Source: Patescibacteria group bacterium (GTDB taxonomy: Bacteria > Patescibacteriota > Microgenomatia > UBA1400 > MFAQ01). From it: a DNA stretch of 35,898 nt. The notes beneath the pieces are model-generated. The model was not told where the DNA came from and made no database searches. It was given only the letters and a program-made list of their open reading frames with translations. The DNA is taken from NCBI GenBank assembly GCA_943355005.1, contig CALRDV010000010.1, forward strand, positions 1 to 35,898, given 5' to 3'. Each line of letters opens with the position of its first letter. Within the stretch, counting starts at the first letter, position 1. Positions 1-35,898 of this stretch are shown piece after piece. The position numbers and the translations under genes are program-made.

Positions 1-714
1 ACGAGTAAACTACATCTGAGTGGAGCGGTGACAGGGAAAGCGCTGGCAATATTTAATGAGACTGGGACAGATCAGGCTTTGTTTACAGCCAGTGCAAGTG
101 GAACAACAAAACTGACTGTGTTGCACAATGGATTGGTTGACGCTTCGGCCGGAGGCCTAGCTACATATTCTAAAGCGGGAACGATATCCGATACGGACTT
201 TGCAGATACGGCAGTCGATGGTCTCTTCGGCTTTGATACTACTAACCATCGTCTATACTTCCGTGAGGGTTCAGCCTGGAGTTACATTGCTAAAACGGGC
301 GGTTTTCAGATCCCGAACTTTGAAGCCGAGGGTTTAGCTCAAAATGACTACTTGATGCCTTATGTCGAAAATACGATGAGTGATGGAGCTGTTCATGGTA
401 TGTATAAGAAGTTTTCGGATGTCAAGAAAGAACTACTCGCCGATATCTACAAACTGTTTGCCGACATGAAGGAAAAATTCATCACGAAGCAAAGTATTCA
501 AGAAGAAATGTGTATCGGAACCGAAGAAAACAAAACTTGTTTGAATAAAGAACAGGTTGACTTGGTGATCAAAAATCTGCCAACACCAGAAGTGGTCGGA
601 ACGACGACAACGAGCGCGACCATCTCTGTCTCACCAACACCGACACCAACTCCAGAACCAATACTTACGCCAATTAGTGAGACGATAGCAACCAGTTCAG
701 GTGTCATCGAATGA
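1..714 (+). CDS. Surface fibre-like protein, C-terminal part (5' partial)
   Basis: The reading frame is open to the first base of the window, so the gene starts upstream; the GTG at 28 is internal. The visible 238 residues begin with a repeat-like segment (GKALAIFNETGTDQALFTAS, then SGTTKLTVLHNG) of the kind seen in long beta-structured phage-tail-fibre-like or surface proteins of CPR bacteria. A short charged helical stretch (VKKELLADIYKLFADMKEKF) follows, then two cysteines (MCIGTEENKTC) and a Pro/Thr-rich tail. No membrane anchor is visible at the C-terminus. It overlaps the next gene by 4 nt (ATGA), so its translation is coupled to the c-like membrane protein and the F1 genes. I infer a secreted fibre or adhesin that works with them; the function is unknown. 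The full length and any signal peptide lie outside the window. Confidence 0.8.
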   Translation, partial: TSKLHLSGAVTGKALAIFNETGTDQALFTASASGTTKLTVLHNGLVDASAGGLATYSKAGTISDTDFADTAVDGLFGFDTTNHRLYFREGSAWSYIAKTGGFQIPNFEAEGLAQNDYLMPYVENTMSDGAVHGMYKKFSDVKKELLADIYKLFADMKEKFITKQSIQEEMCIGTEENKTCLNKEQVDLVIKNLPTPEVVGTTTTSATISVSPTPTPTPEPILTPISETIATSSGVIE

Positions 715-1514
715 ATAATAAAAGAATAATTCCAATACTTAGTATCGTGTTCCGACCTGTGTTCCGAGCAATTTGTTTTGTATTTTTTTGTGTGATTACA
801 GGAGGTTCCGCAATGGCTTTCTCTTCCGGAGTTGCCTTGTCGTTACCAATTAAGGGAGTGGATGTTTCCGATGGTTCACTAGTTTCCTCTAGTCAGGCCG
901 GGTTTGTATTGTCCGAAATTGAATACGATACAGCCTTTTATGGAGTAGTAACCACCTCACCATCCATGGTGTTTGAAAGCGCAGAAGCTATCTCCGACGG
1001 TTATCCGGTAGTAATCTCCGGAAATGTACAGGTCAGAGTGTCTGCTAAAAATGGGAATATTGGTGCGGGGGATAATATCACGACTTCAGTGACTCCAGGA
1101 GTAGGAGAGAGGGCGGACTATGATGGTTATGTGGTAGGGACAGCAAACGAGAGCTGTGAAAGTGTGGAGAAGGAATGCTTGATTTCTGTAACCTTGGCTC
1201 CTAGATTTGCACAAGGTATGAAGTCTGCTATGAAGGCGACAAACTTACTGCAAAATGTGAAGCGGGCTGTGAGCTCACCCTTTCTTTCTCCATTAACTTC
1301 TATGAGATATTTGCTGGCAGTGACTACAACCGCGGTGACATTTTTCCTTGCATTTTATTTCTTTGGTAGATCTGGAAAAACCGGTATTGAAGCTCTGGGT
1401 CGAAACCCCCTGGCGGCTAAAAAAATTGGACTAGGAATGCTGATCAACTTTATTATTATCTTGGCAATCTCGGGCTTTGGCTTGATGATAGCTTATATGA
1501 TCCTAGTTTTATAA
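711..1514 (+). CDS. Secreted-domain protein with a C-terminal F-ATPase c-subunit-like hairpin
   Basis: 267 aa. Residues 1-36 form a signal peptide (hydrophobic 20-30, AMA cleavage-like site). Residues about 45-165 are an extracellular beta-rich domain with two cysteines (149, 156) and the signature GDNITTSVTPGVGERADYDG. TM1 is about 199-218, a polar loop with GRNP (230-233) spans 219-239, and TM2 is 240-265. From the E of IEALGRNP onward the hairpin aligns without gaps to chloroplast-type c subunits: RQP loop, K-I six residues on, and FGLMIA matching YGLVVA. The ion-binding Glu, 18 residues after the loop proline, is Leu251, and the TM1 glycine motif is absent. Predicted topology puts the loop in the cytoplasm, as in c rings. 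It is coupled to the gene before (ATGA) and lies 1 nt before F1 alpha. I infer a rotor or anchor element that cannot move ions by the usual carboxylate. The c-like reading is by eye; ring formation is untested. Confidence 0.75.
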   Translation: MNNKRIIPILSIVFRPVFRAICFVFFCVITGGSAMAFSSGVALSLPIKGVDVSDGSLVSSSQAGFVLSEIEYDTAFYGVVTTSPSMVFESAEAISDGYPVVISGNVQVRVSAKNGNIGAGDNITTSVTPGVGERADYDGYVVGTANESCESVEKECLISVTLAPRFAQGMKSAMKATNLLQNVKRAVSSPFLSPLTSMRYLLAVTTTAVTFFLAFYFFGRSGKTGIEALGRNPLAAKKIGLGMLINFIIILAISGFGLMIAYMILVL

Positions 1515-1515
1515 C

Positions 1516-2946
1516 ATGATCCACTCATACGAATATTGCAAAGATAAAGTCGGTGACGTGGGGAAGGTGGTAGCTGTGAGAGATTATATCGCTATTGTTG
1601 ATGGCCTGACCGGGGCAAGAATTAATGAAGGGGTGAGTTTTGAAAATGGGATGCATGGCTATGTATCCAAAATCGATGAAAAATTTGTTTGGGTAATTGT
1701 TTTCTCAAAAATTTCTTTAGTGATTGGGGCAGCGGTGGCGAGAACAGGCAGTAAACTAATGGTCTCCTGTGGAGACGGAATGCTTGGTCACATTGTGAGT
1801 CCATTGGGTTATGACATAGATGAGAATAAAGAAGAGAGCCAGGAAACAGAATTGGTTGTGATCGACGCCCCGGTGTGGGGAATCGAAAAAAGAAAAATGA
1901 TAACAAAACCTCTGCTGACCGGAACAACACTCGTCGACCTGGCTTTGCCACTAGGAAACGGCCAAAGAGAACTGGTGATTGGAGAAAGAAAAACAGGGAA
2001 AACACAGTTTGCCTTGCAAGCTTTGGCGTGCCAAGTGAAGCAGGGAAAACTAGGAGTCTATTGTGGAATCGGAAAACAGGCAAGAGAAATAGTCGCCGTA
2101 AAAGAATGGCTGGTAAAGAACAAGGTGTATGACAGAGTGGTGATAGTCGCCGCAACCGCCAGAGATAATCAAGCGGAAATTGCTTTGGCACCATATACGG
2201 CTATGAGTATTGCGGAAAACATGAGAGATAACGGGAAGGATGTGCTGGTGGTGCTGGACGATATGACGACACATGCCAAGTACTATAGAGAAATGGCTTT
2301 GGTCCTTGGGAAATTCCCAGGCAGAGATTCTTATCCGGGAAATATTTTTTATATTCAATCTAAAATTTTGGAAAGAGCAGGGTGTTTTAACGTTAATGGC
2401 CAAGAAAGATCTATTTCGTGTCTAGCAATTGCCGAGACAGTGGGGGGAGATCTGACCGGATACATCCAGACGAACTTGATGTCGATTACCGACGGGCATA
2501 TTTATTTTGACTTAGATCGATTCCAACATGGACTTAGGCCGGCAATAAATATCTTTTTGTCAGTGACCAGAGTGGGAAGGCAGACCAGGGGAAAGCTGTT
2601 TCATGATGTATCCAAGGAAATTTATTCTATTCTGAAAAAGATAGAAACTGCGAAAATATTTACGAAATTCGGTCCTGAGCAAACTGAGGAAATTCGAAAA
2701 ACCTTGATAAGAGGAGTCAATCTAGATAAACTGCTGAGGCAAACCGGAAGTAGGATGTATGAAGAGTGGGAGATGCTATATCTTTATGCATGGTACCGCA
2801 AGGATAGCGAGGTAATAGAATCGCCTGAGGAGATTCTGAGTAAGGTTAAATCTGAGGAACAACTGGAATCGTGGAAGGCAATGCTTGAAAAAATGGAAAC
2901 TGCAGAAGAGATGACACACTATGTAAATATGTCTTTCCAAACATGA
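1516..2946 (+). CDS. atpA: F1-like ATPase alpha subunit (divergent)
   Basis: 476 aa; non-catalytic nucleotide-binding subunit of an F1 head. Visible motifs: Walker A GERKTGKT (156-163), Walker B VLVVLDD (243-249), the PGRDSYPG stretch (268-275, like PGREAFPG), and SVTRVG (349-354) with the expected arginine finger Arg352. The protein is shorter than usual (about 500-515 aa). Much of the loss is at the N-terminus: only about 15 residues precede the first beta strand (GKVVAVRDYIAIV), against about 27 in E. coli, so most of the helix that binds delta is missing. The SVSRVGGAAQ region is changed to SVTRVGRQTR. The ATG lies 1 nt after the stop of the c-like gene and the end overlaps gamma by ATGA. 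The family assignment is secure; the role in ATP synthesis is not, since no a, b or delta gene is seen here. Confidence 0.93.
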   Translation: MIHSYEYCKDKVGDVGKVVAVRDYIAIVDGLTGARINEGVSFENGMHGYVSKIDEKFVWVIVFSKISLVIGAAVARTGSKLMVSCGDGMLGHIVSPLGYDIDENKEESQETELVVIDAPVWGIEKRKMITKPLLTGTTLVDLALPLGNGQRELVIGERKTGKTQFALQALACQVKQGKLGVYCGIGKQAREIVAVKEWLVKNKVYDRVVIVAATARDNQAEIALAPYTAMSIAENMRDNGKDVLVVLDDMTTHAKYYREMALVLGKFPGRDSYPGNIFYIQSKILERAGCFNVNGQERSISCLAIAETVGGDLTGYIQTNLMSITDGHIYFDLDRFQHGLRPAINIFLSVTRVGRQTRGKLFHDVSKEIYSILKKIETAKIFTKFGPEQTEEIRKTLIRGVNLDKLLRQTGSRMYEEWEMLYLYAWYRKDSEVIESPEEILSKVKSEEQLESWKAMLEKMETAEEMTHYVNMSFQT

Positions 2947-3770
2947 TAAGTTTAAATCAGGTTTCCAAACAAATTAATGATTGTGAGAATTTTCAAGGAT
3001 TGTTTGAGGTTTATGAAGATTTGGCGGCTCAGAAAATGCAAAAAATCAGAGATGAGATTTCGAAGTATAGGGAGTTCGCGAAAGTAATGACCGGGATAAG
3101 TGGGGAGCTGGGAGATGATATCTCCGGAGTGATAAAAAAGAAAGCTAAGCAAAAAGTGTCGGTGCTAGTGACGTCTGATAAGGGATTATATGGAGAGGTG
3201 TTTGAAGAAATGGCGAAAGTGTTTACCGACGATTTGGCGACGACAAAACAAGATGCTTATGTAGTGGGAAGCTTGGGAGTGAAAATTGTGAAACGTTTGA
3301 TGCCAAACGCCAATTATGTGGCGGTGGATACCGATGAAGCCTCCCTGGCCGACTTGTGGAAAAAACTGGGAGAGTATCAGGAAATATTTATTTACTATCT
3401 AAAATACAATAGTTTGACCAAGCAAAACCTTGATATTGTCCATGTTTCCGGAGAGCTAATTCCCGGAGAGCAAGTTAGTTATGAATATAATGAGGAGGTA
3501 AGGTTGAAGTTTTTATATGAACCGTCGGTGGTCGAAATCGCAGAGGTTTTTGCCGGCGAGGTCTTGAGTTTTTTATCCGAACAAGCAATGAAGGAGGCAG
3601 ACTTGGCCAAATATGCGGCGAGACTGGTTTATCTGGATTCATGTCTGGAAAGAAATAAGGAAAATCTGACAACAACTATGACACAAAAAAGGATCCTATC
3701 AAAAAGGCTATCAAATAAAAGACAAAATGCCAGGATGGCCGGCTACCTAATCCGCAACAATAGTAACTAA
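2943..3770 (+). CDS. atpG: F1-like ATPase gamma subunit
   Basis: 275 aa, near the usual length for the gamma central stalk that rotates inside the alpha3beta3 ring. The family core VLVTSDKGLYGEVF (about 74-87) corresponds to the conserved (I/V)TSDKGLCGG stretch. The protein is bounded by long N- and C-terminal helices (1-55 and about 215-275), as needed for the coiled-coil shaft. The usual N-terminal TQKITKAMKMVA motif is not recognisable. The C-terminus retains the family's Asn/Arg-rich end (RLSNKRQNARMAG). The start ATG overlaps the alpha stop (ATGA), and beta follows after 1 nt. The alpha-gamma-beta-epsilon order is the normal F1 order. Its foot should contact the c-like loop encoded by the gene at 711. 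Confidence 0.9.
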   Translation: MISLNQVSKQINDCENFQGLFEVYEDLAAQKMQKIRDEISKYREFAKVMTGISGELGDDISGVIKKKAKQKVSVLVTSDKGLYGEVFEEMAKVFTDDLATTKQDAYVVGSLGVKIVKRLMPNANYVAVDTDEASLADLWKKLGEYQEIFIYYLKYNSLTKQNLDIVHVSGELIPGEQVSYEYNEEVRLKFLYEPSVVEIAEVFAGEVLSFLSEQAMKEADLAKYAARLVYLDSCLERNKENLTTTMTQKRILSKRLSNKRQNARMAGYLIRNNSN

Positions 3771-3771
3771 T

Positions 3772-5160
3772 ATGGATAAATCAGAGAAAAAAACAACAAA
3801 TTGTGGAAAGATAATCGCTATTAATGGGCATATTGTGGAGGTGGCGTTTGCGGCCGGAGTGCTGCCGATAGTTCACGAAATAATGATATCCGAACAACAA
3901 GCGGAAGTAAAACTGTTGGTGGTGCAAACTAAACCGTCAGGAGCTATTATGGCATTGATTCTGGCCGGAGGTGAGGAAGTCTGTAGAGGGCTGACAGTTT
4001 GTGGTACAGGAGAAAGATTTATGGTTCCCGTTGGAGAAACCCTTTTGGGAAGAGTTTTCGATATTTTTGGTAAGCCGGCCGACGGGAAAGGGGAGATAGA
4101 ATTTCAAGTCAGGGAATTGTGGAAACACCATGATCGTGATTTACGAAACATAAATACCAAAAAGGAGTTGTGGCAAACAGGTATTAAGGCCGTAGATTTT
4201 TTTGCTCCTCTGGTACAAGGTGGAAAGGTTGGACTCTTTGGTGGGGCGGGGGTTGGGAAGACGGTGCTGTTGTCCGAGATTGTAAACAACCTAACCGCTT
4301 TAGATAAAAATGATTCGATTGTGGTCGTGTTTGCCGGAATTGGGGAGCGTATAAGGGAGGGGCATGAGCTGCTACATGATTTGGGTGTGAAAGGTCTGCT
4401 GAAAAAAGTGGCGATGATTTTTGGACTGATGGGAACAAGTGCGGTGAATAGATTTATGACAGCTTTTGCGGCGACAACAATTGTGGAAGATTTCAGGGAC
4501 AGACTTGGTAAAAATGTCTTGTTTGTTTGTGATAATGTTTTCCGATTTATTCAAGCCGGGAACGAACTGTCTTCACTTAAGGCGGATATTCCTTCCGAGG
4601 ACGGATATCAAGCGACACTGACCTCTGAGATAGCTGAGTTTCATGAAAGCCTGGTATCTACCGATAAGGCTTTTGTGAGTAGTATTGAGGCAATTTATGT
4701 ACCTGCCGATGATCTGCTGGATAGTGGTATACAGAGCATCTATAGTTATTTGGATTCTTATATTATCCTTTCGAGAGAAGTGTATCAAGAGAGTAGATTC
4801 CCGGCTATCGACTTACTTGAAAGCACCTCTTCGCTTCTGACTCCCGAGATTGTGGGGCAGAAACATTACGATACTGTGATGAAAGCAAAGGAGCTATTAA
4901 AAATGGCACAGGAGTTGGAACGGGTAGTGTCGCTTGTGGGTGAGTCGGAATTGTCAGAGGAAAATCAAATTGTATACAGAAGAGCAAGAATGTTGAAAAA
5001 TTATATGACACAACCATTCTCGGTGACGGAGAGACATTTTGGTATGCCAGGGCAGCGAGTGCCACTACAGAAAGTGGTGTTGGATGTAGAAAATATTATG
5101 GAAGGAAAATATGATGGAGTGGATGAGGAAAAAATGATGTTCATTGGAGGAATACAATGA
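3772..5160 (+). CDS. atpD: F1-like ATPase beta subunit (catalytic)
   Basis: 462 aa; catalytic subunit. Walker A GGAGVGKT (157-164), the GER segment with catalytic Glu192, Walker B LFVCD (250-254) followed by NVFRF, IPSEDGYQATL (about 273-283), IYVPADDLLDS and a modified DELSEED element (SELSEEN) are all in place, so ATP hydrolysis should be possible. The normally near-invariant MNEPPGAR stretch after the GER region is lost (FGLMGTSAVNR). That may change the catalytic interface, or mark a hydrolase that never has to synthesise ATP. ALTGLTMAEYFRD is reduced to FAATTIVEDFRD. The start is 1 nt after gamma; the end overlaps epsilon by ATGA. It is clearly an F1 beta and is more divergent than expected for a housekeeping synthase. 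Confidence 0.93.
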   Translation: MDKSEKKTTNCGKIIAINGHIVEVAFAAGVLPIVHEIMISEQQAEVKLLVVQTKPSGAIMALILAGGEEVCRGLTVCGTGERFMVPVGETLLGRVFDIFGKPADGKGEIEFQVRELWKHHDRDLRNINTKKELWQTGIKAVDFFAPLVQGGKVGLFGGAGVGKTVLLSEIVNNLTALDKNDSIVVVFAGIGERIREGHELLHDLGVKGLLKKVAMIFGLMGTSAVNRFMTAFAATTIVEDFRDRLGKNVLFVCDNVFRFIQAGNELSSLKADIPSEDGYQATLTSEIAEFHESLVSTDKAFVSSIEAIYVPADDLLDSGIQSIYSYLDSYIILSREVYQESRFPAIDLLESTSSLLTPEIVGQKHYDTVMKAKELLKMAQELERVVSLVGESELSEENQIVYRRARMLKNYMTQPFSVTERHFGMPGQRVPLQKVVLDVENIMEGKYDGVDEEKMMFIGGIQ

Positions 5161-5405
5161 AAGAGAAAATCAAAGTCGTAGTAAGAAATAAAACGGAGAT
5201 TTTGTTTGATGCCGACTGCAGTAGTGTATCCAGCAAAAACGCTTTGGGCGCTTTTGATGTGCTTCCTGAACATATTAACTATATGTCCTTGATTGAGGGG
5301 GAGGTGTTGGCTTGCGAAGTCTCAGGAAAGATTTGGAAGGGTGTATGCGAAAGGGGTATGGTCAGGGTTTCGAGTAATGCGGTAGAGGTGATATTTTTTT
5401 CATAG
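5157..5405 (+). CDS. atpC: F1-like ATPase epsilon subunit, beta-sandwich only
   Basis: 82 aa; the smallest F1 rotor subunit, which bridges gamma and the c ring. Only the N-terminal beta-sandwich is present. The stretch NALGAFDVLPEHINYMSLI matches the family's GEFGILPGHAPLLTAI region. The C-terminal helical hairpin that inhibits hydrolysis in many bacteria (full length about 130-140 aa) is missing. Loss of that brake fits an enzyme run as an ATPase, though short epsilons also occur in true synthases. It is the last gene of the coupled cluster (ATGA overlap with beta). No convincing terminator follows. Confidence 0.85.
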   Translation: MKEKIKVVVRNKTEILFDADCSSVSSKNALGAFDVLPEHINYMSLIEGEVLACEVSGKIWKGVCERGMVRVSSNAVEVIFFS

Positions 5406-5540
5406 AAAAGGAACCCTTGTGGTGCCCCCCTTCTGGATTACAAATGTTGTAATTAATGTCACATGTGTTGTAGGGAGTTATTTCAGTGTATGATTATTTA
5501 TAGTAATTAATCTTTTTTAAAAAGAGAGGGGGTGAATGTT

Positions 5541-5798
5541 ATGACTATGCACAAAACCGCATACGCCTTGGTACTTGTAGGAGCTTTGAATTGGGGTCTG
5601 GTAGGTTTGTTTGGATTTAATTTGGTTTCCCTTATTTTTGGCGCTTGGCCAATGGTAGAGAAATTAATTTATATCTTGGTAGGACTTTCAGCGTTGTATG
5701 AAGCTACTATCCACATGGGATATTGTTGTGAATGCAGTGGTGAATGTGATGCACCTACGCAAACGGCAATGAAGACAGGGAAGAAGAAGAGAAAATAG
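5541..5798 (+). CDS. DUF378 family small membrane protein
   Basis: 85 aa. Two hydrophobic segments (about 5-25 and 38-56) carry the typical DUF378 pattern: ALVLVGALNWGLVGLFGFNLV followed by a second helix LIYILVGLSALYE. The function of the family is unknown. A Cys-rich tail (CCECSGEC) and a Lys-rich end follow; the four cysteines could bind a metal, but that is only a guess. I chose ATG 5541 over the in-frame GTG at 5532 because AGGGGG (about 5527-5532) lies 8 nt upstream. A hairpin terminator follows at 5850. Confidence 0.85.
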   Translation: MTMHKTAYALVLVGALNWGLVGLFGFNLVSLIFGAWPMVEKLIYILVGLSALYEATIHMGYCCECSGECDAPTQTAMKTGKKKRK

Positions 5799-5808
5799 AC
5801 TGGAGTGA

Positions 5809-5848
5809 GATTGCCACGACCCGCCGAAAGGCGGGTCTCGCAATGACG
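5809..5848. repeat. Dispersed palindromic repeat, family 1 (copy 1)
   Basis: It carries the family ends TTGCCACG and CTCGCAATGACG around a variable hairpin (CCGCCGAAAGGCGG). The same ends recur at 12442, 18928, 20150 and 22042. Confidence 0.8.
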
Positions 5849-5849
5849 G

Positions 5850-5876
5850 AAGAGGGCGGCTAGCTGCCCTCTTTTC
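5850..5876 (+). terminator. Hairpin terminator after the DUF378 gene
   Basis: The stem AAGAGGGC/GCCCTCTT has an inner GCTAGC palindrome and ends in TTTT. It can work on both strands and lies between convergent genes. Confidence 0.6.
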
Positions 5877-5888
5877 GCGTAGGGTTTC

Positions 5889-5917
5889 TGGATTCCGGGT
5901 CAAGCCCGGAATGACAG
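5889..5917. repeat. Dispersed palindromic repeat, family 2 (copy 1)
   Basis: GGATTCCGGGTCAAGCCC followed by GGAATGACA, a perfect-stem element (TTCCGGG/CCCGGAA). Related copies lie at 17681, 17754, 18889 (variant) and 21913. Confidence 0.85.
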
Positions 5918-5943
5918 TTGTTTAGTGCACTTTAGTCGTACAA

Positions 5944-7113
5944 CTATTTTAGGTAGAAGTTTTTGAGATCGCTGATTTGCCAGATGAGGATAGTGTTTAA
6001 ACTTAGAATCATCACAAAAATCATAATGAGAGAACTTCCTCCTAGATAAATTCCACCCATGATGGCGACGACGCATGCTCCGGTAATGGTGACAATATTG
6101 TCCATGGCGACTCCGACAATGGCGTCTCCGATACGTCCGTTGGGATTAATGGAGTATTTGTGAACTACCATCATCTCTCCAAGACAGCCAATGATGCCGG
6201 TGAGAATACCGGCGATAACAAAAGGAGTTCTAGTAACTTCGGCAATAACTTCGATAGCCTGAATCATGCTGTCGGCGGCGACTAATATGGCAATGGCAGA
6301 AGCCAATAGTGAGAGCCAAACTAACCAAATTGAGTTGTGACGGAATTTATTCTCTTCTGCTTTAATGATTTCGGTTTCCATGCCGGGGTGCTCTGTTTTT
6401 CTAAAACGGATTAAGACTAGAATTGAAAGAATTAGAACGACAATACCAACAGGAGCCGACAAGGCATACAAATCTCCAACAATGGTTCCGGGAGGTGAAA
6501 TGATGCGACCAAAGACGACCATGCAGAGAGCGATGATGGTGGTGAGTAGGGTAAGAGCGACAATGACTTGGTTGGCAACGTTGAATTCGGCGAGGACCGG
6601 CTTATGATTGTGTTCTTGCATAGGTGTCAATTGGCCTAAAAAAGGCAAACCGGGAAACATTTGAATATTTTTGTGATGGGAGTTGGCCAAGTTCTGGCGC
6701 CACATGCACCAGGCGGCATGACCAATATTGTAAATATTGGAGCCAAAAGTGGCAGCGGCGGCGATGATAGCAAAACTAATCGACCTTTCGTAATCGGTGT
6801 TTCGCAAACTAAGACTTATAAAAGCAGCACTGACGCCAAGAATCATGTCCGGGAAAGCAGTGCCCAGGGATTGAAGTAAACCTCCTGCGAGTTTGGTTTT
6901 CTCGCTTAAGACTTCTGTGGTTTCTTCAATAATCTCGGCACTACGGGAGATGATAAAAATTCCACCAATGATAAGTATGAGAATGGCGCCAAGAATTTGG
7001 ACATACAAAGGCATGTCTTTGTGGATTAAATGTAGGAGACCGTAGTGAAGAGCAATGGTGGCTCCGAGGAGTACAAAAATATTACTGAGGATTTTTTTGA
7101 CAGATTTGGACAC
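5944..7113 (-). CDS. Cation/Ca2+ antiporter (CaCA) superfamily-like membrane protein
   Basis: 389 aa with about ten hydrophobic helices. Two alpha-repeat-like segments fit the Na+/Ca2+ exchanger superfamily: GTAFPDM (84-90) with FGSNIYNI (123-130), which parallels GTSLPEL...GSNIFNI, and a second, weaker copy near 295-345 (GIIGCLGEMMVV ... VGVAMDN) with a conserved acidic residue. A cytoplasmic loop sits between the halves (about 150-175). The likely role is cation export coupled to Na+ or H+; the ion cannot be told. It begins with GTG and has no Shine-Dalgarno site. A strong promoter (7204-7232) lies upstream, separated from the start by a perfect terminator hairpin (7141-7170), so expression may be attenuated. 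The family call is by motif; divergence makes the substrate uncertain. Confidence 0.75.
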   Translation of the reverse strand: MSKSVKKILSNIFVLLGATIALHYGLLHLIHKDMPLYVQILGAILILIIGGIFIISRSAEIIEETTEVLSEKTKLAGGLLQSLGTAFPDMILGVSAAFISLSLRNTDYERSISFAIIAAAATFGSNIYNIGHAAWCMWRQNLANSHHKNIQMFPGLPFLGQLTPMQEHNHKPVLAEFNVANQVIVALTLLTTIIALCMVVFGRIISPPGTIVGDLYALSAPVGIVVLILSILVLIRFRKTEHPGMETEIIKAEENKFRHNSIWLVWLSLLASAIAILVAADSMIQAIEVIAEVTRTPFVIAGILTGIIGCLGEMMVVHKYSINPNGRIGDAIVGVAMDNIVTITGACVVAIMGGIYLGGSSLIMIFVMILSLNTILIWQISDLKNFYLK

Positions 7114-7136
7114 AGATTAATAATAGCTCATTAATC

Positions 7137-7197
7137 TAAAAAGAAGTGACTCCTTGCGGAGTCACTTCTTTGCTTGTACAACCTGCATTGTAAAGCA
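7137..7197 (-). ncRNA. Two-hairpin leader or small RNA ending in a terminator
   Basis: The promoter at 7204-7232 predicts a start near 7197. The RNA would consist of hairpin 1 (7196-7172, stem GCTT-TACAA/TTGTA-AAGC with one bulge) directly followed by a perfect 13-bp, 4-nt-loop hairpin (7170-7141) and a short U tract, 28 nt before the antiporter start. It could be an attenuator of that gene or a free RNA of about 60 nt. No known riboswitch class was recognised. Confidence 0.55.
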
Positions 7198-7203
7198 ATT
7201 AAT

Positions 7204-7232
7204 AATGTAACGGATAATACATGTTGTGTCAA
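7204..7232 (-). promoter_or_regulatory. Promoter TTGACA-17-TACATT
   Basis: On the minus strand, -35 TTGACA (7232-7227) and -10 TACATT (7209-7204) are spaced 17 nt. It drives the two-hairpin leader and the antiporter gene. Confidence 0.65.
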
Positions 7233-7237
7233 GATAT

Positions 7238-7264
7238 TTAAAAAATCCCGCATTTCTGCGGGAT
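7238..7264 (-). terminator. Rho-independent terminator
   Basis: The stem ATCCCGCA/TGCGGGAT is followed by a T run on the minus strand and ends the gene at 7270-7917. Confidence 0.8.
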
Positions 7265-7269
7265 GTTGT

Positions 7270-7917
7270 TTATGAATTTGCTAAGGTACAGTGGATGATA
7301 TCAGGAGTTCCCATTCGGTCGACCAATTTTTGAGGGGACCATTCGATTCTTTCGCCTACATGCAGGAGTCTGAAACCGTAGGTGGATCGGTAGGGCATTT
7401 TGCTCCAATGAATGTGAGCGATTTTGTCTCCGGTGTGGATCTTGGCTATACCTTCGAGCATGTTAATAGAAAGAACTGTGCCGATGGGTAAGCCGGCTGT
7501 GGAAGGGTCTGCATCATCAGGATCTTGGACAACACAGAAGAAAAAATCTCTTTCTTGACGGAAAATGCCGGAGACGTAGGTAGTTTTGCCGACTTCTAAG
7601 CCTGAGGCGTTCAGAGGATAAGGTGGAATGACAGAGACATCATCACCGAAGACGCGGATGGTTTTGGTGTAGACGACTTGATAGGGATCTTCGTTGTGAT
7701 CTGTTTTGTAGTGCTTAGCCATCAAGCCTGTTCGATCGGTGTAAGTGAAGGCTTTGTGTCCAACCCCGCCGTCTAAAAGGGTTAGGAAGGTGAGCCTGTC
7801 TCCGGGGTATCTTGTGCCTAGGCAATAGCTGTTTTTGGGTAAAAGGACTTCACCGTTGATCATGATCTCGTGCCAGAACGGTTTATTTGGCGGAACAATC
7901 GTATAGAAGGTTTCCAT
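7270..7917 (-). CDS. Orphan protein, 215 aa, unknown function
   Basis: I do not recognise this protein. It is soluble, has no signal peptide or TM helix, and is rich in beta-prone, aromatic segments. Short stretches such as HEIMINGEVLLPKNSYCLGT and KIAHIHWSKMPYRSTYGFRL suggest a beta-barrel-like fold, but no catalytic pattern stands out. Translation signals are strong: AAGGAG lies 6 nt before the ATG. Its promoter (TTGACC-17-TATTAT, 7969-7997) faces away from that of the next gene, and a clear terminator follows the stop. It is a single-gene unit that looks well expressed. Confidence 0.8.
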   Translation of the reverse strand: METFYTIVPPNKPFWHEIMINGEVLLPKNSYCLGTRYPGDRLTFLTLLDGGVGHKAFTYTDRTGLMAKHYKTDHNEDPYQVVYTKTIRVFGDDVSVIPPYPLNASGLEVGKTTYVSGIFRQERDFFFCVVQDPDDADPSTAGLPIGTVLSINMLEGIAKIHTGDKIAHIHWSKMPYRSTYGFRLLHVGERIEWSPQKLVDRMGTPDIIHCTLANS

Positions 7918-7968
7918 GGACTACTCCTTGATTGATTGAATGTGCCCAGACGAACTTATCGGAATGGG

Positions 7969-7997
7969 ATAATAGCACGACTGTGCCTGCAGGTCAA
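7969..7997 (-). promoter_or_regulatory. Promoter TTGACC-17-TATTAT
   Basis: On the minus strand, -35 is 7997-7992 and -10 is 7974-7969. It precedes the orphan gene at 7917 and is divergent from the promoter at 8028. Confidence 0.65.
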
Positions 7998-8027
7998 GGG
8001 GAATTAGGCTCAAATAGACCTATAGAC

Positions 8028-8056
8028 TTGACAAATGGGTAAAGGTGTGGTATCAT
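8028..8056 (+). promoter_or_regulatory. Promoter TTGACA-17-TATCAT with extended -10
   Basis: TTGACA 8028-8033 and TATCAT 8051-8056 with TGG in front (extended -10). A leader of about 100 nt follows. It contains a small hairpin (GCTAC/GTAGC, about 8133-8149) just before the AAAGGAG Shine-Dalgarno site. Confidence 0.75.
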
Positions 8057-8165
8057 AACAGCCATAGTAAGTTAAAGATACTTACACAGACGCCGCAAGG
8101 AGTCTGGCAAATTCAAAATTTAAACCAACAAAAGCTACCTCAGAAGTAGCAAAGGAGTGATTCCA

Positions 8166-8717
8166 ATGGCTAAGAAGCATGTGTTGACTGTCGGTATTAA
8201 TATTGGCTACAAGAAATTTGAAGAAATGGTGAATGCAGGGGTCCCGTTCTATGAGCAGGACTACGTGTCCGCCAATGAAAAGCGGATTGCTGAAATGATC
8301 GCTTTGGGTAAGGTAGAAGTTCGCCCAGGTCATGGTGACACTGCTAATTCTAAGTGGGAACGGGATTTAGCTCGAGGAAAGTCAGTTTCAGCTTCAATGC
8401 TGATCGACCGTCTCACCTCCGTAGGTGCTTCAGTTGTCAGTCTGCGCAAGAAGGTTGTGGGTGCTCGTACCTTCTATATGATGAAGGTTCAAGAGCTTCA
8501 ACCTGGCGTCGACGCAACTGAGTTGACTCACAAAGCCCAGGAGCTTATTCTAAAGGCCTCGAGGAAGCACTTCCGCAAAGTTACTGTTTGGACGAATCCG
8601 GATGGTACGGTGAATGCCAATCTTTCGGGTGACTATGTCGTTAAAGATCAGGATGATGAACTCGACTATGTCTATCAACTGAAGTTTGACCAGCTGTACC
8701 AGCCCTCGTTGGTTTAA
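8166..8717 (+). CDS. Orphan protein, 183 aa, unknown function
   Basis: I do not recognise this protein. It is soluble and has no signal peptide. The N-terminus (MAKKHVLTVGINIGYKKFEE) is followed by charged helical segments, a basic stretch (ASRKHFRKVTVWTN) and an acidic end (DQDDELDYVYQ). ATG 8166 is chosen over the in-frame GTG at 8157 because AAAGGAG (8151-8157) sits 8 nt upstream and would overlap the GTG. It has its own strong promoter, a long leader and its own terminator (8723). Codons are richer in G/C than in neighbouring genes such as truD, which suggests high expression. Confidence 0.8.
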   Translation: MAKKHVLTVGINIGYKKFEEMVNAGVPFYEQDYVSANEKRIAEMIALGKVEVRPGHGDTANSKWERDLARGKSVSASMLIDRLTSVGASVVSLRKKVVGARTFYMMKVQELQPGVDATELTHKAQELILKASRKHFRKVTVWTNPDGTVNANLSGDYVVKDQDDELDYVYQLKFDQLYQPSLV

Positions 8718-8722
8718 TACCC

Positions 8723-8774
8723 GCCCTCTGTAAGAGACTTAAATAAAGTCCTCTATTACAGAGGGCTTTATTTT
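8723..8774 (+). terminator. Long-stem terminator
   Basis: GCCCTCTGTAA/TTACAGAGGGC with a second inner stem (AGAGACTT/AAGTCCTCT) and TTTATTTT. It ends the gene at 8166 and may serve both strands. Confidence 0.8.
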
Positions 8775-8776
8775 GG

Positions 8777-10210
8777 TTAATTTTCTTCAGAATCGACAGT
8801 ATTTGGCTCGATTTGATTTAGAGAATCTGAAAAATATGTTCTAATTTCCGATAAAGACCCTTGACCGAGGGTTTCTTTTGTATCTACCAGTACTTTGGAG
8901 ACTGTTGAAGGTGAATTTGAATCTATATCAAAAAGAGAGGCAAGGATGGTGGTGGCATATGAACCTTTGGGCAAACTAAAACATAAAATAACACCTTGTG
9001 GAATAATTTTGGTTTGGTGAAATTCAGGAAATATTCGGACAGTAATTCGAGCGTCACGGCTCAAGGACATGTAAGGTAGGGCTCTGAGAGAGTATCTGAA
9101 GTTGGAGGTGCCATCGGTTTGGATTTTTTGTTCGTAAGGTTTTTGGTTTTCCGGATTTTGGCTTAATAAGAGTGGTATGGTTTCGTCTTTGTTTTCTACT
9201 GTGACAATGTCTTTTGCTTTCTCTGACAATAGACGATTGGCTAAATAGCTGGCATAGGAACGAGCCCAGAACTTTATTTGTTCGCGAATCACAAACATGG
9301 CGTTGGTCCAGATGTTTCCGGAAGTATTGGTGATTAGTGAATCGAGGACAATTCTTTCAAAATTTAAAGACTTGGGAAGGGTCGAATAAAGTTTGTCGAT
9401 TTCCTGCCAGTTCCCCCAAATAGTATTTGCTGAATTTCTAAGATTGGTCACATAGGGTATTTCAAATGGACTAGTTTGGCAAATAACTGCATGGATTAAA
9501 TCTTCGTATTTACCGGCTAAGAGTAGACTGCCAAAGTAGTGAGACAGATATCGAGGGTGTCCAAACCTTTGAGCTCCGTAAAAATTGATGACACCTTGGG
9601 ATGAAACGGATTTGATTCTTTCTAAAAGCACAGTTTCGTCAAGAGGGGTTTCGGTCCGAATTAGAAGGGTGAAACGGTTGCCCTTAAGTTCACCCATGGA
9701 AATGGCGCCTTTACCCTCAGAAATATCTTTTAATGAAACACCGTCAACTTTTAAATTTTTAACTTTTTCCAAGGTTGTTCCTCTTATTGAAATCCTTTGA
9801 CCTGTAACAGCTACATTGTCCTTAATGCCTGCGTAACCAATATTTTTGAAATCTAACTCCAGTGCTTTGGTAATTCTTTCGATGGCATCAAGAGTGGAAA
9901 TGCCAACTTTAATTAAGGAGGCGTAGATAGTACCTAAACCTTCCATGTTTGGATTTAGTGGTGGGTTGTTGCCTATTACTTCAACAACTTTGTCATCTTT
10001 GAGAATTTCCTCGACGATAAAGTCCAGAGGAGATAGTTTGAGGTAGCCTTTGGGAAGTGGGGTTGAGGTTGTGTATATGCCAACTCTTTTCTGGAGTGAT
10101 TCGACTGGGACGTTGGGCAGGATAAACAATTCTGGATGAATCTCTCTATCGGATTTGGTGAGTAACTGTTCTTGTTCCCATAAAGCTTGGTCTGGATTGG
10201 TGGAGGGCAT
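8777..10210 (-). CDS. truD: tRNA pseudouridine(13) synthase TruD
   Basis: 477 aa. TruD makes pseudouridine at position 13 of tRNA. The catalytic motif GIKDNVAVTGQ (128-138) carries Asp131 as the nucleophile. GNRFTLLIR (177-185) and NFYGAQRFGHPR (209-220) are the other two family signatures. It is longer than E. coli TruD (about 350 aa): the insertion domain (about 225-340) and the C-terminus are extended, and an N-terminal stretch of about 50 residues precedes the core (GYLKLSPLDFIVEEI). The mRNA looks leaderless: TATAAT (10224-10219) ends 8 nt before the ATG and there is no Shine-Dalgarno site. It is divergent from the gene at 10268. Confidence 0.92.
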   Translation of the reverse strand: MPSTNPDQALWEQEQLLTKSDREIHPELFILPNVPVESLQKRVGIYTTSTPLPKGYLKLSPLDFIVEEILKDDKVVEVIGNNPPLNPNMEGLGTIYASLIKVGISTLDAIERITKALELDFKNIGYAGIKDNVAVTGQRISIRGTTLEKVKNLKVDGVSLKDISEGKGAISMGELKGNRFTLLIRTETPLDETVLLERIKSVSSQGVINFYGAQRFGHPRYLSHYFGSLLLAGKYEDLIHAVICQTSPFEIPYVTNLRNSANTIWGNWQEIDKLYSTLPKSLNFERIVLDSLITNTSGNIWTNAMFVIREQIKFWARSYASYLANRLLSEKAKDIVTVENKDETIPLLLSQNPENQKPYEQKIQTDGTSNFRYSLRALPYMSLSRDARITVRIFPEFHQTKIIPQGVILCFSLPKGSYATTILASLFDIDSNSPSTVSKVLVDTKETLGQGSLSEIRTYFSDSLNQIEPNTVDSEEN

Positions 10211-10218
10211 TTGTAGTA

Positions 10219-10224
10219 ATTATA
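10219..10224 (-). promoter_or_regulatory. -10 box of a leaderless truD transcript
   Basis: TATAAT on the minus strand, 8 nt before the truD ATG; no clear -35. The transcript should begin at or within 1-2 nt of the start codon. Confidence 0.55.
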
Positions 10225-10254
10225 TACAGCATATAATGTAAGTTGTAGAAATGT

Positions 10255-10260
10255 TAAAAT
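10255..10260 (+). promoter_or_regulatory. -10 box of a leaderless transcript
   Basis: TAAAAT lies 7 nt before ATG 10268 with no Shine-Dalgarno site between. It is back to back with the truD -10. Confidence 0.45.
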
Positions 10261-10267
10261 TGTCGAT

Positions 10268-10681
10268 ATGGAAATGACTGAAAAACCGCCTACACATTTA
10301 TATGGTGAAAGTAAGGAAAAAGAAGGGATCTTAAATAGATTAAGAGTTGTTAATGAAAGAATTAAAAAAATGGAGGATGATGGATTTTTAACTAAGAAGG
10401 CAGATGTAATCAAGGCAGATTTGAGAGGTGAGGAATTTAATGAATTGGTCGCTGGGCTACTTGGAGAATTTGATATTGAGTTTGGTCCGAAGGGGTGGGT
10501 AGAATATAATGACCCTGAAAGTAAGATTGAAGATGTCGAAGAGATGGAAATGAAAATTGTAAAAGATTCTGCAGATGAAGAGTTTAAAAAACAGTATATG
10601 GAGTGGAGAAAACTACATTCATATAAGGAAAGATTTGAGTCAATTGTCTATTCTTCTGATCCGATAGCAAAATATATCTAA
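10268..10681 (+). CDS. Orphan charged helical protein, tandem copy 1 (137 aa)
   Basis: I do not recognise this protein. It is soluble and highly charged, with mainly helical prediction. It is a paralogue of the next gene: RIKKMEDDGFLTKKADVIK matches EIDKMKESGFEAKMIKVV, and EEFKKQYMEWRKLHSYKE matches TEFQREYKKWNILHYFSE. The ATG lies 7 nt after a TAAAAT box, so it may be leaderless. A hairpin nearly identical to the one after the paralogue follows the stop, so gene and terminator were probably duplicated together. The role is unknown. Confidence 0.75.
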   Translation: MEMTEKPPTHLYGESKEKEGILNRLRVVNERIKKMEDDGFLTKKADVIKADLRGEEFNELVAGLLGEFDIEFGPKGWVEYNDPESKIEDVEEMEMKIVKDSADEEFKKQYMEWRKLHSYKERFESIVYSSDPIAKYI

Positions 10682-10684
10682 AAA

Positions 10685-10707
10685 CCCGCCTAGGAAGGTG
10701 GGATTTT
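10685..10707 (+). terminator. Hairpin between the tandem paralogues
   Basis: CCCGCCT-AGGA-AGGTGGG followed by ATTTT. The same stem and loop recur at 11207. Confidence 0.6.
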
Positions 10708-10720
10708 GGAGGGCTTGAGA

Positions 10721-11200
10721 ATGTTTGAAAATTTATCAGCGAATGTAGTAGACTTGGACATGGAACAAAATGATGCTTATAGAGTTTCTCTAGATAAGGT
10801 AGTTGAGAAAATCTCAGAGGGAGATGTCGAAAAATATGAAAAAATTTTGGAAAAGGTTCAGGGTGAAATTGATAAAATGAAAGAAAGTGGCTTTGAGGCT
10901 AAAATGATTAAGGTTGTCGAAGAGGATCCGAGATATAGTCAGTATGCGGAACTAAGAGCAAAAGTGGAAGAAGGTTTGAAAGAAGCTATTGCTTCGGGTG
11001 ATGGATCTGTTTTGGATGTGGCTCTTTTGCAGGAATCATCGGTACTTTATGACCTAAAAGAAGATATGCTGAAAAATAGCACGAAAACAGAATTCCAAAG
11101 AGAATACAAAAAATGGAACATTCTTCATTATTTTTCCGAAGCAGCAAATATAAGGATTAAGGACATTAAGGAGCCTGGATGGAGCGGAGTAAAGGTATAG
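10721..11200 (+). CDS. Orphan charged helical protein, tandem copy 2 (159 aa)
   Basis: Paralogue of the gene at 10268 and also unrecognised. It has long amphipathic helices, a strongly charged composition, and no signal or TM helix. Compared with copy 1 it has an N-terminal extension and a central Gly/Ser linker (AIASGDGSVLDVALLQ). ATG 10721 is preferred to the TTG at 10706 because GGAGGG (10708-10713) gives a proper 7-nt spacing. It could be reached by read-through of the weak hairpin at 10685. Partner and function are unknown. Confidence 0.75.
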   Translation: MFENLSANVVDLDMEQNDAYRVSLDKVVEKISEGDVEKYEKILEKVQGEIDKMKESGFEAKMIKVVEEDPRYSQYAELRAKVEEGLKEAIASGDGSVLDVALLQESSVLYDLKEDMLKNSTKTEFQREYKKWNILHYFSEAANIRIKDIKEPGWSGVKV

Positions 11201-11226
11201 TAAAAACCCACCTAGGAAGGTGGGTT
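11201..11226 (-). terminator. Bidirectional hairpin at convergent gene ends
   Basis: CCCACCT-AGGA-AGGTGGG with TTTTTA on the minus strand. It overlaps the last codons of the minus-strand gene ending at 11212. Confidence 0.65.
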
Positions 11227-11793
11227 GGTGGGCATCTTGGAGCCAGTGGGGAGGGAGTTCAGGATTTGGAAGTAGGTGCGTTCACCGGCTTCTAAACCTA
11301 TTAGGAAATTCTGGTCGGAAACAAAAGGTTTTTGTTTGCAGAGATCGAAGACAAGTGTAGCAATAGAGGCTGGACTCTTGTCTTGAAGAAGTAAATATTT
11401 TTCTCTAGCTATTAATAATAGTTCTTTTTTGTATTTATTCAGCTCGGTAAGCAGGTATTCTTCGGTAATGTTCTGGATGAGTTTGAGGGCATATTCGAGA
11501 GGGTGGGTAGTGAGGATGTCTAAGCCAATTATTACCTGAGCCGGAGCGACGAAACCATGGAACATGTGAACAAAGTTGACGGCGTCTAAATTGTATACAT
11601 ATTTAAGTGATTCGAATTCCTGCTCGTGACGCTCTTTTTGGCTAATGCCAATAAATGCTACCTCTGTGGCGATTGCAGAATAAAGAAGAAAACTTCCCTG
11701 AGTGTAACCTAAAACGTTGTTAATATTTATCTGATTGACTAAAGGTAGAAATGGTGAGCCGGAGTAGAGAATCCAGTCGTAATTATGGTTCAT
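11212..11793 (-). CDS. Orphan family A protein (193 aa)
   Basis: One of three paralogues in the window (with 11790-12377 and 16322-16918); I recognise no known family. Shared features are an N-terminal YSGSPFLPLV-type motif, a central helical region, and a C-terminal FLIGLEAGERTYFQIL block (FLNGLEIAAILFFGL in the copy at 16322). Composition is helical and soluble, though some helices are quite hydrophobic. It is preceded by GGAGG 6 nt before its ATG and overlaps the upstream paralogue by 4 nt, so the two are co-translated. Confidence 0.8.
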   Translation of the reverse strand: MNHNYDWILYSGSPFLPLVNQININNVLGYTQGSFLLYSAIATEVAFIGISQKERHEQEFESLKYVYNLDAVNFVHMFHGFVAPAQVIIGLDILTTHPLEYALKLIQNITEEYLLTELNKYKKELLLIAREKYLLLQDKSPASIATLVFDLCKQKPFVSDQNFLIGLEAGERTYFQILNSLPTGSKMPTNPPS

Positions 11794-12377
11794 ATTAAAT
11801 CCTCCGGCTCATCTACAATTTCTTCAAAAAGAAAGAGCTCAGTAAAGTTTTTAAACATCGCTATGCCGACCTCCAGACCAACTAAATACCAATAATCATC
11901 AGAGTAGACAACTAACCGGCAAAAATCAAAAAGCTTTTTAGCGGCTTCAAATGGATCGTCCTGATTAAGATCTAAAAGTTCGTAGACATTGTCGATATTT
12001 TTGTCTACATAATTTTTAACCGAGTCGATGACTTTATCACCCGTAGGAGGAAAGAGAAAGTTCATTGTTTTATCGAGAGTTTGATCTTCGATCATGTCCA
12101 GAGCTACCAAAAAAGTGCTGGGGATAATGAGCCCGAAGAAAAAATTATCAAGACCTTCTTCGTTGATATTAAATTTCTCAAGGATCCATTCCGTATGATT
12201 GTTTAGAAATTGACTATGAAGACTTCCGGTAAGTCTTACTTCGTGAGCGATGGCGGCGACCGGGTGAAGATCGAATTCGTTGACAGATTGGATAATTTTT
12301 AACAAGGAATAAAACTCTATTTTGGGAATAAAAGGAGAGTCCGGGTAGAGAACATTGTGAGGATTCGAAGGGAACAT
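11790..12377 (-). CDS. Orphan family A protein (195 aa)
   Basis: Paralogue of the genes at 11212 and 16322: YPDSPFIPKIEFYSLLKII at the N-terminus and YLVGLEVGIAMFKNF near the C-terminus. The middle is acidic and helical (FNINEEGLDNFFFGLIIPST). There is no signal peptide. It has AGGAGG 5 nt before the ATG and an extended -10 (TGTTATAAT, about 12425-12433) upstream. It is the first gene of a two-gene operon with 11212. The function is unknown; the repeated spread of this family suggests a lineage-specific expansion. Confidence 0.8.
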   Translation of the reverse strand: MFPSNPHNVLYPDSPFIPKIEFYSLLKIIQSVNEFDLHPVAAIAHEVRLTGSLHSQFLNNHTEWILEKFNINEEGLDNFFFGLIIPSTFLVALDMIEDQTLDKTMNFLFPPTGDKVIDSVKNYVDKNIDNVYELLDLNQDDPFEAAKKLFDFCRLVVYSDDYWYLVGLEVGIAMFKNFTELFLFEEIVDEPEDLI

Positions 12378-12424
12378 ATTTGCCTCCTGGAAATTTTTAA
12401 GGTCCTAGAATACGAATTTTCTTG

Positions 12425-12433
12425 ATTATAACA
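12425..12433 (-). promoter_or_regulatory. Extended -10 promoter for the family A operon
   Basis: TGTTATAAT on the minus strand, about 48 nt before the ATG at 12377. A family 1 repeat sits where the -35 would be. Confidence 0.45.
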
Positions 12434-12441
12434 ATAATTAA

Positions 12442-12489
12442 TCCTGGATTGCCACGGCCGACTTAAAGTCGAGCCTCGCAATGACGAAT
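12442..12489. repeat. Dispersed palindromic repeat, family 1 (copy 2)
   Basis: CCTGGATTGCCACG, a variable hairpin centre (GACTTAAAGTC), then CCTCGCAATGACGAAT. It lies between two genes and close to the promoter of the operon at 12377. Confidence 0.8.
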
Positions 12490-12491
12490 AT

Positions 12492-12518
12492 AAAAAACCA
12501 CTTCATTAAGAAGTGGTT
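12492..12518 (-). terminator. Rho-independent terminator
   Basis: AACCACTTC/GAAGTGGTT with a six-T tail on the minus strand. It overlaps the last codons of the gene at 12506. Confidence 0.8.
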
Positions 12519-13171
12519 GGTTCGAGATATAAGACACCAGAGACATATTCGATCTCGTAGTCCGACAAAATTATACGTAGTTGTCTGACTGCGCGGACGT
12601 TCAGATTGAAGTCTGTACTGTCGAAGCCAAGATCTTGAACGCAATCGTAGGAAGACTTTACTTTGAGCAGGCCTTTGTTGATGACTGCCAAAGCCTGATA
12701 TGCTAAGGTTTGAGCTTTTTCTTCCCGGACTCGTTCGACTTCTTTGGGGGTGAGGGCTATGAGAGCAGAGAAGATAAGATAATAATCGCCATCGTCCTCT
12801 TCAATCGTATTTATCCAGCCAAAGGCTGCTAAGACCAGAGATAAATAATCTATGTATCTTCGCAGATCTTTTTTGTCATTCCTAAGATATTGAGGAATTT
12901 GGTTTGATGTCAGATGATAAGCAGCACCAAATGTAAAATCATATGACACCCAGAGGAAGTTGGATACGCCGTAGGCAGCCCAGAGAGCAGAGTCGTAAAA
13001 TTCCAGGTTGTAGGTCTGAACAATCCGATCTAGTTCTTCTTGAATTGATTTTGATAATTTTAGTTCTTGAGGTTTGGGGGAGTTCTCAGTGATTCGGTGT
13101 GTTCGAATTTTTTTGACTTCTTCCGGTGTTTTTATGGTTACATCGTCATTATTCAATGTACGGACAATCAT
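12506..13171 (-). CDS. Orphan family B protein (221 aa)
   Basis: Paralogue of the next gene upstream (13226-13894); no known family recognised. Shared blocks are EFYDSALWAAYGVSNF / RFFEDAMFFCNKYFTD, LTSNQIPQYLRNDKKDLRRY / YLSNQVLNKQVPEFLRY, LVLAAFGW / LMFVALGW, and a C-terminal LRIILSDYEI / IRLLMSDWNI. It is soluble and helical, with about 45 extra charged residues at the N-terminus. GGAGG lies 4 nt before the ATG. It ends in its own terminator. The function is unknown. Confidence 0.8.
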   Translation of the reverse strand: MIVRTLNNDDVTIKTPEEVKKIRTHRITENSPKPQELKLSKSIQEELDRIVQTYNLEFYDSALWAAYGVSNFLWVSYDFTFGAAYHLTSNQIPQYLRNDKKDLRRYIDYLSLVLAAFGWINTIEEDDGDYYLIFSALIALTPKEVERVREEKAQTLAYQALAVINKGLLKVKSSYDCVQDLGFDSTDFNLNVRAVRQLRIILSDYEIEYVSGVLYLEPTTS

Positions 13172-13211
13172 TTTGCCTCCATTGTTAAGTTGCGTTGGGT
13201 AGATTTTACTA

Positions 13212-13236
13212 TAAAAAACACCCTCTTAGAGGGTGT
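13212..13236 (-). terminator. Rho-independent terminator
   Basis: ACACCCTCT/AGAGGGTGT with six T on the minus strand; it ends the gene at 13226. Confidence 0.8.
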
Positions 13237-13894
13237 CTGTTTTCTTTTCGAACTCAATATGGTCATCAACTTCTGATTGGATTATGTTCCAATCCGACAT
13301 TAAAAGTCGAATTTTTTCCAGAAACTCACTATAGTATTTATCAGCGTGATACTCAAACCCCAAGTCATTCTTGCTGAACTTGTAGATTCGGTTTGAGACC
13401 ATCTCCTGATGAATGATCTTGAGAGCTTCGCCGGTTAAAATGGCTAATCTGGCCTTGATCTCGAGGTCAATCTGATCCGAAGTGAAGGGGAACTCGGTTT
13501 CGTTCGCCAGAATATAGTTTGCCTCGTCGTAATTTATTGTAATATTCCAGCCCAAGGCTACGAACATCAGCTCAACGTACCTTAAGAATTCCGGCACTTG
13601 CTTGTTCAAAACTTGGTTGGATAAATAATCCGAGGTAATCGTGAATACCGAGCGTTTTCCGAAGATGTAATCCGAGATTGCGATATCCGTGAAATATTTG
13701 TTGCAAAAGAACATCGCGTCCTCGAAAAATCTTGTGCCATTCTCCATGGCAAGTCTTTGAAGAGCTGCTGCATGATCTTTCGGAAGATCGACTTCTTCGT
13801 GCTGTTTTCTTACCAGCAGATCTTTTCGGAAACCTACAAGATCTTCCGGGGTATAGAGTAGTACTTTGGTTCCACTCAAATCAAAAGTGTACAT
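13226..13894 (-). CDS. Orphan family B protein (222 aa)
   Basis: Paralogue of the gene at 12506 (shared blocks are listed there). It is soluble, with no signal or TM helix. The N-terminus (MYTFDLSGTKVLLYTPEDLVGFRKDLL) parallels the TPEEVKKIR start of its paralogue. An extended -10 (TGATATAAT, 13936-13944) lies upstream and AGAGG is close to the ATG. It forms a single-gene unit closed by a terminator. Families A and B sit side by side and share the habit of short well-promoted units, so they may belong to one process; that is inference only. Confidence 0.8.
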   Translation of the reverse strand: MYTFDLSGTKVLLYTPEDLVGFRKDLLVRKQHEEVDLPKDHAAALQRLAMENGTRFFEDAMFFCNKYFTDIAISDYIFGKRSVFTITSDYLSNQVLNKQVPEFLRYVELMFVALGWNITINYDEANYILANETEFPFTSDQIDLEIKARLAILTGEALKIIHQEMVSNRIYKFSKNDLGFEYHADKYYSEFLEKIRLLMSDWNIIQSEVDDHIEFEKKTDTL

Positions 13895-13935
13895 GGGGCC
13901 TCTTTTCTTTGTAAAACTGCTAGGATGTGATGGTT

Positions 13936-13944
13936 GATTATATC
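13936..13944 (-). promoter_or_regulatory. Extended -10 promoter
   Basis: TGATATAAT inside TGTGATATAAT on the minus strand, upstream of the gene at 13894. The same TGTGATA... form occurs at 17447, 30278, 32191 and 34358. Confidence 0.55.
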
Positions 13945-13962
13945 ACAAAAGTATCTTATAGT

Positions 13963-14493
13963 CTACTTTTTGTCATGGGTGAGGACAAAGAAGTGATTCT
14001 CGAAGTTCCAAGCGAAGTTGTCTACTCCGGTTGAGGTTTTAACATAGGTAGCTTCGGTGACGGAGAGCCGGCCGGGGATGAGGTCGTCGAGGTCTGCCAG
14101 TCGGTTGAGATTGGCTAAATTGCCTTTGGCTGAATCGCTTCCCTGGCTAGAGTTTGAGGATTTGTTTTGACGAACGAGGAATTCCAATTTCCAGTTATCT
14201 TTATCTGAATGACGGTCTAGAAAGGCTTGAACCTGGGCCTGAACGTAGTCAGGTTCGTCTTCGGGAGCAATATGCATGGCGTAGACCACGTCTTCTCGCG
14301 ATCGGTAAATAATGGCTGTGATACACGGACCCACCATGGGATAATCCAAGTAGCTGAGTTCTTTGAGTCGAGCCGGGGAGATCTCTCTATAGTAACCTGT
14401 CTGGATCAATCCTTCGTGGTTATACGGCTTGGGATCAGGCACTCTTAGGAGTTCCGAGATGTCTTTATCGTGAAGTTCAAAGTGATTCAGCAT
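13963..14493 (-). CDS. Unknown protein, possible CheD/CNF1-like Cys-His fold
   Basis: 176 aa, starting 6 nt after radA and probably in its operon. No firm family. The stretch VGPCITAIIY followed by YAMHIAPED resembles the catalytic core of chemoreceptor deamidase CheD (GSCVAV...MAHVMLPD). The Cys-to-His distance is 17 residues, as in Thermotoga CheD, and a helix (DYVQAQVQAFLDRH) follows as it does there. The CheD Thr is not conserved, and the C-terminal half (about 115-176, Ser/Asn-rich linker then NLANLNRLADLDDLIPG) is not CheD-like. No chemotaxis genes are near. If the reading is right, the protein is a Cys hydrolase or amidase of the same fold. Treat it as a weak lead. Confidence 0.75.
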   Translation of the reverse strand: MLNHFELHDKDISELLRVPDPKPYNHEGLIQTGYYREISPARLKELSYLDYPMVGPCITAIIYRSREDVVYAMHIAPEDEPDYVQAQVQAFLDRHSDKDNWKLEFLVRQNKSSNSSQGSDSAKGNLANLNRLADLDDLIPGRLSVTEATYVKTSTGVDNFAWNFENHFFVLTHDKK

Positions 14494-14498
14494 GTGAA

Positions 14499-15812
14499 TT
14501 AGGCTAGTTTGATAGCCTTGATTGAGGTGTGGGTGGAGGGGGAGAAGATGGTGGTGTAGCCGAGAGAAGTGGCTTCTTTCAGCATTTTGTCGCTAAAGCC
14601 GACTTTGCGGACTTCCCCTAGCAGGCCGAGTTCGCCAAAACAGATGGAATTATCCGGAAGAGGCTTGTCTTTGACGGAGGAAACTATGGCAAGAGCGATG
14701 CCTAAATCGGCTCCGGGGTCCTTCACATCCATGCCCCCGGTGACATTTACGAAGACGTCTTTGGTGGCTATGGGGAGATTTAAGTGCTTCGTGAGGATGG
14801 CGCAGATGAGCTGAAGGCGATTGCTCGAAATTCCTTTGGCTACGCGACGTGGAATCGGGAGGGGTGAGGCTACAACCAGAGCCTGAATCTCGACTGTGAG
14901 GGGGCGAGTGCCTTCCATGATCATGGTAAGGCAGGAGCCGGGGGCATTTTTGACCCGTCCTTCCAGTAAAATGGCACCCGGGTCTTTCACTTCTGCCAAA
15001 CCATTGCCGTCCATGCGAAAGATGCCTGTCTCGTCCGTGGGTCCGAAGCGGTTTTTGACCGTGCGGAGTAGTCTAAGGAGGTGCTGGCGGTCGCCTGAGA
15101 GCTCTAGGACGGTGTCCACCATGTGCTCAAGCATTTTGGGACCTGCAATATCTCCATCCTTGGTAACGTGGCCTACGATAATCATGGGAATGGAGTTCTC
15201 TTTGGCTGTTTGGATGAGGAAACTGGCACTGTCCCGAATTTGGGAGGGCGAGCCTGGGGTGGTAGGATTGACGGCTGTGCTGACCGACTGGATGGAGTCG
15301 ACTATTACGAGGCAGCCCGGGTCGGACTTAATGGCGTCCAGAATATTCTCGACGGTAGAAGTGTTTAAAAGCTTGATGTGGTCGTTATTTTTGGTCGAAA
15401 GTCGTTTGATGCGATTGGCCACTTGAGCCGGGTTCTCCTCCGAACAGACGTAAACCACGGTTTGTTTGGAATTAAGAGCCAGCTGGGTAAGAAGGGTGGA
15501 CTTGCCTATGCCCGGCTGACCAGCCAAGAGGTAGACTCCACCTTTGGTAAGTCCCGGACCTAGAACGCGATCAAACTCACTAATGCCCGTCGAAAAGGTA
15601 TAGCCTGTTTGAGAGGAGAGGGCAGTCTTGACCGAGAAGCTCTCGGCCGGCTTGAGGGTAACTTTGCCTCCGGACTTGGTTTTGGCTGTTTTCAGAAAAG
15701 GGGTAGCTTCTACAAGAGTGTTCCACTCGTGGCAGGCAGGGCATTGGCCTGCCCACTTGGCAAACTCATTACCACAGCTATTACAAAAGAAAATGACATT
15801 GGATTTGGGCAT
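14499..15812 (-). CDS. radA: DNA repair protein RadA (Sms)
   Basis: 437 aa, normal length. RadA is a RecA-like ATPase that promotes branch migration in recombination. Domain order: N-terminal zinc finger (Cys10, 13, 24, 27), Walker A GQPGIGKST (98-106), Walker B LVIVDS (168-173), the RadA motif KNRFG (253-257), then a Lon-protease-like domain (about 275-437) used for oligomerisation. All key residues are present. The message looks leaderless: TATAAT (15826-15821) ends 8 nt before the ATG. The gene at 14493 follows after 6 nt. Confidence 0.96.
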   Translation of the reverse strand: MPKSNVIFFCNSCGNEFAKWAGQCPACHEWNTLVEATPFLKTAKTKSGGKVTLKPAESFSVKTALSSQTGYTFSTGISEFDRVLGPGLTKGGVYLLAGQPGIGKSTLLTQLALNSKQTVVYVCSEENPAQVANRIKRLSTKNNDHIKLLNTSTVENILDAIKSDPGCLVIVDSIQSVSTAVNPTTPGSPSQIRDSASFLIQTAKENSIPMIIVGHVTKDGDIAGPKMLEHMVDTVLELSGDRQHLLRLLRTVKNRFGPTDETGIFRMDGNGLAEVKDPGAILLEGRVKNAPGSCLTMIMEGTRPLTVEIQALVVASPLPIPRRVAKGISSNRLQLICAILTKHLNLPIATKDVFVNVTGGMDVKDPGADLGIALAIVSSVKDKPLPDNSICFGELGLLGEVRKVGFSDKMLKEATSLGYTTIFSPSTHTSIKAIKLA

Positions 15813-15820
15813 CTGGGATG

Positions 15821-15826
15821 ATTATA
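15821..15826 (-). promoter_or_regulatory. -10 box of a leaderless radA transcript
   Basis: TATAAT on the minus strand, 8 nt before the radA ATG; no Shine-Dalgarno site. Confidence 0.55.
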
Positions 15827-15840
15827 GTCATATTTAAGGC

Positions 15841-15869
15841 TTGATTAATAGGGGCTGATAGCTTATAAT
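15841..15869 (+). promoter_or_regulatory. Promoter TTGATT-17-TATAAT
   Basis: TTGATT 15841-15846 and TATAAT 15864-15869; drives the membrane protein at 15921 with a leader of about 45 nt. Confidence 0.7.
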
Positions 15870-15920
15870 ATGGGAGAACGTAAAATTGACAAGTAAATAT
15901 TCTGAAGATGAGGTGAGATT

Positions 15921-16235
15921 ATGGACACAAGATTTCGTACTATGTTGATACTGGTAATTGCTTATACTATGCCCGTGATGATGGGCTTAGCGGTTACTAG
16001 AGATCCGATGGTTTTATTCGGATTTGCCGGCCTGATTGGAAATTCATGTGTTTTTTGGGCGTCATATTATAACGAAAGAACAGAAGAAGATGTTCTGAAG
16101 AATGCGGTGTTGGTCCTGGTTCTGGGAGGCATTTTTTCGGTTGCCATCTTTATGGTCGGGACCAGTGAAGTAGTATGGCTAGTTGGCGTAATGACGCTAG
16201 CCTCACTAATCTTCACGGGTTCTTTCCGTAAATAA
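15921..16235 (+). CDS. Small membrane protein, 104 aa, unknown
   Basis: Three to four predicted TM helices (about 8-24, 30-48, 62-80, 84-100) and a short charged loop (YYNERTEEDVLKN, about 49-61). No family recognised. A GAGGTG-type Shine-Dalgarno site lies about 6-7 nt before the ATG. It has its own near-consensus promoter and is closed by two terminators in tandem (16245 and 16285). It lies divergent from radA. Confidence 0.8.
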   Translation: MDTRFRTMLILVIAYTMPVMMGLAVTRDPMVLFGFAGLIGNSCVFWASYYNERTEEDVLKNAVLVLVLGGIFSVAIFMVGTSEVVWLVGVMTLASLIFTGSFRK

Positions 16236-16244
16236 AAGCAAAAC

Positions 16245-16273
16245 AATTACCCGCTTATGGCGGGTAATTTTAT
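16245..16273 (+). terminator. Rho-independent terminator
   Basis: AATTACCCGC/GCGGGTAATT followed by TTTAT; it ends the gene at 15921. Confidence 0.75.
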
Positions 16274-16284
16274 GGCTATTTTAG

Positions 16285-16318
16285 TAATAAAAAGACCGCC
16301 ATTGGGCGGTCTTTTGTT
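16285..16318 (-). terminator. Bidirectional terminator
   Basis: AAAGACCGCC/GGCGGTCTTT with T-rich flanks on both strands; it lies just after the minus-strand gene ending at 16322. Confidence 0.75.
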
Positions 16319-16321
16319 TGT

Positions 16322-16918
16322 CTAGCCGAGGTCGGTTGGATCGTAGGGGTTGCGGAGCCAACCGTCATTACCGGTTTCTTCGGCGTATTTGGTGGCAAGA
16401 CCGAAGAAAAGAATGGCAGCAATTTCAAGACCGTTTAGAAACTCATCTTGAGTGAAAACTGGGTAGTCTTTGAGAAACTGAAAAATAAGAGCCGTCGAGG
16501 TATCTATGTTGAAAAGATTTATCGTAGCCCTCAAACTTTGACTGATTTGGTCTTGGATCCTCAGGATATTAAAAAAGTGAGAAGGTGAGACAAGTTCTTC
16601 GTAAACAGAATCACATTCTTCAGGTAAAAGTTTGGAACAGATGACACTAGCCAGAATGGTGTCCAGGGGATAACGATAGCCCAAAGTAAGCATCATTAAA
16701 TGGTGTTTGTTTAAGGAATATGATTCCATTAGCTCTTGATCAAATTTTATTTCTTCGACAAGAATTTCCATGATGGATTGGAGGGCTAAAGCAATGGCGG
16801 CGGCAGGAGGAAAGCCTTTGCTTATGTCGTGTTTGATGATGGACATAATTGATGGAGTATCTATTTGAGGAATAAATGGAGAGCCTTCGAATGCCAAGCG
16901 GAAGTTTTTTTGGGTCAT
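16322..16918 (-). CDS. Orphan family A protein, third copy (198 aa)
   Basis: Paralogue of the genes at 11212 and 11790, separated from them by about 4 kb. Shared: FEGSPFIPQIDTPSIMSII at the start, an Ala-rich helix (FPPAAAIALALQSIM, matching the HPVAAIAHEV stretch of the 11790 copy), and FLNGLEIAAILFFGL near the end. The protein is soluble or peripherally associated. AAGGAG lies 5-6 nt before the ATG. It is a single-gene unit with a terminator. The function is unknown. Confidence 0.8.
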   Translation of the reverse strand: MTQKNFRLAFEGSPFIPQIDTPSIMSIIKHDISKGFPPAAAIALALQSIMEILVEEIKFDQELMESYSLNKHHLMMLTLGYRYPLDTILASVICSKLLPEECDSVYEELVSPSHFFNILRIQDQISQSLRATINLFNIDTSTALIFQFLKDYPVFTQDEFLNGLEIAAILFFGLATKYAEETGNDGWLRNPYDPTDLG

Positions 16919-16979
16919 GATGACTCCTTAATGTAAAGGATCGGATAAAAGGGATTATAGACCCGTCAAGACTTTTCCA

Positions 16980-17007
16980 TAAAAAACCTCCAAATGAACT
17001 GGAGGTT
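16980..17007 (-). terminator. Rho-independent terminator
   Basis: AACCTCCA/TGGAGGTT with a T6 tail on the minus strand; it ends the gene at 17013. Confidence 0.8.
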
Positions 17008-17012
17008 GAAAA

Positions 17013-17285
17013 TTAAAAAATGCCGATGAGGACGCGGATCAGCTGACCGGTGATGTATCCGCCCATGAGAAGGTTGAGCCCAATACCTTTATTTGAACTG
17101 TCAGAGATGGTGAAGTGGCCGATCAAATAAAAAAGTGTGCCCGTGACCCAGTTGAAGGCGGCAGAACTCTTGAATCCGGCTAAGAGACCGGCAGCCACAC
17201 CAACACCGAAAAATAAAATAGTGATAAAACCGCTTTCGAGCATATAAAAGAAAAAGGCAATAAACCAAAAGATACGCTTTAACAT
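17013..17285 (-). CDS. Small membrane protein, 90 aa, unknown
   Basis: Hydrophobic throughout, with about three TM helices: FWFIAFFFYMLESGFITILF, then FGVGVAAGLLAG and WVTGTLFYLIGHF, and a Gly-rich end (LLMGGYITGQLIRVLIGIF). I recognise no family. The start at 17285 is chosen because AAGGAG (17301-17296) lies 10 nt before this ATG; the upstream ATG at 17294 is only 1 nt from it. A 15-nt perfect palindrome overlaps its -10 box (17330-17347), which suggests repression by a dimeric regulator. Confidence 0.7.
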   Translation of the reverse strand: MLKRIFWFIAFFFYMLESGFITILFFGVGVAAGLLAGFKSSAAFNWVTGTLFYLIGHFTISDSSNKGIGLNLLMGGYITGQLIRVLIGIF

Positions 17286-17329
17286 GGCAGACATTCTCCT
17301 TGTTGTGAATGGACTTTCAGACAACCTAT

Positions 17330-17347
17330 ATTATACCACTGTGGTAT
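17330..17347 (-). promoter_or_regulatory. Extended -10 overlapped by a 15-nt palindrome (operator-like)
   Basis: On the minus strand TGGTATAAT (extended -10) overlaps the perfect inverted repeat ATACCAC-A-GTGGTAT (17333-17347). It lies about 45 nt before the start of the 90-aa membrane protein. Confidence 0.45.
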
Positions 17348-17427
17348 TTTTGTTACCTGGTGGGGGGTATATTTGGTGAAATTTGAAGCTAAATAATATA
17401 TGGGACAGCTTGTAATTTGTTTATAGG

Positions 17428-17456
17428 TTGAGAAACTTGACAAGATGTGATATATT
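17428..17456 (+). promoter_or_regulatory. Promoter TTGAGA-17-TATATT with extended -10
   Basis: TTGAGA 17428-17433 and TGATATATT ending at 17456. It predicts a transcript from about 17463 across the possible small ORF at 17520. Confidence 0.5.
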
Positions 17457-17519
17457 TTCTGATGTATCCCACTTTCACTCGTCGAGTGTAGTAGGAGAAA
17501 TAGTAAAACTTTAAAAATA

Positions 17520-17660
17520 ATGAAAAATCTGCTCAACCGATTGGTGAATAGACGTAAAAAATCTGTCCGCATGTCGCGTACATTATCCGCCAGTATTAAT
17601 TCTTCTCAAATCTCTAAGATGGGTCGTCTTGGCCAGAACTTGGTGATTTTGAGTCGATAA
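17520..17660 (+). CDS. Possible small basic peptide, 46 aa
   Basis: ATG at 17520, stop at 17660. The peptide is basic at the N-terminus (MKNLLNRLVNRRKKSVRMSR) and Ser-rich after that, with no TM helix. A promoter lies 60 nt upstream. The nearest Shine-Dalgarno-like AGGAG (about 17491) is too far from the ATG, so translation is doubtful; the transcript could instead be a regulatory RNA. The base composition of the frame resembles coding DNA more than the flanks do. Confidence 0.35.
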   Translation: MKNLLNRLVNRRKKSVRMSRTLSASINSSQISKMGRLGQNLVILSR

Positions 17661-17680
17661 AAATATTTAGAAATGGGGAC

Positions 17681-17708
17681 TGGATTCCGGATCAAGTCCG
17701 GAATGACA
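17681..17708. repeat. Dispersed palindromic repeat, family 2 (copy 2)
   Basis: TGGATTCCGGATCAAGTCC then GGAATGACA. The two stem changes are compensatory (A/T pair in place of G/C). Confidence 0.8.
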
Positions 17709-17753
17709 ATTGGTGAATGTTTGTGGGACTTTTAAAAAGTGGAAAATTTATAT

Positions 17754-17780
17754 AGATTCCGGGTCAAGCCCGGAATGACA
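17754..17780. repeat. Dispersed palindromic repeat, family 2 (copy 3)
   Basis: AGATTCCGGGTCAAGCCC then GGAATGACA, about 47 nt after copy 2. Confidence 0.8.
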
Positions 17781-17796
17781 ATGTATTTTTAAGCAG

Positions 17797-17849
17797 AAAA
17801 AAAGCAATATCACCGTAGCCTAACTCGAATGACATTGCTTTTCTTTTTC
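17797..17849 (+). terminator. Hairpin with T-rich tail
   Basis: AAAAGCAAT/ATTGCTTTT enclosing a 25-nt loop, followed by CTTTTT. It may end the transcript begun near 17463. Confidence 0.45.
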
Positions 17850-17921
17850 CGGCTATTGACTGGACAGAAGTCTTTAACCATTTACAGATTAACATTCTGA
17901 AAAATAACTGTCAACTAGAAC

Positions 17922-17992
17922 AAAAGGCCTCAGAGAGGGGAGTGATGACCAGTCGGGCAGGCAGGTCGTCACCCTCACTGTGAGGCTTTTTT
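17922..17992 (+). ncRNA. Long structured hairpin ending in a terminator
   Basis: Outer stem GCCTCA/TGAGGC flanked by AAAA and T6. Inner stem GGAGTGATGACC against GGTCGTCACCCTC (one bulge, one G-U), and a 13-nt G-rich loop (AGTCGGGCAGGCA). This is more elaborate than a plain terminator, so it may be the end of a small RNA or a regulatory RNA. No promoter could be fixed, and no known RNA class fits. Confidence 0.5.
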
Positions 17993-18079
17993 GTGGTCTA
18001 TTCGCACTAAATTGATTTCCGGTAAGTGGTAAAATATCGGGGATGGAAGGGTGAACATTGATTTTTATGGAGGAAAAGA

Positions 18080-18238
18080 ATGCTAACTTGGAAATATAAA
18101 ACGGTTACAAAAATTGGTTTTTTGTCTGAGGGTGAAATGAATAAGTGGGGTGCCCTTGGATGGGAGCTTGTACAAGTAATCACTGTATGGGTGGTGTTTA
18201 GAAAATTTATATTTAAACGAACACTTGATAAGAGGTAG
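18080..18238 (+). CDS. DUF4177-like small protein (52 aa)
   Basis: The peptide MLTWKYKTVTK, an MNKWGALGWELVQV core and an FKR end match the layout of DUF4177 proteins (beta strand, helix, LGxxGWELV, strands). The family function is unknown. GGAGG lies 6-7 nt before the ATG. It is the first of three small genes in a row that all carry a GW(E/Q/R)(L/V) core. The stop overlaps the Shine-Dalgarno site of the next gene. Confidence 0.7.
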   Translation: MLTWKYKTVTKIGFLSEGEMNKWGALGWELVQVITVWVVFRKFIFKRTLDKR

Positions 18239-18249
18239 GAGGATTGCTG

Positions 18250-18600
18250 ATGCCCACGATTATGTATAAAAAAACTTTGTCTGCAAGACCGTTAGATACT
18301 GATAATTTGAATTCAATGGGGGCAAATGGCTGGCAACTGTTATTCAGGCAGACAGTAAGCAACGTCAATGAGTATGTATTTTCACAAACGGTCCAGCCGG
18401 TATTTGATGTTGTGATGCTATATGTTTTTCCCGATGGCAAAGTTATGGTCTTCGATGAAGCGTCACCGAACGGAATAACGAACTCGTTTAGCTTGTTTAA
18501 GAATCTGCAATATTATGGCAGAAGTGGCTATATGACAAAGACTTCATCTTATGATCCGGAACACGGTGTCACGGTTTATGTCTTGGAAAAACTAATTTAA
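18250..18600 (+). CDS. DUF4177-like protein with C-terminal extension (116 aa)
   Basis: The N-terminal half (YKKTLSARPLDTDNLNSMGANGWQLLFRQ) repeats the DUF4177 layout of the gene before. Residues about 50-116 form a second part of unknown fold (FDVVMLYVFPDGKVMVFDE...). There is no signal or TM helix. The start is ATG 18250, with TAGGAGGA (18236-18243) 6 nt upstream, rather than the TTG at 18244. It is co-transcribed with its neighbours at 12- and 10-nt gaps. Confidence 0.75.
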   Translation: MPTIMYKKTLSARPLDTDNLNSMGANGWQLLFRQTVSNVNEYVFSQTVQPVFDVVMLYVFPDGKVMVFDEASPNGITNSFSLFKNLQYYGRSGYMTKTSSYDPEHGVTVYVLEKLI

Positions 18601-18610
18601 AGGAGTTCAA

Positions 18611-18784
18611 ATGGAATACATGGTAAAGGATTATCTTGCGGGTATGGACGCCGAAATTTTTGCTGATTTATTGAGCCAGGAAGCAGAAGACGGCTGGAGA
18701 GTGGTGACGATGGCTCCATTTAACAAGAGCGGTGTGGAGCACATGAAGGTTGTATTTAGTCATCCTGCCGGCGAATCGAAATAA
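18611..18784 (+). CDS. DUF4177-like small protein (57 aa)
   Basis: MEYMVKDYLAG, then a helix ending in EAEDGWRVVTMAPF and a last strand HMKVVFSHP: the same strand-helix-GW-strand layout as the two genes before it, though more divergent. AGGAG lies 5 nt before the ATG (18601-18605). A strong terminator (18795) closes the three-gene unit. It is probably the product of local duplication and divergence; function unknown. Confidence 0.65.
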   Translation: MEYMVKDYLAGMDAEIFADLLSQEAEDGWRVVTMAPFNKSGVEHMKVVFSHPAGESK

Positions 18785-18794
18785 TTTTAATTTA

Positions 18795-18822
18795 AGCCCC
18801 TCACCTGAGGGGTCTTTTTTTG
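18795..18822 (+). terminator. Rho-independent terminator
   Basis: CCCCTCA/TGAGGGG with a T7 tail; it ends the DUF4177-like operon. Confidence 0.85.
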
Positions 18823-18888
18823 TTTTTAAAAAGGATGTTAGAATTTGGGATTGAGCGGACATTGACAAAGATTTTTATTTTATAGGGA

Positions 18889-18917
18889 CTGGATGCCGGA
18901 TCAAGTCCGGCATGACA
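18889..18917. repeat. Dispersed palindromic repeat, family 2 variant (copy 4)
   Basis: TGGATGCCGGATCAAGTCC then GGCATGACA. The stem is kept by paired changes (GCCGGA/TCCGGC). It is directly followed by a family 1 copy. Confidence 0.8.
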
Positions 18918-18927
18918 TGGTGATTTG

Positions 18928-18961
18928 AGATTGCCGCGCCAGTAGGCTCGCAATGACGAAT
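18928..18961. repeat. Dispersed palindromic repeat, family 1 (copy 3)
   Basis: GATTGCCGCG, a short centre, then GGCTCGCAATGACGAAT, ending 13 nt before the start codon of the Rieske oxygenase gene. Confidence 0.75.
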
Positions 18962-18974
18962 AATAGGAGAGAGA

Positions 18975-20093
18975 ATGGCAGACATACTTAAGAAAACAGC
19001 TGATTCATTTAAGGCGTTGTCAAAAACATTGCCTCGAAAATATTTTGTAGATGAAAACATCTTTGCTCTGGAAAAAGAAAGAATTTTTGAAAATACGTGG
19101 ATGTGTGTGGGTCATGTAGGCGCTTTGAAGAATGTCGGTAGTTATTTTGTCCAAGAGATTATGGGTGAGAGTTTGATTGTTTTAATGGATAAAACAAAAC
19201 AGGTAAGAGTGTTTTATAACATTTGCCGGCACATGGGAACTAGAATCTGCACGGAAGCTAATGGTAACTTTGCCGGAAGTATTTTGTGCAATTATCATAA
19301 GTGGACTTATAAGTTGAGCGGTGAATTGCAGCATGCTACCTATATGGATGGTGTTGAAGGCTTTGAACCAAAGGATAACGGTTTGCATAGCGTGCCTGTA
19401 CATGTTTGGGAAGGTTTTGTTTTTGTATGGATGGGGTATAGCAGACCTGAACCGTTCGAAAAAATATATGAAACAATGCTCGGAAAATTAACAGATTGGA
19501 ATGTCGGTGGTTTAGTGGAAGTTCACCGCGAATCTATAATTGCGAATGCAAATTGGAAATTGATCGCCGGGAACTTTAGTGAATGTCTACACTGTGACAC
19601 CATACATCCAACTTTAAACGAACATCTGAGCTACTTGGAAGCAGAAAACGATTTGGATGAGGGAACTGCTTTGGGTGGTCCAATGCATATTGTGGGTGGA
19701 GAAAGTATGACGATGACAGGTGAACTGTGCGCTATGCCTTTAGGTGAACTCAATGAAAAAACTACAAGAAAAGGTTGGTATTATTGCATGTTCCCGACCT
19801 TGCTTCTTAACGCACACCCCGATTATTTGATGTTCCACATGCTGATCCCGATTTCAGCTGGGCAAACTTTAATTACAACAGTGTGGCTCTTTAATCCGGC
19901 TTCGCTTGGCAGAGAAGATTTTCACCCTGAACAGGCGATTGAAATTTGGAACAAAACCAATAACGAAGATTGGAAGGTCTGTGAACGAAATCAGTTGGGT
20001 GCGTACTCCAAAAAATATGAACCTCAATTCTTCTCAAAGCAACAAAGTTTGTGGGCAGCCTTTGATCGTGAATATTTGAGATGGATGAGATAG
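18975..20093 (+). CDS. Rieske non-heme iron oxygenase, large subunit
   Basis: 372 aa. The Rieske [2Fe-2S] ligands are Cys84, His86, Cys105 and His108 (CRH...CNYH). The mononuclear iron site is in GNFSECLHCDTIHPTL: His206 and His211, with the third ligand expected near DWKVCERNQLGAYSKKY. The electron-bridging residue before His206 is Glu203, as in carnitine/choline/betaine-type oxygenases rather than Asp as in naphthalene dioxygenase. The likely reaction is O2- and NAD(P)H-dependent oxidation of a small, perhaps quaternary-amine substrate; the substrate is inferred only by subgroup likeness. No reductase or ferredoxin partner is in the window. AGGAGA lies 4 nt before the ATG and a terminator follows. 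Such an enzyme is unexpected in a CPR-like genome; horizontal gain is possible. Confidence 0.88.
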   Translation: MADILKKTADSFKALSKTLPRKYFVDENIFALEKERIFENTWMCVGHVGALKNVGSYFVQEIMGESLIVLMDKTKQVRVFYNICRHMGTRICTEANGNFAGSILCNYHKWTYKLSGELQHATYMDGVEGFEPKDNGLHSVPVHVWEGFVFVWMGYSRPEPFEKIYETMLGKLTDWNVGGLVEVHRESIIANANWKLIAGNFSECLHCDTIHPTLNEHLSYLEAENDLDEGTALGGPMHIVGGESMTMTGELCAMPLGELNEKTTRKGWYYCMFPTLLLNAHPDYLMFHMLIPISAGQTLITTVWLFNPASLGREDFHPEQAIEIWNKTNNEDWKVCERNQLGAYSKKYEPQFFSKQQSLWAAFDREYLRWMR

Positions 20094-20102
20094 TGAAAGT
20101 TT

Positions 20103-20129
20103 GACCCCTTAACAGGGGGTCTTTTTTTT
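20103..20129 (+). terminator. Rho-independent terminator
   Basis: GACCCCTT/AGGGGGTC with T8; it ends the Rieske gene. Confidence 0.85.
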
Positions 20130-20130
20130 G

Positions 20131-23100
20131 TTATTTTTTGTGTTTTGTTCCTGGATTGCCACGCTTCGCTCGCAATGACGATATTACATTTATGATGAAA
20201 ATAAAAATGAGGGAAATGGGGATGAGAGCGAGACCGATGAATTCGAGGTATTGGGGAAGGTAGACAATTGCTATGTTTGTAGTGGAGGAGGGAACAGACC
20301 AGGAGTTGTACCAATCGTTCGAGTCCAATTGGCTTAATTTGTTTAAATATGGGTAGTACATAAATATCTTTAGAGTAAGTAGTGCCGGGTGTGACTGCAT
20401 GTCACTTTGAGATACTTCTACGGCCTTCCAGTAGGGGGATTTGGTTTGGTGGAGATTAAGATTTAAATCCCTCTCGGCTTCGCCGCTTCTCCCTTTGACA
20501 AGGGAGAGTGTATAGAGGAATTCGGCGGGATGGGTGGAGGAGAGTTCAAAGTTCTTGGTAGTTGGTGCTTGGTTCTCGGATGGAGCAATGAAGATGGATT
20601 TGAGAAAGTTTAGGGGGATAGGTCGGATAAAAATGGAGGCGAGATTATTTGTGGTGATCTTATTTCCAATGGATTGGTTATAGAGGTGAAGAGTGTATCC
20701 TGCCTGTTCGTTCGAGTTTGCAATGGGTTGAATAATGGACTGGGAAAGTCCAATGGAGTCCAGTCGATCAAAGACATCGCAACGGAAAGTGGAATGATTT
20801 TCAAAACAAATTCCAAGGGGAAGGCCTGACTGAAAATAGTTGGTGAAGGTTAATAAGTAATTTAAAGAGTGGGGAAGGTGACGAAGGTTTAGATAGTCGC
20901 ATTCGATGGCATTTTGGCTTTGGTAGAGAAAACCTTCCGGGGTAACTGTTTTAGAAGTTTTGCCAGTATTAAACTGATCACAATTTAGGTTCTCCGGAAA
21001 GAGCCTGTTACTAGAAGGTAGCTCGCTAATATCGTAGGAACTAGTCGTAATCGGTAAAGAGACTTGGAAGTTTTTTTCACCACCCGATAACTGTATGGTT
21101 TTTTCAGTGATATTGAATAAAAGTAGCGATGAGGAAAATAATTTATCGTGGGTCGATACTTTTACATTTGAGTAATTAATTTCTTGAACGGATTTGGTAT
21201 CGGAGGCTTCTAAAATTAGGTTGACTTGCTGTACCTTGCCTGAGGATTTGACAAATATTTGAGTTTCTCTCGGCTCGGCCTTTGCCTCTAAGGCTTGAGG
21301 AATTTCCAGAGGGTTGAGGTCTTTTCCTGAAATGTTAGCGTTTGCCGGAGTAAGTGAAGATGAACTGTAAGTAAAAGATAGGGAGATCATGGATCCGTCC
21401 GGTATGAATGGAAGTGGGGCTGAGAGACAGCCGATTACGTCGGTACCATAAAGAGAAACACTGTCATTGGTGACGATTTTTTCAATCTTTCTGTTTGGTT
21501 TGATGGTATAACACTGGGTGGGATTTGACTTTGATAAAGCATTGTTTAGGCTGTAGATGTCAGAAGCTAGAGCATCAAAAAGATTTATTTCGAAATTTTC
21601 CTTCGAAGGTAAATACGTGGTAGCCAGTGACATAAAATCGGTGGAAGATGGAATCTCGGCAGGAATCTGAACTGGAAAATATTGATTGCCGACTTGAAGG
21701 ACAAAACTTTCTTTGGTTCCAATTGGGATGTCAATTGTAGATGGTGTGGCGTCTATGTCAATTTGTTTGGAGTCTATAAAAAATACAGGGGTAATTGGAG
21801 TGAACTGTAGTCCAAGATTGTTCCCCATACGACGATATTCAATTTTGACGGGGATGAGTTTTTCGGATTCGGTGAGGGAGGGAAGGGTGAGGGAAAAAGT
21901 TGAGTTATTGGATGGATTCCGGGTCAAGCCCGGAATGACAGATATGTTTGACAATGAAATGGAGGTGGAGAGGTAGCCTGCCTTTTCAGTCCAGTCTCGG
22001 TTAGGACGGAGGGAGAGATTTGAAAATGGGAGAATTGAGTTATCCTGGATTGCCACGTCGCCTTTGGCTCCTCGCAATGACGAATTAAGGGAGAGGAAGT
22101 TTTGAGTTGGCTGAGATAGTTTGGTTTGGTAGAGAAAAATTCTGTCATTAAAACTTTTGGATAAAGTAAATTTGGGGGAGTTGAGAAAATTTTCCAGAGT
22201 CTCATTACCTAAGCCTGTCTTACCATCCGGTGAGATGACGTGTTTGTCCAGAAGAATCCAGTTGACAGAATATTTATCAATAATCTTTTCAAACTCAGAT
22301 TGGTTATTGCTGAAAATTGCCGTAGAAATTTCCTCGTAATATCTTTCAGAATTTTTATCCCAGACATCGAAAGCTCTATCCAGGATTGGCTGTTCAATGC
22401 CATACCAGAGAAATCCTGATCCGCGATAACCCCAGTCATAATAATTCCAACCCCAGAATGTGTATTGAGGTACATTTGCTATTCGTGTAGAAGTGTCTTG
22501 GTTTTTTAGATAGGAAAACAAGTCAAAGTATTCGTTAGGAATTTTTAGCTTCATGTTTGAAGAAATTAGATTCCCCGAAAAAGCAGGAGACGTAAAAAGA
22601 ATCAATGCAACAGAAACACTAAAAAGGGTTAGAACATAAGTGAGCCGACTATGTAAAAATGTAAAAAGATCGAGGATGAACATGCTACCAATAGAGAAAA
22701 AGAAGGCGAACGCCAAAGAAAGAGGAATGGAGAACTTGGTGAATGGAGAGCGGAAAAGTTCACCGATAAGCGGAATGGCACTATTTATAAGTAAGCCTCC
22801 ACCCATAAGGAAAAATAAACAGAGAAAAAGCATAATCATAAATGAGGCTGTCCAGGCAAATTTTTTCTTGACTGAGTAGTAGAGACCAGTGAGAATGACG
22901 ATAAAAATAAGGTAACCAAGAAGGTTTACGAGGGGTGTCGCAAGATGACCGCGCCATACATTAAGAAGGTAGCTAAATTTATTTATACTACTCATATCGA
23001 GGTAGTTGAACAAAAATCCTTTCATAAGAGCCAGGTCCGGAAGGTTGGCAAACTGAAGATTGCGATAGTAGGTCTCAGGGGAAGAAATATTGTTGGCTTT

Positions 23101-23943
23101 TGCTGCTTCTGTTACGTGACCGCCACCAGTTAGAACAAAAAAGGCAACGGGTAAAAGCCAGAAAAGTTGAGGGGTGATGAGGGAAAATAGACTAGCAGAG
23201 ATAATTTTTATAGAGGTTAATGTTTTTCTCTTTTGAAAATAGAACTCTATTAGAAAAGGAATAATGGAAACAAAGAAAACAAGAAAAATAGTTTCGACAT
23301 AGAAAGACGGAGAAGCGATTAAGGAAATTATAAATAATGTGGATAACCTCTTCAGAGAAGGCTTGCTAATATAGGAAATGGTAAAAAAGAGTAACCAGGG
23401 AAGTGCACCATAGAACCAAGTAAAGGTCTCGAATGGAACAAAAAATGTCTGCAAGGTGCTTAAATTGAGGAGATAGAATAGAGCTCCAAGGAAAGAGGCA
23501 AACTGGGTGGTCTTGGCATCTAGTTTTTCTTTGAATAAGTGATGATAGAAGAGAAAATAGACGCCGAGAGGTCCTAAGACGAGGGGTAAAAAAGTGGTGA
23601 TATATCGGATAAGAGAATTATCGATTTTTAATAAACTTAAAAGAAAGACAAGGAGTACTCTGGGAAGATCGGCAGCATGAGCCATGCCCCCCAATAGACC
23701 GAGAGACTGGTACTCTTGCCAGACTGCAAAAAACGCTCTTTTGAGATTTAATAGTGGATTGAGTTCGGACTGAAGATTGTCCCAGCCGACGAGATAAGTC
23801 CCCGGTTCGTAATTGAGGTAGACAAGAAATAGGGTAATGGCGACTAGGGCGAGAACAGGCCAATTAACCCTAAAGAAACGGGGAATGAGCCGAATCTGGC
23901 GGAGTGGGAAGCGGTGTTTCAGTTTGGTGATATTCTTCGGCAC
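20131..23943 (-). CDS. Large membrane protein, GT-C/YfhO-like, with in-frame repeat insertions
   Basis: 1270 aa. About 12 TM helices fill residues 28-460. A long extracytoplasmic region follows, then one TM near 1230-1253 and a short basic tail. An early acidic motif after TM1 (LVGWDNLQSELNP) and the overall layout recall large GT-C glycosyltransferases such as arabinofuranosyltransferase AftD-like or YfhO-like proteins; this is a layout-based guess. Dispersed DNA repeats are translated in frame at residues about 620-634 (SLRGAKGDVAIQD), 668-677 (VIPGLTRNPS), 1145-1160 (KGRSGEAERD) and 1254-1264 (SLRAKRGNPG, the C-terminus). The start is GTG with no Shine-Dalgarno site; it is divergent from the ABC permease gene by 33 nt. 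The likely role is envelope glycan assembly. Confidence 0.8.
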   Translation of the reverse strand: MPKNITKLKHRFPLRQIRLIPRFFRVNWPVLALVAITLFLVYLNYEPGTYLVGWDNLQSELNPLLNLKRAFFAVWQEYQSLGLLGGMAHAADLPRVLLVFLLSLLKIDNSLIRYITTFLPLVLGPLGVYFLFYHHLFKEKLDAKTTQFASFLGALFYLLNLSTLQTFFVPFETFTWFYGALPWLLFFTISYISKPSLKRLSTLFIISLIASPSFYVETIFLVFFVSIIPFLIEFYFQKRKTLTSIKIISASLFSLITPQLFWLLPVAFFVLTGGGHVTEAAKANNISSPETYYRNLQFANLPDLALMKGFLFNYLDMSSINKFSYLLNVWRGHLATPLVNLLGYLIFIVILTGLYYSVKKKFAWTASFMIMLFLCLFFLMGGGLLINSAIPLIGELFRSPFTKFSIPLSLAFAFFFSIGSMFILDLFTFLHSRLTYVLTLFSVSVALILFTSPAFSGNLISSNMKLKIPNEYFDLFSYLKNQDTSTRIANVPQYTFWGWNYYDWGYRGSGFLWYGIEQPILDRAFDVWDKNSERYYEEISTAIFSNNQSEFEKIIDKYSVNWILLDKHVISPDGKTGLGNETLENFLNSPKFTLSKSFNDRIFLYQTKLSQPTQNFLSLNSSLRGAKGDVAIQDNSILPFSNLSLRPNRDWTEKAGYLSTSISLSNISVIPGLTRNPSNNSTFSLTLPSLTESEKLIPVKIEYRRMGNNLGLQFTPITPVFFIDSKQIDIDATPSTIDIPIGTKESFVLQVGNQYFPVQIPAEIPSSTDFMSLATTYLPSKENFEINLFDALASDIYSLNNALSKSNPTQCYTIKPNRKIEKIVTNDSVSLYGTDVIGCLSAPLPFIPDGSMISLSFTYSSSSLTPANANISGKDLNPLEIPQALEAKAEPRETQIFVKSSGKVQQVNLILEASDTKSVQEINYSNVKVSTHDKLFSSSLLLFNITEKTIQLSGGEKNFQVSLPITTSSYDISELPSSNRLFPENLNCDQFNTGKTSKTVTPEGFLYQSQNAIECDYLNLRHLPHSLNYLLTFTNYFQSGLPLGICFENHSTFRCDVFDRLDSIGLSQSIIQPIANSNEQAGYTLHLYNQSIGNKITTNNLASIFIRPIPLNFLKSIFIAPSENQAPTTKNFELSSTHPAEFLYTLSLVKGRSGEAERDLNLNLHQTKSPYWKAVEVSQSDMQSHPALLTLKIFMYYPYLNKLSQLDSNDWYNSWSVPSSTTNIAIVYLPQYLEFIGLALIPISLIFIFIINVISSLRAKRGNPGTKHKK
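20150..20181. repeat. Dispersed palindromic repeat, family 1 (copy 4)
   Basis: CCTGGATTGCCACG-CTTCG-CTCGCAATGACG. It overlaps and encodes the C-terminus of the 1270-aa membrane protein. Confidence 0.85.
20463..20508. repeat. Repeat-like element of a third type, in frame in the 1270-aa gene
   Basis: It contains two small palindromes (GGCTTCGCC and CTCCCTTTGACAAGGGAG) and encodes LVKGRSGEAERD. This sequence type is common as a dispersed element in many bacteria; only one copy was seen here. Confidence 0.5.
21913..21940. repeat. Dispersed palindromic repeat, family 2 (copy 5), inside a coding region
   Basis: GGATTCCGGGTCAAGCCC then GGAATGACA, encoding VIPGLTRNPS in frame in the 1270-aa protein. 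Confidence 0.85.
22042..22085. repeat. Dispersed palindromic repeat, family 1 (copy 5), inside a coding region
   Basis: CCTGGATTGCCACG, a variable centre (GCCTTTGGC), then CTCGCAATGACGAAT. It encodes SLRGAKGDVAIQD in frame in the 1270-aa protein. Confidence 0.85.
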
Positions 23944-23964
23944 AATTTAGTTTAGCATTGGCGG

Positions 23965-23970
23965 TATAAT
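23965..23970 (+). promoter_or_regulatory. -10 box of a leaderless ABC permease transcript
   Basis: TATAAT ends 6 nt before the GTG start at 23977. There is no room for a Shine-Dalgarno site. Confidence 0.6.
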
Positions 23971-23976
23971 TTAGTA

Positions 23977-24765
23977 GTGAGAATTTCCGTTTATAAGGAT
24001 AGTTTGATTTACGGATTGACTCAGGTGACGAACTATAGAAGTGAGGTGTGGCTGACTATTCTGAATAAGTTTGTTTATCTGGCGTCAATTATTTTTTTGT
24101 GGTCGATTATCGGGAAAACAATTAACGGAATAGCTGGGGTGACTTCTCTGATTTCTTACTTTTTGATTGCTAATGGTGTTCAGGGATTGGTGGACGCTGA
24201 ATCTTTGAGGTATTCTAAAGTGTTAAATCATGAGGTAAAACTGGGAGGGCTCAGTGCGCATTTACTAAGGCCAATTAATCCGGTGTTGTTTCTTTACTTC
24301 TCTTTTTTGGGAACTAGGGGAGTAACCTTATTGATGACTATTATTATGATGGCGGTGGGTTTTGCGTTTTTGCCGTCGATAACGGTCTTGCAAATTGCTT
24401 TATTTTTGGTCAGTTTAATAATGGCTTTTATTGTAGGTTTTGTTTTTAATCTGTTTGTGGGAAGCCTTTCTTTCTGGACACCGGAAGCGAATCATCTGCA
24501 GAATGTTTTTTCTCATGTAATCCGAGTATTTAGCGGGGTATTGATTCCAATATCTTTTTTCTCCGGAAATATGAAAACTATTTTGTTACTTTCTCCTTTT
24601 CCATCGATGGCTTATTTATCGTCCATTATTATGCAAAATCAAAAATTGAATTCGGATATGTGGATGATTTTTGGAGCCTCTATTTTTTGGTCGGCATTGC
24701 TATTACCACTGGGTTTTTGGTTTTGGAAGATAGGATTAAAACGATATGAAGCCATCGGTATTTGA
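23977..24765 (+). CDS. ABC-2 type transporter permease (first)
   Basis: 262 aa with six predicted TM helices and a short N-terminal cytoplasmic segment (MRISVYKDSLIYGLTQVTNYR), typical of ABC-2 export permeases. The sequence resembles the DUF990-type permeases that occur as a pair with one ATPase. It starts with GTG directly after a TATAAT box (leaderless) and overlaps the second permease gene by 20 nt. With the next two genes it forms a complete exporter; the substrate is unknown. The neighbouring GT-C-like gene makes an envelope glycan or lipid-linked product conceivable, but there is no direct evidence. Confidence 0.85.
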   Translation: MRISVYKDSLIYGLTQVTNYRSEVWLTILNKFVYLASIIFLWSIIGKTINGIAGVTSLISYFLIANGVQGLVDAESLRYSKVLNHEVKLGGLSAHLLRPINPVLFLYFSFLGTRGVTLLMTIIMMAVGFAFLPSITVLQIALFLVSLIMAFIVGFVFNLFVGSLSFWTPEANHLQNVFSHVIRVFSGVLIPISFFSGNMKTILLLSPFPSMAYLSSIIMQNQKLNSDMWMIFGASIFWSALLLPLGFWFWKIGLKRYEAIGI

Positions 24766-25570
24766 GGAACTAAAAATCAGATGGGTAATCTTGAAAGCGA
24801 ACACGATGTTCTCTGTCAAAGAATCACTTGCTTATAGCTTGAATAACTGGGGAGGATTGGCCTCGACGACTGTGTACATGGTGACTTATTTGGTTTTTTT
24901 GTCGGCGATATTTGGAAGAGTTAAGACTCTCGCCGGATACAACTACTCAGAAATTCTTTTGCTAACTCTGGTCAGCCAGTTTAATTTCTATCTGGCATGG
25001 GTGTGGAGTATTCGAAACTTAGACCAGCTGGGAGAAGATGTGAAGACAGGAAAACTAGATCTAATTCTTACCAAACCGTTACCGGCACTTTGGTATGTAA
25101 CTATTCAAAAAGTAAATCTATTTATGCTGTTATTTGAGATGTGGCCAGCGACTCTTCCTCTAATATATCTGTTGGTTAAAAATGCGGATTTTCATATAAG
25201 TTTATGGGGAACATTTTTGGGGGTTTTAACATTTGTATTTGGAAGTATTGCAATTCATTGTTTCCAGTTTGTTCTGACCCTTGTATCGTTTTGGACCGGA
25301 GAGTACAAGGGGTTAAACGGATTAAGTTACCAGATTGCTTTTTTTGGAGACACAACCCCTTTGGAAGCTTATCCAAATCGTATAATGAGTTTGGGTCTTA
25401 CTGTGATTCCCTTCCTGATTCACACTGCCCTAACAACTTCATTAATTTTGGGAAAGACGACCGATGTGAGGTGGGTGTTTTTATCGTTCTTTGTAATGAT
25501 GACTTTTATAATTATTAAAATTAAAATGTGGAATTTGGCACTGCGCCAGTACTCTTCCGCCTCATCATAA
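24746..25570 (+). CDS. ABC-2 type transporter permease (second)
   Basis: 274 aa, six predicted TM helices, with a cytoplasmic N-terminus (ELKIRWVILKANTMFSVKES). It is weakly similar in layout to the first permease, so the exporter is probably a heterodimer. The motif VKTGKLDLILTKPLPALWY after the second helix is typical of DUF990/ABC-2 permeases (first copy: HEVKLGGLSAHLLRPINPV). It overlaps the first permease and is followed after 2 nt by the ATPase. Confidence 0.87.
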   Translation: MKPSVFEELKIRWVILKANTMFSVKESLAYSLNNWGGLASTTVYMVTYLVFLSAIFGRVKTLAGYNYSEILLLTLVSQFNFYLAWVWSIRNLDQLGEDVKTGKLDLILTKPLPALWYVTIQKVNLFMLLFEMWPATLPLIYLLVKNADFHISLWGTFLGVLTFVFGSIAIHCFQFVLTLVSFWTGEYKGLNGLSYQIAFFGDTTPLEAYPNRIMSLGLTVIPFLIHTALTTSLILGKTTDVRWVFLSFFVMMTFIIIKIKMWNLALRQYSSASS

Positions 25571-25572
25571 AA

Positions 25573-26541
25573 ATGGAAAATATAATCAGGGTAAAAAGCT
25601 TAACAAAAATTTACCAAGTGCCAACAAAACAAAGTTTCTGGAAGAGTGTTTTCTTTGCCAAGAATATGCCACTGGTGGCTGTAGATAAGATTAATTTTTC
25701 GATAAAAGAAGGGGAGTCGGTGGCACTACTTGGACCGAACGGAGCAGGGAAAACAACAACATTAAAAATGCTTACGGGACTACTCTACCCAAGTGCCGGG
25801 GAGATAAAAGTTTTGGGATTTACACCGACGGACAGGAAGCGAGAATATCTTAAACAGATTGCTTTGGTGATGGGGAATAAAAGTGGGTTGTCTTGGGACT
25901 TGTCCGCCAGACAAAGCTTTAATTTATTTAAGACAATTTATCAAATCTCCGACGAAGATTTTGAAAGACGATTGGTAGAATTGACTGAGCTGCTTGATGC
26001 CGAAAAACAACTGGATACACCCATCAGAAAATTGTCTCTGGGGCAGAGATTAAAGATGGAATTAATTGGTGCAATTTTGCATCGGCCAAAACTGTTATTT
26101 TTGGATGAGCCGACAATTGGACTCGATGTGGTTTCCAAAAGAAAAATTAGAAATTTCTTAAGATATTTACACGATAAAGAAAAGACGACGATAATCTTAA
26201 CGAGTCATGAAATGGCGGATATAGAGATGGTGTCCGATAGAGTGATGGTGATCAATCAGGGAAAAATTGTTTTTGATGATTCATTGGAAAAACTACTGCA
26301 TAAATATCAGGACAAAAAATATTTAACGGTGACATTTTACAAACCGGTTCCTGTCTCAAAAATGAAGAATTTGGGGGAAGTAATAAGCAGAAAGGAGCTG
26401 TCCTACACACTGGAAATTCCGAAAGAAAATCAAGGTAAGGTGATGGCCTATCTGACCGATAATTTTGACGTGGATGATATCGATGTGAAGAGTATCCCCC
26501 TGGATGAGATTATTGAGGATCTGTTCGAAAAGACGAAATAA
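25573..26541 (+). CDS. ABC transporter ATP-binding protein
   Basis: 322 aa. Walker A is GPNGAGKTT, the signature is LSLGQ (a variant of LSGGQ), and Walker B is LLFLDEPTIGLD; a switch His follows (TSHEM). A C-terminal domain of about 90 residues follows the nucleotide-binding domain, as in export ATPases of the NatA/DrrA type. Start 25573 (MENIIRVKSLTKIYQ) is used rather than the upstream in-frame start at 25528, which would overlap the permease. It powers the two permeases upstream. No clear terminator separates it from the convergent transposase gene. Confidence 0.93.
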   Translation: MENIIRVKSLTKIYQVPTKQSFWKSVFFAKNMPLVAVDKINFSIKEGESVALLGPNGAGKTTTLKMLTGLLYPSAGEIKVLGFTPTDRKREYLKQIALVMGNKSGLSWDLSARQSFNLFKTIYQISDEDFERRLVELTELLDAEKQLDTPIRKLSLGQRLKMELIGAILHRPKLLFLDEPTIGLDVVSKRKIRNFLRYLHDKEKTTIILTSHEMADIEMVSDRVMVINQGKIVFDDSLEKLLHKYQDKKYLTVTFYKPVPVSKMKNLGEVISRKELSYTLEIPKENQGKVMAYLTDNFDVDDIDVKSIPLDEIIEDLFEKTK

Positions 26542-26546
26542 ATCAA

Positions 26547-26592
26547 GGACCTACGAGGACAGTCCCTCCTACGGCGGGCAGGCCTTGAAGGC
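26547..26592. repeat. Degenerate palindrome flanking the RAYT gene (3' side)
   Basis: CCTACGAGGACAGTCCCTCC is a degraded relative of the CCTACAAGGAGACTCCTTG palindrome on the other side of the transposase gene. A TCAAGG/CCTTGA pair encloses it. Confidence 0.45.
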
Positions 26593-26607
26593 GTTTATAT
26601 TTTGGGT

Positions 26608-27291
26608 TTAGTTGTAGTCCAAAGCAGAGAAGTAAATTGGAGTAATGTCGAGAGGTTCTTCGACAAAATTTTGATATGAATTTTTGTTGTTTCCGAAGTT
26701 TCTTAAAATCTCTTCAGGATTAATCCAGGTCTGTCGGAAGTTGCCAAGGTAATTGCGATATGAAGAATATTTGTATTCCGAAAGACTACAAGGAGTCTCC
26801 TTGAAGATGGGGAGGTCTAGGGGGTTTTGGTGGATATATTTTGAGAGGTGGATCCACTGATTTTCAGTCTCAACCTTGACTGCCTTGTAAGTATCTTGAA
26901 AAAGATGTCCAACTCTCTTGTATCGAGTATTGAAATATCTGACATATTTGGTTGACAATGAGCGCATAAAAAAATTTATAGCCTGTTCAGAGTTTTGATG
27001 AACAAAAAGATGAAAGTGGTTTGGCATTAAGCAGTAGGCTAAAAGTTCAATTTCGTCTAGATAATTTTTCGATTTTCTACTTGGAGAGATTGACTTCAAG
27101 ACCTTCAAGGAGACTCCTTGAAGGTCTGTTTGGTTTTGAAAATCTTGGCTGGTGAGATAGAACTTGAGGTAGGATAGAAATGTTTTGTAATCTTGATCGT
27201 CCAGAAAAATGATGCGTTTCTCAACCCCTCGATTGTATATATGGTAATAAGCTCCGGCTTCATATTCTTTTATAGCGTTTTTTGAGGGCAC
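26608..27291 (-). CDS. REP-associated tyrosine transposase (RAYT, Y1 family)
   Basis: 227 aa. HUH motif LMPNHFHLF with the catalytic Tyr in LSKYIHQNP, plus the N-terminal YHIYNRG signature of IS200-like single-strand transposases. RAYTs are domesticated enzymes that act on short palindromes (REPs). Here perfect palindromes built on CAAGGAG-N-CTCCTTG lie upstream (27324) and, strikingly, twice inside the gene (26786, 27100), translated in frame as PCSL and LQGVSLKVL. The start is GTG with no Shine-Dalgarno site. All catalytic residues are present, so it may be active. Confidence 0.9.
   Translation of the reverse strand: MPSKNAIKEYEAGAYYHIYNRGVEKRIIFLDDQDYKTFLSYLKFYLTSQDFQNQTDLQGVSLKVLKSISPSRKSKNYLDEIELLAYCLMPNHFHLFVHQNSEQAINFFMRSLSTKYVRYFNTRYKRVGHLFQDTYKAVKVETENQWIHLSKYIHQNPLDLPIFKETPCSLSEYKYSSYRNYLGNFRQTWINPEEILRNFGNNKNSYQNFVEEPLDITPIYFSALDYN
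26786..26806. repeat. REP-like palindrome inside the RAYT gene
   Basis: CTACAAGGAGTCTCCTTGAAG; the core CAAGGAG-T-CTCCTTG is perfect. Confidence 0.75.
27100..27126. repeat. Perfect 27-nt palindrome inside the RAYT gene
   Basis: Arms GACCTTCAAGGAG and CTCCTTGAAGGTC around one central A. It shares the core of the palindrome upstream of the gene. Confidence 0.85.
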
Positions 27292-27323
27292 TAAATTAAT
27301 ATTACTTCTTTGAGTTAATTTCG

Positions 27324-27346
27324 CCTACAAGGAGACTCCTTGTAGG
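27324..27346. repeat. Perfect 23-nt palindrome upstream of the RAYT gene
   Basis: Arms CCTACAAGGAG and CTCCTTGTAGG around one central A; probably the REP cognate to this RAYT. Confidence 0.85.
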
Positions 27347-27369
27347 TGGTGGAAATAATATTATGGGGC

Positions 27370-27378
27370 TGGTATAAT
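27370..27378 (+). promoter_or_regulatory. Extended -10 promoter with a leader of about 120 nt
   Basis: TGGTATAAT ends at 27378; no clear -35. The leader to 27508 contains small inverted repeats (AGGC/GCCT near 27443-27460) before a strong GAGGAGG Shine-Dalgarno site. No known riboswitch recognised. Confidence 0.45.
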
Positions 27379-27508
27379 ATGTAGGTGATCGAGGAGTACT
27401 TTTCTAGATAAAAAGATAGAGTTAGCCAATAAACAATTCAAGGCTAGTTAGTGCCTAGTAAACTGTACGGGCTGAATAAGCTAAAATCTTGCGATTGAGG
27501 AGGTTGAG

Positions 27509-28087
27509 GTGACAATACTCAAGACAGTCCTGTTTGATCTTGATAATTCCATTATGGACTTTGGAGGTAGACTTGAGGAAATCTTTGCAAAGGAGTTTCC
27601 TTTTGTTAAGTTTCCTCTACCTCATGAAAGAACTACCTTGTATGTGGATGAGCAGATTAAAGACCCTGAGCATCGGCGTCTTGTGCCGATGGTGGTGGCG
27701 AGAAAGGGATTTTTCCTGGACATGCTGCCTATACCAGGCGCAATTGAGGCTGTTAGAAAAATAAGTTCACTGAAAAATGTGAACTTAGTGGTTTGCACTT
27801 CTCCGTTGAAAATAGTTGGGTGGAGTGTAGAGGAGAAGTATGAATCGGTTACTCGATGGCTAGGAAGCGAGTATGCTGAGAAGATGATTGTTACAAGAGA
27901 TAAGACTCTTGTGTCCGGGCTTGTTCTGGTCGACGATAATCCGAAAATTGAAGGTGCGAATCCTTCGCCGACCTGGAAACAGGTAACAGTTCGCCAGCCG
28001 TACAATCTCAATTGTGGTCTCGAAACTATACACTTTGATTCTTACGATGGTTATAAAGATTTTTACGAGTGGCTGAAATACGATTAA
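27509..28087 (+). CDS. 5'(3')-deoxyribonucleotidase-like HAD phosphatase
   Basis: 192 aa. HAD motif I is FDLDNS (nucleophile and acid/base Asp), motif II is CTSP, and the end of the core carries VDDNP. KGFFLDMLPIPGAIEAVRKI and a KYESVTRWLG...TRDKTLV run match the NT5C family that dephosphorylates deoxynucleoside 5'- or 3'-monophosphates. Motif I has DLDN instead of the usual DMDG, so fine specificity may differ. The start is GTG 27509, 5 nt after GAGGAGG. It probably balances dNMP pools or salvages nucleosides, which fits a host-dependent cell. A terminator follows. Confidence 0.87.
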   Translation: MTILKTVLFDLDNSIMDFGGRLEEIFAKEFPFVKFPLPHERTTLYVDEQIKDPEHRRLVPMVVARKGFFLDMLPIPGAIEAVRKISSLKNVNLVVCTSPLKIVGWSVEEKYESVTRWLGSEYAEKMIVTRDKTLVSGLVLVDDNPKIEGANPSPTWKQVTVRQPYNLNCGLETIHFDSYDGYKDFYEWLKYD

Positions 28088-28093
28088 GTTTTA

Positions 28094-28120
28094 AGCTCTG
28101 CCGAAAGGTGGGGCTTTTTT
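28094..28120 (+). terminator. Rho-independent terminator
   Basis: AGCTCTGCC-GAAA-GGTGGGGCT (G-U pair included) with T6. Confidence 0.8.
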
Positions 28121-28132
28121 GTGGATTTTTGG

Positions 28133-28138
28133 TATATT
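28133..28138 (+). promoter_or_regulatory. -10 box of a leaderless GNAT transcript
   Basis: TATATT lies 5 nt before ATG 28144 and 8 nt before ATG 28147; no Shine-Dalgarno site. Confidence 0.5.
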
Positions 28139-28146
28139 ATGGAATG

Positions 28147-28689
28147 ATGAAAAAGAAACTAAAAACAACTCCAAAAAAAATACAGAAAGTACGACAGCCT
28201 CAGACTGCTGAGAATAAGGTAAAGGTAGAAGTGGAAATCGGGGGAGTTGAGAATCTGGATGACGCTCTCGAAGTATCCCGAGCGGTGTTTGGACCAAATT
28301 CAGAGGAGATTGAAAAGTATCACAATAAAGAGGACTGGAAAGAAAAAATAGAAACAGGTGGGCTGTTGGTGATTGCCAAAGTAGATGGCGAGGTTGCAGG
28401 GTACATCGTGGCTTTCCGAACCAGTGATGAGGTGATGCATATGTGGGGAGCCGGGGTGTTACCTAGGTTTGATGATTTAGGAATCTTCTCAAATATGTTT
28501 GAGGAAATGGCTGTCAAGTGTAAACAGGATGGAATCAAAAAGATTACGCTACATACAATTGAGCAGAAATTCCCGGCAATGTACAAATTTGTGATGGAGC
28601 GGGGATTTGTGGAATATGAGAAAGAGTGGATTGATGATGGTCCGGACGCTCAGATAGAGAGGAGTAAGTTCGAGCTGAGTTTGGGGTAA
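28147..28689 (+). CDS. GNAT family N-acetyltransferase
   Basis: 180 aa from ATG 28147 (ATG 28144 is equally possible; the longer frame from 28069 runs through the upstream gene and terminator and is not used). A Lys/Gln-rich basic N-terminus of about 28 residues precedes the domain. The GNAT core: beta strands LLVIAKVDGEVAGYIVAFR and MHMWGAGVLPRFDDLGIFSNM (acetyl-CoA loop region, with an atypical RFDDLGI in place of RxxGxG), then KKITLHTIEQKFPAMYKFVMERGFVE. The substrate is unknown. The basic tail might bind nucleic acid or ribosomes. Confidence 0.8.
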   Translation: MKKKLKTTPKKIQKVRQPQTAENKVKVEVEIGGVENLDDALEVSRAVFGPNSEEIEKYHNKEDWKEKIETGGLLVIAKVDGEVAGYIVAFRTSDEVMHMWGAGVLPRFDDLGIFSNMFEEMAVKCKQDGIKKITLHTIEQKFPAMYKFVMERGFVEYEKEWIDDGPDAQIERSKFELSLG

Positions 28690-28719
28690 GGTAATAAATT
28701 GTACTGTAGATTAGCCATT

Positions 28720-28753
28720 AAAAAACCTCACCGATGTTTGGTGAGGTTTTTTT
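28720..28753 (-). terminator. Bidirectional terminator
   Basis: AAACCTCACC/GGTGAGGTTT with A-rich and T-rich flanks, between the convergent GNAT gene and the 52-aa basic protein gene. Confidence 0.8.
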
Positions 28754-28757
28754 CTTC

Positions 28758-28916
28758 TTACCGATGGTTGTGTCGGAAGTTCATCCGACGAGACTTGGCG
28801 TTGCGCGCCCGGTCTTTCTTGGTCAGCTTGCGATGTTTCTTGGTGGTGCGACCTGGAGTGGTCACGGCGGGATCGGTCACAAAGCTGTCTTTCTGGAAGA
28901 AATTGAAAAGGTTCAC
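28758..28916 (-). CDS. Small basic protein, 52 aa, strongly promoted
   Basis: GTG start at 28916, stop at 28758. The N-terminus is MNLFNFFQKDSFVTDP and the rest is very basic (GRTTKKHRKLTKKDRARNAK, then SRRMNFRHNHR). AGGAG lies 6 nt before the start. The promoter (28946-28974) is a perfect consensus. G/C-rich codons set it apart from its neighbours. Composition and expression signals are those of a ribosomal or nucleic-acid-binding protein, but it matches no ribosomal protein I know. A terminator follows directly. Confidence 0.75.
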   Translation of the reverse strand: MNLFNFFQKDSFVTDPAVTTPGRTTKKHRKLTKKDRARNAKSRRMNFRHNHR

Positions 28917-28945
28917 GGTACGCTCCTGTTAAAATATGTTGGAGT

Positions 28946-28974
28946 ATTATAACTCAAAATGACTTGAATGTCAA
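28946..28974 (-). promoter_or_regulatory. Perfect consensus promoter TTGACA-17-TATAAT
   Basis: On the minus strand, -35 is 28974-28969 and -10 is 28951-28946. It is the strongest promoter in the window and drives the 52-aa basic protein. Confidence 0.9.
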
Positions 28975-28987
28975 GCTATAGGTTAAT

Positions 28988-30268
28988 TTAACGGGAGTGG
29001 AGAATGGATTTTTGTATCTTGGCGAGCTTGGAGTATTGTCGTTCTGAAGCTATTGTTTTGGATATCACCGTGAGCTTGGTGAGGGTCTTGGGGTGCTTTG
29101 ATAAGTACTGGATCTTCTTGGCCAAGGATAGGCTGTTGGTAGAGAAAAGAAGGTCATCTCTGATCAAGTCGACACTGTTTAGGGCTTCATTCATGTCCTC
29201 TGAAAAAAGGTAAGGTTTGAGCTTGCGTGAGAGAATAAAGGGTTTTTGGTGAGATAAAGACAAGGAAAGGGGTCCCGAGGAAGACATAAACGTACGGTAT
29301 GGAAAGACGACTAGATTGGCTGCTTGATAATACAGGGAAATGTCTTTTTCATCGATAAAATCGGAGTGTTTGAGGTTTTTAATCGATTTTATAGAGTTGA
29401 TTAGTTTCTGAAAATATTTCTGATAGTGAAATTTGTGTTTTTGGTTGTGACTGGCACCTCCAGCCAAGACAAATTTAATATTGCGGTGAGGTGATAGTTC
29501 TTCGGCTGCTTTGACAAAAAGGTCGCTACCTTTGTACCAAGTGAGGTAACCAAAAGATAAGACAACAAAATCATCTTTGGAATATCCTAAGATTTTTTTG
29601 GCTTCGATTTGGGTGATTTTAGGTGAAATTTTTTGGACACCATGAGGTAAAACTACGATTTTTTCGGCAGGAATAAAAGCGGATAAACGTTCTTTGAGGT
29701 GGCCTTCCAATACAATAATCCGATGGCTTAAAATGCCTATCGACCGATAAAAAGAGGTAAGAGCCGGGTTAAATAACTTGGCTTTTAAACTATCTTTCTT
29801 GTAACCAAGGTGTCCGCGCAAGTCTTCTATCCGCGTGAGCACTTGGTGAAGTTCAATGGTGACGTTCTTATTTAGAGATCTAAGACTTATTAAAAAGGGG
29901 ATAAAAGCCAGGGTGGTTAGATCGCCTCCGAATGTGGAAAATTCGAACTCAATGAGGACATCCTTGGTGTAATTTAGCTTACTAAGAATCTTGGTAATTT
30001 GGGCAAAGCTAGTGGGTTGGTTTTTCTTGAAACAACGAATAATGAGAAGATTGTCCTCCTCTTCAATAGAGGAGTCCTTGTCTTCGTGAGTGATGACAAT
30101 TATCTTGTCGGTGCTAATTTTTTGTAATCCTAAAATACGATTCTTGGTGAAAGAAGCTAGAGCGTCTTTGTTCTTATCGTGGATGGTTCCTTTTTGAGGA
30201 TAGCTGCCAATCACCACCAAAGTATTGGGGTGGTTGAAACGGCTAATAAGAGACTGGCTTAACTTCAT
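28988..30268 (-). CDS. Glycosyltransferase, GT4-like (GT-B fold)
   Basis: 426 aa. The C-terminal half has the GT-B donor site: LSFGYLTWYKGSDLFVKAAE (about 238-257), KFVLAGG, and the ISLYYQAANLVVFPYR...SSSGPLSLSL stretch that corresponds to the nucleotide-sugar-binding EX7E region. The N-terminal acceptor domain (15-190) begins with LVVIGSYPQKG. It probably transfers a sugar onto an envelope glycan or protein. The mRNA has an extended -10 (TGATATACT) ending 9 nt before the ATG and no Shine-Dalgarno site, so it is nearly leaderless. A promoter for the 52-aa gene starts just after its stop. Confidence 0.87.
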   Translation of the reverse strand: MKLSQSLISRFNHPNTLVVIGSYPQKGTIHDKNKDALASFTKNRILGLQKISTDKIIVITHEDKDSSIEEEDNLLIIRCFKKNQPTSFAQITKILSKLNYTKDVLIEFEFSTFGGDLTTLAFIPFLISLRSLNKNVTIELHQVLTRIEDLRGHLGYKKDSLKAKLFNPALTSFYRSIGILSHRIIVLEGHLKERLSAFIPAEKIVVLPHGVQKISPKITQIEAKKILGYSKDDFVVLSFGYLTWYKGSDLFVKAAEELSPHRNIKFVLAGGASHNQKHKFHYQKYFQKLINSIKSIKNLKHSDFIDEKDISLYYQAANLVVFPYRTFMSSSGPLSLSLSHQKPFILSRKLKPYLFSEDMNEALNSVDLIRDDLLFSTNSLSLAKKIQYLSKHPKTLTKLTVISKTIASERQYSKLAKIQKSILHSR

Positions 30269-30277
30269 ATATCTTAT

Positions 30278-30286
30278 AGTATATCA
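30278..30286 (-). promoter_or_regulatory. Extended -10 of a near-leaderless glycosyltransferase transcript
   Basis: TGATATACT on the minus strand; TATACT ends 9 nt before the ATG. Confidence 0.5.
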
Positions 30287-30305
30287 CATTGGGTTCAAAA
30301 AAGCA

Positions 30306-30337
30306 ATAAAAATCCCCGGACGAGTTGTCCGGGGATT
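30306..30337 (-). terminator. Strong rho-independent terminator
   Basis: AATCCCCGGAC/GTCCGGGGATT with TTTTT on the minus strand; it ends the gene at 30356. Confidence 0.9.
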
Positions 30338-30355
30338 GGTTTGAAACTTGGAAGT

Positions 30356-31420
30356 TTATTTGAGGACGCCCTCGGGATCGTAAATGACGATGCCTGGGTG
30401 CTGGGTGAGGATCCAGTCCTTCATCATGGAGCCGGACCAGTTGGCCGGGAAGATGTGGTGCTCCAACTGAGCGTCAAAGGTCACCAGGACGTTGTCCTGA
30501 GCGTTGTCGAAGAGCATGGCCTTGAAGCCGTCTTCGAAGTTGCCGAAGGTGACGCTCTGGCAGTTGATCGCGCCGAAGGAATAGTTGTGCTTTACGCCGT
30601 CAATTTCGCCGTAGAATTCCTGGCGAAGCGGGGTCTTCAGGTGCTCGCACGACTTCGGGTCGAACGACTTGTTGGCTTCGCTGAGCGGCTTGTAGGGATT
30701 GTTCGCGTCGAACGCGTAAACCTTGTTGTACTGCTCGGGGTCGTGAACGACCATCAAGAAGCCTGAAATTAGGTTCTGTTCCACGCGTCCGTCCCATTTG
30801 CCAGCGGCGGTTCGATCCAGGGAGATCAACTTGCCTTCGTAGCTGGAGCACTCGTTGGAGTAGAACCAGAACGAACCTTCGCGATAGCTGAACACACCAG
30901 CCTGGTCGTGATTGACAATGAAAATGTCAGTACGGTCAATATCTACACCGGGCAGGCGTCCTTCGAATTGGAAGAAGCCATCATTTTCGACAGCGAATGA
31001 TTTCAGATCGGAATAGGCGATGACATGAAGACCATTCGACATTGTTTCTTTCGTGGCCAAGTACGGCCGGAAAGTGTCAGGGGACTCGCTCCAGCAGACG
31101 CTCAAGAGTTCGTCTTGTGAAGCGGCCTGTTCCGGGGCGATGGAAGGCGGGGTGGCGATTTCTTCATCTTGAATGGTGGGGGCTGAAGCCTCTGAGGGTG
31201 ACTCACTGACGGGGTTGGTGTTTTTGCCGATCCAGCCGAAGCTGCGGGCGGCGAAGATGCCTGAGAGCCCGAGGATGATGCAGCCGATTAAGATTGCAGC
31301 AATGGTCGAGAGAATGGCGGCGGTTTTGTCGGCCGCTCTGTAGATCCAGATACCGAGACCCACCAGGATCCCGATGCCGAGCACGAAAGCGATTACAAAA
31401 AAGACAGCAGCAAAGTTCAT
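30356..31420 (-). CDS. Membrane-anchored orphan protein (354 aa), GC-rich codons
   Basis: Two N-terminal TM helices (about 4-26 and 33-57), a Ser/Pro/Glu-rich linker (65-105), then a domain of about 250 residues predicted outside or facing the envelope, with Cys pairs near SVCWSES, SNECSSYE, SCEHLK and INCQS. I recognise no family. Start 31420 is chosen because AAGGAG lies 6 nt upstream of this ATG. The coding sequence is clearly richer in G/C than nearby genes, perhaps because of codon adaptation to high expression or because it was acquired. A TATAAT box (31548-31543) precedes it with a leader of about 115 nt. Confidence 0.8.
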   Translation of the reverse strand: MNFAAVFFVIAFVLGIGILVGLGIWIYRAADKTAAILSTIAAILIGCIILGLSGIFAARSFGWIGKNTNPVSESPSEASAPTIQDEEIATPPSIAPEQAASQDELLSVCWSESPDTFRPYLATKETMSNGLHVIAYSDLKSFAVENDGFFQFEGRLPGVDIDRTDIFIVNHDQAGVFSYREGSFWFYSNECSSYEGKLISLDRTAAGKWDGRVEQNLISGFLMVVHDPEQYNKVYAFDANNPYKPLSEANKSFDPKSCEHLKTPLRQEFYGEIDGVKHNYSFGAINCQSVTFGNFEDGFKAMLFDNAQDNVLVTFDAQLEHHIFPANWSGSMMKDWILTQHPGIVIYDPEGVLK

Positions 31421-31582
31421 AATATTCTCCTTCAGAGAAAAGTGAATTTCCGCCATTTTGCAATGGTCGGATTAATTGAAACTTCCAAAAATTTCAAGGT
31501 ACAGCCTCCGAACACTAGCTTGAGGTCTGCTCTCCAGACTCAATTATAAGCCAAGGGAGCAGGGCTCAAGGCCCTACAACTT

Positions 31583-32101
31583 TTAAGCGCGTTTGGCGAA
31601 GATAAATGAAGCTAAACCAGCCAGATAGGAAAGTCCGGCAAAGTTGAACATGATAGCATCTTCGGCACCAGTGTCGACCACGATGTGCTCGGTACAGGTG
31701 TTGGCTGAGCCATAAACCGGGGTACAAACTAGAGTTTTGGTTATCTTGGTGACCTTTTTCTCGGTTGAAGCGATATTCTCTCCGCCTTTGGAGGTGATGA
31801 CAGGCTCAGTAATGGTAGGAAGAGGCGTAATTTTGTTTGTAGGAGTTAGTGTGACAGAGGGAGTGGCCGTAGCTTTGAGGCTAGGAGTCAAAACAGCCTG
31901 GGTGGGGGAGGAGGTGGGCTGGTTGAGGCCGAAGAAGGACTTCTTGGAAGCGTCAGAATTATCAGCAGTGTTGTCCAACTGATTGGCTGAGATGCCAAAA
32001 AGGTTTAGCGGGCGAGCAGGAATACTGCGCTTGGCTAAAGCGTAGGTAATAGCTCCGGTGAGCACCAAGATAATGAGTATGATGGGTAGAAGTTGCTTCA
32101 T
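31583..32101 (-). CDS. Secreted Pro/Thr-rich protein with VDTGA sorting-like tail
   Basis: 172 aa. N-terminal TM or signal helix (4-23), a Thr/Pro/Ser-rich spacer (60-105), a short Cys pair (Cys126, Cys136), and a C-terminal VDTGAED motif (142-148) followed by a hydrophobic segment (FAGLSYLAGLASFIFA) and a positive tail (KRA). This C-terminal layout is that of an LPxTG-type sorting signal with a DTG variant, so a sortase-like enzyme elsewhere may attach it to the envelope. The start at 32101 directly follows a full promoter (TTGACA-17-TATACT) with 9 nt between -10 and ATG, so it is leaderless or nearly so; upstream in-frame starts lie inside the promoter. Confidence 0.8.
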   Translation of the reverse strand: MKQLLPIILIILVLTGAITYALAKRSIPARPLNLFGISANQLDNTADNSDASKKSFFGLNQPTSSPTQAVLTPSLKATATPSVTLTPTNKITPLPTITEPVITSKGGENIASTEKKVTKITKTLVCTPVYGSANTCTEHIVVDTGAEDAIMFNFAGLSYLAGLASFIFAKRA

Positions 32102-32110
32102 ATGTGGGGT

Positions 32111-32139
32111 AGTATAACATGCAATGTGTAGTTTGTCAA
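32111..32139 (-). promoter_or_regulatory. Promoter TTGACA-17-TATACT, leaderless
   Basis: On the minus strand, -35 is 32139-32134 and -10 is 32116-32111. The ATG at 32101 falls at about +1 to +3. Confidence 0.75.
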
Positions 32140-32171
32140 TTAATATGGGACGTTTCAGACAGGGTGTAAAG

Positions 32172-32200
32172 TTGACAAAACTATAGGTTTGTGATATATT
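32172..32200 (+). promoter_or_regulatory. Promoter TTGACA-17-TATATT with extended -10
   Basis: TTGACA 32172-32177 and TGATATATT ending at 32200. The leader (about 80 nt) holds a hairpin CTTGGCCTC/GAGGCTAAG (about 32213-32244) and AAGGAGG before the ATG. Confidence 0.8.
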
Positions 32201-32288
32201 ACAGGTCATGGCTTGGCCTCGAATGTAAGTGATGTGAGGCTAAGTGTCCCCTAAATAATTAATTTTTTCAATCCCCAAGGAGGATGAT

Positions 32289-33116
32289 ATGGCTGATTTT
32301 TCACCGCGTGACTCTGCATATAATAAAGCGCAACGAAGACTGAAGTATTATCAAATGATTACAGTTGTGGCTGTGGCTTCGATTTTTGCTTATGCGGCCT
32401 TCAAGCCGACTGAGACGCCCATCGTGGCAGTTACGGTGACCGCTTCAACGACTCCGGTCGCGACCGTGACTTCGGCCAAGCCCGTACAACCTGTTTTGCA
32501 GGCTACATTGGTGCCTGTTCCGAGCCCGACGAATGTGATCTCGACGAGCGAAAGTGTGTTCGTACAAAAGAGCGCTTGGTCGTTCACGTACAAGCTTCGC
32601 TTCAAAGTTGGTGAAGCGTGCTACGGAAACCACGGTGGCGGTATGGTATGGCTGAAAACCGGACAGTATATGTCGGAGTGCAAAGTCGACGACGTAACGG
32701 TGCTTGAGCTGAGTACTGCATCGAAGATTCCCGATTTTCTGGCGGTGGAGCCGAAAGGTGTTGAACCCAAGGCTGATCGCGCTATCAATGAGGGAAATTT
32801 CAAGTCCAATATTGAAACCTTGAACATGCATGTGCTGACCAAAGGTTTTAAGTGGGCGTGTGAACTGAGCTCGAAAGCCAATCAAGACGCACATCCTGAC
32901 TATACTGTTGCGATTCTTGAGTCGTCTCAGGTGCTGGCTGGGTACTCTGGCACATGCTATCAGATTAGCGCAGCCCAACAGCACCAAACTATCCTTTTCC
33001 TCGTCAGTGAGGTAAATAGTTTGGTAGCCAACGACCCGCAATCCTTGGTTTTCTTGAAGGATGTTGGAATACAAGGTGATCTGTTTGGAAAGCACGACTA
33101 CGCGGTCGTGAAGTAA
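32289..33116 (+). CDS. Membrane-anchored orphan protein (275 aa)
   Basis: A short cytoplasmic N-terminus, one TM helix (about 21-38), a Thr/Val/Pro-rich stalk (40-85), and an external domain (about 95-275) with cysteines near EACYGN, SECKVD, WACELS and GTCYQ that could form two disulfides. I recognise no family. The layout resembles the protein at 30356, as does the G/C-rich codon usage, though I see no clear sequence identity. A strong promoter, a structured leader, a good Shine-Dalgarno site (AAGGAGG, 5 nt) and a terminator suggest an abundant envelope protein. Confidence 0.8.
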   Translation: MADFSPRDSAYNKAQRRLKYYQMITVVAVASIFAYAAFKPTETPIVAVTVTASTTPVATVTSAKPVQPVLQATLVPVPSPTNVISTSESVFVQKSAWSFTYKLRFKVGEACYGNHGGGMVWLKTGQYMSECKVDDVTVLELSTASKIPDFLAVEPKGVEPKADRAINEGNFKSNIETLNMHVLTKGFKWACELSSKANQDAHPDYTVAILESSQVLAGYSGTCYQISAAQQHQTILFLVSEVNSLVANDPQSLVFLKDVGIQGDLFGKHDYAVVK

Positions 33117-33132
33117 TTCGTTTATGTTCGTT

Positions 33133-33165
33133 AAAGGGACTCTCAATGTAGAGTCCCTTTTTATT
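33133..33165 (+). terminator. Rho-independent terminator
   Basis: AAAGGGACTCT/AGAGTCCCTTT followed by TTATTT. Confidence 0.85.
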
Positions 33166-33208
33166 TGGTTTGAAAAGGCATAAATAGGAAATCTATTGGG
33201 GTGGTGAT

Positions 33209-33400
33209 ATGATAAGAATTAGATTGGTTAAGAAACTTGCCTGGACAATTAAGGTTAGTTTTGGTCGCCAGGTAGAAGGCGAGAGTGATTTTATCGGCAA
33301 AATTTCAAAAAAGTTAGGTATAAATATCGATGTTATTGGCTCTTTATGGGCTCTTTTTCTTGCATCTAGAATATTAGCAATCCACGGAATGGCGTTCTAG
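33209..33400 (+). CDS. Small protein, 63 aa, unknown
   Basis: Basic N-terminal half (MIRIRLVKKLAWTIKVSFGR) and one hydrophobic segment near the C-terminus (VIGSLWALFLASRILAI). A weak Shine-Dalgarno site (GGTGGTG) lies before the ATG. The next gene starts 18 nt after its stop, so the two are probably co-transcribed. No family recognised. Confidence 0.55.
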   Translation: MIRIRLVKKLAWTIKVSFGRQVEGESDFIGKISKKLGINIDVIGSLWALFLASRILAIHGMAF

Positions 33401-33418
33401 GTGAAATGAATAAAAAAA

Positions 33419-34297
33419 ATGAAAACAATTGAATCCGTTGGTGCTCGTCAGAATGAGTGGGTGTTAGGACATTTAGATTTTGAGCAAGAAATTTCCAAGA
33501 AGAGTGAGGAAATATCGCATGCAGTAGAGTTTGATGCTTTAGTGCAGAAGCTTAAATATGCCGTATCCTTCGACCAGGATAGTATTGCTATGGCTGGTGA
33601 ATTGGTTGGGGATTTTGAATTGAACGTTGAAGACTGGTTTATGTTCGTCAAGCTTAATTCCGATGAAAAAATTAAGGGGATTGCTAAAGGTTCGAATGGT
33701 CAAATTTATCGAATGGTTTTGGGTGAGACCCCTCTGGCAAAGAGTATTGACGAAGAAGTTTCTTCTGAGTCGTTACTTTTGGGAATTGCTATTACGGCAG
33801 CCAAACTTGAGAAAGTTCGTGATTTGATGGGGAATACTCATCTTCAGCATATTGCAGACTCCTATATTTCAGAACTCTACTCCAAAAGGGATTTAATCTT
33901 GTTTCCTGAGGGATGGATGGATCGGAAGGCCTCGTCTCCTAGATTCGGCGATTTAAAAATGTCTGAGGCCGGAAAAATTAGACTTGACTTGTTCTTGGGT
34001 TTGGGGGGAGTTACTTTGGCATTTTTAGTTCTTCTTGGTGGTGATAATCCTGTAGTGGACGTATCTTCGGTGATTGCTGAATATGGGCGAAGTATCAAGG
34101 AGGATAATGCTCAGGCATTAATAGAATATCCTTATGATATTTCTAGCGATTATTCCAATTCTGGGTACAGTGCTTGCCAACTTCCATCGGATTGTTTAGC
34201 CGGAGTTGAGTCGTGTTTGCCTGGTGACGTGCCCAATCCATTGGGAGAGGGGACACAGATGTTAGGGTATTGCGTGCCTGACTCTGACAATAAGTAG
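33419..34297 (+). CDS. Single-TM orphan protein with Cys-rich external tail (292 aa)
   Basis: Residues 1-185 are charged and helical and should be cytoplasmic. One TM helix (about 190-208, LDLFLGLGGVTLAFLVLL) leads to an external tail of about 80 residues with four cysteines (CQLPSDCLAG, ESCLPGD, LGYC). No signal peptide, so the topology is probably N-in. I recognise no family. The Cys pattern suggests a small disulfide-bonded knot outside the cell. The upstream spacing suggests an operon with the 63-aa gene. Confidence 0.75.
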   Translation: MKTIESVGARQNEWVLGHLDFEQEISKKSEEISHAVEFDALVQKLKYAVSFDQDSIAMAGELVGDFELNVEDWFMFVKLNSDEKIKGIAKGSNGQIYRMVLGETPLAKSIDEEVSSESLLLGIAITAAKLEKVRDLMGNTHLQHIADSYISELYSKRDLILFPEGWMDRKASSPRFGDLKMSEAGKIRLDLFLGLGGVTLAFLVLLGGDNPVVDVSSVIAEYGRSIKEDNAQALIEYPYDISSDYSNSGYSACQLPSDCLAGVESCLPGDVPNPLGEGTQMLGYCVPDSDNK

Positions 34298-34338
34298 TCT
34301 ATGGGTGTATCTGACAATAATTGGGAATAACCCATAGC

Positions 34339-34367
34339 TTGACATATTGGATATAGTGTGATACTAT
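34339..34367 (+). promoter_or_regulatory. Promoter TTGACA-17-TACTAT with extended -10
   Basis: TTGACA 34339-34344 and TGATACTAT ending at 34367, the same TGTGATA form as at 32191. The leader is about 70 nt and ends in AAAGGAGG. Confidence 0.75.
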
Positions 34368-34445
34368 TTGTTCCTAAGTTCTTTAACCTATATCTGTGCA
34401 CCCAATGGGGACCAGTAAACAGAAATTTTGCCAAAGGAGGCAAAA

Positions 34446-34649
34446 ATGTTCAAAAAAATCTTTATCGTTTTGGTATTGATCACCTTGTTGGCAGCCGCCT
34501 TTGGTACTGCATGGTATTTCAGCTTTAGTCCAGCCTTACGCGGCTACGCCGTAACCATGAAGGCTGACAGCATCACTCGCTCTGTTGAGTGGACTGGCTA
34601 TACTATTACTCACTTCCACACACCCCCTTGTGTGGACGGCACCTGCTGA
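34446..34649 (+). CDS. Small secreted or membrane-anchored protein (67 aa)
   Basis: A signal-peptide-like N-terminus (MFKKIFIVLVLITLLAAAFG) is followed by about 47 residues ending in PPCVDGTC. The two cysteines could form a disulfide or a metal site. AAAGGAGG lies 5 nt before ATG 34446; the upstream start at 34428 overlaps the Shine-Dalgarno site and is rejected. It is a single-gene unit with a strong promoter and a terminator (34664). No family recognised. Confidence 0.75.
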   Translation: MFKKIFIVLVLITLLAAAFGTAWYFSFSPALRGYAVTMKADSITRSVEWTGYTITHFHTPPCVDGTC

Positions 34650-34663
34650 TTGCAATCATAAAA

Positions 34664-34691
34664 AGTCCGCTCAAATAGAGCGGATTTTTTG
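34664..34691 (+). terminator. Rho-independent terminator
   Basis: TCCGCTC/GAGCGGA with T6. Confidence 0.85.
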
Positions 34692-34707
34692 TGCTTAAAG
34701 TTGGAAT

Positions 34708-35406
34708 ATGAGATACTTAAAACAGATGAATCGAAAATTAGTTTTCTGGATAATTTTATCTTCCATTTTCTTGGGTCTGGCAATTGCTTTTCTTGCCTAT
34801 TCACATTGGGGTAGAACTCTAATTTATTATGATGAGCACAAAATGGCTCCAGGCTTAGGAGAAAAATTTGTCGATAAGGCAGGTAAATTTCTTCTAGTAA
34901 ATAGAGAAGATAAAACTGATACTAATCTAATCGACGAAGGAGAGTTAACCAAATTTGATGTAAATTTATATGATGTAAATTACATTCCTGCTCATACTGC
35001 CATGGAGTATGTTGTTGGCTACTTCCAAGATTGGGAAGATATCCAAGATACCAATGATAAGTATATAGTTTTGAATCTAGGCGATGATATTGTAGTGAGG
35101 TATAGATTGGTTTTAGATGAAAATATCACAAAAAAACTAAGAGAATCTATGATAATGGTCGAAAATACCGGGGTTATTAAGCCAAAAAAACCAAAAATAA
35201 CTAAGGTAGTTAATCGACGTTTGAGTGCTTTGGGCTTCAATAAAATCAAGTCGTTAATTAAATCGGGTGATGTCATCGCGATTCTCCCCAAAACGACCAA
35301 TTACACCACTCTCTCGAAAGATTCAAATGGGCACACACTAATCGATTTTGTAGTATTAAGAAGGTCGTTCGGTTATTATGAAGTTTATAATCAACTTTTG
35401 TTTTAA
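34708..35406 (+). CDS. Single-TM orphan protein (232 aa)
   Basis: One N-terminal TM helix (about 10-31) with a basic start (MRYLKQMNRK), then about 200 residues predicted outside with strand-rich stretches (KYIVLNLGDDIVVRYRLVLDE). The C-terminal third (LSALGFNKIKSLIKSGDVIAILP ... DFVVLRRSFGYYEVYNQ) resembles small alpha/beta sensor-like folds, but I assign no family. ATG 34726 is an alternative start. It ends 3 nt before the next gene, so the pair is probably co-transcribed; a role with that surface protein is plausible. Confidence 0.7.
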   Translation: MRYLKQMNRKLVFWIILSSIFLGLAIAFLAYSHWGRTLIYYDEHKMAPGLGEKFVDKAGKFLLVNREDKTDTNLIDEGELTKFDVNLYDVNYIPAHTAMEYVVGYFQDWEDIQDTNDKYIVLNLGDDIVVRYRLVLDENITKKLRESMIMVENTGVIKPKKPKITKVVNRRLSALGFNKIKSLIKSGDVIAILPKTTNYTTLSKDSNGHTLIDFVVLRRSFGYYEVYNQLLF

Positions 35407-35409
35407 TAC

Positions 35410-35898
35410 GTGATAAAAAAAATATTTTCAGTTATTCTAATATTTTGTTTTTTGTTTGTAAGTCCAAATAAAGTAAGTGCGTGTGCAAGTACTGCAGCAG
35501 CGGCATGCGGTGATGCTGTTTGGGCTCAAGGAACAGGCGGTTGTGCTGCAAACCAAGAAAGACATTGTCCTTGTTCTTTTTGCTCAGGTCCAGTGGGAGG
35601 AGTTTGGTGTTGTGACTCTTATGCTACAGGAGGATGTAGTTGTGTAAACGTTGCCCCTCCTCCGTGTTCCGGCTCATGTGCAGGTAAAAACTGTGGTGAC
35701 GATGGCTGTGGAAATTCTTGTGGTTCCTGCTCTTCCGGCGTTTGTAACGCCGGCACTTGCTGTGTGAATACCGCTCCTGCTGCTCCTGTTCTTACTGCTC
35801 CAGCCGATGGTGCCGAGGTAAATCTAAATCAAGCTGTAGTTCTGGACTGGAATGCCACTACCTCCTGGGGAAATGCCTGTACCACTCCGGGTAACAGC
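35410..35898 (+). CDS. Cys-rich secreted surface protein (3' partial)
   Basis: The frame is open from GTG 35410 to the window end (163 codons). A signal peptide (MIKKIFSVILIFCFLFVSPN, then KVSA) is followed by a domain with over 20 cysteines in about 100 residues (motifs such as HCPCSFCSG, CCDSYATGGCSC, CGDDGCGNSCGSC). A segment like the start of an Ig/fibronectin-type domain comes next (APAAPVLTAPADGAEVNLNQ ... LDWN). The likely product is a long extracellular protein with disulfide-rich and beta-sandwich modules. The rest lies outside the window. Confidence 0.75.
   Translation, partial: MIKKIFSVILIFCFLFVSPNKVSACASTAAAACGDAVWAQGTGGCAANQERHCPCSFCSGPVGGVWCCDSYATGGCSCVNVAPPPCSGSCAGKNCGDDGCGNSCGSCSSGVCNAGTCCVNTAPAAPVLTAPADGAEVNLNQAVVLDWNATTSWGNACTTPGNS

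Follow-up and report, generated by a model that had tools for sequence, protein, structure and literature searches.

Palindromes inside a patescibacterial RAYT-like transposase gene as probable resident copies of its own REP

The stretch of DNA analyzed here, referred to as the window, is a single contig of 35.9 kb from a 1.25-Mb genome (labelled G000). It encodes a RAYT-like transposase with palindromes around and inside its gene. The features of the locus are as follows:

26608..27291, minus strand: RAYT-like Y1 transposase gene, 227 aa, GTG start, PF01797 match
27010..27018, minus strand: HUH motif, HFH, residues 92-94, invariant or nearly so in sibling alignment A1
26836..26838, minus strand: putative catalytic tyrosine Y152 (KYIHQNP), invariant in sibling alignment A1
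27324..27346, no strand: UP, perfect 23-nt palindrome CCTACAAGGAGACTCCTTGTAGG, 32 nt ahead of the start codon
27099..27127, no strand: S1, perfect 29-nt palindrome in the coding sequence, residues 55-65 (TDLQGVSLKVL)
26786..26806, no strand: S2, 21-nt palindrome in the coding sequence with one mismatched pair, residues 162-169 (IFKETPCS)
26550..26572, no strand: DN remnant, decayed palindrome of a different type with a GGACAGTCC centre, ~36-58 nt past the stop codon

The protein encoded at 26608-27291 scores above the cut-off for the Pfam Y1 transposase family PF01797. As expected of a RAYT, it combines this domain with an HUH motif and a putative catalytic tyrosine; from knowledge of the family, we take HFH (92-94) and Y152 to be the catalytic residues. 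A profile search of PDB sequences with the window RAYT gave no match, but a structural search did, and the best fold match of its predicted model is 4ER8, the E. coli RAYT with a bound REP hairpin. Against the NCBIfam equivalog REP_Tyr_transpos the protein reaches 38 bits, below the cut-off of 80, which marks a divergent relative and makes "RAYT-like" the safe name. Named relatives are found in Candidatus Beckwithbacteria, Levybacteria, Daviesbacteria, and other Patescibacteria. The AlphaFold model (mean pLDDT 69, 14 sequences) has only two internal low-confidence segments, residues 51-59 and 158-171, and the S1 and S2 palindromes fall in these predicted disordered loops.

An earlier, sequence-only reading of the locus described a perfect 23-nt palindrome upstream, two palindromes within the gene, and a degraded copy downstream, all built on CAAGGAG-N-CTCCTTG. 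The upstream and the two internal palindromes are present. The inner perfect palindrome is 29 nt long rather than 27, and the 21-nt palindrome, built on the expected core, carries one mismatched pair. The downstream copy is not of this type and is instead a decayed palindrome of another. This remnant (CCTACGAGGACAGTCC..., from 26550) matches a perfected form of itself at 16/23 positions and the UP palindrome of the gene at 14/23 at most; shuffled versions of the DN stretch match UP at 10.9 positions on average, with a 99th percentile of 14. A comparison string, CCTGCCGTAGGAGGGACTGTCC, was modelled on the DN stretch itself, so its 21/22 match is meaningless and was left out of the evidence.

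The window contains exactly three copies of CAAGGAG-N-CTCCTTG (26789-26803, 27106-27120, and 27328-27342), and the exact 15-mer is found only once elsewhere in the 1.25-Mb genome, within another gene. A scan of the whole 35.9 kb (arms of at least 10, loop of at most 3) returned only two perfect palindromes, the 29-mer at 27099-27127 and the 23-mer at 27324-27346. As single-stranded DNA, UP and S1 fold into hairpins far better than shuffled sequences do (z -6.0 and -5.4), and S2 slightly better (z -1.9). An Rfam search over the window gave no match. The window also contains other dispersed repeats: one family, GGCTTGACCCGGAAT, lies on the minus strand at 5892, 17756, and 21916, and another repeat, GCGAGCGAAGCGTGGCAATC, at 20154. 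Those at 20154 and 21916 are within a large ORF, 20131-23943 (RAKRGNPG and PGLTRNPS peptides).

Siblings drawn from 54 related genomes and a public genome collection comprise 140 distinct RAYT genes, in which palindromes occupy up to four fixed places: UP, ~30-60 nt before the start codon; S1, near codons 50-70; S2, near codons 148-168; and DN, near the stop codon. Flanking palindromes are present in 98/140 genes. An internal copy of the gene's own flanking palindrome, defined as at least 17/21 identical positions, is found at one or both of S1 and S2 in 52/140. Among these 52 genes, S1 is palindromic in 38, S2 in 32, both in 18, and all four places in 16. No cognate internal copy is found in 46 of the 98 genes with flanking palindromes, and many siblings lack S1 or S2. 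The 35 closest siblings include 14 with four cognate sites and 10 with three, and the genes L017, L043, and L048 carry an identical 21-mer at all four places. A fixed orientation of the four copies was rejected, as there are only weak trends pairing UP with S1 and S2 with DN (both at an uncorrected p of 0.036).

In most close relatives the two internal places are likewise filled, and this holds for syntenic orthologues whose DNA differs by about 25%. They are also filled in relatives at 50-75% protein identity, and S1 even in Parcubacteria. The internal palindromes are thus not recent insertions peculiar to the window gene, and recent self-insertion of REPs into this gene in particular, one of the earlier proposals, is very improbable. 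Insertion as such occurs or has occurred, as indicated by in-frame copies of the same family at tolerant places of other genes.

The palindromes could alternatively reflect no more than the conservation of the protein sequence and its codon usage, and close siblings do have similar S1 peptides (LQGxSLK). The sequence-only reading had named siblings with the same residues in non-palindromic codons as evidence against itself; many siblings do the opposite and keep the palindrome where residues change. S1 is read in one frame in 33/37 genes, whereas two frames occur for S2, giving different peptides. Synonymous shuffling never attained the internal match in 43 of the 98 genes that have flanking palindromes. 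The arms of S1 also covary: 9/9 arm pairs have changed on both sides and 95.3% of cells are paired, a level reached by 0/500 shuffles, none of which came close. An origin in codon use therefore has next to no chance of being correct. Peptide-based recognition, where the loop encoded by a palindrome reads that palindrome, is also unlikely because S2 is read in two frames and both loops are modelled as disordered.

The coding sequence leaves its mark on S2. With the reading frame of the window gene, TTGAAG at the end of the right arm would place a TGA codon in frame. Among close siblings sharing this frame the arm ends in TTGTAG, TTGCAG, TCGTAG, TCGCAG, or CTGTAA, including those whose other copies have TTGAAG, and genes using the other frame use the TTGAAG ending freely. 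The mismatched pair of the window S2 can thus be attributed to the stop codon that an S1-like arm would create there.

Palindromes vary widely between RAYT genes but agree within a gene. Internal copies match their own flanking palindrome at 18.5/21 positions and those of other genes at 11.0/21. When the gene's own flank and that of its nearest relative were compared for their match to the internal copy, the own flank won 49 times, tied 10 times, and lost twice; phylogenetically independent pairs gave 21 wins, 5 ties, and 0 losses. The earlier proposal that the internal palindromes are the enzyme's own putative REP-type targets is well supported, as they track the flanking ones from gene to gene.

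The most telling test is one syntenic locus of a single genus (L015, L039, L041, and L016), where the copies have switched together. L015 and L039 have the CTACGAGGACCAT type or close variants of it. In L041, all four places read CTGCGAGGATTAT, apart from a single change at two of them; in L016, three places read CTGCGAGGACTCT and UP is of the L041 type. The pair L048/L049, also syntenic, shows one two-sided change shared by both internal copies of L049 relative to those of L048. These comparisons show the internal palindromes to be cognate REP-type elements evolving in concert at fixed places within the coding sequence. That all copies change jointly suggests copying from one palindrome to another, within genes too.

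Palindromes of this family are also present outside RAYT genes, with 13 copies in the window genome (at most 2 mismatches to the family pattern) and 37 in the genome G007. The RAYT genes are bordered by palindromes that recur elsewhere in the genome, as expected of a RAYT. A copy identical to S1 over 23 nt lies in the ELP3 gene (L001:1497-1519; G000:C3:45740-45762), where it is in frame within the GNAT portion. The same loop holds other palindromes in 2/5 other genomes of the genus that have the region. The ELP3 palindrome adjoins another repeat-like stretch, GATTCCGGGTCGGAGCCCGGAATGACA.

The gene of the GTPase YchF (L163:1501-1523; G000:C3:103156-103178) has an in-frame copy of the palindrome of a second RAYT. 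Within the genus, 6/8 ychF genes carry a palindrome of this family at this place, and the types differ; only 2/6, those of G000 and G008, are exactly the type of their own RAYT. The YchF palindrome is eroded in G002, a genome where no RAYT relative was found. The YchF place of G007 (L183) has GCAGCACGAGACGTGCTGC, an unrelated palindrome type for which no cognate RAYT is known. Elsewhere in this genome, palindromes matching the local RAYT types (L192, L205, L194, and L193) are in frame in the RpiB and Obg genes (peptide LQGxALQ) and near the 3' ends of genes for a class I tRNA synthetase (arginine type, ArgS-like) and a pyridine-nucleotide reductase.

For 67 dispersed copies from 7 genomes, with sequences transcribed by hand, the match to the RAYTs of their own genome exceeded that of all 1,854 reassignments. 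G005 and G001 are exceptions, where dispersed copies match their own RAYT no better than others. In a hand tally over the related genomes, palindromes were present in 15/15 relatives with a strong RAYT match (>200 bits) and in 5/39 without such a match. Two identical palindromes of G000, CCTGCAAGGAGAGTCCTTGCAGG, at G000:C3:91517 (L162) and G000:C9:24134 (L168), match neither of its RAYTs and are possibly orphans of a lost RAYT.

In the non-syntenic pairs of L010 with L011, L012, and L013, homology stops at the outer edge of UP, and between L017 and L044 it stops there and also near DN. The evidence for a mobile unit is partial, as in other non-syntenic sibling pairs homology fades within the gene; several loci are syntenic.

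UP is often followed directly by a TATAAT-like -10 box (30/47 genes with at least 5/6 matches, compared to 14.4 in shuffles), and from this arrangement UP could act as an operator. Autoregulation had been raised in the sequence-only reading. The RAYT would bind hairpins formed by S1 and S2 in single-stranded DNA or mRNA, and/or UP at its promoter, and limit its own expression, with selection keeping the copies cognate. The fixed places in many genes, the position of UP against the box, and the stable hairpins are consistent with this. However, the -10 box of the window gene itself is weak (4/6, judged by eye), S1 or S2 is missing in many siblings, and the same palindromes persist in unrelated genes (ELP3, YchF, and Obg), so that no special regulatory role is needed for the internal copies. 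We regard autoregulation as an unlikely explanation.

The favored explanation, which we hold to be reasonably probable, is that S1 and S2 are copies of the RAYT's own REP resident in its gene, with UP, S1, S2, and DN kept alike by concerted evolution. All four places would have copies of the cognate REP, with S1 and S2 in frame in two loops that tolerate their presence. Upon a change of palindrome type, sites already occupied would change too, both in the gene and elsewhere in the genome. The process is probably driven by the RAYT itself. As a single-strand HUH nuclease recognizing such hairpins, the enzyme may do the copying by swapping one hairpin for another, and this copying may favor its own locus. 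Counting against this explanation are the siblings without cognate internal copies, the exceptions G005 and G001, and the four YchF palindromes that are not exactly of their own RAYT's type.

Similar patterns would also arise without a RAYT, through gene conversion by the host or template switching during replication among neighboring palindromes. Palindromes are prone to template-switch correction. Evolution of REPs via gene conversion was proposed as early as 1988, according to a title cited in PMC3116915. Generic recombination of this kind is nevertheless improbable, though slightly less so than autoregulation: dispersed copies also track their own RAYT, genomes without a RAYT are mostly without palindromes, and 23 nt is short for homologous recombination. 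A further reading, less probable than the favored explanation, is that the RAYT rewrites palindromes in place, in its own and other coding genes, to the current type, so that fixed positions are updated together. In a stronger form of this reading, copies in its own gene would make up a feedback loop coupling enzyme specificity to expression.

RAYT/REP systems (REPtrons; TnpA-REP of E. coli, Stenotrophomonas, and Marinomonas) include REP-bordered RAYTs and coevolution of enzyme and palindrome (PMC2817692, PMC3686654, PMC8266576). The genes described here share the Y1 HUH transposase gene between palindromes, the cognate copies elsewhere, and the coevolution, but differ in having cognate palindromes at two fixed places inside the coding sequence. 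In E. coli rayT, the sole gammaproteobacterial RAYT compared, REPs are outside the gene only. Classical REPs usually number >100 per genome, compared to about a dozen here, and none of the four sites has a conserved GTAG (or CGTC) tag within its 18 flanking nucleotides on each side; both the tag and the high copy number of a classical GTAG REP are thus lacking. As in IS200/IS605 elements, the transposase gene lies between terminal hairpins and some non-syntenic homology ends at palindromes, whereas internal cognate hairpins in the coding sequence and several loci inherited in place (syntenic) set these genes apart.

Intragenic REPs and Rickettsia palindromic elements (RPE) are palindromic repeats in frame in protein-coding genes, housekeeping genes included, and recB of two Xanthomonas species carries different REPs at about the same site (PMC3733652). 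Several of the dispersed copies described here are likewise in frame in coding genes, housekeeping included. The difference is that the host gene is here the cognate transposase and its intragenic copies switch type with the flanking ones. REP-bordered RAYTs, REP-RAYT coevolution, and intragenic REPs are thus known; in open-licence papers, searched without supplements, no description of a RAYT in Patescibacteria or of REPs inside a RAYT gene was found.

These genes bear on the question of how REPs disperse and how their match to the RAYT is maintained. With up to four cognate copies per gene at known places, the coevolution of enzyme and target can be read gene by gene in many variants. Every RAYT also comes with a predicted substrate of its own for use in binding and cleavage assays. 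Moreover, loops of housekeeping proteins would appear to be reshaped by a process that acts on DNA and not on protein.
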